Part shown: positions 1 through 64,000 of the stretch, piece after piece | How the letters are laid out: each line of letters opens with the position of its first letter | How positions within the stretch are numbered: position 1 is the first letter of the stretch | Assembly (NCBI GenBank): GCA_022827625.1 | Contig: JAJEIE010000025.1 | Coordinates: 1-64,000 of the forward strand | DNA: 64,000 nt | Direction: 5' to 3' | Source: Candidatus Poribacteria bacterium | GTDB lineage: Bacteria > Poribacteria > WGA-4E > WGA-3G | Notes under the pieces: generated by a model | The model's input: only the letters and a program-made list of their open reading frames with translations | What the model was told of the DNA's origin: nothing | The model's database searches: none | Translations under genes and position numbers: made by a program

Positions 1-243
1 TTGGACACTCAGCACCGGTGCGGTTAGAAACCGTGAAGAAACACCCAAGCAAAAACCCTACCAGGTTGGGGTGAAATGTCTGTTTATTTCTCTGGTTTAC
101 CATAGTTTGCGTGTCTTCCAATCCTATACACAAACTAACAGGAATCAACGCCAAATGCGCGTGTGGCATTTGACGTGTGCTACAAGTGTTCATATATTTT
201 TCGGCTTTACCATAAATGGCTCTGGCATCCGTCCTAAATTAAC
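1..243. other. Intergenic region, no gene seen
   Basis: No convincing reading frame with a ribosome binding site is visible. The first 100 bases contain short inverted words (gcaccggtgc, and ggtt near aacc) that suggest part of a dispersed intergenic repeat continuing off the left edge. I cannot assign a function. Confidence 0.4.
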
Positions 244-272
244 TTGAACCCTCCACTTTTTTCTGATATACT
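244..272 (+). promoter_or_regulatory. Predicted sigma70-type promoter of the sugar isomerase-like gene
   Basis: TTGAAC and TATACT are separated by exactly 17 bases, 42 bases before the start codon at 314. The match to a housekeeping promoter is good, but it was found by eye only. Confidence 0.6.
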
Positions 273-313
273 ATCAACCCACAAATCGTACATGCCACAC
301 AAAAGGAGCAACT

Positions 314-1102
314 ATGGCAACAGAAAACACGCTTTCTGCGAAGCAAATCGCAGCACAACTTTATACCGTCAGAGAATTCACTAAAACCGAGGCAGACATC
401 GCCGAAACGATGAAGAAAGTCCGGCAGCTCGGATACGAAACCGTGCAATGTTCCGCACTCGGTCCGGTTTCGCCCGAGGCACTGAAAAACATTGTTGATG
501 GTGAAGGTCTCAGCATCATTGCGACACATACCGATTACGGACGCATGCGCGATGAACCGCAATCCGTTATTGACGAACATCAATTATGGGGCTGCAAGCA
601 TGCCGCAATTGGCGGTCTGCCCGGCGAATACCGCACAGCCGAAGGCTATGCCCGATTCGCAAAAGAGGCGTCCGAAGTTGCAGCACACCTCGCCGAAGGT
701 GGTATCACCTTTTCGTACCACAACCATAGTTTCGAGTTGGAACGTTTCAACGGTCGCACTGGGTTAGAGATTCTGTATGCGGAAAGTGATCCGAATTACT
801 TTAAGAGCGAACTTGATACATACTGGATTCAACACGGCGGTGGCGACCCCGCAGCGTGGATCAGAGACTTAAAAGGGCGCGCCGACATCATCCATCTCAA
901 GGATATGGCGATGCAAGGCTCCACACAACGCTTTGCTGAAGTCGGCGAAGGCAACCTTAATTGGTCAGCCATCTTAGATGCGTGTCGCTATGCAGGCGTT
1001 GAATGGTATATTATCGAGCAGGATACCTGCTACGAGCGCGATCCATTTGAGAGTTTAGGCATCAGCCTCAATAACCTCAAAGAGATGGGGTTTGCTGAAT
1101 AG
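314..1102 (+). CDS. Sugar phosphate isomerase/epimerase-like TIM-barrel protein
   Basis: The 262-residue product has the pattern of the AP-endonuclease-2/xylose-isomerase-like TIM-barrel superfamily. An N-terminal strand (AAQLYTVRE, about 13-21) is followed by the metal-site motif SYHNHSFE (134-141), a Glu/Asp pair near 166-168 and IHLKDM (193-198). These residues normally bind a divalent metal that supports keto-sugar epimerisation or isomerisation, so a cytoplasmic sugar enzyme is likely; the substrate cannot be read from sequence. There is no signal peptide. The ATG at 314 has a good AAAGGAG site just upstream and a promoter-like sequence before it. It appears to be transcribed alone, followed by a fold-back repeat and then a tRNA gene. 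Confidence 0.85.
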   Translation: MATENTLSAKQIAAQLYTVREFTKTEADIAETMKKVRQLGYETVQCSALGPVSPEALKNIVDGEGLSIIATHTDYGRMRDEPQSVIDEHQLWGCKHAAIGGLPGEYRTAEGYARFAKEASEVAAHLAEGGITFSYHNHSFELERFNGRTGLEILYAESDPNYFKSELDTYWIQHGGGDPAAWIRDLKGRADIIHLKDMAMQGSTQRFAEVGEGNLNWSAILDACRYAGVEWYIIEQDTCYERDPFESLGISLNNLKEMGFAE

Positions 1103-1105
1103 GCA

Positions 1106-1177
1106 TCGGTTGTCAGTTGTCGGTTATCGGTTTTGTTACCAATCAAAATCTTAACTGACGACTGACTACGGACAACC
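1106..1177. repeat. Heptamer fold-back repeat (copy 1)
   Basis: The left arm is made of tandem 7-base words such as CGGTTGT, CAGTTGT and CGGTTAT. The right arm holds their complements (TTAACTGACGACTGACT and similar). The two arms can fold back on each other around a unique centre. Similar elements occur in at least a dozen intergenic gaps of this window. Confidence 0.65.
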
Positions 1178-1217
1178 CTTTCTCAAATTATCGCTCCTCA
1201 ACAATAGACTTTTTTAT

Positions 1218-1246
1218 TTGACATTCCCGCTGCGTTATGATACAAT
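1218..1246 (+). promoter_or_regulatory. Predicted sigma70-type promoter of tRNA-Pro and hom
   Basis: A perfect TTGACA, a 17-base spacer and TACAAT lie 30 bases upstream of the tRNA-Pro gene. No other promoter is obvious between the tRNA and hom, so both may be on one transcript. Confidence 0.75.
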
Positions 1247-1275
1247 TAAATGCGGACGGGCTCTATTTCTGTTAA

Positions 1276-1349
1276 CGGGGCGTGGCGCAGCCCGGAAGCG
1301 CGCTTGAATGGGGTTCAAGAGGTCGCTGGTTCGAATCCAGTCGCCCCGA
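1276..1349 (+). tRNA. tRNA-Pro (anticodon GGG)
   Basis: A 74-nt cloverleaf can be drawn. The acceptor stem CGGGGCG pairs perfectly with CGCCCCG, followed by discriminator A. The anticodon stem is CTTGA/TCAAG and the loop ATGGGGT gives anticodon GGG for CCC codons. The T loop is TTCGAAT. CCA is not encoded. A second proline tRNA (UGG) lies at 49338-49412. Confidence 0.95.
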
Positions 1350-1440
1350 TCTTTAGTAAGACCGGTTTGCAAGTCGGGCAGGGGTGATTCCTTGCCCGTA
1401 AATCGCGCAGTAAACGTACGTAAAAGAGGGAGTTGCAGTA

Positions 1441-2763
1441 GTGGATAAGTCGTGCATCAATGTCGGCATTTTAGGGTGGGGAACCGTCGGAACCGGCGTT
1501 TCCAAGATTTTGCTGAATCAGCATGCCCTTATTGCCAAGAATAGCGGTACGGAATTACGCCTGAAAAAGATAGTGAAACGGACGCTGCCTGCTACGCGCG
1601 AGGGCGTTGAACTTCCTGTAGATTGCCTGACAACCGACCCAGCGGAAGTTGTTGACGATCCAGAGATTGACATTGTTGTCGAACTTATCGGCGGCGTTAC
1701 AGAAGCACACAGTCTCATTCGGCGTGCCCTCCAAAATGGCAAACATGTTGTTACCGCAAATAAAGCACTCTTAGCGGAACACGGTGGTGAATTGTTCCAA
1801 CTTGCCTCCGAACATCAGGTGAGCCTCAATTTCGAGGCAAGTGCAGCGGGGGGTATCCCCATTATCAAAACGCTGCAGGAAAGTTTCGCAGGCAACCAGA
1901 TTCATTCTCTGTACGGCATTGTGAACGGCACGTGTAACTACATTTTAACCGAAATGCACGAGCGTCCCGTCGATTTTTCGGAGGTGCTGACAGTTGCGCA
2001 AGACTTGGGCTACGCCGAAGCCGACCCAACGCTTGACGTTGAAGGTATTGATGCCGCCCAGAAACTCATCCTCCTCATCGCGCTTGCCTATCGGAGCAGC
2101 ATTTCACTGTCCCAACTCCACGTTGAGGGTATCACAAATATCACCCAGAAAGAGATTCAATACGCGCGTGAATTGGGTTACGTTATCAAACTGCTTGCGA
2201 TTGCGAAGTTGACGGATGGAAATCGTGTCGAGGCACGCGTGCATCCGACACTTGTCCCGGAGCGGAGTTTGCTGGCGAACGTCGGCGGTGCATTCAACGC
2301 AGTTTGCGTTATCGGAGACGCAGTCGGTCCAACGCTGTTTTATGGGCAAGGTGCGGGTGAAATGCCAACGGCGAGTGCCGTCGTTGCTGACATCATCGAC
2401 GCAGCAAAATCGGCACAACAAGGTGTGAGTACACCGATTTCACAAGCATGGCTTGCCGGTGCACAAGCGGAAGTTGATATTTGCTCCATTGACGATATAG
2501 AAACACGTTATTATATCCGGTTTGTCGTTGCCGATCGCCCTGGGGTGCTCGCGAAAATCGGCACGATCCTCGGAAACTGGCACATTAGCATCGCCTCCGT
2601 CATTCAGAAGGACCCGCACGGCATGGAGACGGTGTCCCTTGTTATGCTAACGCACACGGCGCGGGAAAAGAATATGAAAGCAGCGCTGGCAGAAATTTAT
2701 ACGCTCGAAGAAGTGAAAGAGGACGCGCAACTTATCAGGATTGAAGAAGAAGTCGATTTTTGA
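1441..2763 (+). CDS. hom: Homoserine dehydrogenase
   Basis: This 440-residue NAD(P)-dependent enzyme reduces aspartate semialdehyde to homoserine in threonine and methionine synthesis. The N-terminal Rossmann motif GILGWGTVGTG is at residues 9-19 and the central catalytic region contains TANKALLAEHG (about 105). A C-terminal ACT domain starts near residue 358 (YYIRFVVADRPGVLAKIG), the place where threonine feedback inhibition acts in this family. The length is typical of monofunctional Hom with ACT. The GTG start follows an AGAGGGAG site by nine bases. The partner enzyme asd (aspartate-semialdehyde dehydrogenase) is partly present at the opposite edge of the window. Confidence 0.95.
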   Translation: MDKSCINVGILGWGTVGTGVSKILLNQHALIAKNSGTELRLKKIVKRTLPATREGVELPVDCLTTDPAEVVDDPEIDIVVELIGGVTEAHSLIRRALQNGKHVVTANKALLAEHGGELFQLASEHQVSLNFEASAAGGIPIIKTLQESFAGNQIHSLYGIVNGTCNYILTEMHERPVDFSEVLTVAQDLGYAEADPTLDVEGIDAAQKLILLIALAYRSSISLSQLHVEGITNITQKEIQYARELGYVIKLLAIAKLTDGNRVEARVHPTLVPERSLLANVGGAFNAVCVIGDAVGPTLFYGQGAGEMPTASAVVADIIDAAKSAQQGVSTPISQAWLAGAQAEVDICSIDDIETRYYIRFVVADRPGVLAKIGTILGNWHISIASVIQKDPHGMETVSLVMLTHTAREKNMKAALAEIYTLEEVKEDAQLIRIEEEVDF

Positions 2764-2777
2764 GGGGACAAGTGAAT

Positions 2778-3362
2778 ATGAAGGAAGTCATAAGAGATAC
2801 GTTAGTATTCGACGTGAAAGACCTTCGACACGAGGACTTCAAGAAATACGAAGCGCTTGTGCCACCCGAGACCCTCGGTCTGATTTATGAGGAAGCAGAA
2901 TTTGTGGGTCCGTTAGCATGTACAGTGCTTTTGCTTCGCCAAGGCGGGAACAATATTTGCGTGACGGCTGACATCGCCTCAGCACTCTCGGTGGAGTGCC
3001 GGCGTTGTGTTAAACCTTTTGAGATTGATGTAGATACTACGCTTAACCTATTTTTCTCTTTCAATGATGAATCCTCGGATCAAGATGAAGCGGACACGCA
3101 ATCTTACGACGGGGAGACCTTAGACATTTCTGAAGATGCGCGACAGGCACTGCTCCTTGAAATACCGATGTGGCCCCTCTGTTCTGAAACATGTGAAGGT
3201 CTCTGTCCACAGTGCGGCACGGAACTGAATGCGGGTGTCTGTTCCTGTGAGATTGAAAATGATGCACCGGTGACGGATTCTAACCCCCTGAGGGCGCAGC
3301 TCGAAAGCGTATTTTCTGAAACCAGTCGGCGCAAAGGTACCGGCAGACAGATGAAATCATAA
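2778..3362 (+). CDS. DUF177 (YceD-family) protein
   Basis: The 194-residue protein is of the DUF177/YceD family, which is very often encoded just before rpmF, as here. In plants and bacteria the family is linked to 23S rRNA accumulation or maturation, but its exact action is not settled. Visible features are VECRRCVKPFEIDV (about 78-91) and a C-terminal Cys-rich part (CSETCEGLCPQCGTEL, then CSC) that may bind zinc. I chose the ATG at 2778 because GGGGA sits nine bases upstream. An in-frame TTG at 2760, overlapping the end of hom, is possible but has no ribosome site. Confidence 0.85.
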   Translation: MKEVIRDTLVFDVKDLRHEDFKKYEALVPPETLGLIYEEAEFVGPLACTVLLLRQGGNNICVTADIASALSVECRRCVKPFEIDVDTTLNLFFSFNDESSDQDEADTQSYDGETLDISEDARQALLLEIPMWPLCSETCEGLCPQCGTELNAGVCSCEIENDAPVTDSNPLRAQLESVFSETSRRKGTGRQMKS

Positions 3363-3428
3363 CGAACAGAAATAGCAGAAACGACTGAAATCGTGACCTT
3401 TAAGACCTAAGACAAAGGAGGCAATTCC

Positions 3429-3614
3429 ATGGCGCATCCAAAACGGAGAACGTCAAAATCGAAAAAAAGAATGCGGAGAAGCCACAACGCACTCCATGAC
3501 AAAGCGACGAGTGTTTGTTCATACTGTGGGGAAACGATGATATCCCACCGGGTTTGCACCGAATGCGGGTACTACAATGGACGGCCTGTACTCAAATCTG
3601 CCGATGAGGCATAG
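3429..3614 (+). CDS. rpmF: 50S ribosomal protein L32
   Basis: The 61-residue, strongly basic protein begins MAHPKRRTSKSKKRMRRSH, typical of L32. It carries two CxxC pairs (CSYCGE near 30-33 and CTECGYY near 43-46), so it is the zinc-binding form rather than the cysteine-free version made under zinc limitation. A strong AAGGAGGC site precedes the ATG. The order DUF177-rpmF-fab is a classic bacterial arrangement that links ribosome production with fatty-acid synthesis. The plsX gene that usually follows rpmF is missing here. Confidence 0.96.
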   Translation: MAHPKRRTSKSKKRMRRSHNALHDKATSVCSYCGETMISHRVCTECGYYNGRPVLKSADEA

Positions 3615-3649
3615 ATGGCGTATGCGGGTAGCCGTAAAAGAGAGGCATA

Positions 3650-4645
3650 ATGACGCAACTTCGACATGCAACAATTACGGGGACAGGCTCTTACCTCCCT
3701 GAGCGGGTTATCACTAATTTCGACCTTGAGAAAATGGTCGATACCAGCGATGAATGGATCCGTCAACGTACAGGTATTAGAGAACGGCGTATGGCTGAAG
3801 ACACGGATGCGACTTCTGACCTTTGCATCCATGCTGCCCGTTGGGCTATTAAGAATGCCAACATCAATCCGCTTGACATTCAGATGGTTCTCGTCGCTAC
3901 GGTTACGCCGGATACATTTTTTCCCTCAACAGCGTGTTACGTTCAGAAAGGCATCGGGGCAAAAAACGCCGCTGCAATGGATATTTCCGCTGCCTGCGCC
4001 GGGTTCCTTTATGGACTGGATCTCGCAGATGGGATGATTCGATCTGGACGCTACGACACGATCCTTGTTGTTGGGGGCGAGATTTTTAACAAAATCGTTG
4101 ACTGGAACGATAGGGGGACATGTGTGCTCTTTGGAGACGGCGCAGGTGCTGCTGTTGTTCAAGCCACGGATGAACCCAAAGGCATCCTCGCATCCTATAT
4201 CGGCTCTGATGGCGATTACGCTGACATTGACCTCCTCGGGATCCCTGCTGGCGGCTCCCGAATGCCTGTCACACAGGAAGCGATCGACCAAAAATTAGAC
4301 AAGATTCAGATGAATGGGCGAGAAGTCTTCAAGTTAGGGGTCCGACTCATGCCGGAAGCCGCCCAACGTGTACTACGCGAGGCAGACGTCAGTATTGAAG
4401 ATATTGATCTGCTAATACCGCATCAAGCGAACTTGCGCATCATTGAGGCAGTCGGCGATAGGCTCGGGGTGCCGCGAGAAAAGGTCTATATCAATGTTGA
4501 CAAATACGGTAATACCTCTGCAGCGACAGTCATCATCGCTTTAGATGAGGCGATTCGGGAAGGTAGAGCGAAACCGGGCGATCTGCTGCTGCTTGTGACC
4601 TTCGGGGCAGGCTTAACATGGGGAAGCACACTCCTACAATTATAG
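3650..4645 (+). CDS. fabH: Beta-ketoacyl-ACP synthase III
   Basis: The 331-residue condensing enzyme starts fatty-acid synthesis by joining acetyl-CoA and malonyl-ACP. The catalytic triad is visible: Cys116 in DISAACAGF, His in LLIPHQANLRI (about 258) and Asn in YGNTSAA (about 289). The N-terminus GTGSYLPERVITN and TSDEWIRQRTGIRER (33-47) are typical. The length matches the family. The ATG follows a GAGAGG site. It lies 35 bases after rpmF and 42 before fabD, so it is most likely part of one transcript with the following fab genes. Confidence 0.97.
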   Translation: MTQLRHATITGTGSYLPERVITNFDLEKMVDTSDEWIRQRTGIRERRMAEDTDATSDLCIHAARWAIKNANINPLDIQMVLVATVTPDTFFPSTACYVQKGIGAKNAAAMDISAACAGFLYGLDLADGMIRSGRYDTILVVGGEIFNKIVDWNDRGTCVLFGDGAGAAVVQATDEPKGILASYIGSDGDYADIDLLGIPAGGSRMPVTQEAIDQKLDKIQMNGREVFKLGVRLMPEAAQRVLREADVSIEDIDLLIPHQANLRIIEAVGDRLGVPREKVYINVDKYGNTSAATVIIALDEAIREGRAKPGDLLLLVTFGAGLTWGSTLLQL

Positions 4646-4687
4646 CCATCAGCAGTCGGCAATCCGCAAAAAGACTTTTTCTAATCA

Positions 4688-5632
4688 ATGACACAACTGG
4701 CGTTTATTTTTCCAGGACAAGGTTCACAGCAAGTCGGTATGGGGGCAGAATTAGCACAAAACTACGCTGTCGCCGCTGCTGTTTTTGAAGAAGCCGATGT
4801 GACGCTTGGACGTGGCTTGCGGAAACTCTGTTTTGAAGGACCAGCAGCAGATTTAAAGCAGACTGAAAATACGCAACTGGCAATTTTGACCTGTAGTGTC
4901 GCAGCCTTGCGAGTCCTTGGGAAACACGGTATTTTTCCAAACGCTGTCGCTGGACACAGTTTGGGTGAGTATTCCGCACTTGTAGCGGCAGGCGTACTTG
5001 ACTTCTCAGACGCATTGCGTTTGGTGCATGCCCGGGCAAGTTTCATGGCGGAAGCAGGTGAAACGCAGCAAGGCACAATGGCAGCCATTCTTGGAATGGA
5101 GACCGAACGGCTTCAAAAGCTCTGTGAGACAACGAAGGGGACTGTAGACATCGCTAACTACAACTGTCCCGGACAACTCGTCATCTCCGGACAGGTCGAG
5201 GCGGTTAACCACGTCGTCTCTCTTGCGAAAGCTGAAATCGGTGAGCGGCGGTGTCGTCCATTGCCGGTCAGCGGCGCGTTTCATTCGGCATTGATGGCAC
5301 CAGCACAACGGAGATTCAAATCCGTACTCGATTCAGTGGTGCTACATCCACCTCAAATCGCCATCGCGATGAACGTAACAGGTGAGTTCGCCGCAAATGC
5401 AAATGATATTAAAAACCTCTTATTTCAACAGATAACGCAACCTGTCCAGTGGGAAAAAACGTTGCACACTATCACGAATACAGGCATCACACATTTTGTC
5501 GAGGTAGGACCCGGAAAGGTTTTGTCGGGTTTAGTAAAGCGCACGCTTCCCGAAAGCAGTGCTATGAATGTTGAGGACCTTAAGACGTTGGCTCTCGTGA
5601 CAGATGACTATGGAAGTGGTAAACAAGAATAA
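4688..5632 (+). CDS. fabD: Malonyl-CoA:ACP transacylase
   Basis: The 314-residue enzyme transfers malonyl from CoA to acyl carrier protein, supplying the elongation unit. FPGQGSQ occurs at 8-14, the nucleophile Ser91 is in GHSLGEYSALVAAG, and the catalytic His lies in GAFHSALM (about 197). The stop overlaps the start of fabG by one base (TAATG), which indicates translational coupling. The ribosome site before the ATG is weak. Confidence 0.96.
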   Translation: MTQLAFIFPGQGSQQVGMGAELAQNYAVAAAVFEEADVTLGRGLRKLCFEGPAADLKQTENTQLAILTCSVAALRVLGKHGIFPNAVAGHSLGEYSALVAAGVLDFSDALRLVHARASFMAEAGETQQGTMAAILGMETERLQKLCETTKGTVDIANYNCPGQLVISGQVEAVNHVVSLAKAEIGERRCRPLPVSGAFHSALMAPAQRRFKSVLDSVVLHPPQIAIAMNVTGEFAANANDIKNLLFQQITQPVQWEKTLHTITNTGITHFVEVGPGKVLSGLVKRTLPESSAMNVEDLKTLALVTDDYGSGKQE

Positions 5633-6408
5633 TGGATGTAACAACGGAACGGAGTGCTTTTAGGGAAGACTTATTGCGTGGCAAAACAGCGATCGTAACG
5701 GGTGCGTCTCGTGGGATCGGTGCTGCGATTGCACATAGACTGTGTGAAGCCGGTGCCAACGTCGTTATCTGCTCACGTTCTGCCGACGCTGTTGGAGAGG
5801 TTGCGAATACACTCGCAGCTAAAGGGTATACTATCCACGCGATAGCTGCTGATATTTCCCAAAAGGCGGATGTTGAATCACTGATTGAAGAAACGACTGC
5901 GCAATTTTCGCAAATCGATATCCTTGTAAACAACGCCGGGATTACGCGTGATATGCTCCTCATGCGCCTCAAAGATGAGGACTGGCACGCCGTGCTACAG
6001 ACGAATCTGACCGGCACAATGTATTGTACCCGCGCCGTCCTCCGCCCCATGATACGTCAGAAAAGTGGACGCATCATTAACATTTCATCAGTCGTCGGAT
6101 TAGCGGGGAACGCCGGACAAGTGAACTACGCCGCTGCGAAGGCAGGCATTATCGGTTTAACGAAGGCTACCGCTAAAGAAGTCGGTGCCCGCGGCATTAC
6201 CGTGAACGCGGTTGCCCCTGGCTTTATCACAACCGACATGACAGCCCAAATATCGGAACAGCATCAAAAACAACTGCTTGAAATGATTCCATTACGAGAA
6301 TTTGGGCATCCAGAAGATGTAGCAGATGCTGTCTGTTTTCTGGCATCGGACGCTGCACGCTATATCACCGGTCAAACACTTCAGGTTGATGGGGGTATGG
6401 TGATGTAA
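5632..6408 (+). CDS. fabG: 3-oxoacyl-ACP reductase
   Basis: This short-chain dehydrogenase (258 residues) carries out the NADPH-dependent reduction of beta-ketoacyl-ACP. The cofactor loop TGASRGIG is at 23-30, NNAG at 100-103, and the catalytic Ser152/Ser153, Tyr166 and Lys170 fall in ISSVVG and YAAAK. It ends ITGQTLQVDGGMVM, typical of FabG. The N-terminus has about 13 extra residues before the first strand. The start overlaps the fabD stop by one base. Confidence 0.96.
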   Translation: MDVTTERSAFREDLLRGKTAIVTGASRGIGAAIAHRLCEAGANVVICSRSADAVGEVANTLAAKGYTIHAIAADISQKADVESLIEETTAQFSQIDILVNNAGITRDMLLMRLKDEDWHAVLQTNLTGTMYCTRAVLRPMIRQKSGRIINISSVVGLAGNAGQVNYAAAKAGIIGLTKATAKEVGARGITVNAVAPGFITTDMTAQISEQHQKQLLEMIPLREFGHPEDVADAVCFLASDAARYITGQTLQVDGGMVM

Positions 6409-6415
6409 TCTATCG

Positions 6416-6495
6416 GCTCTCGGTGCTCGGTGCTCGGTGCTCGGAAACTCAGAAGTTTTCTGGCTGACAGCCGACGGCTGGTTACCGATAGCCAT
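6416..6495. repeat. Variant fold-back repeat between fabG and acpP
   Basis: Short tandem words (CGGTGCT repeated as ctcggtgctcggtgctcgg) are followed by a right arm that includes gccgacggctggttaccgat. The structure is like the other heptamer fold-backs, but the unit sequence differs. It separates acpP from the fabD-fabG pair. Confidence 0.5.
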
Positions 6496-6524
6496 AATTT
6501 TATTAGGAGATTAAAGAAACACTT

Positions 6525-6758
6525 ATGGCAACGAATCAAGATCGTCTTATTGAAATTATAGCGAAACAACTCGGTGTTGACGAGGGTAACGTGACCCCAG
6601 ATGCCTCTTTCATGGAAGACCTTGGGGCTGATTCACTCGATACCGTTGAACTGGTTATGGCACTTGAAGAGGAATTCGATCTCGAAATCCCAGACAGTGA
6701 TGCTGAGAAAATTCAGACTGTTCAAGATGCCTTGAATTACTTAGACGAGCATGTATAA
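6525..6758 (+). CDS. acpP: Acyl carrier protein
   Basis: The 77-residue acidic protein carries the growing acyl chain on phosphopantetheine attached to Ser37 in [10 protein letters not shown]. It has the usual four-helix ACP pattern with [13 protein letters not shown] after the modified serine. The start is supported by AGGAG (6505-6509), 15 bases upstream, which is a somewhat long spacing. It lies between fabG and fabF as in many bacteria, although repeats occupy both intergenic gaps. Confidence 0.97.
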
Positions 6759-6766
6759 GTTAAGTT

Positions 6767-6900
6767 GGCTGTCGGTTGTCGGTTTTCAGTTAAAAGACTT
6801 TGACGTGAAAATTCAGCCTACCCTGGCGTCATCCAAAGTTGGGTAGACTGTTACAAAGAAATCTCTGACCGATAACTGACAACCGAAAACCGACAACTAC
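6767..6900. repeat. Heptamer fold-back repeat (copy 2)
   Basis: The left arm is GGCTGTCGGTTGTCGGTTTTCAG-like words, the right arm GACCGATAACTGACAACCGAAAACCGACAACT in complement words. An inner inverted pair (cagcctaccctgg and ccaaagttgggtag) lies between them. It ends a few bases before the fabF ribosome site. Confidence 0.65.
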
Positions 6901-6918
6901 TAAAAAAGGATCGGTCTC

Positions 6919-8157
6919 GTGGAGCGTGTAGTTATTACAGGAATCGGCGTTGTCAATGCGATTGGCAACACGAAAGCAGAATATTGGGATGCGCTTGCCA
7001 TCGGTAAAAACGGAATCGGACCTTTAACCTATTTCGATGCCTCTGAGCATCGCACCCAAATCGCTGGCGAGGTAAAAAACTTCCAAGCCGAACAGTATCT
7101 GGATCGTCGCGCCGCGACGCGGCTACCCCTTTTCATCCAGTACGCCCTTGCTGCTGCAATCATGGCACACGAAGACTCAGGTTTGGAACTCGACAAGGTT
7201 GACCCGTATCGTGCCGGTGTCCAAATCGGCTCAGGGATCGGCGGTATCGGTGTCCTTGAGGACAACGCGAAAACGCTTGCTGAAAAAGGGGTTAAACGCG
7301 TCAGCCCATTCCTTGTCCCCTACATGATTATCAACATGGCGGCGGGACAGGTTTCAATCCATTTTAGCCTCAAGGGTCCTAACGCTACATCTGTCACCGC
7401 CTGCGCCAGTGCCAACCACTCTATTGGCGATTCCTTTCGTATTATTCAACGCGGTGAGGCGGATGTGATGTTTACGGGTGGCACAGAATCGGCGATTACA
7501 CCGTTGGCGTTTGCGGGTTTCTGCTCAATGCGTGCAATGTCGGCACGGAATCATGAACCTGAACGCGCCTCGCGCCCGTTCACTAAAGACAGGGACGGTT
7601 TCGTGATGGGGGATGGCGGGGGTATACTCATCCTCGAATCGTTATCCCACGCAAAAAAACGGGGCGCGCACATCTACGCAGAGATCCTTGGCTATGGAAT
7701 GACTTCAGACGCACACGATATGGTCAGCCCACCAGAAAACGGTGAGGGTGCCACAAAAGCGATGGAGTTCGCGCTTCAAGATGCCGAATTGGCGGTAGAT
7801 GCCGTTGATTATATCAATGCCCACGGTACCTCCACACCGATCGGTGATGTCGCTGAAACGAACGCTATTAAAACGCTTTTCGGTGAACACGCTTACAAAA
7901 TTCCCGTCAGTTCCACCAAATCCATGATTGGTCACCTGCTCGGTGCTGCTGGTGCTGTAGAGCTCATCGCCTGCTTAGGCGCAATGGAAAAGAGGTTTTT
8001 ACCACCAACCATCAACTACGACTTGCCAGACGAAGCCTGCGATTTGGACTATGTTCCGAACGAAAGTCGGGACGCGAAGATTGAGGTCGCTCTCTCCAAC
8101 GCCTTCGGATTCGGTGGACACAATACCTCTATTGCGATCGGCAAATTTTCAGGTTAG
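6919..8157 (+). CDS. fabF: Beta-ketoacyl-ACP synthase II
   Basis: The 412-residue elongating condensing enzyme has the Cys-His-His triad typical of KAS II: Cys162 in [12 protein letters not shown], His in [12 protein letters not shown] (about 303) and His in [11 protein letters not shown] (about 340). The GTG start is preceded by AAAAAGGA with suitable spacing. Length and motifs match FabF throughout. It is followed 35 bases later by folK rather than by rnc, which is common in other bacteria. Confidence 0.96.
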
Positions 8158-8192
8158 CATCCTCGTCCATCCGAGCGTGCTTCGGAGATTCT

Positions 8193-8693
8193 ATGGACGC
8201 AGCCTACATCGGCTTCGGAAGCAACATCGGCGACCGGCTAAAACACATCCAGAGCGCCATCCACGCCTTATCAAAAACGGAGGGAATCGCTGTAAAAGAG
8301 ATTTCCTCCGTTTACAAAACCGACCCCGTAGGATATGAAGCACAAAGTGAATTCCTGAACGGCGTTGTTGCGATTCAAACCAGCCTTCCTCCCTTATCTT
8401 TACTACACACCTTAAAAGACATTGAAACCGCTGTTGGCAGACAGCACCGCATCCGTTGGGGTCCGAGAGAAATCGACTTGGACTTATTAATCTATGGAGA
8501 TTTGTGCGTCCAAACAGAGAAACTCGTCATTCCGCATCCAGAGATGCATCTTCGCGGTTTTGTGTTAGTTCCGTTAGCAGAAATCGCACCTAATCTTGTG
8601 CATCCAGTTTGTCAGGAGAGCATTCAAACCTTGCTTGAGCGTCTTGAAGACGATAAATCTGCATTTAAAACAACACTCACCCTGTGTTCGTGA
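8193..8693 (+). CDS. folK: 2-amino-4-hydroxy-6-hydroxymethyldihydropteridine pyrophosphokinase
   Basis: The 166-residue enzyme transfers pyrophosphate from ATP to hydroxymethyl-dihydropterin in folate synthesis. The N-terminal GFGSNIGDR (7-15) and the signature [15 protein letters not shown] (about 89-103), with the two metal-binding Asp residues, are intact. A CGGAG site precedes the ATG. There is no folB or folP next to it, so it stands alone at the end of the fab unit. Confidence 0.95.
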
Positions 8694-8742
8694 TCTACCA
8701 TCAGTTTGTTCGATGTTGTTGTAAAGTCATCATCTGAAAAAC

Positions 8743-8771
8743 TTGCAATTTGGCATCAAGTATGATATAAT
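8743..8771 (+). promoter_or_regulatory. Predicted sigma70-type promoter of sucC
   Basis: TTGCAA, a 17-base spacer and a perfect TATAAT lie about 90 bases upstream of sucC, in the gap after folK. This suggests that the sucC unit starts its own transcript. Confidence 0.75.
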
Positions 8772-8859
8772 TCCTAAATATCTTTAATTCGGAACATACT
8801 AACCAAATATATCAGCAATTATAAACGCCAAAGGAATTTTATCGAAGCCAACAGAAAAG

Positions 8860-10044
8860 ATGAACATTCACGAATACCAAGCCAGACAAATCTTAGAATC
8901 CTACGGTGTCAACATACTGCCCGGCAAGGTCGCGGGAACACCAGAGGAAGCGGAAGCCATCGCACAAGAGCTCAATTGTCCGACGTACGTCATCAAAGCA
9001 CAAATTCACGCCGGTGGTCGTGGAAAAGGAGGCGGTGTGAAACTTGCGAATTCACCCGCTGAAGTCAAACAACGTGCCGAAACGATCCTCGGCATGCAAC
9101 TCGTAACACCACAAACGGGTCCTGAAGGCAAACTCGTCCGAAAAGTACTGATTGCCGAAGCCGCGGAGATAGAAAAAGAATTCTATCTCGCCATACTTCT
9201 GGATCGGGAAACCTCACAAATTACTTTAATCGGTAGCGAAGAGGGCGGCGTTAATATTGAGGAGGTCGCGGCACAAACACCTGAAAAGATTATTAGGTCC
9301 CAAGTGCATCCTGCCTTCGGATTAACCGAGTTTCAGGCACGTGAGTTCGCCTACAAACTCATCACCGATCCAGTATACCGTTCCATTATTCCGAAAGCCG
9401 TTGAATTGATTATTGCGCTTTATAACGCCTTCATGGCTTGTGATTGCTCGCTCGTGGAGATTAATCCGCTGACAATTGTAACAACAGATGATGAATTAGA
9501 TATCGTTGCTCTTGATTCCAAGGTCAATCTTGACGACAACTCTCTTTGGCGGCACCCCGATATAGCTGCGATGCGTGACCCACACGAAGAAGATCCAAGC
9601 GAATTAGAGGCAAGCGAATCGGGATTGAGTTACATCCGCCTTGATGGCGACATCGGTTGTATGGTGAACGGCGCAGGACTTGCTATGGCAACGATGGACA
9701 TCATTAAACAGAACGGCGGCGAACCCGCAAACTTTCTTGATGTCGGCGGTGGCGCATCTGTAGAGGCAGTCGCCCACGCTTTCCGGCTTATCCTCGCAGA
9801 CAAAAATGTGAAAGCCGTTCTCGTTAACATCTTCGGCGGCATCATGAAATGTGATACCATCGCAAACGGCATCGTTGACGCAGCGAAACAGGTCGAACTC
9901 ACTGTTCCACTCGTGATCCGTTTGGAAGGCACAAACGTGGAACTTGGAAAACAGATTATTACCGAATCAGACTTGAACGTTCAACTCGCAGATGGGCTTT
10001 CTGAAGCGGCAGCACTCGCAGTCGCGGCGGCGAATTCCGCATAA
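8860..10044 (+). CDS. sucC: Succinate-CoA ligase, beta subunit
   Basis: This is the 394-residue ATP-grasp subunit of succinyl-CoA synthetase, which couples succinyl-CoA cleavage to nucleotide triphosphate formation in the TCA cycle. It begins [12 protein letters not shown] as usual, with [15 protein letters not shown] (about 47-61) of the nucleotide site, EINPL near 202 and the CoA-ligase part [10 protein letters not shown] near 324. The alpha subunit gene sucD is not adjacent but 3 kb downstream, after pgk and proS. Confidence 0.96.
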
Positions 10045-10192
10045 TGGCGGTCAGCAATCAACGGTCAGTTATCAGTGAAAGAGGAACCCTGTAACAATCG
10101 GTCTCCACTTGTAGGACTTCAAGAATGGATGAGTCGCTATACATCAAAAATCCCTTAACCAACAACTGATAGCCGAAAACTGACAACTATTA
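10045..10192. repeat. Heptamer fold-back repeat (copy 3)
   Basis: The left arm is CGGTCAGCAATCAACGGTCAGTTATCAG, the right arm a run of complement words ending AACTGACAACT. The centre contains tgtaacaatc, a word also found in other copies. It fills the gap between sucC and pgk. Confidence 0.6.
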
Positions 10193-10211
10193 AACCCGGA
10201 GCATTAAACAC

Positions 10212-11402
10212 GTGGCAAAACTCGAATTAAAGAACATAGACGTTACAGGGAAACGCGTTCTTGTACGGGTGGACTTCAATGTCCCGATGAAGGATGGCAG
10301 GATCACAGATGAAACCCGTATCACCGCTGCGCTGCCAACACTCCTTGCCCTCATCAATGCCGATGCGAAAATCATTTTGATAACACACTTAGGCAGACCG
10401 GAGCCAGGTTCAGTTGCTGACCGAAAGACGTTCACGACCCAACCGATCGCCATCGCGCTGAGTCAGAAACTCGGCAGGCGCGTCGCGCATGTTAACGACT
10501 GTATCGGTGAATCCGTACAGAGTGCTGTCGCTTCAATAGGCGATGGTGAGGTACTCCTTCTTGAAAACGTCCGTTTCTATGCCGAAGAAACCCAAAACGA
10601 CCCACAATTTGCAGCGGCACTCGGTTCGCTGGCGGATGTCTACGTCAATGATGCTTTCGGCACCGCGCACCGCGCCCACGCCTCAACAGAAGGTGTGACG
10701 CATTATCTGAACCCATGCGCCGCGGGCCTTCTGATGGCGCGTGAAATTTATTATCTCAGCATAACCCTCGAAAATCCAAAGCGTCCTTATGTGGCTATTC
10801 TGGGTGGTGCAAAAATATCGGATAAAATTACACTGATTGAGAATCTCCTTGGGAAAGTTGATAAACTGCTGATCGGCGGCGGCATGGCATACACATTCCT
10901 ATCGGCGATGGGACGCAGTATAGGCAACTCAATTGTTGAAACTGAAAAACTTGATGTCGCAAAATCATTGGTTGAAAGGGAGACATTCTCGGAATCTGTT
11001 TCACTACCGGTAGATCACGTTATAGGACAAGCCTTTGACCCCGAAACAGAATCCAAGATTATTGACAAACAGGACATCCCCGACGGCTGGCAAGGATTAG
11101 ACATCGGTCCCGAAACGGTCTCTGCATTCGGTGAACAAATTGCAGCGGCGAAAACAGTCGTATGGAACGGTCCCTTAGGTGTTTATGAATTCGAGAAGTT
11201 CGCGCAGGGGACAATCGCGGTAGCGAAACAGATCGCCGATTCGGAGGCAGTGAGTATCATCGGCGGCGGTGACTGCGTCGCAGCGATCCAACAAGCCGGT
11301 GTTGGCGATCGTATGACCCACATTTCAACAGGCGGTGGCGCGTCCTTAGAATTTTTAGAAGGAAAAGCCTTACCCGGCATCGCTGCTTTAACGGATTTTT
11401 AA
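10212..11402 (+). CDS. pgk: Phosphoglycerate kinase
   Basis: The 396-residue glycolytic enzyme transfers phosphate from 1,3-bisphosphoglycerate to ADP. Typical motifs are RVDFNVPM (about 19-26), HLGRP (about 60), FGTAHRAHAST (about 156), GGAKISDK (about 197) and the nucleotide-binding STGGGASLEFLEGK near the C-terminus. The GTG start has a GGAG site ten bases upstream. No gap or tpi gene is near, so it is not in a glycolytic operon here. Confidence 0.96.
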   Translation: MAKLELKNIDVTGKRVLVRVDFNVPMKDGRITDETRITAALPTLLALINADAKIILITHLGRPEPGSVADRKTFTTQPIAIALSQKLGRRVAHVNDCIGESVQSAVASIGDGEVLLLENVRFYAEETQNDPQFAAALGSLADVYVNDAFGTAHRAHASTEGVTHYLNPCAAGLLMAREIYYLSITLENPKRPYVAILGGAKISDKITLIENLLGKVDKLLIGGGMAYTFLSAMGRSIGNSIVETEKLDVAKSLVERETFSESVSLPVDHVIGQAFDPETESKIIDKQDIPDGWQGLDIGPETVSAFGEQIAAAKTVVWNGPLGVYEFEKFAQGTIAVAKQIADSEAVSIIGGGDCVAAIQQAGVGDRMTHISTGGGASLEFLEGKALPGIAALTDF

Positions 11403-11418
11403 ACGATTAACACCTGGG

Positions 11419-11443
11419 CTGCCCTCCACTTCGTTTTGGGCAG
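11419..11443. repeat. Hairpin with CACTTCG loop (A)
   Basis: CTGCCC pairs with GGGCAG around the loop TCCACTTCGTTTT, just after pgk. The same loop with other stems occurs at 11529-11553 and 20478-20502. It could aid transcription termination, but no T-run follows. Confidence 0.55.
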
Positions 11444-11528
11444 ATTTCTGATCAGTTTCAACTGGGTGCAGGTAAAGTAAGGTTCTTAAACATTTCATAT
11501 CCCAAAGCGGTTAGAATTAACCGAAAAC

Positions 11529-11553
11529 CACCGTGAAACGAAGTGGAACGGTG
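11529..11553. repeat. Hairpin with CACTTCG loop (B), inverted copy
   Basis: CACCGT pairs with ACGGTG around a loop that is the complement of the CACTTCG loop. The surrounding 53 bases (about 11502-11553) are a near-identical inverted copy of 20478-20530. This marks a dispersed repeat family. Confidence 0.65.
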
Positions 11554-11575
11554 ACCAGATTCAATAGTTAAAAAA

Positions 11576-13012
11576 ATGTACGATAAAATAGTTCCCCGTA
11601 GTGAAGACTACGCAAAATGGTATACACAGGTCATCCGTCAAGCCGAGATGGCAGACTACGCGCCCGTACGCGGCTGTATGGTCGTGCGTCCTTACGGCTA
11701 CGCGCTTTGGGAGAACGTCAAGGAACAACTGGATACCCGTTTCAAGGAGACAGGACACCAAAACGCCGCGTTCCCACTTTTCATTCCGATGAGTTTCATT
11801 GAGAAGGAAGCGGAACACGTTGAAGGCTTCAAACCCGAGCTCGCCGTTGTTACGCACGGCGGTGGAAAAAAGTTGGAAGAACCTCTTGTCATCCGTCCGA
11901 CTTCTGAAACCATCATCGGTTATATGTATAGCCAATGGATTCAGTCTTACCGCGATTTGCCGGTGCTTATCAACCAATGGGCAAACGTCGTTCGATGGGA
12001 GTTGCGGACCCGTCTTTTCCTGAGAACGATGGAATTCTTTTGGCAAGAAGGCCACACTGCCCATGCGACGCATGCGGAAGCAGAAGAAGAAACGCTGCGG
12101 ATCTTGGACCTCTACACCGATTTCGCAGTCAACGAAGCCGCGATACCTGTGATACCCGGTCGCAAGAGTGAAAGCGAAAAGTTCCCAGGGGCACTGACTT
12201 CCTATACCATTGAGGCGATGATGGGCGATAAACGTGCTTTACAAGCAGGCACATCGCACGATCTCGGACAGAATTTCGCGAAAGCCTTCGACATCCAATA
12301 CCTTGATGCCAACCAGAAGCAACAGCACTGCTGGACAACGAGTTGGGGGGTTAGCACCCGAATGATTGGCGCGATTATCATGACACACGGGGACGATCAA
12401 GGGTTAGTCCTCCCGCCGAGACTCGCTCCCACACAACTTGTTATCGTTCCAATCGTTCCAAAAAACAGAGAAGATGATAAAGCGTCGGTCATGCAAGCCG
12501 TTGACGCTATCTGCGAGACATTAGGTAGTGTCCGTTATCATGTTGACGATAGACACGACTATTCACCGGGGTGGCGGTTCAACGAATGGGAACTGAAAGG
12601 CGTTCCACTCCGCATAGAGATAGGTCCCCGTGACTTGAGCAACCAACAGGTTGTTCTCGCACGCCGCGATATTCCGGGCAAAGAAGGCAAAACCTTTGTT
12701 CCCATTGCTAACGCTGCTGAAGCAGTGATACAGATGCTTGATACAATTCAAGCAGATATGCTCAAACGCGCAACGGAATTTCGCGATGCGAATACCTCAG
12801 AACCCGCTACCTACGATGCTTTTAAAGAGGCGGTTGAAGCGGGGTTTGCACAGGCATGGTGGTGCGGCGACGAAGGATGTGAAGACAAAGTCACAGAAGA
12901 AACACAAGCAACAATCCGGTGCGTCCCCATAGAACAACCCGATGGAGAAGGTGCGTGTATTGTTTGCGGTAAACCTGCGACGGAAGCCGCAATTTTCGCC
13001 CGCGCCTACTAA
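11576..13012 (+). CDS. proS: Prolyl-tRNA synthetase (archaeal/eukaryal-like, type 3)
   Basis: The 478-residue class II synthetase charges tRNA-Pro; both proline tRNAs of this window would be substrates. It lacks the long INS editing insertion of the common bacterial type and has the shorter archaeal-like layout: VRPYGYALWE near 38-47, IRPTSETIIGYMYSQWI near 107-123 and FLRTMEFFWQEGHTAH near 145-160. The C-terminus holds four cysteines (WWCGDEGCEDK, then CIVCGKP), typical of the zinc-binding domain of this type. No clear ribosome site is seen before the ATG. Confidence 0.94.
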   Translation: MYDKIVPRSEDYAKWYTQVIRQAEMADYAPVRGCMVVRPYGYALWENVKEQLDTRFKETGHQNAAFPLFIPMSFIEKEAEHVEGFKPELAVVTHGGGKKLEEPLVIRPTSETIIGYMYSQWIQSYRDLPVLINQWANVVRWELRTRLFLRTMEFFWQEGHTAHATHAEAEEETLRILDLYTDFAVNEAAIPVIPGRKSESEKFPGALTSYTIEAMMGDKRALQAGTSHDLGQNFAKAFDIQYLDANQKQQHCWTTSWGVSTRMIGAIIMTHGDDQGLVLPPRLAPTQLVIVPIVPKNREDDKASVMQAVDAICETLGSVRYHVDDRHDYSPGWRFNEWELKGVPLRIEIGPRDLSNQQVVLARRDIPGKEGKTFVPIANAAEAVIQMLDTIQADMLKRATEFRDANTSEPATYDAFKEAVEAGFAQAWWCGDEGCEDKVTEETQATIRCVPIEQPDGEGACIVCGKPATEAAIFARAY

Positions 13013-13027
13013 GTCTTAAAAGTAGTA

Positions 13028-13045
13028 GGCACACTTCGTTGTGCC
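13028..13045. repeat. Small hairpin with CTTCG loop (C)
   Basis: GGCACA pairs with TGTGCC around CTTCGT, 15 bases after the proS stop. It may act as a weak transcription end, although no T-run follows. It resembles the other CACTTCG hairpins of the window. Confidence 0.4.
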
Positions 13046-13069
13046 GTCACACCAAATGTCTCTTCTTAA

Positions 13070-13099
13070 CTGGCAACTGAAAACTGACAACCAATAACT
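13070..13099. repeat. Half of a heptamer fold-back repeat
   Basis: Only right-arm words are present (AACTGGCAACTGAAAACTGACAACC). It sits directly before sucD. Confidence 0.5.
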
Positions 13100-13106
13100 A
13101 TTCTTT

Positions 13107-13985
13107 ATGAGCATACTCGTTAATAAAAACACAAAAGTAATTGTACAAGGCATTACAGGTCGTTCTGGGCGTTTTCACACGGAGCAGTGTGCAACTTACG
13201 GCACCCAAATTGTCGCCGGTTCAGTTCCCGGTAGAGGTGGATCGGATGTGAACGGTATTCCGGTATACGACACTGTCGCAGACGGCGTTGCAGCAACAGG
13301 GGCAGATACATCAATGGTTTTCGTCCCCGCACGCTTCAACGCTGCGGATTCCATCATGGAAGCTGCCGAGGCTGGCGTTGAACTGATTGTTTGTATTTCG
13401 GAACATATCCCCGTTCTTGATATGGTGAGAGCGAAGGCGTACCTTCAAGGAAAACCGACACGGTTAATCGGTCCGAACTGCCCTGGTGTCATCACACCCG
13501 GCGAATGCAAAATCGGTGTAATGCCTGAATTCGCCTATACTCCCGGTAACGTCGGTATCGTCTCGCGTAGCGGAACACTCACTTACGAAGCCGCCTATCA
13601 ATTGAAATGTCTCGGCATCGGTCAGTCTACTTGTGTCGGGATCGGTGGGGATCCAGTCATCGGGACTAACTTTGTGGATGTCCTCAAACTTTTTGAAGCG
13701 GATGATGACACAGATGCCGTTGTGCTCATCGGCGAAATCGGTGGTACGGCTGAGGAAAAGGCAGCACTGTTCGTGAAAAACGAGATGACAAAACCGGTTG
13801 TCGGCTTCGTCGCTGGGCAAACGGCGCCACCGGGAAAACGGATGGGGCATGCGGGGGCAATCATCTCTGGTGGACAAGGCACGGCTGCGGACAAAATTCG
13901 GGCACTCAAAGACGCTGGCATCGCTGTGGCTGATAGCCTTGATGTCATTGGGGAAACTGTAGCCGATATTTTAAACTATACATAA
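13107..13985 (+). CDS. sucD: Succinate-CoA ligase, alpha subunit
   Basis: This is the 292-residue alpha partner of the SucC at 8860-10044. The CoA-binding Rossmann part has [15 protein letters not shown] (13-27), the motif [16 protein letters not shown] is near 121-136, and the phosphorylated active-site His lies in [14 protein letters not shown] (about 247). The length is normal. The 3-kb separation from sucC is unusual, since the two genes normally touch. Confidence 0.96.
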
Positions 13986-13996
13986 TCGTTAAAAAA

Positions 13997-14827
13997 TTGA
14001 AGAAAGATATTACTTATCTACACACCAAAAAACGGAAGCAGCAACCGATCACGGTGCTAACCTGCTACGATCACCCGACGGCTTGTTTGCAAGACGCGGC
14101 AGGGATCGATATCGTCTTTGTCGGAGACAGCCTCGGCACCAATATCCTTGGATATAGCAGCGAGGTAGAAGTGACGATGGCAGATATGCGCCACCACCTC
14201 AAAGCAGTGCACCGTGGTGTGACGAACGCTTACCTCCTCGTCGATATGCCCTATGCCGCTGACCGAGACGCAAAACACGCCGTCGCGAATGCGAACCTTT
14301 TTTTAGCCGACGGCGCAGACGGTGTCAAATTAGAAGGCGGTATAGAGAAGGTCCCGATTGTTGCCGCGCTCACTGAACACGGTATAGAGGTCTGCGCTCA
14401 CATCGGACATAATCCGCAGATCCACGGAACGAAGGCAGCGACACACGGCAAAACGTTTTCAAAAGCGAAACGGCTCATCGAAACAGCATCAGCACTCACA
14501 GACGCTGGCGCGAAACTCATCGTCCTTGAGAAAATCACCGAAGAGGTCAGCCAAATTATCACCGAGACCCTCAACATTCCCACCATCGGTATCGGAGCCG
14601 GACGGTTCTGTGACGGACAGGTACTCGTCATCAACGATATATTAGGAATAGGTCCACCTTTCAAACACGCCAAACGCTACCAGAATTACAATGACCTCAC
14701 ATTTGAAGCAATCCGTGGTTATCAAGAAGAAGTAGAAAACGGCACGTTCCCTACAGATGCGAATGTCTCCCACATCCCAGCTGACAAACTCGTACGGGTG
14801 CAGAAGTGGCTGAAAAAGGGGACTTGA
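13997..14827 (+). CDS. panB: 3-methyl-2-oxobutanoate hydroxymethyltransferase
   Basis: The 276-residue TIM-barrel enzyme makes ketopantoate from 2-oxoisovalerate and methylene-tetrahydrofolate, the first committed step to pantothenate and CoA. Signatures are TCYDHPTA (about 22-29), VFVGDSLG (about 39-46), KLEGG (about 112) and LEKI and GIGAG in the C-terminal half. It starts with TTG at 13997, 11 bases after the sucD stop, with no clear ribosome site; no better in-frame ATG exists upstream of the conserved part, so translation may be coupled to sucD. It is convergent with the next gene. Confidence 0.93.
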   Translation: MKKDITYLHTKKRKQQPITVLTCYDHPTACLQDAAGIDIVFVGDSLGTNILGYSSEVEVTMADMRHHLKAVHRGVTNAYLLVDMPYAADRDAKHAVANANLFLADGADGVKLEGGIEKVPIVAALTEHGIEVCAHIGHNPQIHGTKAATHGKTFSKAKRLIETASALTDAGAKLIVLEKITEEVSQIITETLNIPTIGIGAGRFCDGQVLVINDILGIGPPFKHAKRYQNYNDLTFEAIRGYQEEVENGTFPTDANVSHIPADKLVRVQKWLKKGT

Positions 14828-14895
14828 AAGGCGAGAGCAGAATCTTTTCCACCCGTCCACAATACAGCTGCTTTTTTCATGAAACAACCCAAAGA

Positions 14896-15663
14896 TTACG
14901 CATCAAACGGCACAACATCAGCATAGATGTAGGTCGGTGATGTGTTTCTGCTGGAATGTATCTTGTCATTCTTATCTTTCGTAGAAACAATGTCCCTCTG
15001 AACAACTCTACCGGGTTTGGCAGCAACGGACGAACTGAACATCGGTCCATCAACAACACATGTATGGAATTCACCGTTTTCACCGAGCGGATCTACCCCA
15101 TCCGGCATATCAGCGAGGAGGTCGGCATCAAACCAGCGTCCCGCGAAGTCGGCAGGGACTTTAGTAGGATTGAGTGCTGTAACAATGGCGCGCAGACCGG
15201 AGGCGATCATCTTTTCAGCAAGCTGCGTCGTGTCTTCACCCCACACCGGAAAAATCGGTGTGAAACCCGTCCCGCTGAGCTTATCTTCGCGATATTCACG
15301 GATGTCCTCAAGGAACAGATCGCCAAATGCGAAATGCGATGCCCCCAAATGTTCAGGTAACGCTTCCACCTCAGCAAGAAATTTCCGCATCGCCGCTTCG
15401 TAGATCGCGTTAGAACAAGGATAGGGGATCGGTATCTCGTACAACGGTACACCAAGCTTTTCAGACTGTTGTTTTAGCACCCATGCAGGCGTAGAATGAA
15501 TAGACACTCGGTCAAACGTTTTCGTAACAGTCGTAAAGATACCGCGCACGTCATAGTGTTCCGGTTGTTGCCGTAGTGTATGCAGTGCCCACGCCGAATC
15601 TTTACCTGAAGACCAAGACACCAAAACCGGCGCGGGTGTCTTCTCGGTCGTCTGTTTTGCCAT
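14896..15663 (-). CDS. ATP-pyrophosphatase domain protein (Dph6/DUF71-like)
   Basis: The 255-residue protein has the N-type ATP pyrophosphatase (PP-loop) motif SWSSGKDSAWAL at 17-28, followed by the pattern of the diphthamide-synthase-like PF01902 family (HFAFGDLFLEDIREYRE near 110, GENGEFHT near 204). Archaeal and eukaryotic members amidate diphthine on EF-2; bacteria lack diphthamide, so the substrate here is unknown. GAGGGG precedes the ATG. It is the last gene of the minus-strand hisI-trpE-trpG group, only 20 bases after trpG. Confidence 0.85.
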   Translation of the reverse strand: MAKQTTEKTPAPVLVSWSSGKDSAWALHTLRQQPEHYDVRGIFTTVTKTFDRVSIHSTPAWVLKQQSEKLGVPLYEIPIPYPCSNAIYEAAMRKFLAEVEALPEHLGASHFAFGDLFLEDIREYREDKLSGTGFTPIFPVWGEDTTQLAEKMIASGLRAIVTALNPTKVPADFAGRWFDADLLADMPDGVDPLGENGEFHTCVVDGPMFSSSVAAKPGRVVQRDIVSTKDKNDKIHSSRNTSPTYIYADVVPFDA

Positions 15664-15683
15664 TAGTAAACCCCTCTGTTAAT

Positions 15684-16247
15684 CTATAGTGCCAAAAAGT
15701 TCCGTAACAGACTCTTTCCAGCCGCTGTTAAAATCGACTCCGGATGAAACTGCACACCCCAGACAGGTAAGGTTGTATGCCGAAGTCCCATGATCTCATC
15801 TGCGTCTGTCCACGCCGTAATCTCAAGACAATCCGGCAGTGTTTCCTTTCGGACGATAAGTGAATGGTAGCGCGTCGCCTCAAATGGATTGTCCAAGCCT
15901 TCAAAAAGCTCAGCACCGTTGTGGACGATCATGGAGGTTTTGCCGTGCATCAATCGATCCGCACGCACCACCTCACCCCCAAATACATCCCCGATGCACT
16001 GGTGTCCGAGACAAACCCCTAAAATTGGCACCTTTCCTGCGAAGTGCTTTATGACATCGTTGGATATGCCTGCCTCTTTTGGCGTGCAAGGTCCCGGCGA
16101 TATTACAATCCGTTCGGGTTGCAAGGCATCTAATGCATCCAGTCCTATCTTTCGACTCCGATGAATCTCCAGTTCAGCACCGAGTTCGCCGAGATACTGA
16201 ACAAGATTATAGGTAAAAGAATCGTAGTTGTCAATCATTAAGACCAT
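15684..16247 (-). CDS. trpG: Anthranilate synthase, glutamine amidotransferase subunit
   Basis: The 187-residue class I glutamine amidotransferase supplies ammonia to chorismate-using TrpE. The catalytic Cys is in [10 protein letters not shown] (about 77-86) and the His-Glu in VQFHPESIL (about 168-176); the N-terminus [12 protein letters not shown] is typical. A sequence of this type can also serve PabB (4-amino-4-deoxychorismate synthase). The position 22 bases after trpE supports a tryptophan role, and dual use is possible. AGGAGG lies five bases before the ATG. Confidence 0.94.
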
Positions 16248-16269
16248 TTTTTACCTCCTAAAGTACCCA

Positions 16270-17772
16270 TTACAACAAGAAACCTTGTTCTGCCAAGTCA
16301 ATAGCCGTGAACATTGCCCATGCCTTATTTAGGGTTTCATAATACTCATTTTCAGGGACCGAATCCGCGACAATCCCACCCCCGGCTTGCACGTAAGCCG
16401 TGCCATCTTTAATGAGGGCGGTCCGGATCGTAATCGCTGTGTCAGCACTCCCAGAGAAACTGAAGTAACCGACTGCACCCCCATACGTCGCCCGACGCGT
16501 CGATTCAAGTTCGTCGATGATTTCCATGGCGCGTACCTTGGGGGCACCAGAGAGCGTACCCGCAGGTAGACACGAACGGAGGACATCAAAAGCCGTCATA
16601 TTCTCGCGCAGGCGGCCAGTGACGCGTGAAACGATGTGCATCACATGTGAAAAACGTTCGACGATCATAAGGTCGGTCACCTCAACGGTGTGATATTCAC
16701 AGACCCGCCCGAGGTCGTTCCGTCCTAAATCCACGAGCATGACGTGCTCCGCACGTTCTTTCGGATCCGTGAGGAGTTCCTGTGCTAATACTTTGTCTTC
16801 TGCTGGCGTCGCGCCACGCGGACGGGTGCCAGCGATTGGAACCGTCTGAACGATGCCGTCTTCTACACGGACCATCATCTCTGGTGATGCACCGACGATG
16901 TTAAAGCTATCAAATTTCAGATAATACATATATGGCGACGGATTGACCACTCTTAAAGCTCGATAAACCTCAAATGGGTCTACGGATACCGGACAACTCA
17001 GCCGCTGCGAACATACAGCCTGGATGATGTCGCCTGCGGCTATGTATTCTTTGGCGCGTCGCACCATGTCCTCATAAGCGCTCTTCGTGAAATTCGACTG
17101 CGGTTCAGATAAGACATCCTCTTGCGGCGCTGATTGATCCTCTTTGGCCCCGTCCAGACGTATTTCTGGAACAGCCGTGAGTTTTTTTACCAAGGCATCA
17201 ATTTTCGCAACTGCATTCGCATAGGCGGCCTCCACATCTCCGTCAATATGTGCGTTCACTACCACCCTAATTTGATGGTTCACATGATCGAATATCAGAA
17301 TCGTCTCGGCAATCATGAAAAAGCAATCCGGAATCTGCAGATCATCTTCAGTACTATCAGGCAATTCCTCCACGAAACGCACCATGTCGTAACTCATATA
17401 ACCGACCGCCCCACCGTGGAATTGCGGTAAGCCCTCAATAGGGACAGGCTTATAATGCTGCATCATCTCCTCAAGTGCCCCTAAAGGGTCTTCATATTCT
17501 TCTGATACAGTTTCACCTGTCGTCAAGTCCTCAATAGTAACCTGATGGCCTTTGCTCTGGAAAAGCACTGATGGCTGACTTCCCAGAAATGAATAGCGCG
17601 CAACATTTTCACCGCCTTCAACACTCTCTAACAGAAACGCATAATTATCTGGCATCAATTTGTAAAAGGCGGACACGGGAGTCTCCATATCTGCCAAGAT
17701 TGATCGATACACGGGGACTGTGTTCCCTAATTTCGCTGCCTCGCGAAAGTCTTCCAACGTGGGATAATACAT
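16270..17772 (-). CDS. trpE: Anthranilate synthase component I
   Basis: This is the 500-residue chorismate-binding subunit that makes anthranilate with TrpG, the first step to tryptophan. Typical blocks are YAFLLESVEGGENVARYSF (about 43-61), SPEMMVRVEDG, IAGTRPRGATPAEDK, MLVDLGRNDLGRV and LSGAPKVRAMEIIDELE. Two ATGs are adjacent (17775 and 17772); the second is better spaced from GGAG (17778-17781). A fold-back repeat separates it from hisI. Expression would follow the leader in front of hisI unless the repeat contains its own promoter. Confidence 0.95.
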   Translation of the reverse strand: MYYPTLEDFREAAKLGNTVPVYRSILADMETPVSAFYKLMPDNYAFLLESVEGGENVARYSFLGSQPSVLFQSKGHQVTIEDLTTGETVSEEYEDPLGALEEMMQHYKPVPIEGLPQFHGGAVGYMSYDMVRFVEELPDSTEDDLQIPDCFFMIAETILIFDHVNHQIRVVVNAHIDGDVEAAYANAVAKIDALVKKLTAVPEIRLDGAKEDQSAPQEDVLSEPQSNFTKSAYEDMVRRAKEYIAAGDIIQAVCSQRLSCPVSVDPFEVYRALRVVNPSPYMYYLKFDSFNIVGASPEMMVRVEDGIVQTVPIAGTRPRGATPAEDKVLAQELLTDPKERAEHVMLVDLGRNDLGRVCEYHTVEVTDLMIVERFSHVMHIVSRVTGRLRENMTAFDVLRSCLPAGTLSGAPKVRAMEIIDELESTRRATYGGAVGYFSFSGSADTAITIRTALIKDGTAYVQAGGGIVADSVPENEYYETLNKAWAMFTAIDLAEQGFLL

Positions 17773-17787
17773 CATAACTCCTTTTTC

Positions 17788-17958
17788 ACAGTTGTCAGTT
17801 GTCAGTTATCGGTGGTCGGTTAAGAGCTGCTTTTGTAACAATCTCTCCTAACTTGAAGTCCCCAAGAAGCGGTTAACTGTTAATCAAGACCTCTTAACTG
17901 AAAACTAATAACCCGGGGAATGCCATCAGGCATTCATACCGTTGATTGACCAATAACT
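17788..17958. repeat. Heptamer fold-back repeat (copy 4) with inner hairpin
   Basis: One arm has CAGTTGTCAGTTGTCAG-type words, the other TTAACTGAAAACTAATAACC. Next to the second arm is a perfect hairpin, GAATGCC-atca-GGCATTC (17918-17935). On the minus strand this hairpin is preceded by ATCAACGGT, as in the hairpins near 44850. It lies between hisI and trpE. Confidence 0.65.
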
Positions 17959-17959
17959 A

Positions 17960-18322
17960 TCAAAAAACCTTTTCACCTACCACACGCGTTGACGCTCCGT
18001 CGGGGGAAACCTCTCGAAAGAAGCAGGAACGATAGCCAACATGACACGCTGCAACTTTCTGCTCAACTTTTATGAGCAGGGCATCGCCGTCACAATCGAC
18101 CGCAATAGACTTAACCGTCTGTGTATGCCCTGAAGTTTCCCCCTTTATCCAGAGTTTCTGGCGGGAACGGCTCCAGAAGCAGACGCGACCGGTTGTTAGC
18201 GTCTCTTTTATCGCTTCCGGGTTCATATAGCCTACCATCAAAATTTCGTTGTTCGTGTCATCTTGAATGACTGCAGCGACTAAACCGTCACTGTCATACT
18301 TTAGTTCCGATAAAATTTTCAT
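17960..18322 (-). CDS. hisI: Phosphoribosyl-AMP cyclohydrolase
   Basis: The 120-residue enzyme opens the purine ring of phosphoribosyl-AMP in histidine synthesis. Diagnostic parts are [37 protein letters not shown] (about 31-67) and [12 protein letters not shown] with the metal-binding Cys/Asp residues, then [11 protein letters not shown]. It has no HisE domain. The ATG at 18322 has AGGAG seven bases upstream; an in-frame TTG at 18346 lies inside the T-run of the terminator and is unlikely. It is a lone his gene followed by trpE and trpG, behind a His/Trp-rich leader. Confidence 0.95.
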
Positions 18323-18338
18323 CAGGATTCTCCTCTTT

Positions 18339-18381
18339 AAAAACAAAAAACCTTATGCCGATCTAACTCGGGGGCATAAGG
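18339..18381 (-). terminator. Leader terminator (attenuator) before hisI
   Basis: On the minus strand CCTTATGCC pairs with GGCATAAGG (18351-18359 with 18373-18381), followed at once by TTTTTTGTTTTT. It ends 17 bases before the hisI start, so it must be read through for hisI to be expressed. This is the position of an attenuator. A GGGGG stretch in the leader reading frame (18463-18467) can pair with CCCCC at 18370-18374 as a competing fold. Confidence 0.85.
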
Positions 18382-18441
18382 CTTCAACAGGACTTTAAAA
18401 TTTCAGAAATGAAAAACGACGATTTTCAATCTCTATTTCAA

Positions 18442-18543
18442 CTATCTGTTTGAGCGCACACTCCCCCACAAGCAATTGGAACACCACCAATGCCAATGGT
18501 TAGATACGCTATGCAAGTTGGAGTGTGAATGTGCAAATATCAT
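18442..18543 (-). CDS. His/Trp-rich leader peptide of the hisI-trpE-trpG unit
   Basis: This 33-codon frame from ATG to TAG lies between the predicted promoter and the terminator in front of hisI. It contains five His (5, 7, 11, 16, 18) and four Trp (17, 19, 20, 26), including NHWHWW at 15-20. Nine of 33 residues belong to the two amino acids made by the downstream genes. A weak AAAGAG site lies about eight bases before the ATG. The bases for His7-Ser8 (CACACTCC) are complementary to GGAGTGTG near codons 27-29, giving a 1:2 stem. The peptide itself probably has no function beyond ribosome stalling. It was recognised from base composition and position, not from homology. Confidence 0.75.
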   Translation of the reverse strand: MIFAHSHSNLHSVSNHWHWWCSNCLWGSVRSNR

Positions 18544-18622
18544 GTTTATCGCTCTTTACAGATAAATCAACAACTGTTAAATACTCGTCTTCATCTGTGT
18601 CGCGTTTCAAAGACTAATATTA

Positions 18623-18651
18623 ATAATAACACATCTACCTTGTATTGTCAA
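18623..18651 (-). promoter_or_regulatory. Predicted sigma70-type promoter of the hisI leader
   Basis: On the minus strand a perfect TTGACA, a 17-base spacer and TATTAT lie about 80 bases upstream of the leader peptide. It faces away from the cobalamin-riboswitch promoter, whose -35 box begins 21 bases further on. Confidence 0.8.
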
Positions 18652-18672
18652 ATTTTTAATTTAGAAATATAT

Positions 18673-18701
18673 TTGCAAAAAGTAGCACAACGTGATATAA
18701 T
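18673..18701 (+). promoter_or_regulatory. Predicted sigma70-type promoter of the cobalamin riboswitch operon
   Basis: TTGCAA, a 17-base spacer and a perfect TATAAT end 27 bases before the riboswitch begins. No competing promoter is visible between this and the first gene. Confidence 0.8.
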
Positions 18702-18728
18702 ATAAATATCACAATTGAATAAGCTGAC

Positions 18729-18894
18729 GATTTAGGTGCCGGAGAGAGCCGGAGAATAGGGAAGCGCGGTGAGAATCCGCCACGGCCCCGCCACTGTGAA
18801 CGATTGCAAATATCCGCTGAAAAAACCACTGTCAACTCACTGATGGGAAGGTGCAGCGGACTCAAGATCGGAAGTCAGGAGACCTGCCTGAATC
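18729..18894 (+). ncRNA. Cobalamin (B12) riboswitch aptamer
   Basis: The conserved blocks of the cobalamin riboswitch occur in order. AGGTGCC is at 18734-18740. GGGAAGCGCGGTGAGAATCC follows from 18759, then GGCCCCGCCACTGTGA from 18784. The B12-box region GGAAGTCAGGAGACCTGCC starts at 18870. The outer helix can form between GATTTAGGT and ACCTGCCTGAATC. A terminator at 19038-19107 precedes the first gene, so B12 binding is expected to shut the operon off. The family assignment rests on consensus recognition by eye. Confidence 0.93.
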
Positions 18895-19037
18895 GTGTTT
18901 CACACATCTGCTTTCGCGGGAAAGCGGTGGAACAGCGCGCAGCAATATCCTGTTAGATTTAAAACAGAAATACCGAATAAGGTATAGAATTCTCACACAA
19001 AACTACAGGACCAGACTTACACAGTATGTCGCCGCAT

Positions 19038-19107
19038 CCTCTGCTTTTCGGAGCCACTTGCAAGCCAAGACTTGCTATAAAAGGCTATGAAGGCAGGGGT
19101 TTTTTTG
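19038..19107 (+). terminator. Terminator in the riboswitch expression platform
   Basis: CCTCTGC pairs with GCAGGGG over seven positions, with an inner AGCC/GGCT helix, and a run of seven T follows directly. The ribosome site of the first gene comes only ten bases later. This matches an intrinsic terminator controlled by the upstream B12 aptamer. Confidence 0.7.
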
Positions 19108-19126
19108 TCTCATTACGGAGGTTTTG

Positions 19127-20470
19127 ATGGACAAAGTTTTTTTGACGCGGCGGCATTTCTCGTGCCATTTTCACAACCTACCCTCGCTTCTACTTATAGG
19201 TGCGATACTCTTCACACTCCTCGTTAGTCCTGCTTTTGGGCAAACAGAAGTCCAAGAACTGGCAGTTGTCATAAACGCCTTGACACACCCCGACTTAGGC
19301 ATCACTGCTTCACTCTCACTCATCGATCTGATGGAACCGAATGAGAACCGGGCTGTCGATAATGAGATACTCCTTTTCAGCACTGAGGTGCTTAATCGGA
19401 GGCGGGCCGTCGGTCTTTCCATTCACGGGCATCTTGCTTATATTCCCACCTTTAATTTACCCATTACGGGTGCTGCAAGCTTCGGGGACAGCATCTTTAT
19501 TGTCAATTTGGAAGACCGAGAGATTGTTGGCGAAATCCCGATTCAAGACGGTACGACACCGCAGCAAATCGCTCTTATCAACGAACAGAAGCTGTACGTT
19601 ACGTGTGCAGCAACGCATGAGGTACATGTCGTTGACATCCCGAATCGCAATGTGACAAAGGTCCTCACCGGTTCTTTCAACAAACCGACCGGCATTACGC
19701 TCCTCAACGGTAAAGCCTACGTCTCGAATCCAGCATGGGAGTGGAATCCAGCTGAAAGCAGAACCATCTATTACGATAGCAGCGTCACAGTAATTGATAC
19801 AGAAACAGATCTGATATTGAAATCCATACCAGTGCCGACAAATGCAAGCGCAATCGTCAACGATGGTGCATCTACTGTCATTCTCAAAACAATAGGAAAT
19901 TACAATGACATCCCAGGGCATCTCATTCTGATTGATACAGCGACAGATGAAATTGTTGAAACGGTTAAACTCGACTTCGCGCCCGGTGCCTCTGCCCTCA
20001 ATCCACAAAAACAGTTGTTTCTCCAAGGGAGTTGGCAAAACCCGGGCTTGCTCATCTACGATGTTGCAGCGCAAACGTGGATTCGGGATGAAGATGACGT
20101 GATCGCCAACTTCAGCAATGATGCAGATGCCTCTATCAGTGGTGGTTTGACCTTTGCGCCGGACGGAAGTCTTTATATCATCCAGCCCGACTGGTCAGGG
20201 AGCGGACAGGATTTCGTCCGCGTCATGGACCCTATGGATGCATCTCTCCTGCAAACCTATCACGTTGGACCCGGGGGTTCTATTCTCGGATTCGCACAGA
20301 TCGTCCCGCGTCGCGAAGACATCAACAACGATGGGTTTGTTAACGCGGAAGACTTAACAATCGCCAGTCGGTTCTTGGGAGACGAGGGACCCGGTATAGT
20401 CGCCGATGTCAATGGAGACCAAGTTGTTAACGTCCTTGATTTAGTGCTGATAGGATTTTTTAACGATTAA
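19127..20470 (+). CDS. Secreted YVTN-type beta-propeller with C-terminal dockerin-like domain (BtuG-like candidate)
   Basis: The 447-residue exported protein has a basic N-terminus and a hydrophobic segment ending SPAFGQ (about 34-39), a signal peptide. The body consists of repeated blade-like units (DSIFIVNLEDREIVGEIPI, EVHVVDIPNRNVTKVL, SVTVIDTETDLILKSIPV, LILIDTATDEIVETVKL) as in YVTN/YncE beta-propellers. The last 50 residues hold two Ca-loop segments, DINNDGFVNAEDL and DVNGDQVVNVLDL, which form a dockerin-like pair. A strong ACGGAGG site precedes the ATG. Expression follows a B12 riboswitch, and the known Bacteroides BtuG proteins are B12-binding propellers, so surface capture of cobalamin is my proposal; direct binding is not shown by sequence. 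Confidence 0.8.
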   Translation: MDKVFLTRRHFSCHFHNLPSLLLIGAILFTLLVSPAFGQTEVQELAVVINALTHPDLGITASLSLIDLMEPNENRAVDNEILLFSTEVLNRRRAVGLSIHGHLAYIPTFNLPITGAASFGDSIFIVNLEDREIVGEIPIQDGTTPQQIALINEQKLYVTCAATHEVHVVDIPNRNVTKVLTGSFNKPTGITLLNGKAYVSNPAWEWNPAESRTIYYDSSVTVIDTETDLILKSIPVPTNASAIVNDGASTVILKTIGNYNDIPGHLILIDTATDEIVETVKLDFAPGASALNPQKQLFLQGSWQNPGLLIYDVAAQTWIRDEDDVIANFSNDADASISGGLTFAPDGSLYIIQPDWSGSGQDFVRVMDPMDASLLQTYHVGPGGSILGFAQIVPRREDINNDGFVNAEDLTIASRFLGDEGPGIVADVNGDQVVNVLDLVLIGFFND

Positions 20471-20477
20471 ATCTGGG

Positions 20478-20502
20478 CACCGTTCCACTTCGTTTCACGG
20501 TG
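20478..20502. repeat. Hairpin with CACTTCG loop (D)
   Basis: CACCGT pairs with ACGGTG around TCCACTTCGTTTC, eight bases after the propeller gene. With its flank to about 20530 it is a near-identical inverted copy of 11502-11553. Transcription must pass it to reach the next gene. Confidence 0.65.
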
Positions 20503-20607
20503 ATTTTCGGTCAATTCTAACCGTCTTTGGGTTACGAAAAACTTTTTAACCATCTAAAAACCGCAAGAGGTAACAGAGTGCAGTACTCAGATTTAATAGA
20601 AAGAAAC

Positions 20608-22542
20608 ATGATAGAGAAAAAAAGACCAAAAATCTGGTATCTGTTCCTTGTTTTCTTGCTTAGTTGCGCTTCAACCCCGAAAGAAGAACCGTTCACATGG
20701 AAAGTAACGTTCTTTTCATTGGGTGCAAAGGCGCAATTGCGTGCAGAAGCACCGCTCCAACGCCTGAATGCCTTTAACGCCGATGGTGTGATGGTTGCGC
20801 AGCTCAATTTTCCTACCCCACCCCGCCAAACAGAGCCACTCTATTTTGAATGGCGTGAGGGGGAAACCTATAGGTTTGAAGCAACCTTAACAACGGGCGA
20901 TGTGGATGTTCAAACGGTAACTGCGCCGTGGACATACACACAAGGCAGCTTAGAAATCGCCATCCCTTATGGTGTTGGGATGCAACTGGCGTCAGGGGAG
21001 GATATAGCAAACAACAACCAGGTCGCCCTTGTTTTACATGACAGCGAAACGACAGCCACTGTCCTCGTTAGAAATGGGAAGATACCAGCGAATTTTGACC
21101 TCGAACTTTGTCTCCCATCAACACTAACTGTTGTACGTTTGCCAATAGGTTGGCAGACTGAAATGACCGACGCAGGCACCTGTCTCTCGACCACTGGTAG
21201 ATTTCGCGTCGCATCGGAGGTCTGGTACCGTGAACTGGTGCTGAAGACCTCCCCAGCGACTAACGCAGAGAAGCAAGAAATATCGGGAGTTGTCCGTTTC
21301 ACAACAGATACAGGACAGACGTGGGAACAACAGACAACAGTCGAGTTGCGAGCGGCGACCGTTCCAGAGATTACCCAACACCTCTCGATAGCATCGATCA
21401 AAATGCCTACAGACGCAACAGGTACAGTAGACTCGAAGCAGCGGGAGGATACCATCTACTACTCGCGTCCACTGCTCAGTTGGCTTGACACCGCGCAGAC
21501 GAATCCATTTGAGCCGACAACCTATCAGACAATCCGACTCCACAATCAGAGTGAAGAGACTATCCATGTGGCTGTGTCATCAATCAATAGAGATGTAAAG
21601 ACCGGCGAAGTTGTCTCTTTCCTCGCACCACCAGAGACAGCGAATGGTGGTACGAATCAGAGCGTCGCCTTCGCGAGCCTGCCCGGAGGCGAAATTACAG
21701 AAATTCCCTTACCCATTTATTTTCATCTGACCTATCTAAAGGAGGGTAAGGTAGAGCAGGCGATTCCGGGAGAATACACGCGCGATATTGCGGTGAAGGT
21801 CTGGGGCAGCGACGCAACGATACTGCGTGAAGAACGTCCACTTCACCTGATTGTTCCAAACCAACAGGCACTGCTTGTCAGTCTTTTGGCAATCATCAGT
21901 AGTACCATCGGATTGGCGGTCGTTCTAAAGTTGCACAAACAACTGTTCGCCGGTTTCACCACGAAACAACTCATCGTTATTGCCTTATTTGGCACGACGG
22001 TTTTTGTGGCAGTGACGGTCCCCTCAACGTTATTCCTTAACTTAATTCGCGCACTTCTCGGACCGATTTCTGTTCTACTAACTGGCTTGATAAATGAGAC
22101 GCTCTACTATGCTTTGCTGACTGCATTGCTAATTTACATTAGTGGGGACCCTGAAAATTCGGAGCGGGGTGACCGAAATCGACAGAGTAAGGGAAGTGGT
22201 GTCATCTTGCTTGTCTCCGCAGTCCGCTTACTGCTCGGTGGTGTAACGTTCGGACTTTTTACACCAATGGCGATCGTCTACACCGGCACAAGCGTCCTCC
22301 TACTGGAAACAGGCTTTCTATTTGTCCGAAGACGGAGCCTGTTCGTATGGGCAGTTGTGTTAGGTCTCTGCGACGCGATTGCTGTCTACGTCGATTTTCA
22401 ACTCTCTATACTGCTCTATCGACTTTTTTATGCCAATTGGTATATCGTTCTCCGAATTCTGATAGAAGGGTTCGCCTACACGTTTATCGGCGTACTTCTC
22501 GGTGCGAGGTTAGGACACGGACTTTGGCGCGTGGCGGATTAA
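20608..22542 (+). CDS. Lipoprotein with C-terminal ECF S-component-like membrane domain
   Basis: The 644-residue protein appears to be a new combination. A lipoprotein signal (WYLFLVFLLSCAS, Cys near 20) is followed by about 390 residues of beta-rich exported sequence. From about 421 there are six to seven hydrophobic helices. The last 180 residues contain GPISVLLTGLINETLYYALLTAL, a helix with LLLGGVTFGLFTPMAIVYTG and the ending EGFAYTFIGVLLGARLGHG. Their spacing and small-residue pattern resemble substrate-binding S-components of ECF vitamin transporters. Cobalamin or cobalt is the likely cargo because of the B12 riboswitch upstream. The ATG at 20608 is chosen because it begins the lipoprotein signal; its ribosome site is weak. 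No ECF ATPase or T-protein is in the window. The S-component assignment is inference. Confidence 0.7.
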   Translation: MIEKKRPKIWYLFLVFLLSCASTPKEEPFTWKVTFFSLGAKAQLRAEAPLQRLNAFNADGVMVAQLNFPTPPRQTEPLYFEWREGETYRFEATLTTGDVDVQTVTAPWTYTQGSLEIAIPYGVGMQLASGEDIANNNQVALVLHDSETTATVLVRNGKIPANFDLELCLPSTLTVVRLPIGWQTEMTDAGTCLSTTGRFRVASEVWYRELVLKTSPATNAEKQEISGVVRFTTDTGQTWEQQTTVELRAATVPEITQHLSIASIKMPTDATGTVDSKQREDTIYYSRPLLSWLDTAQTNPFEPTTYQTIRLHNQSEETIHVAVSSINRDVKTGEVVSFLAPPETANGGTNQSVAFASLPGGEITEIPLPIYFHLTYLKEGKVEQAIPGEYTRDIAVKVWGSDATILREERPLHLIVPNQQALLVSLLAIISSTIGLAVVLKLHKQLFAGFTTKQLIVIALFGTTVFVAVTVPSTLFLNLIRALLGPISVLLTGLINETLYYALLTALLIYISGDPENSERGDRNRQSKGSGVILLVSAVRLLLGGVTFGLFTPMAIVYTGTSVLLLETGFLFVRRRSLFVWAVVLGLCDAIAVYVDFQLSILLYRLFYANWYIVLRILIEGFAYTFIGVLLGARLGHGLWRVAD

Positions 22543-22579
22543 GACATTATACCAAATCACAACACAAGGAAATACAACT

Positions 22580-24268
22580 ATGAAACGAATTCAATTTTTG
22601 AGTCTATTCGGTCTATTTATGATCTTATCCATTGGTATTGTGGCAGCCGATATGGATGTCACTTGGGTCCGAACAGGCGTAGTGCTTGAAACACAACAGA
22701 AAAACGGCATTGAAGGTGAGATTAATGTCGCGACGATGTCTAACGGCACAACACGCGCTTTAGCCGAAGCATCTACAATTCAGAGGCTTGACGCGAACCG
22801 TGCTTTTCTCCAGTTCACATGGCAACCGAACGAAAATTACCAATTTCGCTTGAACGATACCGAAATAACAACAACTTCACCCGTCAAGCCTGAACCTTAT
22901 CTGATTCGGACTGTTGAATTAGATGGACGCTTGTCATTGATGGAAAACCTCCGTCAACCCGCAAAGCCGACAGCGATCGCCTTAGGGTCGGGAAACACAC
23001 CTAACACAGAGAAATTAGCCGTTGCCACGGATAGCGGACATCTCGCGATGCTCCAACCACTCACGGGTGAAATACTTTGGAAGACCCGTATCTCGGAAGG
23101 CTACGTGCGGGGAGTGGCGTTTAGTCCTGACAACGCCCTACTCTACGTCGGGGAACAGGCATCAGACGGATTCATCTACTGCTACGATCTAACAACCGAC
23201 ACGCCGACGCTGCGCTGGAAATACCGTACAGCCGACGACATCGAGACTTCCACGCCGAGTGATCCGGGAAGTGTCTACGCATGGGTCAGCTACCCCGGTC
23301 AGTCTTGTATGCAAACACTGGCGAACGGCGATCTTTTGGTTGCCGGTGTACATTCGTGGACAGAAAACGATACACCCCGTAAGAAGTCCCAACTCTATAG
23401 GTTCGATAGTAAAACGGGAAACGTTACTTGGAAATGGCCCCACGATCGCGCCGTATCGAAGATCATACGCTGGTTTGACACAAGTGCCGATGGAGAAACA
23501 CTCGCACTCGTCACAGATGCCGGACACAATTTACAAGGGAACACGGCGGATGGAAACGGCAGACTCGTCGTCCTCAACGCGAAAGACGGAACAGAAAAGT
23601 GGCACGCCGATATTGAACCCTTGACCCCATATTTCTCACAGGTCACGTTTTGGCGTGGCGTTAGCGTGTCGCCTGACGGTCAATTTATCAACGTAACAAC
23701 AGACGACGGACGCGCCTTCATCTTTGATGTGAACAAACCCGAACCGATATGGCAGGAAAATCTGACGACCCCATTAGAGGTAAGCGGGATTCCTATCGTA
23801 GCAACCTCTGGCACAATTGATGCGACGGACGCAGCGGCACTTTTTGTTACTGGTGACACATATATTCCTTACCATCTCCGAAAAGGAGCGCAACGCCCGT
23901 CGGGAGCACATCCAAATGCGGTGACCCTGTTCGCTTATGCGTGGACGGGTGAAAAAATCTGGCAATGGCAGCTTGAGAATATGCCGCAAGGTTTGCGTAT
24001 TGATGCACAAGATCGTTATGCGCTGCTATCCATTTCCAAACGCACACAGGATCCGAATGAGAGCCTCCACGGTGTGTCGGTGTTTGACCTGACAGCCGAA
24101 AGCAGTGGCTTATCAAAATATCTGTACACCTACCGCACAGAGGGGCAGCTGCCTTATGATACGCTTGCGATTAGCGCAGATGGCGCGCGCATCGTTGTTG
24201 TTGAGATTCCGATTACGCTGCCGGATGAGACGGCGCGCGGGAAGAATCGGGTGCATGTGTTGTATTGA
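22580..24268 (+). CDS. Secreted PQQ-like beta-propeller protein
   Basis: The 562-residue exported protein has a signal peptide MKRIQFLSLFGLFMILSIGIVAAD-like at 1-23. It then has WD40/PQQ-type blades: GHLAMLQPLTGEILWKTRI (about 153-171), FIYCYDLTTDTPTLRWKY (about 200), LYRFDSKTGNVTWKWPH (about 270), RLVVLNAKDGTEKWHADI (about 330) and ALFAYAWTGEKIWQWQL (about 450). No catalytic residues of quinoprotein dehydrogenases are recognised, so a binding or scaffold role is likelier. It is third in the B12-riboswitch operon, 37 bases after the lipoprotein gene, and ACAAGGA lies before the ATG. Its exact job is unknown. Confidence 0.8.
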   Translation: MKRIQFLSLFGLFMILSIGIVAADMDVTWVRTGVVLETQQKNGIEGEINVATMSNGTTRALAEASTIQRLDANRAFLQFTWQPNENYQFRLNDTEITTTSPVKPEPYLIRTVELDGRLSLMENLRQPAKPTAIALGSGNTPNTEKLAVATDSGHLAMLQPLTGEILWKTRISEGYVRGVAFSPDNALLYVGEQASDGFIYCYDLTTDTPTLRWKYRTADDIETSTPSDPGSVYAWVSYPGQSCMQTLANGDLLVAGVHSWTENDTPRKKSQLYRFDSKTGNVTWKWPHDRAVSKIIRWFDTSADGETLALVTDAGHNLQGNTADGNGRLVVLNAKDGTEKWHADIEPLTPYFSQVTFWRGVSVSPDGQFINVTTDDGRAFIFDVNKPEPIWQENLTTPLEVSGIPIVATSGTIDATDAAALFVTGDTYIPYHLRKGAQRPSGAHPNAVTLFAYAWTGEKIWQWQLENMPQGLRIDAQDRYALLSISKRTQDPNESLHGVSVFDLTAESSGLSKYLYTYRTEGQLPYDTLAISADGARIVVVEIPITLPDETARGKNRVHVLY

Positions 24269-24357
24269 TTGCTATTCGTTGTAGCACTATCTTTATGAAG
24301 ATTAAGAATTTAACTCGATAATTCCTTAACGATAGTAACCCTAAACACCAAAAAGTA

Positions 24358-24386
24358 AAGGGAACAACAATCACGTTGTTCCCCTT
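24358..24386. terminator. Bidirectional terminator between convergent genes
   Basis: AAGGGAACAAC pairs with GTTGTTCCC(C)TT around AATCAC. On the minus strand the stem is followed by TTTACTTTTTGG, so it fits best as the terminator of the leftward genes at 24480-24938. It may also stop the B12 operon. Confidence 0.7.
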
Positions 24387-24479
24387 ACTGTGTTAAGACA
24401 AAAATAAATCAATTCAGAAGAAGTTACGAAATGCGCAGCAGAAACACAGTGTGCCTCACAACATTCAGCACCCACCGCT

Positions 24480-24677
24480 TTATTGCGACGCTGTCCGTTG
24501 AGCGACGGCGTTTTGCGTCGAGACAATCACACTTTGCAATGCTTGAAAGTAATTCATTTCAGCCATTTTGATGGTGTGGCTATCCTCAGTTGCGCGGGCG
24601 CGTCTGAGTGCCTCCCAACTCAACGCCAACATCCGGTTGGTTCTCTCTAAAATTCTCCAATCCGCGTTTGAAATCAT
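24480..24677 (-). CDS. Small helical protein of unknown function
   Basis: The 65-residue product is predicted all-helical from composition (WRILERTNRMLALSWEALRRARATE, then YFQALQSVIVSTQ). No family is recognised. Support for a real gene comes from a good GGAGGG site five bases before the ATG, its position 22 bases after the RHH gene on the same strand and the terminator that follows. A partner function with the RHH protein is possible but unproven. Confidence 0.55.
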   Translation of the reverse strand: MISNADWRILERTNRMLALSWEALRRARATEDSHTIKMAEMNYFQALQSVIVSTQNAVAQRTASQ

Positions 24678-24698
24678 GATACCCTCCGAGAATTTGTT

Positions 24699-24938
24699 TT
24701 ACGCTATCGGCGGTTTGTTATTCCGCTCAAACAGGGCATTCAATGCCTCGCTCAGCAAACTTTGAATACTCGTGTCTTTCTCAAGTGCGAGCATCTTCAA
24801 CTGTCGATGCACATCCTTGTCAAAATGACCAGAAATCATCTTTTTCCCTTGACGGGATGGCGGTACCGCTGCCGTCGGTTTCGGTGTACGCTGAACGGCA
24901 ACGCCGCCTTCGTTTGATAAAATTGCTACTGTTTTCAT
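24699..24938 (-). CDS. Small ribbon-helix-helix-like DNA-binding protein
   Basis: The 79-residue protein has a short N-terminal strand MKTVAILSNEGGVAVQ and a linker rich in Pro and Ala. Its C-terminal part, ISGHFDKDVHRQLKMLALEKDTSIQSLLSEALNALFER, matches the ribbon-helix-helix pattern of ParG-like and antitoxin-like proteins. The ATG at 24938 has GGAGG ten bases upstream; longer starts up to 25037 read through the repeated operator-like sites and are less likely. The N-terminal 12 residues resemble the start of ParA ATPases without the P-loop lysine. Autoregulation through the 24957-24995 repeats is my inference. Confidence 0.65.
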   Translation of the reverse strand: MKTVAILSNEGGVAVQRTPKPTAAVPPSRQGKKMISGHFDKDVHRQLKMLALEKDTSIQSLLSEALNALFERNNKPPIA

Positions 24939-24956
24939 ATCATCTATGCCTCCGTG

Positions 24957-24995
24957 CATGTACACATGTATATATGCAAACATGTACACATGTAT
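24957..24995. promoter_or_regulatory. Two 15-bp direct repeats, possible operator of the RHH gene
   Basis: CATGTACACATGTAT occurs twice, at 24957-24971 and 24981-24995, with a period of 24 bases. Each copy contains ACATGT palindromes. The repeats lie just upstream of the RHH gene at 24699-24938, where an autorepressor would bind. Confidence 0.55.
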
Positions 24996-25126
24996 GAGAA
25001 TATAAAACGTTAGATTCTCAGAATGGGTTTCAGACAAAGTCCCAAAAATTGAAGAAAAAAGTTAAAACACGACCTGTCTCCAAAAAGTAGGTATGGTTTC
25101 GCGGACGTACCCGTCCCAACGACACC

Positions 25127-25155
25127 TTGACTTAGAAACGCTACGCGAGTATAAT
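25127..25155 (+). promoter_or_regulatory. Predicted sigma70-type promoter of a 33-codon gene
   Basis: TTGACT, a 17-base spacer and a perfect TATAAT. An AGGAGAGGAGGAG ribosome site and a short open frame follow at once. Confidence 0.7.
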
Positions 25156-25182
25156 GCAACCACAAGGAGAGGAGGAGAAAAA

Positions 25183-25284
25183 ATGAGACACTTCGGAACA
25201 CACGCTCCCGTTAACAAAAAAGATAATTACGTCGTTCAACGAGATGTCCGACTTCTCAAAAGCACACGCGCAGCTACTCACTGA
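25183..25284 (+). CDS. Possible small protein (33 residues)
   Basis: The short frame starts MRHFGTHAPVNKKDNYVV and is basic, with no recognised family, membrane segment or signal peptide. It is reported because a near-consensus promoter (25127-25155) and a very strong GGAGGAG ribosome site precede its ATG at good distances. Whether the peptide is functional is open. Confidence 0.45.
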   Translation: MRHFGTHAPVNKKDNYVVQRDVRLLKSTRAATH

Positions 25285-25384
25285 ACGTAACACGAACTCT
25301 GTTGCTGTTCAAAATTAGCAAGCATAAGAACTTCAAATATGATAAAATAATTGTAAACTAGAGTGCAAATAACAGGAGAAAAGC

Positions 25385-27616
25385 ATGACAAAATGGACAC
25401 TGTGTGTAGCGATATTTCTCTGTTTAGGAATCATTGTTCACAATACCAGTGCAAAAGAACTAACATTAGATGAGATTTTTCCAACCGATCGCATTATAGA
25501 CGTACAGATTACACTCCCGCAGCAGGATTGGGATACAATCCGTTACCAGTCGCGGGATATCAGAACAGCACTCAGTGCCTCGCGGCAATTCCAGCCGATG
25601 GAGAGTCCCTATACTTATGTTGAAGCGAGCGTCAGCATTGATGGCGTGGTTTTCCCGAAGGTCGGGCTGCGAAAAAAAGGATTTATCGGCTCACTAAGCA
25701 ACACCCGTCCGTCCCTGAAAATCAGACTAAATCACATTGACAAAGACGGTGGGATTGAGGGACTCACAAACCTCACTCTGAACAACAACAAACAAGACAC
25801 AGGTTTAGTCAGCCAATTTATGGGATATGCCCTATTTAACGCAATTGGCTCACCCGCACCCCGATGCGCGTATGCGAAGGTGACAGTAAACGGCAAAAGC
25901 CTCGGCATCTACTCACACGTGGAGACGGTTCGGAAACCGTTGTTGGAACGCGCCTTCGGGAACAGCGATGGTCCCCTCTACGAAGGGACGGTCGTGGATT
26001 TTTATGAAGGCTGGGAAAACAGTTTTGAACACAAGCGTGGTGACGACACACGCGGTCGGGCGCACATCAACGCCATCATTGACCTTTTGGCAGACCCAAA
26101 AACAACAGAAGCCGACATCGGTAAGTTGGTAGATTTGGACTCGTTTTATAGGTTCTGGGTGACTGAGGGTTTAGTCGGATTCTGGGATGGTTACTCGGGG
26201 AACAAAAACAACTTTTTTGCCTATCTGAACCCTGAAGACAATAAATTTTACTTCATTCCGTGGGGTATGGACTCCATCTTTACCAAGCACAGTAAACTTG
26301 AATTCATGAACGACGCGCGGGCACCCATATCCGTCAAAACACAAGGATTGATTGCCTACAAGTTGTATCAATCCGAGTCTGGACGGCAGCGATATAGAGA
26401 AGTGCTTACCGAGATTTTAGACAAACACTGGAATACGGCGGAATTGTTAGCAATGTTAGAAACAATCGCTGTAAGGGTCGAACCACATTTGGTGCCTGCG
26501 CAGCGTGTGATTGAAGAAGAATGGGATAGAGGGGGCAGGTGGGGGCAAGTAACCAAGCCGACTTTTGAAAGCGAGTTGGAAGCAGCTCGCACCTTTATCC
26601 GCAATCGCAAAAATGATATACAGAGAGAAATTGCTGATGGGATGCCAGTATGGAGCAAACGACCCGACCCGCCGTTCGCTATTCCAGAAGATGGCGACTT
26701 CATGGAGCAGTTTATAGAATTCACAGAAAAGACCATAGTAGGTGCTGCGCGCACGGGAGACATCGCAGCTATCAAACAGCATATAGCGGAAGGTGCCAAT
26801 GTTAATGAGATGCGTTTTGAGATGCCGCCTTTGGCATGGGCAGCGATGATGGGACACACAGCTGCTGCTGAACTGCTGCTCCAACATCGGGCGGATATCA
26901 ACGGCAGAAATGGAGACGGTAATACGGCTTTGCATCTCGCTGTGTTTTTAGGACACGCTGAAACTGCCGGACTGCTTATAAACAACGGTGCTGATGTGAA
27001 CACAAAAAATGGCGACGGCGCGGCACCTATAGACCTTCTGGGCGTTCCGTGGGAAATGACGCGGTTTATGACGGACATGTTCGGCATTAAGCTGGAACAG
27101 GAACAAGTCGAAACGGGGAGAGCTAAAATCGCTGAGATGCTCAACGTCAAATTAGCCTCGGAATCACAGGTAGGAACAAACGATATATGGGCGGCAGCAT
27201 TCACGGGTAACACCGAGGCACTTAAACAGGCTTTAGCAGATGGTGCCGATGTCAACGCCAGAAACTCGCAATCTGGAGCAACACTGTTGATTACGGCAGC
27301 AGTCGCGGGACACACAAAAGCAGTCGCGACACTTCTTGAGCACGGTGCAGACATTAATGCAAGAGGTCAAGACGGTGGAACGGCACTACACGCAGCGGCT
27401 TTTTTCGGGCATACTGAAACGGCAAAGTTCCTTTTAGAAAAGGGTGCGGATACAAACATCCGAAGCAATGATGGGGCGACCCCTTTGGATACAACGAAAG
27501 TTGACTGGGAATTGACGCAATTTGTGGCTGGAATGCTACAGATGAAAGTGAACGAGGCAGAAGTCAAAGCAGGCAGAGCCGAGGTTATGAAATTGCTTGC
27601 AGGAGAAAAAAGATAA
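25385..27616 (+). CDS. Secreted CotH-like protein fused to ankyrin repeats
   Basis: The 743-residue protein has a signal peptide (about 1-24, ending NTSAK). A CotH-type protein-kinase-like domain spans about 40-430. It includes GLTNLTLNNNKQDTGLVSQ, the DGYSGNKNNFFAYLNPEDNKFYFIPWGMDSIF block (about 270-300) and an LGIYSHVETVRK region. The C-terminal third has two groups of ankyrin repeats (about 455-560 and 600-720, for example GNTALHLAVFLGHAETAGLLINNGADVN). CotH proteins phosphorylate spore-coat or surface proteins in Bacillus. Here the ankyrins could present partners outside the cell, as inference. A strong CAGGAG site supports the ATG. Confidence 0.85.
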   Translation: MTKWTLCVAIFLCLGIIVHNTSAKELTLDEIFPTDRIIDVQITLPQQDWDTIRYQSRDIRTALSASRQFQPMESPYTYVEASVSIDGVVFPKVGLRKKGFIGSLSNTRPSLKIRLNHIDKDGGIEGLTNLTLNNNKQDTGLVSQFMGYALFNAIGSPAPRCAYAKVTVNGKSLGIYSHVETVRKPLLERAFGNSDGPLYEGTVVDFYEGWENSFEHKRGDDTRGRAHINAIIDLLADPKTTEADIGKLVDLDSFYRFWVTEGLVGFWDGYSGNKNNFFAYLNPEDNKFYFIPWGMDSIFTKHSKLEFMNDARAPISVKTQGLIAYKLYQSESGRQRYREVLTEILDKHWNTAELLAMLETIAVRVEPHLVPAQRVIEEEWDRGGRWGQVTKPTFESELEAARTFIRNRKNDIQREIADGMPVWSKRPDPPFAIPEDGDFMEQFIEFTEKTIVGAARTGDIAAIKQHIAEGANVNEMRFEMPPLAWAAMMGHTAAAELLLQHRADINGRNGDGNTALHLAVFLGHAETAGLLINNGADVNTKNGDGAAPIDLLGVPWEMTRFMTDMFGIKLEQEQVETGRAKIAEMLNVKLASESQVGTNDIWAAAFTGNTEALKQALADGADVNARNSQSGATLLITAAVAGHTKAVATLLEHGADINARGQDGGTALHAAAFFGHTETAKFLLEKGADTNIRSNDGATPLDTTKVDWELTQFVAGMLQMKVNEAEVKAGRAEVMKLLAGEKR

Positions 27617-27663
27617 CTGGTGCCGCGGCTGAGAGATCGCTCTTACGAAAGTGGAGGAAACCG

Positions 27664-28233
27664 ATGCTTAATTCGCAAACGAACCCTGAGAACATTCAAG
27701 ACAGCACTGTACACGGAAACTCTATAACGCTGGAAGAATTTCTTGAAAACGATTTTGAAGGTTATGAGTACGTAAAAGGAGAATTAGTGCCCATGGCGGC
27801 TGCGGCAATTGTGCATGGTGAAATAGGATCTAACGTTCATTTTCTTTTAGCGTCGCACATTCGTGAAAATAAATTAGGACGTTTATATATCGCAGAAACA
27901 ACATTTCAATTAGGGGATCGGGTGGTAAAACCTGATATTGCGTTTGTCTCGACAGAACGGTTGTCGGAAGATAAATTAAAAGGATTCTCAGTAGCTCCTG
28001 ATCTCGCTATTGAGATAGTGTCACCGACAGATAAGCATTATGATGTTACCGAAAAAGTGTTAGCCTATCTGAAGGCAGGGACACGCCTCGTCTGGGTTAT
28101 TGAACCGATTATGAAAACGGTTATGGTCTATCGTTCTGAAAGGGACTTTACACTGCTGAATTTTGAAGACACATTGACAGGGGAAGATGTCGTTGAAGGA
28201 TTTGCGTGTCCGGTGGCACAGCTGTTTGAATAG
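27664..28233 (+). CDS. Uma2 family (DUF820) endonuclease-like protein
   Basis: The 189-residue protein has the restriction-endonuclease-like fold of the Uma2/DUF820 family. The pattern is YEYVKGELVPM (about 34-44), VKPDIAFVS (about 92-100) and the catalytic-looking LAIEIVSPTDKHYDVTEKVLAYLKAGTRLVWVIEP (about 118-152), containing D-(x)n-E-x-V. Members are widespread in cyanobacteria and Poribacteria-type genomes, often in many copies; their biological role is unclear. GTGGAGG precedes the ATG. It stands alone between the CotH gene and the dehydratase. Confidence 0.85.
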   Translation: MLNSQTNPENIQDSTVHGNSITLEEFLENDFEGYEYVKGELVPMAAAAIVHGEIGSNVHFLLASHIRENKLGRLYIAETTFQLGDRVVKPDIAFVSTERLSEDKLKGFSVAPDLAIEIVSPTDKHYDVTEKVLAYLKAGTRLVWVIEPIMKTVMVYRSERDFTLLNFEDTLTGEDVVEGFACPVAQLFE

Positions 28234-28294
28234 AAAGCGTGGGTGGACAAAAGGGCATGAATATTAAAAAGAACAGAAATGGAGACATGGCATA

Positions 28295-30262
28295 ATGGCA
28301 AAACCGATTAACTATACTGACATTTTAGAAACCGGTGATAGCGGTATCTATGACATCCAAACGCACGCCGCCGGTCCCGAAGGCAGTCTACCACTTACTG
28401 CAGAAATGCTCCTCACTCGACCGAGTGGAGACGTATTTGGCTTGACCCACAACGCTGCCATGGGCTGGGCACCGACGGAACTGCGACGCGAAGAATTTCT
28501 GATTCTCAGCACGCAAGGCGGTATCCGTGCCCCCGATGGCACGCCTATCGCCCTCGGATACCATACCGGGCATTGGGAGGTCGGACTGCTCATGCAGGCT
28601 GTCGCACACGAACTTAAGGAACTCGCAGCGATCCCGTTTGCAGGCTACTGCTCCGACCCGTGTGATGGACGGACACAAGGCACTGTCGGCATGATGGACA
28701 GCCTCGCCTATCGCAACGATGCTGCACAAGTTTTCCGCCGACTTATCCGTTCGCTACCGACGCGGAAAGGGGTTGTCGGTGTTGCCACGTGCGATAAAGG
28801 CTTGCCTGCGATGATGATGGCACTCGCTTCAATGCGGGAGCTACCCGCTGTCCTCGTCCCGGGGGGCGTGACACTGCCCCCGACAACAGGTGAGGATGCC
28901 GGAAAGATACAGACAATTGGCGCACGTTTCGCACACGGCGAGATTAGCCTGCAAGACGCAGCGGATATGGGATGCCGCGCTTGTGCAACACCCGGTGGTG
29001 GTTGTCAATTCCTCGGCACAGCCGCGACTTCTCAGGTTATCGGTGAAGCACTGGGGATGAGTCTGACCCATACGGCGTTAGCACCGTCTGGGCAGAACAT
29101 TTGGTCGGATATGGGACTCCGTTCAGCACGCGCTGTGGTGAACTTAGCTGCCAAAGGATTGACGATGAACGACATCGTTACATCGGCGTCAATTCGGAAC
29201 GCTATGGTGGTGCACGCAGCGTTCGGTGGATCGACGAATCTCCTATTGCACATTCCCGCGATTGCACACGCTGCTGGACTCCAACGACCAACTATAGAAG
29301 ATTGGACTGAAATCAATCAAAACGTCCCACGTCTCGTGGATGTGCTTCCGAACGGACCTGTTGGACACCCGACGATACGCGTCTTCCTCGCCGGTGGTGT
29401 GCCTGAGGTCATGCTACACCTACGTGAACTCGGATGCCTCAACGAAGATGTGCTAACGGCAACGGGTGAAACGCTCGGCAGCAACCTTGACTGGTGGGCA
29501 GCGTCTGAACGGCGCGCACGTGTCCGTGAAATCCTTGAAGCAGCGGATAACGTCTCTCCTGATGATGTCATCCTGAATCCAGATGCAGCAGCGGCAGCGG
29601 GATTGACAAGCACTGTCACGTTCCCACGCGGCAATCTCGCACCAGAGGGGTCTGTCATTAAAAGCACTGCTATTGACCCAAGCGTCGTTGATGCGGATGG
29701 TGTGTATCGGATGACGGGACCGGCGCGGGTCTTTGTTCGTGAATCTGACGCGATCCAGACACTTAAAGGGCAGGCTGAAGAGAATATCCAACCCGGCGAT
29801 ATTATGGTGTTGTGTTGTCGCGGTCCGCAGGGGACAGGTATGGAAGAGGTCTACCAACTCACGGCTGCGTTGAAACATCTTTCGTTCGGTAAAAATATCG
29901 CCTTGATTACGGATGCACGATTCTCTGGGGTTTCGACAGGGGCGTGTATTGGACACGTCGGACCGGAGGCACTTGCAGACGGTCCTATCGGCAAGGTGCT
30001 TGATGGCGATATAATTCAGATTGAGATTGATACCCGGCAACTCGTCGGCAGCATCGATCTGGTAGGACACGGAGATGAGCATTTCGGTGCTGAAGCGGGT
30101 AAACGTCTGTTAGCAGAACGACAGCCGAGACCAGACCTTTCACCGGACGAGGCGTTACCAGACGATACAAGGCTCTGGGCAGCGTTGCAATCTGTCGGCG
30201 GTGGCACCTGGGGTGGTTGTGTCTATGACGTAGACGCAATCCTCAATGCTCTTAGCCGATAA
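28295..30262 (+). CDS. IlvD/Edd-family dehydratase, YjhG/YagF type (sugar acid dehydratase)
   Basis: The 655-residue enzyme matches the length and block order of the YjhG/YagF branch, whose E. coli members dehydrate D-xylonate. The cysteines expected for the Fe-S cluster are visible in [13 protein letters not shown] (about 118-130) and [12 protein letters not shown] (about 229-240). The C-terminal part has [22 protein letters not shown] (about 544-565) and ends in the domain typical of the family. A role in sugar-acid breakdown is likely; the exact substrate cannot be told. It is followed by a small hairpin with T-run (30303-30327). Confidence 0.9.
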
Positions 30263-30302
30263 CTCCTAAAAGCGGGTATCACGAAAAATTGGAAAAAACG
30301 CG

Positions 30303-30327
30303 AAGCCTGAAACGAAGTGGAAGGGTT
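30303..30327. repeat. Imperfect hairpin with CACTTCG-type loop (E)
   Basis: CCT pairs with AGG around GAAACGAAGTGGA (complement of the CACTTCG loop), with two outer A-T pairs. GGTTTTTT follows, so it may end the dehydratase transcript. The stem is weak. Confidence 0.4.
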
Positions 30328-30365
30328 TTTGATTGGGCGTTTTCCTTAGGTCTACGGAGACGAGT

Positions 30366-30776
30366 GTGAAATCTCAGGCGAACCTTATCGAACCGCAAGG
30401 AAAGTTAAAAAGTTGGGGACCACCCGTTCTGTACATGGCACTCATTTTTGCCATCTCGTCTATGGAGCAGCCGCCGCTTCCGATGCCGGAGTTTGAGTGG
30501 CTGACGATTGATAAACTCTACCATTTTATCGAATACGCCATACTTGGCGGATTACTCACAAGAGCCTTTGTGAAAGCAAAACCCGCAGTAGTGCCATCAC
30601 AACTGATATGGGGCACGGCAGCACTGATCTCGATTCTCTATGGTGCGAGCGACGAATGGCACCAGACCTTCGTTCCCGGTAGATTCGCGACGCTCGCAGA
30701 TTGGGTTGCAGATGTGGTAGGATCAGTTGCCGGTGTGTTTGGTGCCTATCTCTATTACAAGAAAAAGCAGTCTTAA
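30366..30776 (+). CDS. VanZ family membrane protein
   Basis: The 136-residue protein has four hydrophobic helices and the VanZ-type motifs FAISSMEQPPLP near the first helix, DKLYHFIEYAILGGLLTRAF (about 57-76) and GASDEWHQTFVPGRFATLADWVADVVGSVAG (about 95-125). VanZ proteins of enterococci give teicoplanin tolerance, but most bacterial members have no known function. I chose the GTG at 30366, which has ACGGAG seven bases upstream; a TTG at 30333 would add 11 residues. Confidence 0.8.
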   Translation: MKSQANLIEPQGKLKSWGPPVLYMALIFAISSMEQPPLPMPEFEWLTIDKLYHFIEYAILGGLLTRAFVKAKPAVVPSQLIWGTAALISILYGASDEWHQTFVPGRFATLADWVADVVGSVAGVFGAYLYYKKKQS

Positions 30777-30778
30777 TT

Positions 30779-30921
30779 AGTTGTCAGTCGTCGGTTGTCG
30801 GTTGTCAGTTAAGAGAAACGTCTCTAACAATCTACCCAAACTTGGAATACTCCAAACGGTAGTAAATTGTTACAGGAAATCTCTTAACTGACAACTAACG
30901 ACTGATAACCGATAACTATTA
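30779..30921. repeat. Heptamer fold-back repeat (copy 5)
   Basis: The left arm is CAGTCGTCGGTTGTCGGTTGTCAG, the right arm AACTGACAACTAACGACTGATAACCGATAACT. This is a full-length copy and one of the clearest. The inner region carries ctaacaatct ... attgtta, a second inverted pair. Confidence 0.7.
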
Positions 30922-30936
30922 AAAAAGGAATTCATA

Positions 30937-31725
30937 ATGCATCCACTCGTTGACTTGAAAGTGCCAGAAGGCTCCGTTGCTGTTCATTGGTTTGAACAGA
31001 GCAGTTTTGCAGTAAAGGATTCGGCTGGCACGATTGTCCAAATCGATCCCTATTTTCCGCGGGAACGTCCGGCGGATCGTTTCATTTATACCGAACCGCC
31101 ACTCGACGAATCAACACTTCCAACCGATTTCGTCCTTTTAACACACGCGCATGGAGACCATACCTGTTCAGAATCGATTCGCAGAATCTGGGCAACCTCC
31201 GATGCCACTCGGTTTGTTGGACCCGAAGAGAGTACCCGTCAGATTCTGGCAGAAACAGATGTCGCAGCAGCACACGTTTCAGAAATTAGCGCAGGCGAAT
31301 CGGCAACGCTCAACAGCCTCACAGTCCATGCCGTCTATGCCAAACCCCCTGAAGGCGATGCGTCTGCAGATATAGACCCGCCTGATGTCACACATCTGGG
31401 CTACGTTATTGTCAGCGACGGTGTAACCCTCTATTTCAGTGGGGATCCAATCAACAACTTCGCGTCGCATGATGAACTGATCTCGGCAGTGGCAGCATAC
31501 AAACCGGATGTCGGTTTCCTGACGAACCACCCAACCGAAGGTGAATTCCCATTCTACGATGGGTGTGTGAAAATGGCAACGCGTATCGGATTGAAGCACG
31601 CTGTGCCGGTACATCGTGCGTGTTTCGTCACGCGAGATTATGATCCGAACGAGTGGGCATCCAACTTTCCTGCTGGTGGTCCCGAACCGCTTATTATTCA
31701 AAGAAATTCACATATTGTTTATTAG
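30937..31725 (+). CDS. MBL-fold metallohydrolase (UlaG-like)
   Basis: The 262-residue protein has the metallo-beta-lactamase zinc motif THAHGDH at 69-75, which supplies the H-x-H-x-D-H ligands, and a second metal region YFSGDPINNF (about 167-176). The short N-terminal part resembles UlaG-type lactonases, which open L-ascorbate-6-phosphate. A sugar lactone substrate would agree with the nearby dehydratase, but this is inference. AAAAGGAA is before the ATG. No signal peptide is seen, so it is cytoplasmic. Confidence 0.85.
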   Translation: MHPLVDLKVPEGSVAVHWFEQSSFAVKDSAGTIVQIDPYFPRERPADRFIYTEPPLDESTLPTDFVLLTHAHGDHTCSESIRRIWATSDATRFVGPEESTRQILAETDVAAAHVSEISAGESATLNSLTVHAVYAKPPEGDASADIDPPDVTHLGYVIVSDGVTLYFSGDPINNFASHDELISAVAAYKPDVGFLTNHPTEGEFPFYDGCVKMATRIGLKHAVPVHRACFVTRDYDPNEWASNFPAGGPEPLIIQRNSHIVY

Positions 31726-31728
31726 TTA

Positions 31729-31860
31729 ACAGTTGTCGGTTGTCAGTTGTCAGTTATCGGTTAAGCGTTACGATCCGGACGATATACTTGAATTCCACAA
31801 GCATTAACTGATGACTGAAAGGTTTGCGTAGCAAACCGCACTGATAACTGATAACCATTA
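31729..31860. repeat. Heptamer fold-back repeat (copy 6) with inner hairpin
   Basis: CAGTTGTCGGTTGTCAG-type words lie on the left, and TTAACTGATGACTG with GATAACTGATAACC on the right. A perfect hairpin GGTTTGC-gta-GCAAACC (31821-31837) sits between words of the right arm. It occupies the gap before purE. Confidence 0.65.
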
Positions 31861-31884
31861 CACTTGAAAGGTACAGATACAGAT

Positions 31885-32412
31885 ATGTCTCTACAAGAAC
31901 AAAAAACGCCGCTTGTTGGTATTGTAATGGGAAGTGATTCCGATTTGGAAAAGATGGCGGAAGCCGCAAAAGTCTTAGAAGAATTTGAGGTCCCGTTTGA
32001 GATAACAGTTTCCTCCGCACATCGCTCGCCAGAACGGACAGTCGCATGGACAGAAAAGATTAAAGCCGAAGGTGGCAAGGTCATCATTGCGGGGGCAGGG
32101 CGCGCAGCACACCTCGCTGGTGTCATTGCAGCGCACACGACCCTGCCGGTCATTGGTGTCCCGATTGACGGTGGTCCGCTCAACGGCGTTGATGCCCTCT
32201 ATGCGACAGTACAAATGCCCCCCGGCATTCCTGTCGGCACAATGGCAATCGGATCCGGGGGTGCGCGAAATGCCGGACTCTTCGCTGTCGAAATTTTGGC
32301 ACTCCAATTCCCTGAACTCGATGCAAAATTGTTGGCATATAAAGAAAAGTTGAGTGATGGCGTTGCGGAGAAAGCGGAACGCCTCGCACAAGTTGGATAT
32401 CAGAATTATTAA
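31885..32412 (+). CDS. purE: N5-carboxyaminoimidazole ribonucleotide mutase
   Basis: The 175-residue enzyme moves the carboxyl group in purine synthesis (N5-CAIR to CAIR). It has GIVMGSDSDLEKM (about 12-24), the conserved SAHRSPERT (about 46-54) with the catalytic His, and GAGRAAHLAGVIAAHT (about 71-86). The length fits a class I PurE. No purK follows, so the partner gene must be elsewhere or PurE acts as a class II enzyme. The ATG at 31885 is preferred over an upstream TTG at 31864. Confidence 0.94.
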   Translation: MSLQEQKTPLVGIVMGSDSDLEKMAEAAKVLEEFEVPFEITVSSAHRSPERTVAWTEKIKAEGGKVIIAGAGRAAHLAGVIAAHTTLPVIGVPIDGGPLNGVDALYATVQMPPGIPVGTMAIGSGGARNAGLFAVEILALQFPELDAKLLAYKEKLSDGVAEKAERLAQVGYQNY

Positions 32413-32447
32413 ATGGTTTTCAGTTGTCGGCTATCAGTTATCGGTTA
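32413..32447. repeat. Half of a heptamer fold-back repeat
   Basis: Left-arm words only (TTTTCAGTTGTCGGCTATCAG, then TTATCGGTTAAAG). The right arm is missing. Confidence 0.5.
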
Positions 32448-32519
32448 AAGAGGTCTCTGGTAACGGCACAGTATAAACTTGGCAAGACAGGAGCCTATTC
32501 AACGGGAGGAGACTTCTAC

Positions 32520-33200
32520 ATGTCCAACGAACAGAAACAAGGAAGGGACGATACGGAACTGTTTGCCATGATGGAACAGGAGCTATACGCGGCTGTCCTT
32601 TCGGATGCGCTTGATGCAGCGGGATACCGCGAGCAGACCTTGCGACACACCATCCGTCCACTGTATCCAGAGGCAGTCGTCGTCGGGCGGGCGATGCCTG
32701 TTTCGTGTGTAGATGTCTACGAAATGCCGGATGAACCGTATCAGCAGGAAATCGCAGCAGTGGATAGTCTCAAACAGAACGACATCTTCGTCTGTTCTAC
32801 GAATCAGAGCACCCGCAACTGCATCTGGGGGGAACTCCTCTCAACAGCAGCACGGGCGCGCGGGGCACGGGGTGCCATTATTGAAGGCTTCATTCGAGAT
32901 GCCCGACAGATTACAGAGATGCAGTTTCCAGTGTTTATGACCGGTCTATCTCCCGTAGACTCTTACGGACGTGGCGATGTGGTTGCGTATAACGTTCCAA
33001 TCGAATGTGGCGGTGTCACAGTTAATCCGGGTGATATTGTGTTCGGAGACATAGACGGGGTCGTTGTCATTCCACAAGCGGTGGAAGTAGCAGTGATTGA
33101 AGCTGCTGTAGCGAAGGTGAGTGGTGAAAACCGCACCCGTGACGAACTCCGCGCTGGCGCGACGCTGCGGGAAGTTTATGATAAATATGGGATTCTGTAA
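32520..33200 (+). CDS. RraA family protein (HMG aldolase-like)
   Basis: The 226-residue protein belongs to the RraA/4-hydroxy-4-methyl-2-oxoglutarate aldolase family. VLSDALDAAGYREQTL (about 22-37), the centre GARGAIIEGFIRDARQI (about 118-134) and PGDIVFGDIDGVVVIP (about 163-180) fit the fold, with the Arg-Asp pair that binds metal and substrate. Members split hydroxy-oxo acids or, as RraA, bind RNase E. The start is MSNEQK at 32520, which has a strong GGAGGAG site; a longer frame from 32424 lacks one. A catabolic aldolase role is likely. Confidence 0.85.
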   Translation: MSNEQKQGRDDTELFAMMEQELYAAVLSDALDAAGYREQTLRHTIRPLYPEAVVVGRAMPVSCVDVYEMPDEPYQQEIAAVDSLKQNDIFVCSTNQSTRNCIWGELLSTAARARGARGAIIEGFIRDARQITEMQFPVFMTGLSPVDSYGRGDVVAYNVPIECGGVTVNPGDIVFGDIDGVVVIPQAVEVAVIEAAVAKVSGENRTRDELRAGATLREVYDKYGIL

Positions 33201-33210
33201 TTTGTAGCAC

Positions 33211-33310
33211 GATGCACTTCGCATCTGGGCGGGTACGCCGCAAAACTGTTAGTTTGTGGCTCTTACTTTTGTAATTTGTAGTGCAAACTGTTAGTTTGTG
33301 TCTTTTACTT
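33211..33310. repeat. Small hairpins and a duplicated palindrome before the NIPSNAP gene
   Basis: GATGC pairs with GCATC (33211-33225) around ACTTC. After it the palindrome CAAAACTGTTAGTTTGTG (about 33240-33257) recurs as CAAACTGTTAGTTTGTG (about 33283-33299), in both cases followed by a (t/c)cttttact-like word. No gene is seen in the gap. Confidence 0.5.
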
Positions 33311-33323
33311 AGGAGAAAAACGA

Positions 33324-33653
33324 ATGGTCTATGAACTACGCACCTATCAGGTCGTGCCGGGGAAAATGAAAAACCTAAACGACCGATTCGCGAATATCAC
33401 AGTTCCGTTGTTTGAAAAGCACGGTATGAAGGTTATCGGGTTTTGGGAGACTGCTATTGGTGAGGCGACGACCACTGAACTCATCTATATGCTCGCTTTC
33501 GAGGATTTAGGACACTACCAACGAGCATGGGACGCGTTTATCGCCGATCCAGAATGGCAAGAGGCAAAACGACTGACGGAAGTCGGGGGACCGCTGGTAA
33601 ACGTGGCGAGTTCCAAGATTATCGAACCCACGGATTATTCACCGATGCAATAA
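33324..33653 (+). CDS. NIPSNAP family protein
   Basis: The 109-residue protein starts MVYELRTYQVVPGKMKNL, the signature of NIPSNAP proteins. It continues with a ferredoxin-like dimeric alpha-beta pattern, including ELIYMLAFEDLGHYQRAWDAF (about 52-72) and DPEWQEAK. The biochemical function is not known; in bacteria such genes often sit among catabolic genes. AGGAGAAAAACG supports the ATG. The gene is convergent with the gingipain-like gene, with only seven bases between the stops. Confidence 0.88.
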   Translation: MVYELRTYQVVPGKMKNLNDRFANITVPLFEKHGMKVIGFWETAIGEATTTELIYMLAFEDLGHYQRAWDAFIADPEWQEAKRLTEVGGPLVNVASSKIIEPTDYSPMQ

Positions 33654-33660
33654 CTCGGAA

Positions 33661-36600
33661 CTAACGCAAAATGGCTAACTTCCCGATCTGCTCGACTCTT
33701 CCATTTTCCGTGTGAGCAATGACGCGATAGAGATACACGCCGTTGGCACATCGCATCCCTGTTTCATCCCTACCATCCCAACGGGTTTCGTTGGTACCGC
33801 GCTTGGTGCTCGCATCGACAAGCGTGCGGAGGAGTCTGCCGTTGACGCTGTAAATCTTAATCGTAACAGTGTCGGGTGCTTGGGCAAGGTGATAGGTGAA
33901 AAAGGTCTTTCCATCAACCGTCGGATTTGGAACGTTGAAAACCTCGCTGAGTGTGACCTCCTCGTTTAAGACAAAGGTCGTAACAAATTCCGCCGTGTTC
34001 TCGCTGGTATCTGCAGCAGTGATATGGAACTGATACTCACCGTTAGCAAGGTCCGGGGCATAAGTGATAGCAGCGTCTACTGGCACGGCGGGATCGAAGG
34101 TCTCAGTATAATCACTTGCGTCTAACGGATTAAGGGTTTCATACAGACTTCCGAAATTGAGATTAAAAGAGGTTTCGTCAAGCGCACTATCATCAGTGAG
34201 TGTAATTTTAAAGCGAGGTTGTTCTGTAAGGACAGCACCATCTACCAATGGCTCGTCAACCGGCTCCCGCGTTGAACCTGTACCGAGCGCAGTGATTTGG
34301 ATGTCAATAGTAGGCGGTGTCAGATCAGGTGCTTCGGTTACAAAAAATCTGTAACTGATGACTTTTTCTTTGCCACCGATGGCGTTTCCATTGAAATCTT
34401 GTGCGCGGATGTTAAAAGTATGCTCACCCGGGAAGAGAATGGGTTGATAATCAATTGGCACCGTTTGAGCCCTTCCCTGTATTCGGAGCGTATAGTCAGT
34501 GATAGGTGTAAACGGAGCACCGTCCTTTCTTCCCTCGAAAGCAAAGAAGTCCATATCAATGCCGTTAGTATCTTCCAGGACAATAGAAATGGTAGGGCGT
34601 GGCGGAATCACACTACCGGTCTGCGGTTGGATACCATCTAACCATAGACTGAAAGCAGGCGGATCGGTATCAGTACTCCGCATAAGACTAAACTGTGTAA
34701 GTTCGTTGACTTCCGCTGTAATCGTTCCGACCTGCGCACTACTAAATTTAATCTTATCGCCAAACGCAAAACTTTCGGAGCTCGCAGTTACAAGAATCTC
34801 CAACCCGAGGTGACCAAGATAAATCGGTTCGTTCACTTGACCTCGAATTTTGACACCATTCGGATAATAACTCGGTTCGCCGGAAGCATCCCGAAGTTCG
34901 TAGCGCTCAGGTTCCGTAAAAAAGATGAACCAATCCCCAATTATGAATTCGCCTCTGGGGCCGCGCCTACCTTCCACTGTCGCATTGCCGTTACCGTTGT
35001 TGGTATTCCACATGCGGGTGAGGATGACATCGCCTCTTGGATTGTAATCAGTTTCAAAGGCAAGGATATCAGCGAACTCAAAAGTGTAATTAACCCCAAG
35101 TGGCGTGCTTTCTTGCCTCGGAATCCGCAATTCTAAACCGAAGCCCTCTTCTCTAAACGGATTGTCCAATTGACCAGACTGATCCAGTTTCTGGACAGTC
35201 GATTCTCCCTTACGTTGGAGAAACACCTCGTATTCATAAGAATCAAGAAAAACGATCACCCAAGTCCCAGCAGGCGTCAGATTAGGGTTGACAGTGATAG
35301 CGGAAGCCTCCAATTTCTGCTCACTTGCGTTCTCCATCTGTGTCGGTGTGACATAGTCGTCGAGCAAAAATTCCCCGTCAGCGAGGTAGCTGATTTCGGA
35401 GGGTAAGCGTCGCCACGCCGAAAAATCTGCTTGCCAGGCATAGATTGCTAACTGATTCGCAGTTTCCGTTAATGCCGTTTTAAATGCAGGGCTGCCAGGT
35501 TGGAGAGCAGTCTCCTCTTGCACGATATCCTCCAAGGCACTCACATCGAAGCGGAGTTTGACCTCAGCGGGTTTCGCGAGTTCTGTTATACCTATACGAA
35601 AACTCGGTTCATAAAATTGGGCAACTTCTGTCCCCTGACGAATGAGCCCACGTCGGAGTGCTGCGACGCGCGGAATCGGTGCGAATTGGAGATCGGGCTG
35701 GGCTGGTTCGGCGGGTGCTTGCGAAGAAACGGAGAGCGGGATACCTGCCCTACTTTCTTCACCGGGGTCAATCGCATTCGCGGGGAAATGGATGTCAAAT
35801 ACGCGATCCAAACTAAATGCCGTCAACGCTTCTTGTGGTTTATAACTAAACTCATTGACGATAAACGAGACGTGTTGTTTGTTATCAAACTGGCGCGATT
35901 CTTGAACGCTGCCGAGGATTTCATCATCAATTGTTGGATCATCTGGATCTGCGAAAACATAGATTTTATGTACGCCCGTTAGGAGAGGCTTGTCAAGATC
36001 CAAGGTAGCAGTCACATGCTGCAAAACATGCGTGCCGTTTGCCCAATCAGTGGGTTTGATAATGAGGCGACCCAAAATATCAGCATCTTCATCAACAATG
36101 CTATCTCCCTCCGCATCCGGGTTCCCTTCAGCAAACACGACTTCAATATCTGCGCGTATAGGACGTCCACCGCTGTTGACAATTTCCGCAACGAGTTGAT
36201 AGGCATCTTTATCTTCGGCAAACTCATATCGAACCGGTGCTTTGTTCGTTTCGTCCGTACCGATCGCGATATTGGGACCTTCAGGAACCTTAACGATGTT
36301 ACGCTCTATCTCTGACGGAATAGCAATCGCGTTTCCACTCCTATCCGTAATAAGGATCCGGTAGCGGATCTGTCGTCCACCTTGCGGAAGTGGAATAGGT
36401 GTTTGGAGTTCATACCACTGTCCACCCAATGGCACATCACCGAGAGGGACGGGTGCTTTAACCATAGCGATTATTTCGTCTTTGAAGGTAGATGTATCAT
36501 CCCATAAGACCTCAATGCTCCGTATACCCGCCGGTCCGCCATCATCAACAACAAGGGCACTAATATTAAGAGTATCGTTAACTTTAATATCAAGCGTCTC

Positions 36601-39600
36601 TCGGATGTCGCGGACGACGGGTGTATCAACCCAGAAGCGAGCACCTCCAACAGCGGCGCGCGTGTCATCAAAAGCGAAGATGCGTGCCACACCGCCACCC
36701 GGCAGGGCGTTGTTCGGCACATCAATGCGAATCGTTCCATACTCGCCTTGCCAAACTCTACCACCGGTACGCCGCGTTAATTCATTGCCAAGGTCATCGT
36801 CAAAATTATTTGCGAAAGCTGCGAAAGCAGAGAGTGATTCTGTACTAAAATCGGAGGCACGTGTGAAAGTTGTACCGCCCGTGCCACCAATACCAGTCTT
36901 TTCAATAGTCCCTACTTCGTTCGCTTCAATAACTATCTGGTGACCATCGTTGAGTGCGATGCGTTCTAATTCGACCTTTATATCGAGTTCAGGGAGCGCG
37001 AGACGAGACGCTGGATCCCCAAAGAGCGTGTATTGTTCTGTACCGGGAATCCACTGCGTGTTCCGAATGCGGGAGAGAAAACTAATTTTCGCGTTAGCAA
37101 TAATATGTCCTACCGTCGGTGAAGTTCGCTCCGGTTGAAACCCTGTATCCAGATGCCCTGCGCGACCGACCCCAAATAAGGATTCAAAGAGATCAATGTC
37201 AAACTCAGCGTTTGCCGTGCCATAGGTTAATCGCGTCGCCGAGAGCGCAGCAATGGCACCATGCTCACCCAATAGGAACTGCTCACTGAGACAGAAATTC
37301 CCAACTTGTTGCGGTTTATCAAACTGTCCATTGAGACAGGTTGTCGTTATGACGAAAGGAAGGTAGCGGTTCCGCAATCCAACGACATCCTCAATTCGAA
37401 AAATAGATTCGTCCGCCCACGTCTGAATTCCACCGTGTCCTGTGTATTCAATTGCGAGTGCGCCCTGAGTGAGAGCAGAACGAATCTGGAGACGGGTGCG
37501 TTCTGGACTTTTAATTTTCCGGAGATAGATTTGGCGTGTGTCGTAGCCCACGGGTATAACATCTGCTATCAATTCATCCCGCGATAATTCAAAGAGTCCA
37601 TCGCCAGGATTGTCTGTGTTATCATCAGCGACCTGAATTAATGTGCCTTGCCATAATCCCGTTCTCAAATTCTTTTCATAGTTGATGATTTTCTCAACCA
37701 TAGTTGTGAGGTCGTCAGCGGTTTGAACAGAGAGTCGCCCTATAAGCATATCGGGCAGTGGGTCCTCGCCACTCACATTGACAAAGCGTTGATCCATGGC
37801 AGTTTCACCGCTTTCAGGTGCCCACCCGTGGAAGGTTGGCACGAAGATTGGATAGAGATTATAGGTCCCCCGGAATGACGGATCTCGACGGTAGAGTTCG
37901 ACAGTAGCCCGCTTGTAATCATAGTGGGCATCCCCTACAAGAACGACATAGGTCGGGACGGGTTGTTGCCAATTATTATAGGTATATCGGAGGAATTTCT
38001 GGATCGCCAGTGGATTGAAGAGACCATCACTAAATTCATCGTAGATGTCGCCGATATCAACCACCATAGTTGTTAAGCCTTGTGAACGTCGGAATTCAAC
38101 GAGAGGCTGAATGCTCTCCGTAAAGGTCGGATGCGTTATGACAACATAATCGGCTTGATTGGACGGGTTCCGAAGCAAGGTCGGCGGCGTTGGAATGAGT
38201 GCGTTGATACTCCGATAGGCAGAACGACTTATGACAAAATAGCGTGTATACAGATTAACGGTATCTTCAAAAAGTATTTGATGCGTAGCACCTCTGCGCG
38301 AGATTTCACCGCCGGTGAGTTTACTTGCGATCCCTTTTTCATCCAGTTGATACACGTCAATTGTTTCATCAAAAATGTTCCCAACCCGGTATTGGACTTT
38401 GCCACGGTTACGAGGCTCGGTATTCGTATTAAATTCAAGACGATTGGCCTCCGCTTGAAAGTTTCGCCAATAATCAAGTTCATACCAGTCGAGATAGAAA
38501 TCGTAGGATCCTGCCGGCGTTCTGTTGGTATCCAATGCCTCAATGCGCATATAATTGACTTGATTATGGTGGATGCGTAGTTGTGGAATACCGCGGGTTG
38601 CGATTGGCGCAGCTTGACGTTTCCACTCCTCAACCCTACCAAGTTGAAGTCCATTGAAAGCGATTCGCGCCTGGTGGAGTGCTGCGCCTCTACGGGAAGC
38701 CCCTTGGAATTTAATACGCAGCGTCGCATTGCGATCAATCTCAAGGCGGGGCACTGCGGCAGGCAGTTCTATAGGAAAATCCTTTCGACTTGTGTTAATG
38801 TTCCCACCACGAAAGGGTGTCCAAAAATAGTGATCGGCGAGTTCGGACTTAATATTCGTTCCGGCCAAAACATCGTGATGTACGTTTTCCTCAAAGCGAA
38901 CGCGCGTTAAAAAGGCGTTGGGCACTACTAAATTTGGTGTGACCGGTGTTGCGTCTCGCGTTGTCACACGGGACGGTTCAAGATCTCCAGGAACAGGTTC
39001 GCCGCGCAAAGCAAAACGGAGCCAGTAAACGTTTTCGTCAGTAAATTTGTTGTCCGCTAATGCCCGCCCATAAAAAACAATCTGTTCGCCTGCGTCGAGT
39101 ACATCGTTTTCATTGTCATCAAAAATGTAAACGCCCTGTTTCTGCCCACTGCTCTCTAACCGAAGGGTGTTCAGATCAATATCCTCTGGTTCAATGCCAG
39201 CGGCAGCCTTGATATTATTGTAAGTGATGCGGTAGAGATCTGTTCTAATAACTGGAATTTTGAAGCGATAGGTAGTAGAAGCCGTTAATTCTGGTGCCCC
39301 GGGCGCGCGCCAATAAGACATCCGGCGTTGGTGCCGCCACGACTTTGCTTGGTCATAGTTCCGTAATGTCCCGCGAAAGAGACTTTCAAAAGCAGAGGCA
39401 TTGTAGGACGGAAGGGACGTAGATTCTATTGCGCGATTTTTCACAAGAGAGACCGCACCCGGAAAGTCAACACGGAGTGTTATAGATGTATAGACCTTTA
39501 ATTGCTTTGTAGCGGAATTGTATTGCACCGGATTGATTTGTAGACTTGCGACGCGCTGATCGCGGACAAGACCACTCGGAACAACTTCCACCAGTCTCGA

Positions 39601-40029
39601 CGGATAAAACCCTTGTGAATCAGGCGGCGGTGGCGTTGAAGCGGGGAAAATTGGGTCATCGGGTGTGACACGAACATTTTCAACACTTCTTACTTCCGGA
39701 CGCGCCCGAATCACGGTAACGATTGGCGTTCCGGCGAGAGGGATCCCGATGCACTGTACATAGACAGGTAACCGAGGTCTACCTACGTCAAGCGTCCAAT
39801 TAGCACCCGCAAAACGGATATCGGTTACGGATCCTGCAGAACTGCCTTCAGCAGAATGAGAAGTCGTCTTTACTTGAAGTTCAGGTAACGCAAAACGTGC
39901 CGTGAGCGTATCTGATGTGGTCGAAAGCACTTGGAGCGGTGACACTGGATGCGTCTGTGCTACGGAAACGGATGCTGGGATAGTACAGAATATAAGGACT
40001 ATGAGTAAATAGATGTAAATCTCTTTCAT
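33661..40029 (-). CDS. Giant gingipain-like (peptidase C25) secreted protein with FlgD-like C-terminal domain
   Basis: The 2122-residue protein has a signal peptide (IYIYLLIVLIFCTIPASVSVAQ, about 4-25). A central C25 protease domain carries the probable catalytic His in EYTGHGG (about 865) and Cys in TTTCLNGQF (about 898). Long Ig-like or beta-rich repeats follow, with a final domain (about 2030-2122) including VTIKIYSVNGRLLRTLVD and WDGRDETGMRCANGVYLYRV. That end is of the FlgD-Ig/type IX sorting-signal kind. The layout resembles PorU, the C25 sortase of type IX secretion, though it is about twice as long. A single-gene transcript is likely. Confidence 0.85.
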   Translation of the reverse strand: MKEIYIYLLIVLIFCTIPASVSVAQTHPVSPLQVLSTTSDTLTARFALPELQVKTTSHSAEGSSAGSVTDIRFAGANWTLDVGRPRLPVYVQCIGIPLAGTPIVTVIRARPEVRSVENVRVTPDDPIFPASTPPPPDSQGFYPSRLVEVVPSGLVRDQRVASLQINPVQYNSATKQLKVYTSITLRVDFPGAVSLVKNRAIESTSLPSYNASAFESLFRGTLRNYDQAKSWRHQRRMSYWRAPGAPELTASTTYRFKIPVIRTDLYRITYNNIKAAAGIEPEDIDLNTLRLESSGQKQGVYIFDDNENDVLDAGEQIVFYGRALADNKFTDENVYWLRFALRGEPVPGDLEPSRVTTRDATPVTPNLVVPNAFLTRVRFEENVHHDVLAGTNIKSELADHYFWTPFRGGNINTSRKDFPIELPAAVPRLEIDRNATLRIKFQGASRRGAALHQARIAFNGLQLGRVEEWKRQAAPIATRGIPQLRIHHNQVNYMRIEALDTNRTPAGSYDFYLDWYELDYWRNFQAEANRLEFNTNTEPRNRGKVQYRVGNIFDETIDVYQLDEKGIASKLTGGEISRRGATHQILFEDTVNLYTRYFVISRSAYRSINALIPTPPTLLRNPSNQADYVVITHPTFTESIQPLVEFRRSQGLTTMVVDIGDIYDEFSDGLFNPLAIQKFLRYTYNNWQQPVPTYVVLVGDAHYDYKRATVELYRRDPSFRGTYNLYPIFVPTFHGWAPESGETAMDQRFVNVSGEDPLPDMLIGRLSVQTADDLTTMVEKIINYEKNLRTGLWQGTLIQVADDNTDNPGDGLFELSRDELIADVIPVGYDTRQIYLRKIKSPERTRLQIRSALTQGALAIEYTGHGGIQTWADESIFRIEDVVGLRNRYLPFVITTTCLNGQFDKPQQVGNFCLSEQFLLGEHGAIAALSATRLTYGTANAEFDIDLFESLFGVGRAGHLDTGFQPERTSPTVGHIIANAKISFLSRIRNTQWIPGTEQYTLFGDPASRLALPELDIKVELERIALNDGHQIVIEANEVGTIEKTGIGGTGGTTFTRASDFSTESLSAFAAFANNFDDDLGNELTRRTGGRVWQGEYGTIRIDVPNNALPGGGVARIFAFDDTRAAVGGARFWVDTPVVRDIRETLDIKVNDTLNISALVVDDGGPAGIRSIEVLWDDTSTFKDEIIAMVKAPVPLGDVPLGGQWYELQTPIPLPQGGRQIRYRILITDRSGNAIAIPSEIERNIVKVPEGPNIAIGTDETNKAPVRYEFAEDKDAYQLVAEIVNSGGRPIRADIEVVFAEGNPDAEGDSIVDEDADILGRLIIKPTDWANGTHVLQHVTATLDLDKPLLTGVHKIYVFADPDDPTIDDEILGSVQESRQFDNKQHVSFIVNEFSYKPQEALTAFSLDRVFDIHFPANAIDPGEESRAGIPLSVSSQAPAEPAQPDLQFAPIPRVAALRRGLIRQGTEVAQFYEPSFRIGITELAKPAEVKLRFDVSALEDIVQEETALQPGSPAFKTALTETANQLAIYAWQADFSAWRRLPSEISYLADGEFLLDDYVTPTQMENASEQKLEASAITVNPNLTPAGTWVIVFLDSYEYEVFLQRKGESTVQKLDQSGQLDNPFREEGFGLELRIPRQESTPLGVNYTFEFADILAFETDYNPRGDVILTRMWNTNNGNGNATVEGRRGPRGEFIIGDWFIFFTEPERYELRDASGEPSYYPNGVKIRGQVNEPIYLGHLGLEILVTASSESFAFGDKIKFSSAQVGTITAEVNELTQFSLMRSTDTDPPAFSLWLDGIQPQTGSVIPPRPTISIVLEDTNGIDMDFFAFEGRKDGAPFTPITDYTLRIQGRAQTVPIDYQPILFPGEHTFNIRAQDFNGNAIGGKEKVISYRFFVTEAPDLTPPTIDIQITALGTGSTREPVDEPLVDGAVLTEQPRFKITLTDDSALDETSFNLNFGSLYETLNPLDASDYTETFDPAVPVDAAITYAPDLANGEYQFHITAADTSENTAEFVTTFVLNEEVTLSEVFNVPNPTVDGKTFFTYHLAQAPDTVTIKIYSVNGRLLRTLVDASTKRGTNETRWDGRDETGMRCANGVYLYRVIAHTENGRVEQIGKLAILR

Positions 40030-40112
40030 AACGTGAGTTTGAAAAAAGTACCGATGCTCGACAACACATCGGTCAGTTTATCACATAGGTGTATCATCAG
40101 AAACGCCCACAT

Positions 40113-40454
40113 TCAAGGATTTACGATCCGCTGTTGTTTCAGTATCTCTACTTCGTTCCTGAGTTCTTCAATCTCCTGCTCGTGTGCCTTATCTTTTCTA
40201 CTACGCCAGACAACAATTATTTGTGGTATACCGACGATGGCAGCAATAATGGTGAGAAAAAACTTTATCCAACTGAAATTCGAGTTCATCTGTTTGTCTA
40301 CTGCCTGAATTTTTTCGCCGAAATCTTCTCTTATTCGAGTCTCGGACGCTTGAATTTTAGCATCAATCTTCTCAATGTCTTCAACCGTCAACTCACCGAT
40401 CACTGGAAGAGTGATCGCAGACAACAGGATTGAAAATAGCAAAAAGGTTTTCAT
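40113..40454 (-). CDS. Small exported coiled-coil membrane protein
   Basis: The 113-residue protein has a signal peptide-like start (MKTFLLFSILLSAITLPVIGE) and a helical stretch (VEDIEKIDAKIQASETRIREDFGEK, about 24-48). One membrane helix follows (FFLTIIAAIVGIPQIIVVW, about 65-83), and then a short C-terminal coiled coil (EQEIEELRNEVEILKQQ). The ATG at 40454 was chosen over a TTG at 40514, as it begins the signal sequence and has GGGG upstream. The function is unknown. It lies between pdxA and the gingipain-like gene on the same strand. Confidence 0.7.
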   Translation of the reverse strand: MKTFLLFSILLSAITLPVIGELTVEDIEKIDAKIQASETRIREDFGEKIQAVDKQMNSNFSWIKFFLTIIAAIVGIPQIIVVWRSRKDKAHEQEIEELRNEVEILKQQRIVNP

Positions 40455-40554
40455 AGTTAGTGCCCCTTTTTGATCTACTTGCGCATGATTTTTTCTTTCC
40501 GACAAACTGAGCAAATTATATAACTTTTTCAGGTAAAAATCAAGTTTGTTTTTC

Positions 40555-41778
40555 TCATTTTGGGCTATTTAGTTTTAAGGTTTTTGTCCAATTTGTCAGT
40601 TGCGAAGCACACTTTAGTGCCGCTACTAAACTCGTTTCACTGGCGATCCCTTTACCGGCTATATCAAAAGCGGTGCCATGATCAACGCTGGTGCGAACTA
40701 TCGGCAAACCCAGGGTGACATTTACAAGTTCACCGAAACCCAAAAGTTTTATCGGAATATTACCCTGATCGTGGTACATAGCGATAACAGCATCCCATTC
40801 CCCTTGCATTGCTTTGACAAAAAGCGCATCGGCAGGGAGAGGTCCGTCTATTTTACCGACGTGCGCTTGTGCTTGCGCGATGGCTGGACAGATAAATTGC
40901 GCTTCTTCTTTCCCGAAGATCCCTTCTTCACCGGCGTGGGGGTTCAGCCCTGCGACAACAAGCCGTGGCTCAGAAATACCGCTACGCACGAGTGCTTGAT
41001 GGGTGAGGCAGACGACATCCACAATTCTTTGCACAGACAGATGTTTTGACACATCCGCGAGTGCGATGTGGTTGGTCACGAAAGATACCGCGGGAACGGC
41101 TTTCGGCTTTCGGCTTTCGGCTTTCGGTAATCCGTTGTGACGGTTGCGAAGGTTTTCTCCCGCGCCACTGCTCTCTGACCGACTGCTGATGGCTGACTGC
41201 CAACTGCCATCTAATGCCTCAGCCGTGCAAAGCATCATCACCACATCAGGGGCGTTGGTGAAGGCAGCGAGCATTTCCGTGTGCCCAGGATACGCCATCC
41301 CTGCTCGATGTATGGCGGCTTTGCAGATCGGTGCAGTCGTGATTGCATCAAGTTCGCCACCCATCGCGAGAGAAGCCCCTATTTCAACCGCTTTGACGGC
41401 AGCAGCACCGGCGCGAGCATCTACAGTCCCTATAGAAATATCTTGTGGAGATATTCGGACTACATTCAAAACATCAATTGTTCCAGGCGCTGCGACCGCT
41501 TGCGCCGGTGTATTGATGATATTGAGCTTTAGTTGTGGTATACCGGGGGGAGTAAATCTAACAGTGGCATCCCGAAGGATAGCTGGACTACCAACGACTA
41601 TCGGTTGACACACCGAATATGTGCTTTCATGAGCGAGTGCCTTAACGATAATTTCGGGACCGATGCCAGCTGCATCGCCCATCGTTATCCCAATCTTTGG
41701 TTTCCTTACACCAGCTGCCCCACCTTTTCGGTGGACATCTGTCGCTTCGTGTCGGATCTGGACCTCTTCAAAAGTCAT
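40555..41778 (-). CDS. pdxA: 4-hydroxythreonine-4-phosphate dehydrogenase with internal insertion
   Basis: PdxA oxidises 4-phosphohydroxythreonine for vitamin B6 synthesis. Family blocks are ITMGDAAGIGPEIIVKAL (about 32-49), APICKAAIHRAGMAYPGHTEML (metal-binding His) and the end with MYHDQGNIPIKLLGF and GTAFDIAGKG. At 407 residues it is well over the usual 330. About 26 residues are extra at the N-terminus. About 40 residues are inserted in frame between MMLCTAEALDG and VSFVTNHIAL. The insert DNA (41090-41212) looks like the intergenic fold-back repeats (tandem GCTTTCG and GACTGCC-type words). Whether the protein is active is open. Confidence 0.9.
   Translation of the reverse strand: MTFEEVQIRHEATDVHRKGGAAGVRKPKIGITMGDAAGIGPEIIVKALAHESTYSVCQPIVVGSPAILRDATVRFTPPGIPQLKLNIINTPAQAVAAPGTIDVLNVVRISPQDISIGTVDARAGAAAVKAVEIGASLAMGGELDAITTAPICKAAIHRAGMAYPGHTEMLAAFTNAPDVVMMLCTAEALDGSWQSAISSRSESSGAGENLRNRHNGLPKAESRKPKAVPAVSFVTNHIALADVSKHLSVQRIVDVVCLTHQALVRSGISEPRLVVAGLNPHAGEEGIFGKEEAQFICPAIAQAQAHVGKIDGPLPADALFVKAMQGEWDAVIAMYHDQGNIPIKLLGFGELVNVTLGLPIVRTSVDHGTAFDIAGKGIASETSLVAALKCASQLTNWTKTLKLNSPK
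41090..41212. repeat. Repeat-like insert inside pdxA
   Basis: ggctttcggctttcgg repeats stand on one side, and gctgatggctgactgccaactgcc on the other. The centre (tgtgacggttgcgaaggttttctcc) resembles a word at 44916-44942 in an intergenic repeat. No stop codon is created on the coding strand, and the reading frame is preserved. Confidence 0.6.
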
Positions 41779-41867
41779 AGCAAGTTCTCTCCCTTGATCA
41801 AGTGAGATACCTTCCCCTGTAACGGGCGGGATGGCTTCGGCTTTCGGCCTCGATCAAGAGATGGAGG

Positions 41868-42155
41868 CTACGGATTTATGTGGCGATAGAGTGTTGTCGC
41901 GCGGGCGCGGGAGACGTTCCCTGACGGTAACTCAAGAACCTCATACTCAGGGTCGGCAGCTGCTTCTCCATCGAGATGTGATTCCGCAGCAACAGATGCA
42001 GCGAGGGGCAAGCGGATCACATCTCCAACAGCGAGCATTTTTCCGGCTTTTGCGACGTGTCCGTTGACACTCACATCACCTCTGCTACAGAGCGTATTGG
42101 CAACCGTCCGCCGTTTCACAAGTCGGCTGATCTGTAGAAATTTGTCTAATCGCAT
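41868..42155 (-). CDS. S4-domain RNA-binding protein (RqcP/HslR-like)
   Basis: The 95-residue protein consists mainly of an S4 domain (MRLDKFLQISRLVKRRTVANTLCSRGDVSVNGHVAKAGKMLAVGDVIRL, about 1-49). This is the form found in RqcP (YlmH-type) and HslR, which bind the 50S subunit during rescue of stalled ribosomes. The C-terminus is Ala- and Glu-rich and less conserved. No strong ribosome site is seen. Its place next to the lon-clpX-clpP-tig block fits a proteostasis role, as inference. Confidence 0.85.
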   Translation of the reverse strand: MRLDKFLQISRLVKRRTVANTLCSRGDVSVNGHVAKAGKMLAVGDVIRLPLAASVAAESHLDGEAAADPEYEVLELPSGNVSRARATTLYRHINP

Positions 42156-42159
42156 GTTT

Positions 42160-42300
42160 TTTATGGCTATCAGCCGTCAGGGGTCAAAAGTTTGCAAGTT
42201 CAAAGTTTGCAAGTCTGTAAAGTTAAAAGAAACTTTTGGTTCACCACACACCTCTTAACAACTTTCAACTTTAGTTCATTTTAGAACACTTTGAACTTTA
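42160..42300. repeat. Second type of intergenic fold-back repeat
   Basis: Tandem AAGTTTGCAAGTTCAAAG words occur on the plus strand. Their complements (aacaactttcaactttagttc ... ctttgaactttac) stand in the second half. The words differ from the CAGTTGT heptamers, but the fold-back layout is the same. A similar stretch lies at 46580-46645 before clpP ends. Confidence 0.5.
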
Positions 42301-42315
42301 CTGCCCTAACCGCTA

Positions 42316-44757
42316 TTACACAGCAGGTTGGGAGGTAACCGGCATCTCTACGGGAACTTCGGGTTCCACAATCGGCTCTCTGAGTGCTTGTTCCAGCACC
42401 TGCGTCATATCGTTGACCTTGTGAAAACGGATACCCTCCCGAATCTCAGTTGGAATGTCAACTTCGTCCTTTTCGTTATCGCCAGGGATGATGATGTCGA
42501 AAATACCATTGCGATAGGCAGCGAGTGCCTTCTCCTTTAAACCACCGATGGGCAGGACCCTACCACGGAGCGTAATTTCGCCAGTCATAGCGACATCTTT
42601 TCGGACAGATTTTCCTGTAAAGGCAGAAAGTATCGCCGTAGCGACAGTGATACCCGCTGAGGGACCATCTTTCGGGACAGCCCCTTCTGGAATGTGAATG
42701 TGAATATCCTGCTTCTCAAACTGGTTTTTAGAGATGCCAAAGGATTCCGCACGAGATCGGATGTAGGCGACAGCCGTTTGGACCGACTCACGCATCACTT
42801 CCTGAAGTTGCCCGGTCATATTGAGTTTACCTTCGCCAGGCATAGTTGTTGCTTCAACAGAGACGATATCGCCGCCAATCTGGGTCCACACCATTCCTGT
42901 AGCAACGCCGACCTCATCACTCTCCTCAGCCTTCGTACGCGTCCATTTCGCCGGACCGAGATAATCACTCAAATTCGCTGGCGTTATCTCAATATTGAAG
43001 TCAGGTTTATCTTCAGTGACTATTTCTTTCGCTATCTTTCGCATGACAGTCGTAATCGTTCGTTCAAGACTTCGCACCCCAGCTTCGCGCGTGTATTTAT
43101 GAATCATCTCAAAGATGGCTTCGTCTGTGAAGGTGATATTTTTAGACGACAAGCCGTGACGTTCAAGCTGCTTCGGAATGAGTCCATTGGGTGTAAAGGT
43201 TGCGATTTGATGCTTCTCAAAATCAGTGTACCCCGGTAATTCAATGATTTCCATCCGGTCTTCGAGTGCCGGTGGAATGGTGACACGGGTATTTGCCGTT
43301 GTGATGAACATTACATCAGAAAGATCGAAGGCGATATCCATATAGTGATCACGGAAAGTCGCATTCTGTTCCGGATCAAGGACTTCAAGGAGTGCCGAGG
43401 CCGGGTCCCCCCGAAAATCTGAGCTCAGTTTATCAATCTCATCAAGCAGAAACAGCGGATTTTTTGACTTGACGTCCCGGAGTCCTTGGATAATTCGACC
43501 CGGGATTGCGCCGATATAGGTGCGTCTATGCCCACGGATTTCGGCTTCATCTCGAACACCACCGAGCGACATTCTAACGAACTTCCTACCTGTGGCACGA
43601 GCGATTGATTTACCGAGCGAAGTTTTTCCAACGCCTGGGGGACCGACAAGACAGATAATCGGGCCTTTCAGGTGTTTGACGAGTTGCAAAACAGCGAGGT
43701 ACTCAAGAACATTTTCCTTCGGTTTCTCCAAGCCGTAATGGTCCTCATCAAGGATACGTTCAGCCTCAGGAAGATGGAGTTGATGTTCAGTGCTTTCTTT
43801 CCAAGGCAACGCCAGTATCCAATCGACATAAGTGCGGATAACACCGGATTCAGCAGATTGCGGTGGAATCTGTGCAAGCCGCTCCAGTTCCTTGAGTGCT
43901 TTTTCTTCAGCCTCTTCGGACATCCCGGCGTTTTTCACCTGCTCCCGAAGCTCATCAACTTCGGCAATGTCATCGCGACCGAGTTCCTTCTGGATAACCT
44001 TCATTTGTTCCTGCAGGTAAAATTCGCGATGTGTTTTCTGAATAGATTCCCGGACCTGATTGTGAATGTCGTCGCGCAATTCGTTTCGCTCTGAGGCTTC
44101 CTGTAAAAACTGGATGACGAGTTGCAGGCGTTTAATAGGATTAAGCTCATCAATAGTGGCTTGACGCTCCGCGGGTGTAAGGTTCAGAAGTCCGGCGATC
44201 GTATCAGCAAGGTGTCCGGGTTCTTCTTGTTCTGTAATAGCACGTTTGACTTCTTCGGAGGTTAAGACGTGGGATTGCGAGCCTTGCCCTTGGTCTTTCT
44301 GTCGGACTTTTGCGTAATTATTGAAAAGTTTCTTGGCTTCTTTCATCAAAGGTTCGGCAGCATCTGCCAAACCTATCTCCTCATGAACAATCTGGACATC
44401 CGCTTTCAAAAAGTCATCAGTTTTGGTATAGCGGAGAACGATTGCGCGCTGCTCCGCTGCAATAGCGATACGGATAGTGCCATCGCCGGGTTCATAAGAC
44501 TCAATGATATTCGCGACAGCACCAATAGCGTGGAGATGTTCAGGGGTTGCTTCTTCCCCCTCGTCCAGTTCCACTTTTTGATGGAGGAGGAGTATATGCC
44601 GTTTTGAACGCAGGGCAGTATGGGTTGCTGCAACTCCCATTTTACGAGCGACATTCAAAACAGATTTCGTTCTCGGAAAAATAGCGTCAAAATCCGGAGG
44701 CAAATAGATAACGGGTAAGCTCACCGTTTCATATTCTTTTGTTGCTGTCGAGTTCAT
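42316..44757 (-). CDS. lon: ATP-dependent protease Lon
   Basis: The 813-residue Lon degrades misfolded and regulatory proteins in the cytoplasm. It has the N-terminal LON domain ([19 protein letters not shown], about 14-32), the AAA+ module with Walker [13 protein letters not shown] (about 370) and a protease domain with catalytic Ser700 in PKDGPSAG and Lys743 in GLKEKALAA. The Ser-Lys spacing of 43 equals that of E. coli Lon. AAGGAT lies before the ATG. No heat-shock operator such as CIRCE is seen upstream. Confidence 0.97.
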
Positions 44758-44771
44758 GATTTTTATCCTTT

Positions 44772-44988
44772 TTGGTTATCGGTTATCAGTTGAAATCAAC
44801 GGTATGAATGCCTTGAATCAGAATCAAAATCAAAATCAACGGTATGAAGTGCTTATGCGCTTCAAATCAACGGTGTTCATGCCGTGTGGCATGAACCGAG
44901 TTGTCGGTTAAGGCGTTGTGGCAGTTACGAACGTTTTCCCTCTCACAAAAATCTCTCGTCCGAACACCGATAACTGAAGACCAATAAC
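44772..44988. repeat. Composite fold-back repeat with three ATCAACGGT units
   Basis: ATCAACGGT occurs at about 44808, 44837 and 44866. The second is followed by the hairpin GAAGTGC-ttat-GCGCTTC (44847-44864) and the third by GTTCATGCC-gtgt-GGCATGAAC (44876-44897). Heptamer words (GGTTATCGGTTATCAGTTG, and GATAACTGAAGACCAATAACC) enclose the whole. It lies between lon and clpX. Confidence 0.65.
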
Positions 44989-44990
44989 CC

Positions 44991-46505
44991 TTAAGCAGTT
45001 TTAAGTTCTTCGGATTTTCTGTAGATAAGTTGCGGTGGCTTATGGTTACGGACAGAGTCCTCAGTAATATGACAGGCTTCAACATCTTCAAGTGAAGGGA
45101 GGCGATAGAGCGTATCAAGCATAATTTTTTCAAAGACGGCTCTTAATCCGCGCGCCCCTGTTTCGCGTTCAATCACTTCATCAGCAATAGCAGTTAACGC
45201 CGCATCGGTTACATGAAACTCCACGCCCTCGTAAGCTAAGAGGTGATGATATTGTTTGACAAGCGCGTTCTTTGGCTCCGTAAGAATGCGAATTAACGCT
45301 GGCGCATCCAATTCGTGGAGGGTTGTAACAATCGGGAGCCGACCAATCAACTCTGGTATAAAACCGTATTTAATGAGATCTTTGGGCGTTGCCTGTGCCA
45401 GGAGTTCATGAATTTTGATCTCATCCTTGGATTGTATAACAGTCCCGAAGCCGATACTCTGTTTGCCGAGTCTATCCTTAACCGCTTTTTCTAATCCAAT
45501 AAAAGTCCCACCGCAGATAAACAAGACTCTACTGGTATTGACCTCAATCATCTCTTGGTGTGGATGCTTCCGCCCCCCGCGTGGGGGGACATTTGCAGTG
45601 GTGCCTTCGAGAATCTTAAGCAATGCTTGCTGAACCCCTTCACCAGAGACATCACGAGTAATTGAAGGGTTCTCGGATTTACGCGTAATTTTATCAATTT
45701 CATCAATATAAATGATACCAGTTTCGGCGCGCGCGACATCACCATCCGCCGCTTGCACCAATTTCAAGATAATATTCTCAACGTCTTCACCAACATAACC
45801 CGCTTCAGTCAACGTTGTTGCATCCGTAATAGCGAAGGGTACATCTAAAACCTTAGCGAGCGTCTGAGCGAGTAGCGTTTTTCCTGTCCCTGTTGGACCG
45901 ATGAGTAAGATATTACTTTTGTCTAATTCAACTTCATCTGTAGTTTCGCCGTGATGTAGACGCTTATAGTGATTATAAACAGCGACAGATAAACTTTTTT
46001 TCGCCTGCTCTTGCCCTATTACATATTCATCAAGTTTCGTTTTTATTTCTTTAGGTGAAGGTGGTTTTGAGAGTGTTTCTTGTTGAGCCTGTGCTTGGGA
46101 GCGAGTTGTGCTTTCAGGGTCTGTCTCGTGTCGTCCGCTGCTCTGTCTTCTTGTCCGTCTCTGCTGCTCGCTGCTAGCACCGTGGGGTTCCTGGCGATCT
46201 TTTCCCATCGACATATCAAGACTACTATCTGGGTTTTGATGGGCGAGGAGGTCGTTACAGACAGTGATACACTCAGCAAGACATTTCTCACAGATGTCTG
46301 CTTCAAGTCCATTAAAGAGTCTTTCGACTTGGGTATTATTGCGTCTACAAAAGGCACAGGTCGCGTCTTCGGTAGTGGAGGCGGATAACCGGACAATACA
46401 TTCAACGCAAATATTCGCTTCCCTACCTTGAAGGAGACGTCGAACTTGCGTACTATCGCGTTGACAGAAAGAACAGAACAACTCACGCTGGATGGATTCT
46501 GACAT
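44991..46505 (-). CDS. clpX: ClpX unfoldase with two N-terminal zinc-binding domains
   Basis: This is the AAA+ unfoldase of the ClpXP protease. The AAA+ core is normal: Walker A GPTGTGKT (203-210), Walker [10 protein letters not shown] (about 265), and the SIGFGTV loop (about 345) that docks on ClpP. At 504 residues it is about 80 longer than E. coli ClpX because the zinc-binding domain is doubled: Cys11/14/33/36 and Cys50/53/72/75. A 60-residue Ser/Gln/Arg-rich linker follows. AGGGGAG supports the ATG. It lies just downstream of clpP, as usual. Confidence 0.96.
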
Positions 46506-46647
46506 ACAGATTTCTCCCCTTTATTAGCTGTCAGGTCGCTGCCCTTTCAGCAGTCAGAGAAAAAGCAGTGTGGTTAAAGTGAACTAAAGTTGTTGGAACA
46601 CAAACTCAACTTTACGGACTTTAGAACCCTTTCAACTTGCGAACTTT

Positions 46648-47247
46648 CTACGATTCTGTAGCACGTTGGGAAACAACTTGGTCAACCAAACCGTATTCAA
46701 GTGCCTGTTCGGCAGTCATATAAAAATCTCTATCGGCATCGGTAGCGATTTTCTCAACGTCTTGACCGGTATGTTCGGCTAAAATTGCATAAAGCCGATC
46801 GCGTTCCTGTAGAATTTCGTTTGCATGGATACTAATGTCGGAGGCTTGCCCGCCAATGCCACTCGCCATGGGTTGGTGAATGAGTGCCTTTGCGTGGGGT
46901 AGCGCGTAGCGTTTGCCCGGCGCACCCGCAGCGAGTAAGATCGCGCCCATACTATAGGCTCTCCCCAAACACCAAGTTTGTACATCCGCTTTGATGTACC
47001 GCATTGTATCGTAGATTGCCAAACCGGCAGAAACAGAACCCCCCGGCGTGTTAATATAGAGTACAATGTCAGCATCAGGATCCTTTCCCTCAAGGAAAAG
47101 CATCTGTGCCGTTACGATGTTTGCAACGGCATCATCATCAATCGGTGTCCCAATCATGATAATACGGTCTTCAAGCAGGCGAGAATAGATATCATAAGAG
47201 CGTTCGCCTCGGCTCGTCTGTTCAACAACGACAGGTATCAGATTCAT
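46648..47247 (-). CDS. clpP: ATP-dependent Clp protease proteolytic subunit
   Basis: The 199-residue serine protease forms the 14-subunit chamber fed by ClpX. The catalytic triad is Ser99 in AYSMGA, His124 in LIHQP and Asp174 in ADRDFYM. The N-terminus [23 protein letters not shown] is typical of the mature form, and the length is normal. The gene order tig-clpP-clpX-lon is the classic one. A fold-back repeat lies on each side. Confidence 0.97.
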
Positions 47248-47257
47248 ATTTTTAGGG

Positions 47258-47364
47258 TTGTCGGTTAAGAGTTATAAGTTCTTAGTTATAAGTTTTTAGT
47301 TAAAATGGACATCTCTTAACTAACCACTAACAACTAACCACCGATAACTGAAAACTGATAACTA
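47258..47364. repeat. Heptamer fold-back repeat (copy 7)
   Basis: GGTTGTCGGTTAAGAGTTATAAGTTCTTAGTTATAAG-type words are followed by complements (TTAACTAACCACTAACAACTAACC and GATAACTGAAAACTGATAAC). It sits between tig and clpP. Confidence 0.65.
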
Positions 47365-47368
47365 TTCT

Positions 47369-48688
47369 TTAGGTAATGATAAGCGACTGTTTGGCAGAGG
47401 CACGCTGAATCAGGAACTGATAGATTTTTTCGTGTTGTAGCTGCCCCCGGAAATCCTCCAATCGATTGCTTGATTTGAGAAGTGCCGCATATTTTTGAGC
47501 GTCTCGATTTTGTTGCTCAGCGGCGCGTCGAATCTCGTACTCCAGTTCATCATCGGATACGAAAATGCCTTCTTTCTCAGCGATAGTCTCAAAAATCCAT
47601 GACTGCTTCGTTTGCTGAATGACATCTTTGCGCAATTCATCAGGCAGCGTCTCCAGGTCAATTCCAGCCTCTTCGGGCGTTCTCTGTTCGTTTTCCAACT
47701 GCCGTTGGAGGTTCTGAAGTGTCTGTTGCACATACTGATCCACTAAAGGTTGAGGAATAGCGATATCGATTTTTTCAATGAGTTGCGTCAATAACTCCGC
47801 CTTTTGTTTGTCAACGTGTATAGTGGTTTCCTCTTCAACGAGGTTGTTCCATATTAACCCATAGAGTTGAGAGTAGTTTTCATATCCCAAATCTTTCGCA
47901 AACTCATCATCTAAATCGGGAAGATGCTTCTGCGTGATAGCATGCAGTGTAATTTCATAGCGGGCAGATTTTCCTGCGAGGTCTGGGTTACTGTGTTCTT
48001 GCGGAAAATCAATATCCACGGATTTGGTATTCCCAATTTGCATACCATGCAACGCCTGCTCAAGTTTTTCGTGTATCGCTCCGACCCCGAGTTCTATATC
48101 AACATCTTGTCGCGATTCAGGGTCAACGCGCTGACCGTCGAGTAAGCATTCCCAATCTATACGAACACAATCTTGTTCTTCCACGGGGCGTTCAATATCA
48201 AGGGGTTCGTAAGTGGCAGATTGCGCTTGCAGTCGTGTAATATAGGCGTCAACATCTTCGCGCGGCACATCAACGGGATTTTTATCGGTTTCAAGTTCGT
48301 CGTAATTGGGGAGATGGATATTGGGTCGGATATCAACTGTCGCTGAAAACGTGAGCGATTCATTTTCTTTAACTTGCAATTCGTTGAGGGGTGGCTCAAA
48401 AATAGGCTGTGAAAGCGGATTGAGTCTTTCTCTATCAATAGCGTCTTCGTAAGCAGGCACGATGAGATATCGGACGGCTTCGCTACTGACATATTCGGGG
48501 TATCGAGATTTAAGGATCGTTACAGGGACGCGCCCTTTGCGGAAACCGGGAATAGAGACTTGTGACCGCAACGTCTCATAAGTTTCTGCCAACGCCGTGT
48601 TAACGTCTTCAGAAGGGACCTCTATATTCAGACGCACGCGTGTGGCATCTAACCTTTCAGTTTGAACTTTCAAGTCTTTTGTCCTCAT
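47369..48688 (-). CDS. tig: Trigger factor chaperone
   Basis: The 439-residue ribosome-bound peptidyl-prolyl isomerase/chaperone has the ribosome-docking signature SIPGFRKGRVP (about 47-57 of the frame). A weak FKBP-type centre follows (DCVRIDWECLLDGQ, about 171-184), and then the helical C-terminal arms (about 260-430). Length and order match Tig. The ATG at 48688 begins the typical MRTKDLKVQTERLD; a GTG three codons upstream is possible. It is first in the tig-clpP-clpX-lon set. Confidence 0.94.
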   Translation of the reverse strand: MRTKDLKVQTERLDATRVRLNIEVPSEDVNTALAETYETLRSQVSIPGFRKGRVPVTILKSRYPEYVSSEAVRYLIVPAYEDAIDRERLNPLSQPIFEPPLNELQVKENESLTFSATVDIRPNIHLPNYDELETDKNPVDVPREDVDAYITRLQAQSATYEPLDIERPVEEQDCVRIDWECLLDGQRVDPESRQDVDIELGVGAIHEKLEQALHGMQIGNTKSVDIDFPQEHSNPDLAGKSARYEITLHAITQKHLPDLDDEFAKDLGYENYSQLYGLIWNNLVEEETTIHVDKQKAELLTQLIEKIDIAIPQPLVDQYVQQTLQNLQRQLENEQRTPEEAGIDLETLPDELRKDVIQQTKQSWIFETIAEKEGIFVSDDELEYEIRRAAEQQNRDAQKYAALLKSSNRLEDFRGQLQHEKIYQFLIQRASAKQSLIIT

Positions 48689-48745
48689 ACCGAGCACTCA
48701 CAGCCCGGATACTTCTTTAAATCACTGGCTAAAAATCTGCGACTA

Positions 48746-48830
48746 TGGGCGAGGAGGGACTTGAACCCTCACGAGGCGTAACCCCAATAGATCCTAAGTC
48801 TATCCTGTCTACCAATTCCAGCACCCGCCC
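48746..48830 (-). tRNA. tRNA-Leu (anticodon UAG)
   Basis: This is an 85-nt class II tRNA with a long variable arm. The acceptor GGGCGGG-type stem pairs with the 3' end CTCGCCC, discriminator A. The anticodon stem ATAGA/TCTAT encloses CTTAGGA. CCA is not encoded. It is the last of five tRNAs on this strand. Confidence 0.94.
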
Positions 48831-48866
48831 AAATTTTGCCTTACATTCGTCCAATATTATAAGCGA

Positions 48867-48939
48867 TGCGCCGTGAAGGAATCGAACCTTCAACCGCCTG
48901 ATTAAGAGTCAGATGCTCTGCCAATTGAGCTAACGGCGC
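48867..48939 (-). tRNA. tRNA-Lys (anticodon CUU)
   Basis: A 73-nt tRNA with acceptor GCGCCGT/ACGGCGC and discriminator A. The anticodon loop CTCTTAA lies on a CTGA/TCAG stem. D and T arms (TTAGCTCAATTGGCAGAGC, GGTTCGATTCC) are regular. Confidence 0.95.
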
Positions 48940-49031
48940 GCCTGCTCAGCGTCCTTATTACTGGAGCGGGTCTCTACAAGCATTGCTCTTAACTTGTGAC
49001 GTACTGGGTCTCTCAGCCTTTACATTAATAA

Positions 49032-49105
49032 TGCGCCGCGGAGGAACCGCACCTTCAACGCCTCCCGATGCCCGTATACTACCGAACCCTTTACCCAGTG
49101 ATAGA
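49032..49105 (-). pseudogene. Decayed tRNA-like sequence
   Basis: The 3' third on the minus strand (TTGAAGGTGCGGTTCCTCCG and the following CGGCGCA) closely resembles the T arm and acceptor of the neighbouring tRNA-Lys. No matching 5' acceptor strand or intact anticodon arm can be found. A tRNA remnant within the cluster is likely. Confidence 0.5.
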
Positions 49106-49127
49106 CAGGCCACCGAATACGAATGAG

Positions 49128-49200
49128 GGTGGATGATGGGATTTGAACCCACGACCACTTGATCCACAGTCAAGTGCTCTACCCCTGAGCTACATCCACC
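49128..49200 (-). tRNA. tRNA-His (anticodon GUG)
   Basis: Acceptor GTGGATG/CATCCAC with the extra G(-1) opposite discriminator C, the identity mark of tRNA-His. The anticodon stem CTTGA/TCAAG encloses CTGTGGA. The T arm is GTGGGTTCAAATCCCAT. The gene is 73 nt with G(-1). Confidence 0.96.
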
Positions 49201-49233
49201 ACATTTTGATTGTGCTTTTAGCAGTATGAAAAG

Positions 49234-49307
<74 letters not shown>

Positions 49308-49336
49308 TTGTGTTAGAAATCTTATTCTGTTTTGAA

Positions 49337-49412
<76 letters not shown>

Positions 49413-49521
49413 AACATCTATCTGCAGTCTATAATTACAAGCAACACCCGCAAAACTAAAGACTCCATTCGTTAGTGTAATGGGCATTTACAAGTTAAAC
49501 TGTATCTTTTTTAGTCTTTAA

Positions 49522-49550
49522 ATTATACATCATTTTTTTGGGTCTGTCAA
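49522..49550 (-). promoter_or_regulatory. Predicted sigma70-type promoter of the tRNA cluster
   Basis: On the minus strand a perfect TTGACA, a 17-base spacer and a perfect TATAAT stand upstream of tRNA-Pro(UGG). This is the closest match to consensus in the window, as expected for stable RNA. Confidence 0.85.
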
Positions 49551-49660
49551 GTTAAATACAAAAATTCTTGTCTTTTTCTGAGACCCATGCTAATATAATA
49601 GACATCGGAAAACGAATAGTTACAAGTTCACTGACTTGTCCTCTGAAACCCACAGCAATA

Positions 49661-50560
49661 ATGCTTACACCACAATTCCTGAAACAACTTGATCCCTTCT
49701 ACATCCGCTCGAAACATTCATTTCGAGGAAAACTCAGAGGCGAACGGCGAAGCCTTAATCGTGGGACTGGTATGGAATTCGCCGATCATCGGGTTTACGA
49801 ACCAGGTGACGACCTCCGGTATGTCGATTGGAACATTTACGCGCGCCTCGGTAGGCTCTTCATCAAACTTCATCATACTGATGAGGACTTACCCCTCGTT
49901 CTCCTTCTTGACAGCAGCCGATCCATGGAATTCGGCACACCGACGAAGTTAACCTGTGCCAAGCAGGTTGCCGCAGCACTCGGCTATATAGCGTTAGCGC
50001 ACGCAGACAGCGTTGCAGTTTATACCTGTGCTGAACGCCTCTCGTTAAGGCTACCCCCTATATCCGGCAAATCGCAATTCTCACGACTCACAAGGGCAAT
50101 TACAGCCATTGCAGCAGATGGACATACACGATTGACAGCGTGCCTCAAGCAACTTCCGATGTATCAACGACACCGTGGCGTGGTAGTTATTCTTTCCGAT
50201 TTTTTGGATCCGAATAGTTACACAACAGGCTTTAAATTGCTCAGCGGACACGGATTTTCACTCACAGCCATTCACATGGTAAGTCCAGAGGAAATAGATC
50301 CGCAAACATACTTGGAAAATGCAGCTACAGGCAATGATTGGCTGATGGAAGATGCTGAGACCGGCGAAACGAAGGCGATTACAATCAATACTGAAATCCT
50401 AACGCAATACCAAACCCAACAGCAAGCCTTCTGCGATAATTTACAACATTTCTGTACCGACCAAGGTATCGGTTATGTCCAATTAAAAACCGATACACCG
50501 ATCGAAACCTTTGTTCTGGAGGAACTCCACAGAACCGGTTTGATCCAGAGAAACCGATGA
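49661..50560 (+). CDS. DUF58 domain protein
   Basis: The 299-residue cytoplasmic protein has the DUF58 signature GTGMEFADHRVYEPGDDLRYVDWNIYARLG (about 38-67). A von Willebrand A-like region with a DSSRSMEFG MIDAS-type stretch (about 87-95) and VVVILSDFLDP (about 182-192) follows. DUF58 proteins usually accompany MoxR ATPases and take part in complex assembly, but no MoxR is adjacent. The ATG at 49661 begins the conserved part; a TTG at 49568 would lie in the promoter region. Confidence 0.88.
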   Translation: MLTPQFLKQLDPFYIRSKHSFRGKLRGERRSLNRGTGMEFADHRVYEPGDDLRYVDWNIYARLGRLFIKLHHTDEDLPLVLLLDSSRSMEFGTPTKLTCAKQVAAALGYIALAHADSVAVYTCAERLSLRLPPISGKSQFSRLTRAITAIAADGHTRLTACLKQLPMYQRHRGVVVILSDFLDPNSYTTGFKLLSGHGFSLTAIHMVSPEEIDPQTYLENAATGNDWLMEDAETGETKAITINTEILTQYQTQQQAFCDNLQHFCTDQGIGYVQLKTDTPIETFVLEELHRTGLIQRNR

Positions 50561-50601
50561 TTAATTCTGGGGATAAGTAAGGGGCTGCAAGTCATCCAAA
50601 A

Positions 50602-51780
50602 TTGAACAATCCAAAATTTAGTCGCACCTCGTTGATTCTTCCGCTTTACATTCCAGCATTTCTACTGTCGACAGGTGCCGGCATTGTTTTACCAACGCTT
50701 TCCATTTATGTAAAATCGTTTGAACTCTCCTATACACTAACGACTGTTGTCCTTGCTGTCGGCGTGATTGGAAACATTCCAGCAGGTATCTTGGTGGAAC
50801 GCCTCGGTCGCAAACCGTCAATGCTGCTGGGGCTGGTAATGATAGGGGTGTCAACTCTTGGGATGGGGATAGCGACGAATTTCTTCCAACTCATCGGTGC
50901 CCAATTAGTTGGGGGTATCGGAAATGCGTTGTGGATGCTCGCTCGGCATGCCTACATGACAGATGTCATTCCAATAGCAAATCGTGGGAGAGCGATTGCG
51001 CTGTTTGGCGGTGTAAATCGGATGGGCACTTTCGCCGGACAGTTCTGTTCTGTTTTTCTTGGGGTGAATCTCCGACTTCCGTTCTTCATCTTTGCCGGTA
51101 TTGTGGTGTTAAACTTTGTCCTCTGTCTCTTTTTCATTCCAGAAACACGGCGTTCCACAAATCAAACCGCTGGTAAAAAGCTTCCGTATCTTAGACATCT
51201 ACTCGAAATATCGCGTCAACACGCCCGACTCCTCGCGACTGCTGGTGTGGGGCAGGTATGTGTACAGACGCTGCGGCGGGGTTGCAACATCATTATTCCG
51301 CTTTATGCTGACGAGGTCGTTGGGTTAACAACACAGCAGGTCCGATCGGTAGTTATGATCTCCTCAGCGGTGGACATGTCAATGTTCCCGATTGCTGGTT
51401 ACATGATGGATCGATTTGGTCGAAGATTCGCGACGGTACCAGGGGTTTGCGTTTTTGCCACCGGAATGGTGTTGATGTCGTTTACGGGGACATTCACTTG
51501 GTTGCTGCTCGCAGCGGTCTTCATGCGAATGGGCAACGGTATCGCTTCAGGGACAATGATGACGCTCGGGGCGGACCTCGCGCCACGCGAGGGAACTGGT
51601 GAGTTCTTAGGGCTGTGGCGGCTGACGGGGGATTTTGGCGGCTCGGCAGGACCGGTTATTGTTGGTAACCTTGCTGATTTGTTTGGGTTGAGTTATTCTG
51701 GTTTCGCCTTAGGGGGCATCGGCTATCTCGCAGTTGGCATCTTTCTCTGGCTGGTACCGGAGACGCTGAAAAAAGAATAA
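50602..51780 (+). CDS. MFS transporter
   Basis: The 392-residue protein has 12 predicted membrane helices and the motif-A loop GILVERLGRKPSMLLG (about 58-73), repeated in weaker form as GYMMDRFGRRFATVPG in the second half. The substrate cannot be told; drug or metabolite efflux is common for this shape. It uses a TTG start, 42 bases after the DUF58 gene, with a weak AAGGGG site at long distance. The nearest in-frame ATG would remove the first helix region. Confidence 0.87.
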   Translation: MNNPKFSRTSLILPLYIPAFLLSTGAGIVLPTLSIYVKSFELSYTLTTVVLAVGVIGNIPAGILVERLGRKPSMLLGLVMIGVSTLGMGIATNFFQLIGAQLVGGIGNALWMLARHAYMTDVIPIANRGRAIALFGGVNRMGTFAGQFCSVFLGVNLRLPFFIFAGIVVLNFVLCLFFIPETRRSTNQTAGKKLPYLRHLLEISRQHARLLATAGVGQVCVQTLRRGCNIIIPLYADEVVGLTTQQVRSVVMISSAVDMSMFPIAGYMMDRFGRRFATVPGVCVFATGMVLMSFTGTFTWLLLAAVFMRMGNGIASGTMMTLGADLAPREGTGEFLGLWRLTGDFGGSAGPVIVGNLADLFGLSYSGFALGGIGYLAVGIFLWLVPETLKKE

Positions 51781-51796
51781 CGAGCACTATTTAAGA

Positions 51797-51881
51797 TGCC
51801 GGGAAAGGGGCTCGAACCCTTACGCGCGTAATGCACACTAGACCCTGAACCTAGCCTGTCTACCAATTCCAGCATCCCGGC
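51797..51881 (-). tRNA. tRNA-Leu (anticodon CAG)
   Basis: An 85-nt class II tRNA with acceptor GCCGGGA/TCCCGGC and discriminator A. The anticodon loop TTCAGGG lies on a CTAGG/TCTAG stem. The long variable arm TGTGCATTACGCGCG is typical of leucine tRNAs. Confidence 0.94.
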
Positions 51882-51891
51882 AAGCAATTAT

Positions 51892-51921
51892 AGTATACTC
51901 TAAATTCATGTCTGTTGTCAA
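51892..51921 (-). promoter_or_regulatory. Predicted sigma70-type promoter of tRNA-Leu(CAG)
   Basis: On the minus strand TTGACA, an 18-base spacer and TATACT end 10 bases before the tRNA. It is divergent from the LamG promoter 25 bases away. Confidence 0.7.
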
Positions 51922-51945
51922 ATTAAATCCGAGACAGAATTAAAC

Positions 51946-51975
51946 TTGCAATGTACTTGACAAATCCAATACAAT
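51946..51975 (+). promoter_or_regulatory. Predicted promoter of the LamG gene
   Basis: TTGCAA, an 18-base spacer and TACAAT. It lies 80 bases before the ATG at 52055. A TTGACA at 51957 is an alternative -35 box, but its spacing is poor. Confidence 0.5.
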
Positions 51976-52054
51976 TAACGCACCAATTACATTTCTGCCA
52001 GTGGGGCAATCTGTAGTTACATCTCTGGGCACAATACAAAAGGAGCGTAAACCC

Positions 52055-52801
52055 ATGAGAACAAGAATATTTGTCTGTATGATACTCGCATTAGGTCTCG
52101 TTGTCAATTATGGTTATACCAAAATTGATCCAGATAGAATCGTCGGTATCTGGTTACTAGACGAAGGTAAGGGGGATGTCGCTGAAGACGCATCTGAAAA
52201 TGGACGTGAAGGTACAATTACGCAAGGTCAATGGGAAGAAGGGCAGTTTGATGGTGCGCTTGAAATCAAGAAAGGTGGAACTGTTACCATTCCGCTCGGT
52301 AAAGGCATTATTGAAGACAAGGTGACTTTCACCCTCTGGCTGCAATTTACTGACATTGGGGGGCAGCAGAACTATTTCTCTATATGGGATCAGAGCAACA
52401 ACCGCTATGTCCCTTACAAAAACGGTGGAAATCTCATGCGTAGCTGGACTAACACTTGGGATGTCGCCAGTGGCGTGACTGTTAAGGCAGGAACATGGTA
52501 TCACGTCGCCAATGTTTACGATGGAGAAACCTGTAAAATCTATATTGATGGCGAAGAGAAAGTCTCACAAAAGGTCCCGAAGTTCCAACTCTTAGATCAA
52601 GACCAGACAGCGTGGCTCGCTACCGATAAAGGCACTGGTTTCCTTTCCGCCACTATTATGGATGAGGTCGGTCTTTTCAACGATGGCCTTACCGAAGATG
52701 AAGTTCAGGATATTATGAAGGATGGCATTTATCACACTGCTTTTGCTGTGGAACCGTTGGATAAACTCCCTGTTCTCTGGGGCAAACTGAAGATGCGATA
52801 A
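52055..52801 (+). CDS. Secreted LamG-like (concanavalin A-fold) protein
   Basis: The 248-residue exported protein has a signal peptide (MRTRIFVCMILALGLVVNYGYTK-like, about 1-22). One LamG/laminin-G-like jelly-roll domain follows: IVGIWLLDEGKGDVAEDASENGREG (about 28-52), FTLWLQFTDI, WYHVANVYDGETCKIYIDGE (about 148-167) and AWLATDKGTG with DEVGLFNDGLTEDEVQDIM. Such domains bind glycans or proteins outside the cell. AAAGGAG lies 11 bases before the ATG. It stands alone. Confidence 0.87.
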   Translation: MRTRIFVCMILALGLVVNYGYTKIDPDRIVGIWLLDEGKGDVAEDASENGREGTITQGQWEEGQFDGALEIKKGGTVTIPLGKGIIEDKVTFTLWLQFTDIGGQQNYFSIWDQSNNRYVPYKNGGNLMRSWTNTWDVASGVTVKAGTWYHVANVYDGETCKIYIDGEEKVSQKVPKFQLLDQDQTAWLATDKGTGFLSATIMDEVGLFNDGLTEDEVQDIMKDGIYHTAFAVEPLDKLPVLWGKLKMR

Positions 52802-52867
52802 AAATTTTGAGGTCTCCACGCTTTATCGGGTGTGGAGCCCTCTCTCTTTCGGATAAGGAAGATGTCA

Positions 52868-53365
52868 ATGAGATATTTCGCCTACGGGTCCAACATGAAT
52901 CACGATCACATGCAACAACACTGCCCGGGTATTATTTCTATCGGAAAATTGAGACTGGAGGGCTTCCGCCTCGTTTTTAACTATCACGCAGACATTATCC
53001 CATCGGAGGAATGTTCAGTCTACGGTGGACTCTGGCAAATTACAGCGGCACACGAAGCAGCCCTTGACCGCTATGAAGGCTATCCCGACTACTACGGCAA
53101 ATATTACCAAGGCGATATTATGTTTTACCGGATGGTGAAAGGACACACAGATTCAGAACCACCCGCAAAATGGTATCTGGAGATGGTTGTTCAGGGATAC
53201 TGTGAATTCGGGTTAGCGCAAGCAGACTTTCAAGAGAGCCTCGGTGTCACGCAGCTTGGGCTAACGCCGACAGACCTTGAAGAGAGCCTCGGTGTGTCAA
53301 TGGATGAATTAGCGCGTCTATTTTCGGCTACCACAGCCACATGTACCGACTCCTCCCGCCTCTAA
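52868..53365 (+). CDS. Gamma-glutamylcyclotransferase-like protein (AIG2/GGCT fold)
   Basis: The 165-residue protein starts MRYFAYGSNMNHDHM, the GGCT/AIG2 signature that forms the substrate loop. It has the conserved ALDRYEGYPDYYGKYY stretch (about 62-77) with the catalytic Glu. Members release 5-oxoproline from gamma-glutamyl peptides. A tandem piece in the C-terminal part (ESLGVTQLGLTP, then ESLGVSMDEL) repeats the DNA word gagagcctcggtgt. The ATG at 52868 is best spaced from AAGGAAG; an ATG two codons upstream is too close. Confidence 0.85.
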   Translation: MRYFAYGSNMNHDHMQQHCPGIISIGKLRLEGFRLVFNYHADIIPSEECSVYGGLWQITAAHEAALDRYEGYPDYYGKYYQGDIMFYRMVKGHTDSEPPAKWYLEMVVQGYCEFGLAQADFQESLGVTQLGLTPTDLEESLGVSMDELARLFSATTATCTDSSRL

Positions 53366-53367
53366 TT

Positions 53368-55095
53368 TCAGATCACCCGTTTCGCATAGACATAATACGC
53401 CCCAAGTGCCAGCTCCCCCGTTTCGTCAGCGAATTCGGTATGCATACGCGTTTGACCAGCAGTGAGGTGGAACGTAAATGTTACGCCCTTCGCATCTGAT
53501 GGAATTTCTTGCGTTGCGGTCTGTTCCCCGATACGGATTTGTGCGGATTTCAATGGCAAAGCCTTCCCACCGTTGTAAAGATCGATGTGTTCCCCGGGCA
53601 TGCCCTCCGTTATTGCTCTATCTTCAGCGAGGGGCCACCGTCTTAACTCGAAACTATATTCGCCATCTTCAGGAATCTCGATAGCCCAATACCCGTTACA
53701 TTCCAACCCTCGACGAATCATGCCGTGATTCCAAGCCTGTGCTTCTCCGTGCCAATCGTGTGTCGTGATGCACGTAACAGGTTCGTTCTGCGTCCCGATG
53801 ACGATGGGACAGTCCTCGTCGAACCGTTCTGAGACCAGTTTCCACCACACTTCATAATGCTCGCGGAGTTCCGCGACAACCTCTGGATGTGCATCGGCGA
53901 TGTCATTTCGTTGCCCAGGGTCCACTTGAATGTCATAAAGCTCAGCACCGTTGATGAGCCGCCACCGTTGGGACATTGTTGCGCTGTCTTTCCACTTAAT
54001 CGGGTTCTCAACGCGCTGGGAATCGGTGACGATAACCCGTTCTTCCCACGTCTCTGTCTCACCTTTCAACAACGAGGAGATGCTCTTACCGTGGAAACTT
54101 GCACTTGAAGAGACTTCGAGATCACAGAGATCTATCAGTGTGGGGAGTAAATCAATGTTTGCAGTCAGTTCATGTACCTCATGTTTTTCGGTGAAACCAC
54201 CACCGGGCCAATGCATAAAGAGCGGGACGCGATGCCCACCTTCATAAGCCGACCCCTTTTTGCCGCGCATTCCGGCGTTGTACCCCGCTCTGACGAACTG
54301 TTGTCTATCCAAGTCGCATCCAGCAGCAGATCCGTTATCAGTCATGAAAATAAGGATAGTGTTATCCTCAATTCCCAAGACCTTGAGGTGGTGCCGGAGG
54401 CGCGCTATATTGTCGTCAATGTTGGTTATCATACCCCAGAAATTCGCACGATCACCTTCTACACCTTTCCTTCGGTAAACCTCACCGTAGGCATCGGGAA
54501 CGCGGAATGGACCGTGCGGGGCATTTGTAGACAGATAACAGAAGAATGGACGGTTCTGACCATCTCCGGATTGTCTCTCAATAAATGCCATCGCTTCCTG
54601 AAACCAGACATCGGTACAGTAACCGTCAAACGGCTGTTCGGAACCGTTGCGGAAATAGGTGTCGTCAAAATAGTCATTGCCCCAATAATCCGGGGTTTGA
54701 CTGATACCGCCGCCGCCGTGGTAGAGTGCCTCGTCAAAGCCTCTGTCGTGTGGACGGAAGGGGTAGTTATCGCCAAGGTGCCATTTCCCGAACATACCGG
54801 TTTTATAACCGTTGCGTCGGAAGATATCCGCCATCGTGACCTCGTCGCTGCGGAGGAGCGAACGTCCACCGATGGTATGCCACACGCCTGTGGAGTTGCA
54901 GTAGTGTCCCGTCATAATGCCCGCACGCGTTGGGGAGCAGGTGGGACCGACGTGTAGGTTCTGCAGTTGTACGCTCTCGTCGGCGAGTGCGTCCAGATTC
55001 GGTGTATTGATAGTGGGATTTCCGGTGCATCCTAAATCCCCATAACCTTGGTCATCGGTGATAACGAAAACAAGGTTAGGTGTCGCCTGTTGTGC
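53368..55095 (-). CDS. Sulfatase (arylsulfatase family)
   Basis: The 576-residue enzyme hydrolyses sulfate esters, probably on polysaccharides or aryl sulfates. Asp residues for calcium lie in VITDDQGYGDLG (about 12-23). The formylglycine site is Cys54 in CSPTRAGIMTG (C-x-P-x-R), so it needs a maturation enzyme. LFMHWPGG, TLIDLCDLE and the C-terminal domain are as in family S1. No export signal is seen. GGAGG precedes the start, which is GTG; the exact first base may be 55098 instead. No sulfatase-maturing enzyme is near. Confidence 0.9.
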   Translation of the reverse strand, partial: AQQATPNLVFVITDDQGYGDLGCTGNPTINTPNLDALADESVQLQNLHVGPTCSPTRAGIMTGHYCNSTGVWHTIGGRSLLRSDEVTMADIFRRNGYKTGMFGKWHLGDNYPFRPHDRGFDEALYHGGGGISQTPDYWGNDYFDDTYFRNGSEQPFDGYCTDVWFQEAMAFIERQSGDGQNRPFFCYLSTNAPHGPFRVPDAYGEVYRRKGVEGDRANFWGMITNIDDNIARLRHHLKVLGIEDNTILIFMTDNGSAAGCDLDRQQFVRAGYNAGMRGKKGSAYEGGHRVPLFMHWPGGGFTEKHEVHELTANIDLLPTLIDLCDLEVSSSASFHGKSISSLLKGETETWEERVIVTDSQRVENPIKWKDSATMSQRWRLINGAELYDIQVDPGQRNDIADAHPEVVAELREHYEVWWKLVSERFDEDCPIVIGTQNEPVTCITTHDWHGEAQAWNHGMIRRGLECNGYWAIEIPEDGEYSFELRRWPLAEDRAITEGMPGEHIDLYNGGKALPLKSAQIRIGEQTATQEIPSDAKGVTFTFHLTAGQTRMHTEFADETGELALGAYYVYAKRVI

Positions 55096-55193
55096 CACGA
55101 TTGTATCCTCCTATGCGTCCTTAAAAGACACGCCTACCAGATGTCTGGCGGCGTGCCTATAATGCTATAAAGCGTCCTTGATTCCAAAAGATG

Positions 55194-56381
55194 CTACGTC
55201 AACGCTTTCTTAATTCGATCCAATCCTCGATTAATTTCTGTCAATGAAGTCGCAAAGGAGAGCCGCAAGTGATTGTCAGCACCGAAACCATCTCCCGGCA
55301 CAACCCCGACACCTGCCGAGTTGAGCAGATAATCGGTTATATCCATTGAATTCTCAATCTTTTGTCCACCCAACGTTCGACCATAATGTGCAGAAAAATC
55401 GGGGAAGATATAGAACGCCCCCTGCGGTTTGGCATAACTGACCCCTTCGATCTCGTCAAAACGTTGACAGATCACATCTCGGCGTTCCTCAAACGCTTTT
55501 CGCATCTCTTCAACAGCATCCTGTGGTTCATTCAGCGCAGCCAGCGCGGCTTTTTGTGCAATGGATGTCGGATTTGAAGTGCTGTGGGATTGGATACGTG
55601 ACATTGCCGAAACAGCGTCTTCGGGACCGGCGGTATACCCAATCCGCCATCCTGTCATGGAGTAGGCTTTAGACACACCGTTGACAACAAAGGTAATCGC
55701 TTTCGTCTCTTCGTTGAAGGATGCCGGACTCTGATGGGTTGCACCGTCGTAGAGCAACGCCTCGTAAATTTCATCGGAGATTAAGTAAATCTGATGTTTG
55801 ACAGCAATCTCAGCAATTGCTTTGAGCGTGTCCACATCATAGGTCGTACCGGTCGGATTGCTTGGACTGTTAACGAGGATTGCTTTTGTCTTTGCGGTGA
55901 TCGCAGCTTCGACCTGATCGGGTGCCATGCAGAAGTTCTGTGCCGGTGTCGTCTCAATGACGCTTGGGACTGCCCCTGCAAGTTTAACCTGTTCTGGGTA
56001 ACTGACCCAATACGGTGCAGCGAAGATAACTTCGTCCCCCGGATCGCAGATGGCTTGGAAGATATTATAGATCGTGTGTTTGGCACCGCACGAGACGATG
56101 ACTTCGGAGGATTCATAACTCAGTCCGTTGTCCCTTTTGAATTTCTCCGTGATTGCTTCTCGGAGTTCGGGGGTACCAGGGACAGGGGTGTACTTTGTAA
56201 ACCCTTCACTGAGTGCTTTGACTGCGGCATCTTTGATATAATCGGGTGTATCAAAATCGGGTTCGCCTGCACCGAATTTGACGACATCTACGCCATCGGC
56301 GATCAATGCGTTAATCTTCGCGGTGATCGCTAAAGTAGACGATGGCGTTACACTTTGACTCCGTTGTGATAATGAGATCAT
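55194..56381 (-). CDS. Class I aminotransferase (aspartate/prephenate type)
   Basis: The 395-residue PLP enzyme has GAGEPDFDTPDYIK (37-50), YTPVPGTPELREAI (64-77), NSPSNPTGTTYD (171-182), SDEIYEALLYDG (202-212) and the PLP Lys238 in GVSKAYSMTGWRIGY. The overall pattern is that of class Ib aspartate aminotransferases, some of which also use prephenate. AAGGAG stands before the ATG. The start overlaps the stop of the upstream nuclease gene by four bases (ATGA), which points to translational coupling between unlike genes. Confidence 0.94.
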   Translation of the reverse strand: MISLSQRSQSVTPSSTLAITAKINALIADGVDVVKFGAGEPDFDTPDYIKDAAVKALSEGFTKYTPVPGTPELREAITEKFKRDNGLSYESSEVIVSCGAKHTIYNIFQAICDPGDEVIFAAPYWVSYPEQVKLAGAVPSVIETTPAQNFCMAPDQVEAAITAKTKAILVNSPSNPTGTTYDVDTLKAIAEIAVKHQIYLISDEIYEALLYDGATHQSPASFNEETKAITFVVNGVSKAYSMTGWRIGYTAGPEDAVSAMSRIQSHSTSNPTSIAQKAALAALNEPQDAVEEMRKAFEERRDVICQRFDEIEGVSYAKPQGAFYIFPDFSAHYGRTLGGQKIENSMDITDYLLNSAGVGVVPGDGFGADNHLRLSFATSLTEINRGLDRIKKALT

Positions 56382-57979
56382 TTGTTCTCCTTTGAAAATC
56401 GGTTTTTAAACCAGCTTTTGATTCCCTGTTTTTTGTTTCCTCGAGATTTCTGTGGACCAATGTTGTCTTCAGATAGAGGTTTTGACAGGTCGCTTTTCAA
56501 GTCATTGAGAAGCGTTTCCAGCTGCTGAATTTTCTCTTTACGCTGCTTGCGGGAAGCATAAAGTTCGTGCTCTTTTCGTTCAAGCTTCCCAACTTCAGTC
56601 TCCAATTTAGTCTTATCCATTCTTAACCGTTCGATTGCGTCACTCAGATGTTTCTGAATAGATTTCAAGTCTTGGTTGTGTGCACGATCCGACTTTATTG
56701 TCTGTTTCACCTCGTCTAATTTTTCGCTTTCCTGTCTAACTTGTTGCGCTACCTCGTCTTTTTCAACTTTCAAATCATTAATTTTGTCCTCTAACTGCTT
56801 AAGTTGCGGCTCTAGAATTTTGATCTCATCTGAAAGTTGATCACGAGTGGTAATATCCTCAACAACTGTTTCCATTTTATCTTCATCTTCCGATGAATCA
56901 GTATATGGAGCATATTGTATGTTTCTAGCTATAATCTGATATCGAGATACGGGCGGAAAGATGTCAAACTGTCCATCGATCCTTACTATATCACCTTTTT
57001 TCACGGAAAAAGAGAGGTTATCCGCAATAGAGGGAGGAAGTTGGCATTCAATTGTTGCCCCAACAGTATCTTCATTGGCATCTGCATCTTTGAGATGTAG
57101 GTGAATGTATCCCCTCCTTTTAGTAGGTTTATTTGAGATTTTACCTTGAACTTTACCTGAATGGATCTTCACGATAGTTTGTAAGGTATCAATCAGGTCC
57201 GTAACGGAAACAATTTTACCTTTCAAAACCGCACTAGGATTTTTTATTCCCGCGACAGTAAACCTATACTCTCCTTTAGATGGCCAGAGGACAACATTGC
57301 CATTGACAAGTACATCATTTCCAACTGCTGGTAGAGCTGCAAAGAGACCGTCCTTCTCCTTATCAATAACACATTCAATTTCGTTCCCTTCATTTTCAAT
57401 CATGAAAAAACAGGGCAGATTTCCTTTTGATTGAGTCTTTTTTGAAACTTTTCCATTCATCCAAATGTTCTGAAGAGTGGAGTTCTTCCGTATAATGCGC
57501 GATAATGTACTCGTTAGGTCACTAACGCTATAGACAGGAACTTCTGTTTCAAACTGCTCTCTCGTAATTTCTCTGAATTGATTTCGGCCCAAGTTCTCAT
57601 AAAATTCCCAATCAGCAGGCTCTGTACTATTAGCAAAAACACCAAACGGGGTATCAGTTGCACAGAGGTAGGCCTGTAACTGATCGCGTCCGTAGGCTAT
57701 GACTCCTTTCTGTTTACACTCTACGATAGCGACGAAGTTTCCTACCTTATCAAGAAACACAATATCAGGTCTGCGTTTGTCTACCCCCATCTGAATTTCA
57801 TGTTCTGTTTCAATAAAAAATTCCCGAAATTCAGGTTTGGAGAAATGGTCAACAACCGTCTCTACCACCATAGCTTCACGTGGTGCTTCCGCACGACACT
57901 CAGGGCACAATTTGAAGCGTGGATAGCGCGGTTGGTAGCGTGAGTGTAAACAGCAAAACACTGTGTTTAGATCTCTCAT
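56378..57979 (-). CDS. Nuclease-OB-OB-coiled-coil protein (PD-(D/E)XK plus two ExoVII-type OB folds)
   Basis: The 533-residue protein has a short Cys/His patch (Cys9/10, His12, Cys25, Cys28) that may bind zinc. A restriction-like PD-(D/E)XK region follows, with Asp72 in RRPDIVF and Glu87-x-Lys89 in IVECKQ. Two OB-fold-like units (about 150-250 and 258-360) resemble the N-terminal domain of exonuclease VII large subunit (VSDLTSTLSRIIRKN..WMNGKV). A long charged coiled coil spans about 370-500. The same parts in another order form the protein at 58848-60026. A DNA-cutting role in defence or repair is likely, as inference. The stop overlaps the aminotransferase start. Confidence 0.75.
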   Translation of the reverse strand: MRDLNTVFCCLHSRYQPRYPRFKLCPECRAEAPREAMVVETVVDHFSKPEFREFFIETEHEIQMGVDKRRPDIVFLDKVGNFVAIVECKQKGVIAYGRDQLQAYLCATDTPFGVFANSTEPADWEFYENLGRNQFREITREQFETEVPVYSVSDLTSTLSRIIRKNSTLQNIWMNGKVSKKTQSKGNLPCFFMIENEGNEIECVIDKEKDGLFAALPAVGNDVLVNGNVVLWPSKGEYRFTVAGIKNPSAVLKGKIVSVTDLIDTLQTIVKIHSGKVQGKISNKPTKRRGYIHLHLKDADANEDTVGATIECQLPPSIADNLSFSVKKGDIVRIDGQFDIFPPVSRYQIIARNIQYAPYTDSSEDEDKMETVVEDITTRDQLSDEIKILEPQLKQLEDKINDLKVEKDEVAQQVRQESEKLDEVKQTIKSDRAHNQDLKSIQKHLSDAIERLRMDKTKLETEVGKLERKEHELYASRKQRKEKIQQLETLLNDLKSDLSKPLSEDNIGPQKSRGNKKQGIKSWFKNRFSKENK

Positions 57980-58033
57980 AACACCTCTGCAACTTCTTTA
58001 ATAGGTTTTCTACCTGTTCTAAACTATTGATCA

Positions 58034-58393
58034 TTATAGCGAAATGAATACCAACCTGTCACGATATTCCTTAGTATCGGAGGCATACCAAATTAAGTAC
58101 AATATGTTGATAAGTTTCTCCATTGCTACAGATTTACGAATGCAGAGCATGCCCGGCACATGCCTGCCAGCAGTCAGGTGCTCGTTAAAGTACTTGGGCA
58201 TCGTCTGGCGATTATTGGTAACCGAGATGTAGCCATTATGCCCTATCCACGTCAAGAAGTCTAAATCTGACGTTCCGCGCGGTGGGACTTCGGCATCTCC
58301 TACTAACCTTACATCTATACTCGCGTTCAATCGCTGGAGCTGCCGCTGAATCGCTCGATCCATGTTTTCATCAAGGAAAAATCGAGGTCTCAT
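58034..58393 (-). CDS. DUF5615 PIN-like toxin
   Basis: The 119-residue protein begins RPRFFLDENMDRAIQRQL (about 2-19), with the first acidic residues of a PIN-like nuclease. It has TSDLDFLTWIGHNGYISVTNNR (about 41-62) as the second acidic region. DUF5615 proteins pair with DUF433 antitoxins; the upstream gene is exactly such a partner, and the two overlap by four bases. RNA cleavage is expected for PIN-like toxins but not shown. Confidence 0.8.
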   Translation of the reverse strand: MRPRFFLDENMDRAIQRQLQRLNASIDVRLVGDAEVPPRGTSDLDFLTWIGHNGYISVTNNRQTMPKYFNEHLTAGRHVPGMLCIRKSVAMEKLINILYLIWYASDTKEYRDRLVFISL

Positions 58394-58752
58394 AAGACAT
58401 CTGCCGATCTGGTACGTTTGCCTTCAGCCGCAAGCAATTCTTGGGAAGCCTTTGCGAAACGTTCTCGTAATTCAACCACGAAAGGTGATGGATTCCGTAG
58501 TTGTTCTTGTTCCGCTTCCTCGTCAAGTCGCCTCACCCGTTCAAGATATGCTTCCACTTCCTCTTTGTTCGCCAGATAGTAGAGGATAGTTGCGTGTATT
58601 TTCTCAAGGTTCAAGGTTGGATAGCGTAGCAGAATTTCTTCCGGACTCGCGCCTTCCAGATAATCTTCCAACACAATCTCGATGTCAATGCGATTCCCTT
58701 TAATCCGGATGACCCCTTCTTGAATGAAGTCAAAGTAACCTTTCAGTTCCAT
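58390..58752 (-). CDS. DUF433 antitoxin
   Basis: The 120-residue protein has the DUF433 core GNRIDIEIVLEDYLEGASPEEILLRYPTLNLEKIHATILYYLANKEEVEAYL (about 19-70), a winged-helix/HTH-like DNA-binding unit that also neutralises the toxin. The acidic, Glu-rich C-terminal tail is typical. GGGAG lies upstream of the ATG. It precedes the DUF5615 toxin gene (order antitoxin-toxin), and the pair sits between two homologous nuclease genes. Confidence 0.82.
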   Translation of the reverse strand: MELKGYFDFIQEGVIRIKGNRIDIEIVLEDYLEGASPEEILLRYPTLNLEKIHATILYYLANKEEVEAYLERVRRLDEEAEQEQLRNPSPFVVELRERFAKASQELLAAEGKRTRSADVL

Positions 58753-58847
58753 TGTTAAACTCCCTGAGTTTTCATATTACGACGTTTTTTAAGTTCCTTC
58801 AATCTCCTTTGAAAATAGATTTTTGTCTTCGTTTCGCGGCAAGGTTT

Positions 58848-60026
58848 TCAAGCCAGCAGGTCATTTTTTAGATTGTTAAGGAGTGCTTCAAACTGCTGAA
58901 TCTTTTCTTTCCATTCACTCTCTTTCTGTTTAAAACGGCAGATTTCAGACTTTAACTGCTCACACTTGGACTCTAATGCTTTGATTTTATTTTGATGTTG
59001 GTACTGAGTGTTTGGACTTTCAACAACTCTCTTCTCAAATTCAAAACGATCAATCCGTCGAAATCGATTGTGACGAAGATTTTCATAAAAAATCCATGTA
59101 TCTCGGTCTGTCCTATTTGCAAAAACACCAAACCTTGTATCAGTTGCACAGAGGTAAGACTTCAGTTGCTTAAGACCGTACCCGAAAACGTTGTTTCGCT
59201 TGCACTCCGCGATAGCAGCAAAAATCCCTTCTGAATCAATTAGTACAATATCGGGCCTGCGTTGGTCAACTCCCATCTGAATTTCGCATTCTTTCGCTAT
59301 GGAAAATCCTTGAAATTCTTTAAAGTAATCCTCAACAGTTGTTACTATTTGAGCTTCATCTTCCTGCAAATCAGGAGATGGGACACGTTGTATGTCACTA
59401 GCTACAATCTGATATACCGATGCTTTTTGAAATATGTTAATTTGTCCACGGACCCATACGTCGCTACCAGGGGTTACGGCAATCCTTGAATCAATTCTCT
59501 GGGGAATAGCACATTCAATCACTTCCGCGTTAATCTGCTTGTCGGGATTGGCATCTTTGAGGTACAGTAGTTTAAAACCACCCTTTTGTTTGATGGATGA
59601 AATTTTTCCATGGACTTGAACTATTTCAAGTTGCTTTTCTATGGCGGTTTGTAGGTCCCTTTCAAGTTGTGCTATGGTGGTTTGTAAGTCCGGTCCTATA
59701 TCCGAACATTTCTTAGACTGGTTAGCGAATTGATTCGGGTATATTTTCGTAACGCTGAACCTATATTTGCTTTTTTTCGGACTAAGAATGACTTTTCCGT
59801 ACACATAGTACACTTGGGGACCTTGTTCCAAATTTGCAAAAAGATTAGTATTCTCGTTGTCATCACCACAGGCAATTGAATATCTCCCATCACTCAAGTG
59901 TATGCCGTTTGGTGGAAAGGTTTCTACTATCTTTCCATGTATCCAAACTCCTTGGAATGCAAATTTATTTTGTATAATGGTCGATAGTATATTCGTTATG
60001 TCACTAACACTGTGAACATTTGGCAC
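58848..60026 (-). CDS. OB-OB-nuclease-coiled-coil protein (permuted relative of 56378-57979)
   Basis: The 392-residue protein has the same parts as the protein at 56378-57979, but with the OB folds first. The first unit (VSDITNILSTIIQNKFAFQGVWIHGKIV, about 7-95) and the second (about 115-215, VQVHGKISSIKQKGG) resemble exonuclease VII N-terminal domains. The nuclease part follows, with EIQMGVDQRRPDIVLID (Asp259) and IAECKR (Glu274, Lys276). The C-terminal coiled coil ends KEKIQQFEALLNNLKNDL, nearly as in its relative (KEKIQQLETLLNDLKSDL). The start is GTG with GGAGAAGA upstream. Function unknown. Confidence 0.75.
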   Translation of the reverse strand: MPNVHSVSDITNILSTIIQNKFAFQGVWIHGKIVETFPPNGIHLSDGRYSIACGDDNENTNLFANLEQGPQVYYVYGKVILSPKKSKYRFSVTKIYPNQFANQSKKCSDIGPDLQTTIAQLERDLQTAIEKQLEIVQVHGKISSIKQKGGFKLLYLKDANPDKQINAEVIECAIPQRIDSRIAVTPGSDVWVRGQINIFQKASVYQIVASDIQRVPSPDLQEDEAQIVTTVEDYFKEFQGFSIAKECEIQMGVDQRRPDIVLIDSEGIFAAIAECKRNNVFGYGLKQLKSYLCATDTRFGVFANRTDRDTWIFYENLRHNRFRRIDRFEFEKRVVESPNTQYQHQNKIKALESKCEQLKSEICRFKQKESEWKEKIQQFEALLNNLKNDLLA

Positions 60027-60072
60027 TTACTCTTCTCCAATACTATGTTATACCAAAAACTTTATAGGGCTT

Positions 60073-60648
60073 TTACTTTTTTTGTCCAGGAAAACAGGAC
60101 AAACGAAATCCGAGAGTCGAAAGTGCTTTCACATAACAGACATAAGCTTCCTCTTGGAACAAGAAGAATTGAATGAGTTCTGGCAATTGGTCCCCACGCT
60201 GTTGGGCATATTCCACAAATTTTGTCACGGCTGTTAAAGCGACGGGTGCTGCCTCCTCAAGTGGGTATCTAAACGTCCCCGTACTAATCGCCGGAAAGGC
60301 TATGGACTGAATTCCGTTTTCCACAGCCAGCTGGAGGCATTCTCGGTGACAATTCTTAAGTAACTTTGGTTCTCCAATCCCACCTCCGATCCAAATCGGT
60401 CCGACAGTGTGAATGATGTACTTTGCAGAAAGATTACCCGCCGAGGTAATAACGGCTTCGCCTGTCTGACAACCGCCATAATTTTCGCGAATCTCCTCGC
60501 ATGCCCGATCGACCTCTTCACCAGCAGCTTGACGAATTACCCGGTCTAGACCACCACCTCCACTGAGAACAAGGTCTGTTGGGTTTACAATGGCATCAAC
60601 TTCTGCTTCCATTATATTACCATGAATGAGTTCAAGTCGGGTTGGCAT
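60073..60648 (-). CDS. Macro domain protein (ADP-ribose binding)
   Basis: The 191-residue protein is a single macro domain: LIHGNIMEAEVDAIVNPTDLVLSGGGGLDRVIRQAAG (about 8-44) forms the ADP-ribose pocket, with HTVGPIWIGGG and FPAISTGTFRYPLEEAA further on. Related enzymes hydrolyse O-acetyl-ADP-ribose or remove ADP-ribose from proteins. The Asn of IVNP and the GGG-Asp motif are present, so activity is likely. In an island with a toxin pair it could counter an ADP-ribosylating toxin, but none is seen here. Confidence 0.88.
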   Translation of the reverse strand: MPTRLELIHGNIMEAEVDAIVNPTDLVLSGGGGLDRVIRQAAGEEVDRACEEIRENYGGCQTGEAVITSAGNLSAKYIIHTVGPIWIGGGIGEPKLLKNCHRECLQLAVENGIQSIAFPAISTGTFRYPLEEAAPVALTAVTKFVEYAQQRGDQLPELIQFFLFQEEAYVCYVKALSTLGFRLSCFPGQKK

Positions 60649-60698
60649 AGTTCTTATTTCTTGTTACTTTTGGTTGTGCGTACGGAGATCACTGAATA

Positions 60699-61634
60699 TC
60701 AAGCGGAATTGCCGTTTGTCATCAAAGTCCGCATAAACGCCTCAAGGTTCTCTGCTTGTGCCGCTGTCCGGAGTAATTGCTCAAGGCGTTGCAAATCTTC
60801 AATACCCTCAAGGGATAGCTTTAACGTCTGCTCTGCTCCCACGCGGAACCGAGCATCAAGAACGTTAAGGATACTTTTGACAGCATTTTTCCTTTCACCT
60901 TGTTCAATGCCTTGTTCAATGCCTTGCTGCAGGATGTATCGGTAAGTCGATGATTCTAACATGGGGACCTCCAACAGATGGTGAATTTCGGCAGGATCAA
61001 CGATCAAACCACTCAAAATCCATTGCCATATCAATAAGTTATTCTGTAGATCCGGCGCAAGCGGGAGGGTGAACGTCATCTTATGACACTGCTCAACCCA
61101 TTCAACCCTGGATATGCCTTCCGGTGGTCGCATCAATGGCGTAAACGCTATCAGACTGGTCTGGTCGGTATCAAAAATGGATTGTCCATCAAACTCGCTT
61201 AGTCGGATCACCTGATACTCTATCAGAACATTGTGTCCCGGAAAATCTTGACTATATTTGCCAGGATCGTTTCTACCGGCATCTGAACGGAGATAGATGG
61301 TGAAAGACAAAATCGGCAAGCCGTATCTTTCAAAGCACCTTCCGAAATAGCCAACCTTTCGCTTTAGTATCTCTGGTGTACTTTCACGACTCACTTGGAA
61401 CTCAATATGCACCAAGACTTCTCTATCGTCAACCTCGACCTTGGACAAAACATCCATGCGGCGTATCTCAACAGTCGGCAGTTCTGTCTCAAGTTGTTCT
61501 ACGAACTTCAGTCCGGGGATATTGGTGAGTTTTCTCAATAAATCTTCGGGGAACGTCCCGAAGATGTCTTTACTTACAATATCGAATCGGTTGTGCGGTA
61601 AGTTTTCAAAGAATTCGTGTAAGATATTTTTCAT
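60699..61634 (-). CDS. Rpn family recombination-promoting nuclease-like protein
   Basis: The 311-residue protein has a PD-(D/E)XK-like core. RRMDVLSKVEVDDREVLVHIEFQVSRE (about 58-84) holds an acidic residue and the E-x-Q in place of the usual Lys. KVGYFGRCFERYGLPILSFTIYL follows. The C-terminal half is helical with a short GIEQGIEQGE repeat (about 240-249) as in Rpn/YhgA-type proteins. These promote RecA-independent recombination and DNA nicking in E. coli. No transposase ends are seen. It is upstream of the macro domain gene on the same strand. Confidence 0.8.
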   Translation of the reverse strand: MKNILHEFFENLPHNRFDIVSKDIFGTFPEDLLRKLTNIPGLKFVEQLETELPTVEIRRMDVLSKVEVDDREVLVHIEFQVSRESTPEILKRKVGYFGRCFERYGLPILSFTIYLRSDAGRNDPGKYSQDFPGHNVLIEYQVIRLSEFDGQSIFDTDQTSLIAFTPLMRPPEGISRVEWVEQCHKMTFTLPLAPDLQNNLLIWQWILSGLIVDPAEIHHLLEVPMLESSTYRYILQQGIEQGIEQGERKNAVKSILNVLDARFRVGAEQTLKLSLEGIEDLQRLEQLLRTAAQAENLEAFMRTLMTNGNSA

Positions 61635-61752
61635 ACAAAGATCCTACACCGATTTGTCGATGAATACCAGCAATTTTTATTTTTTGAATCACATACTACG
61701 CGGCGTTGAATTAAAAGAAACATAACACTGGCGTGGTGCTGGTTTGTATTTG

Positions 61753-62622
61753 TCACAGCGTCTTTTCAAGTTCCTTTAGCAAATTCCGCTGCTTGCGAGA
61801 CAACGATTTCGGTATCTCTACAACCAATCGCACTCTCAAATCCCCTTTCCGTCCAGACGTATCCGTTCCACCACGCCCGCGTAGACGTAATTGCTGTCCA
61901 GGCTGAGCACCCGGTGGGATCTTTAAATCCACATCATCGGTTAGCGTTTTCACACGAACCGAACCCCCTAATGCTGCGGTCGTCATAGAGATTTTTGCAT
62001 CTGTCAACAGATCTAAGCCCTCGCGGGTCAAGGTCGGATGCGGCTGCACAGAGACCGTTACCAATAGATCACCCGACATGCCAATACCAAGAGGTTCGCC
62101 CTGACCGCGTATGCGTAAAGTTTTTCCGTTCTCAATACCGGGTGGAATTGTAAGGGTGATCCGCTTCCCTCGGACAGTCACCTCTTTCTTATTACCCAAT
62201 ACCGCATCCCCGAAAGGGATACTGATGTTCATACGGATGTCGCGTCCCCGTGTAGGTGCAGTTGTGCGTCGTTGGCCGAAGGCATCTCCGAAGGCATCTC
62301 CGAACCCACCGAATCCACCAAACCCACCGCGCCCAAAAATATCGTCGAGGTTCAGGTTCGCGAAGATGTCGTCCATCGTCGTATAACCTTCAAACCCCAT
62401 GTTATTCACGCCAGCATGCCCGCGTGTGTCATAGACGCGTCGCTTTTCTGGGTCGGAGAGGACCGAATAGGCATTCGATGCCTCTTTGAATCTCTCTTCC
62501 GCCCCTTTGTCACCAGGGTTTTTGTCCGGATGATACTGAACTGCGAGTTTGCGATACGCTTTCTTAATTTCTTCTGGGGTCGCTCTTCGGTCTACACCGA
62601 GGACTTCATAGTAGTCTCTCAT
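61753..62622 (-). CDS. CbpA-type DnaJ chaperone
   Basis: The 289-residue J-protein has the J-domain with the HPD motif ([18 protein letters not shown], about 22-39). A Gly/Phe-rich linker ([17 protein letters not shown], about 95-111) and two C-terminal substrate domains follow. It lacks the four CxxCxGxG zinc repeats of DnaJ, so it is of the type II (CbpA) kind. It would stimulate DnaK, which is not in the window. A half fold-back repeat lies before the start. Confidence 0.93.
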
Positions 62623-62629
62623 AGTATTA

Positions 62630-62663
62630 GTTGTCGGTTATCAGTTGTCGGTTATTGGTTAAA
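62630..62663. repeat. Half of a heptamer fold-back repeat
   Basis: AGTTGTCGGTTATCAGTTG and TCGGTTATTGGTTAAAG words only; the following bases (tgtaacgctgg) match the centre word of other copies. It lies between mtnK and the dnaJ-like gene. Confidence 0.5.
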
Positions 62664-62762
62664 GAGAATTTTGTAACGCTGGTATTCCGTGATAATCCGA
62701 AGCAATTTTGCCCTTCACAAGATACGTTTTCGTCATCAATTCTGGAAACAGATAATCAATAA

Positions 62763-63905
62763 TCATTTTGAAAGTATCGTCAAGACTGCTGCGACATCAT
62801 GTAAAGATTGATGTTGTTTGACAAGTACCGTTCCGAATTGAAGTGCAGCCCTTTCCACAGATAATTTCCGAGATATATTACCGATACTCTCTATATCTTT
62901 GACATGCGCGGCCCCGATGAGACGGCGTAGAATTTCTAATCCTGCAAACCCAACTGCATCGTGAAAGATATTCTGCAATACTTTTACTTTCAAATCCGCG
63001 TCAATCATTTTGAATTCAGCGGTATAGGCGTGCCATGTTTGCACAATCGCCATTTTAAGTGCCGATTGCACACGCAAGGCGTCCTGATGCGAAAAATAAG
63101 ATAAGAGATAATTCGCCCAAAATAATCCGAGGTCGAATCCTATAGGTCCGTAAAAGGCAAATTCAGCGTCAATAACTTTGGCAGTGTCGTCTTGAACCAG
63201 AACACTCCCCGTATGTAGGTCGCCGTGGGTGATACCCTGCTGCGCTGTTAAGAAAACCTGTTTAAGATGCGCTGCCTGCTCCAAAAAGTCCGTATCCGCT
63301 TTCAGCCGTTGAAGATCAGGTTCTAACCCGGGGGTCCAGAAGTTCGTCTCATGGTCAGTATACGGAAAGGTGAACACATAATCAGCCGTTATCGACTGCA
63401 TAGTAGTATTCGCAAACTGTTGTTTACAACGCTGCGCGGTCCCACTATCAAGGTTATCAAGATACGTCTGACTATGCACGACCGCCATAAACCGCCCAAT
63501 CTGTTCGGGAATTGCGATGTCCACAGTGCCAGCAATCAGATCATCTCGCAGCACACGTGCGTCTCGGAGGTCCTCCATCGCTATGACCGCCACATCTGCA
63601 TCAAAACTGTATTGTACAGGCACAGTCCCCCTCACCAACCGATTGTAAACATCCAGTGCGCGGGATTCATAAGTCAAACGTTCGACGGACAAGGGATAAT
63701 CGGGACCCAATATTTTTATGTAGGGTGGCGCGTGTTTCAAGACAAGAGAGTGCTCTGGGCGCGTTATATCCGAGACACGATAGACTGTATTAAGATTTCC
63801 ATCGCCAATCTCTTTTATATGGAACTCTGTGTCAGGTTCAAACACGCCTATCTCCGTCCGTTGTCTACGCAAGTAGTCTTGGAGAGTCGCAAGGTTGAGT
63901 TCCAT
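62763..63905 (-). CDS. mtnK: S-methyl-5-thioribose kinase
   Basis: The 380-residue kinase phosphorylates methylthioribose in the methionine salvage pathway. It has the aminoglycoside-phosphotransferase-like fold: EIGDGNLNTVYRVSD (about 32-46), LKHAPPYIKILGPDYPLSVERLTYES (about 56-81, typical of MtnK), ITHGDLHTGSVLV (about 224-236) with the catalytic Asp and DAEFAFYGPIGFDLG (about 243-257). No other salvage genes (mtnA, mtnB) are visible. The 3' end of asd lies upstream on the same strand. Confidence 0.93.
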   Translation of the reverse strand: MELNLATLQDYLRRQRTEIGVFEPDTEFHIKEIGDGNLNTVYRVSDITRPEHSLVLKHAPPYIKILGPDYPLSVERLTYESRALDVYNRLVRGTVPVQYSFDADVAVIAMEDLRDARVLRDDLIAGTVDIAIPEQIGRFMAVVHSQTYLDNLDSGTAQRCKQQFANTTMQSITADYVFTFPYTDHETNFWTPGLEPDLQRLKADTDFLEQAAHLKQVFLTAQQGITHGDLHTGSVLVQDDTAKVIDAEFAFYGPIGFDLGLFWANYLLSYFSHQDALRVQSALKMAIVQTWHAYTAEFKMIDADLKVKVLQNIFHDAVGFAGLEILRRLIGAAHVKDIESIGNISRKLSVERAALQFGTVLVKQHQSLHDVAAVLTILSK

Positions 63906-63920
63906 ATCTTTTTGAACCGA

Positions 63921-64000
63921 CTATAATAGCAGGTTCTCAGCTATCTGAATAGCGTTTAAGGCGGCACCTTTCCGCAGGTTGTCCGCGACTACCCAAAGAT
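63921..64000 (-). CDS. asd: Aspartate-semialdehyde dehydrogenase, C-terminal end (partial)
   Basis: The 25 residues before the stop read LWVVADNLRKGAALNAIQIAE and then NLLL. That block is the highly conserved C-terminus of aspartate-semialdehyde dehydrogenase. The rest lies beyond the right edge. Together with hom at the left edge, it belongs to the aspartate pathway. Confidence 0.85.
   Translation of the reverse strand, partial: LWVVADNLRKGAALNAIQIAENLLL

Follow-up and report, generated by a model that had tools for sequence, protein, structure and literature searches.

Vitamin B12 is carried from the cell surface to the cytoplasm by the BtuB-BtuFCD system, and in Bacteroides BtuB works together with BtuG1-3, exported beta-propellers that are anchored at the surface as lipoproteins and are under B12 riboswitch control (PMC6143338, PMC10404256). 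BtuG has been reported as exclusive to Bacteroidetes and as linked to BtuB (PMC6143338, PMC10404256). In Gram-positive Lactobacillus, B12 is transported by the ECF system ECF-CbrT, in which CbrT is a bare S-component and the motor is encoded elsewhere (PMC5997447). Another S-component, YkoE of YkoEDC (PDB 5EDL), is a six-helix membrane domain whose known ligand is thiamine/HMP rather than B12.

Here we describe an operon of Candidatus Poribacteria whose products resemble parts of these systems. The window, the stretch of 64,000 nucleotides that was analysed, belongs to contig C21, one of 41 contigs of a genome of 5.02 Mb that is 95% complete; the host order consists of uncultured, sponge-associated bacteria. 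Behind a B12 riboswitch lie g1 (a propeller with a dockerin), g2 (a lipoprotein with a membrane domain) and g3 (a PQQ/BamB-like propeller). We consider it probable that this operon is a corrinoid (vitamin B12) uptake system of the order, made of a BtuG-like catcher and a lipoprotein-fused ECF S-component. The features of the locus, all on the forward (+) strand, are as follows.

18673..18701, +, weak sigma-70-like hexamers TTGCAA-17-TATAAT (10/12 consensus matches)
18717..18905, +, cobalamin riboswitch aptamer (RF00174, 113.4 bits, cut-off 31.5, E = 1.2e-27, full model)
19038-19099 (stem) and 19100-19106 (U7), +, intrinsic terminator between aptamer and g1, by fold prediction
19127..20470, +, g1, secreted BtuG-like beta-propeller with signal peptide, propeller and C-terminal dockerin
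20315..20449, +, type I dockerin of g1 (PF00404, 33.6 bits, cut-off 22.9)
20608..22542, +, g2, lipoprotein with YkoE-like ECF S-component (preferred start ATG; start in the ORF list TTG at 20527)
20665..20667, +, lipid-anchor Cys codon of g2 (lipobox LLSC; Cys invariant in 17/17 homologues)
20668..21861, +, hydrophilic, beta-rich periplasmic domain(s) of g2, about 400 residues (strands from a low-confidence model only)
21862..21948, +, extra transmembrane helix of g2 (helix 418-446 of the low-confidence model, hydrophobic)
21952..22524, +, YkoE-like S-component of g2, six helices, about 190 residues (hhalign and helix pattern)
22580..24268, +, g3, secreted PQQ/BamB-like beta-propeller (PF13360, PQQ_2, 61.7 bits)

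Results

The leader carries a cobalamin riboswitch and a terminator

The original prediction had placed a promoter, a cobalamin riboswitch and a terminator ahead of three adjacent exported genes. A covariance search with RF00174 recovered the riboswitch far above the cut-off, as the sole B12 riboswitch in the whole genome. The hairpin at 19038-19106 folds as a terminator, and an equivalent CCCCTG...GCAGGGG hairpin followed by at least six U residues stands downstream of the riboswitch and ahead of g1 in 24 of the 29 leaders from relatives, across families. Since this hairpin is kept across families, transcription termination is the natural reading of the control. The promoter-like hexamers do not stand out statistically: six such sites were found in the region against 7.1 expected, which is the level of chance. 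Read off the anatomy of the leader, the riboswitch would control the trio in a ligand-dependent manner. The three genes behind it are indeed adjacent and exported, with a signal peptide in g1, a lipobox in g2 and a secreted propeller in g3, and the operon holds no btuB, as first claimed.

The first product resembles BtuG and ends in a dockerin

A comparison of g1 with BtuG had been proposed from its YVTN-type propeller. With a profile of 18 members of the g1 family, BtuG1, BtuG2 and BtuG3 were matched over their full span among the solved structures at E-values of 6e-16 to 3e-9 (PDB entries identified as BtuG from PMC10404256), with the YncE propeller of E. coli at 0.0019; the archaeal YVTN propeller 1l0q reached a higher total score (5e-21), in three separate overlapping pieces. 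The structural model of g1 is of moderate quality (pLDDT 61.5), with most of the propeller core at 70-94. A Foldseek search of this model against 350,542 PDB chains placed BtuG at all of ranks 1-10, and VIA-align put BtuG1 on top with a Z of 27.4 (YncE 23), a lead of BtuG over unrelated WD40 propellers of 2-3 Z only. The best propeller family for g1 in Pfam, below the cut-off, is DUF5074, which contains BtuG1 itself. By profile, fold and Pfam family g1 is thus nearest to BtuG, and the proposed comparison is supported.

The two differ in how they would be held at the surface. Where BtuG is a surface lipoprotein, the signal peptide of g1 lacks a lipobox Cys, so that the test for a BtuG-like lipid anchor was negative, and a dockerin stands at the C-terminus instead, as in most homologues. 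In one genome (G004) the dockerin is followed by a FlgD-like sorting tail, and in another (G006) the gene directly behind g1 encodes a cohesin domain and a sorting tail; this neighbour suggests that g1 is displayed at the surface by dockerin-cohesin pairing. Homology to BtuG, which binds corrinoids very tightly, is consistent with a surface-displayed g1 that may bind corrinoids.

The second product ends in a domain homologous to the S-component YkoE

The lipoprotein g2 had been predicted to end in a domain like an ECF S-component. When its last 230 residues (16 sequences) were aligned by hhalign with YkoE (5EDL plus five plasmid-borne YkoE sequences; the seed sequence matched PDB 5EDL at E = 7e-73), P was 6.8e-7 and the alignment extended over 166 columns, nearly the whole of YkoE; with the distant members only, P was 8.1e-8. 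The controls were negative: another S-component family gave 0.045, EcfT 0.62, the reversed profile 0.23 and column shuffles 0.018 at best, and block shuffles, in which stretches of 20 columns from the true family stay intact, went down to 1.9e-5. Exchanging the profiles gave a P of 4.5e-5, and 5EDL as a lone sequence gave only 0.1, so that the signal needs both families. By these profiles the C-terminus of g2 is homologous to YkoE over its full length, which confirms the predicted domain and narrows it to the YkoE type.

Other searches were silent or fell short of this relationship. PF09819, the YkoE family, stayed below its cut-off (best g2 member 18.6 of 25.2 bits, E = 0.0022), and the C-terminal consensus matched neither an informative Pfam family nor any NCBIfam family. 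PDB profile searches with the whole of g2 or with its C-terminus gave no match; no PDB chain, solved S-components included, came within E <= 10 of the C-terminal profile, and S-component families can miss each other by sequence. The S-components of the PF12822 type did not match g2; as they miss YkoE too, sequence searches for S-components in general have no power in this case. An AlphaFold model of full-length g2, built from 9 close homologues with more distant ones left out, was poor (pLDDT 34); from it the helix pattern alone was used, and the S-component assignment therefore rests on sequence profiles.

What g2 adds to YkoE is a lipoprotein anchor, a periplasmic domain and an extra helix. 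The region of about 400 residues matches no known family in PDB and Pfam searches. Through the extra helix the chain would cross from the periplasm to the cytoplasmic side, where helix 1 of the S-component should begin. The polar core differs as well. Of the polar residues that do not vary within the YkoE set, g2 retains Glu97; in place of Glu74 it has an invariant Arg, Gln92 is replaced by Ser in the g2 of the window, and Glu67 falls in a gap. Judged from these changed positions, the ligand of g2 is probably not thiamine.

The third product is a second propeller

That g3 is another propeller, as predicted, is borne out by its PQQ_2 match. It is the most conserved of the three products, with identities to other families of the order of 45-54%, compared with 29-41% for g1. 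It probably aids capture or the hand-over across the periplasm, which is the weakest step of the scheme proposed below.

The trio is kept behind the riboswitch across the order

Conservation was surveyed in 73 genomes of the order and in 12 genomes from other orders of the phylum. The riboswitch is present in 71 of the 73, in one copy each save G004, which has two, and g1 follows it in 29 of the best 30 loci, with identity down to about 36% in other families. A single copy of g2 is found in 70/73 genomes of the order, and none was found in the 12 genomes searched from other orders. In 66 of the 70 genomes that bear g2, its start is 163-2125 bp downstream of the riboswitch, with both on one strand, and chance does not account for this arrangement of the trio; the predicted association of the trio with the riboswitch thus extends to relatives. 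Elsewhere g2 lies 5.9 kb behind the riboswitch (G010) or on another contig (G003, G008 and G065, with contig breaks or a missing riboswitch end). One genome, G057, has g2 and no riboswitch match; the record matching the place of its g2 (L031) opens inside g1, which suggests that the contig starts too late. Where g2 was present in sampled loci from other genera and families, g3 comes after it. In two genomes, G006 and G012, the riboswitch and g1 are present and g2 was not found, which counts against the uptake reading.

The operon of G004 is divided in two, with a B12 riboswitch upstream of g1 and a second one 121 bp ahead of the g2 reading frame; g3 comes after g2. This is a natural experiment, in which both halves, and not the first gene alone, are kept under B12 control.

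ECF motor genes and a probable need for B12 elsewhere in the genome

Like the motor of ECF-CbrT, and unlike that of YkoE, the candidate motor of g2 is encoded apart from its S-component. EcfT, which matches PF02361 (CbiQ), occurs in 69/73 genomes of the order, and EcfAA, a fused double ATPase that meets the ECF_ATPase models, in 68/73; both are present in the window genome, away from the operon. YkoD likewise consists of two fused ATPases. The EcfAA gene, at about 171.2-172.8 kb of C21, starts 8 bp behind a gene for a B12-binding radical SAM protein, a homologue of which also precedes EcfAA in three other genomes (G011, G017 and G004). BioY was found in 0/73 genomes, ECF_trnsprt in 0/73 above cut-off, and in ten loci no S-component-like gene was seen adjoining EcfT or EcfAA. 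Its genomic position thus links the motor to a B12 enzyme, and no other S-component is evident for it. Homology and genome content together point to g2 as the S-component that would pair with EcfAA and EcfT.

Genes that point to a need for B12 are present in the window genome: MetH (1955 bits) is accompanied by an MtbC-like corrinoid protein and by a regulator resembling CarH. CbiC was found in 0/73 genomes of the order; as one marker rather than a survey of the pathway, its absence everywhere argues against de novo synthesis of the corrin. As for other routes of import, the window genome has no BtuC-type permease (two weak FecCD matches of 29.2 and 21.2 bits, against about 300 for true members), and its 10 TonB receptors, all outside the operon, include none at BtuB cut-offs. 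The canonical BtuBCDF route is disfavoured in this genome. A full-strength FecCD permease is present in 28 of the 73 genomes, the window genome not among them; these permeases could carry B12, which counts against the uptake reading.

Discussion

Each part of this operon belongs to a known family or is closely related to one, and what may be new is how they are combined. We tentatively propose, at somewhat less than even chances, that B12 is imported here without BtuB or BtuCDF, despite the presence of TonB-type receptors, by a BtuG-like catcher displayed through a dockerin or sorting tail, the first self-loading S-component, with its own lipid-anchored receptor, and a dedicated ECF motor. In the broader and probable reading as a corrinoid uptake system, the aptamer would be empty when B12 is scarce, the terminator would stay unformed and the three genes would be transcribed. 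The product of g1, displayed via its dockerin in the genus of the window, would capture B12 at the surface. The lipid-anchored periplasmic half of g2 would then take the vitamin and hand it on to the S-component that forms the C-terminal end of the same protein, which would dock on EcfAA-EcfT, and the motor would drive B12 into the cytoplasm. In this scheme g3 may join either the capture or the periplasmic hand-over; we infer both its role and the order of the steps.

Two points from the known systems count against this scheme: Bacteroides BtuG works with BtuB, whereas g1 has no btuB neighbour and no BtuB was recognised in the genome, and the known ligand of YkoE is not B12. The latter raises the question of whether g2 imports thiamine/HMP or another vitamin, with the B12 riboswitch placed there by cross-regulation. 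Its nearest S-component relative is indeed YkoE, and PDB 5EDL is named an HMP/thiamine permease; yet the sole B12 riboswitch of the genome stands before this operon, g2 retains a copy of its own when the operon is split, the YkoE residues Glu67, Glu74 and Gln92 are not kept, the partner g1 is BtuG-like and EcfAA adjoins the gene of a B12 enzyme. We regard such a role as quite improbable. Import of cobalt for B12 synthesis would also fit the regulation, as cobalt ECF transporters are often under B12 riboswitches, and it draws on the match of EcfT to CbiQ and on the Pfam name of the YkoE family, ABC_cobalt. Against it, CbiC, which is required for corrin-ring synthesis, is missing from every genome of the order, and known cobalt systems are without a BtuG-type propeller, so that we hold it to be very improbable.

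A further explanation keeps the corrinoid and changes the step: the genes may form a surface or periplasmic complex for scavenging or processing corrinoids, with g2 as a mere anchor and import left to another transporter. The FecCD permeases of a part of the order would suit this, as would the fact that the pairing of g2 with EcfAA and EcfT is deduced from homology and genome content. The window genome, by contrast, has no BtuC-type permease, and on this explanation its ECF motor would lack any recognisable S-component; we judge the explanation unlikely.

In the open-access literature we found no description of an S-component fused to a lipoprotein or of such a combination, and no reports of ECF transporters in Poribacteria or of BtuG outside Bacteroidetes. 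As a putative B12 uptake system, the operon would join BtuG-type capture to ECF transport of B12 and would add an S-component with a lipid-anchored domain of its own. This reading proposes a function for a hitherto unassigned gene set that is nearly universal in this order, and it predicts that the order depends on imported corrinoids.

Variation of the operon among relatives

The operon is split in G004, a relative of the same order, with a separate B12 riboswitch for either half; the two riboswitches score 105 and 103 bits:

L042:7945-10040, one half of the split operon
L043:8026-12475, the other half of the split operon

At the B12 riboswitch locus of a second relative, G003, g1 (the BtuG-like propeller gene) was looked for and not found; a HEARO RNA (134 bits, L041:1606-1845) lies 150 bp 3' of this riboswitch. 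The lipoprotein–S-component fusion g2 was not found in the genome of G006, where a dockerin-bearing BtuG-like gene is followed directly by a gene whose product has a cohesin domain and a sorting tail (L044:8232-9743).

Genomic neighbours and possible similarity to a known locus

Downstream of the trio in the window, two genes were assigned by eye, the smaller of which separates the trio from the CotH-like gene:

24699-25037, minus strand, small ORF, ribbon-helix-helix regulator-like
25385-27616, 3' of the trio, CotH-kinase-like protein with C-terminal ankyrin repeats

The position of g3, a PQQ/BamB-like propeller gene, beside a BtuG-like gene is reminiscent of BT1487 (PDB 4r5o), a quinoprotein-like propeller encoded within B. 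thetaiotaomicron B12 transport locus 1 (bt1486-1491).

The sole EcfAA (fused double ATPase of the ECF motor) of the window's genome is separated by 8 bp from an upstream gene for a DUF4070 B12-binding radical SAM protein, a homologue of which also precedes EcfAA in three further genera:

L112:7210-10762 (about 169.2-172.8 kb of C21, the contig holding the window), DUF4070 B12-binding radical SAM gene and EcfAA
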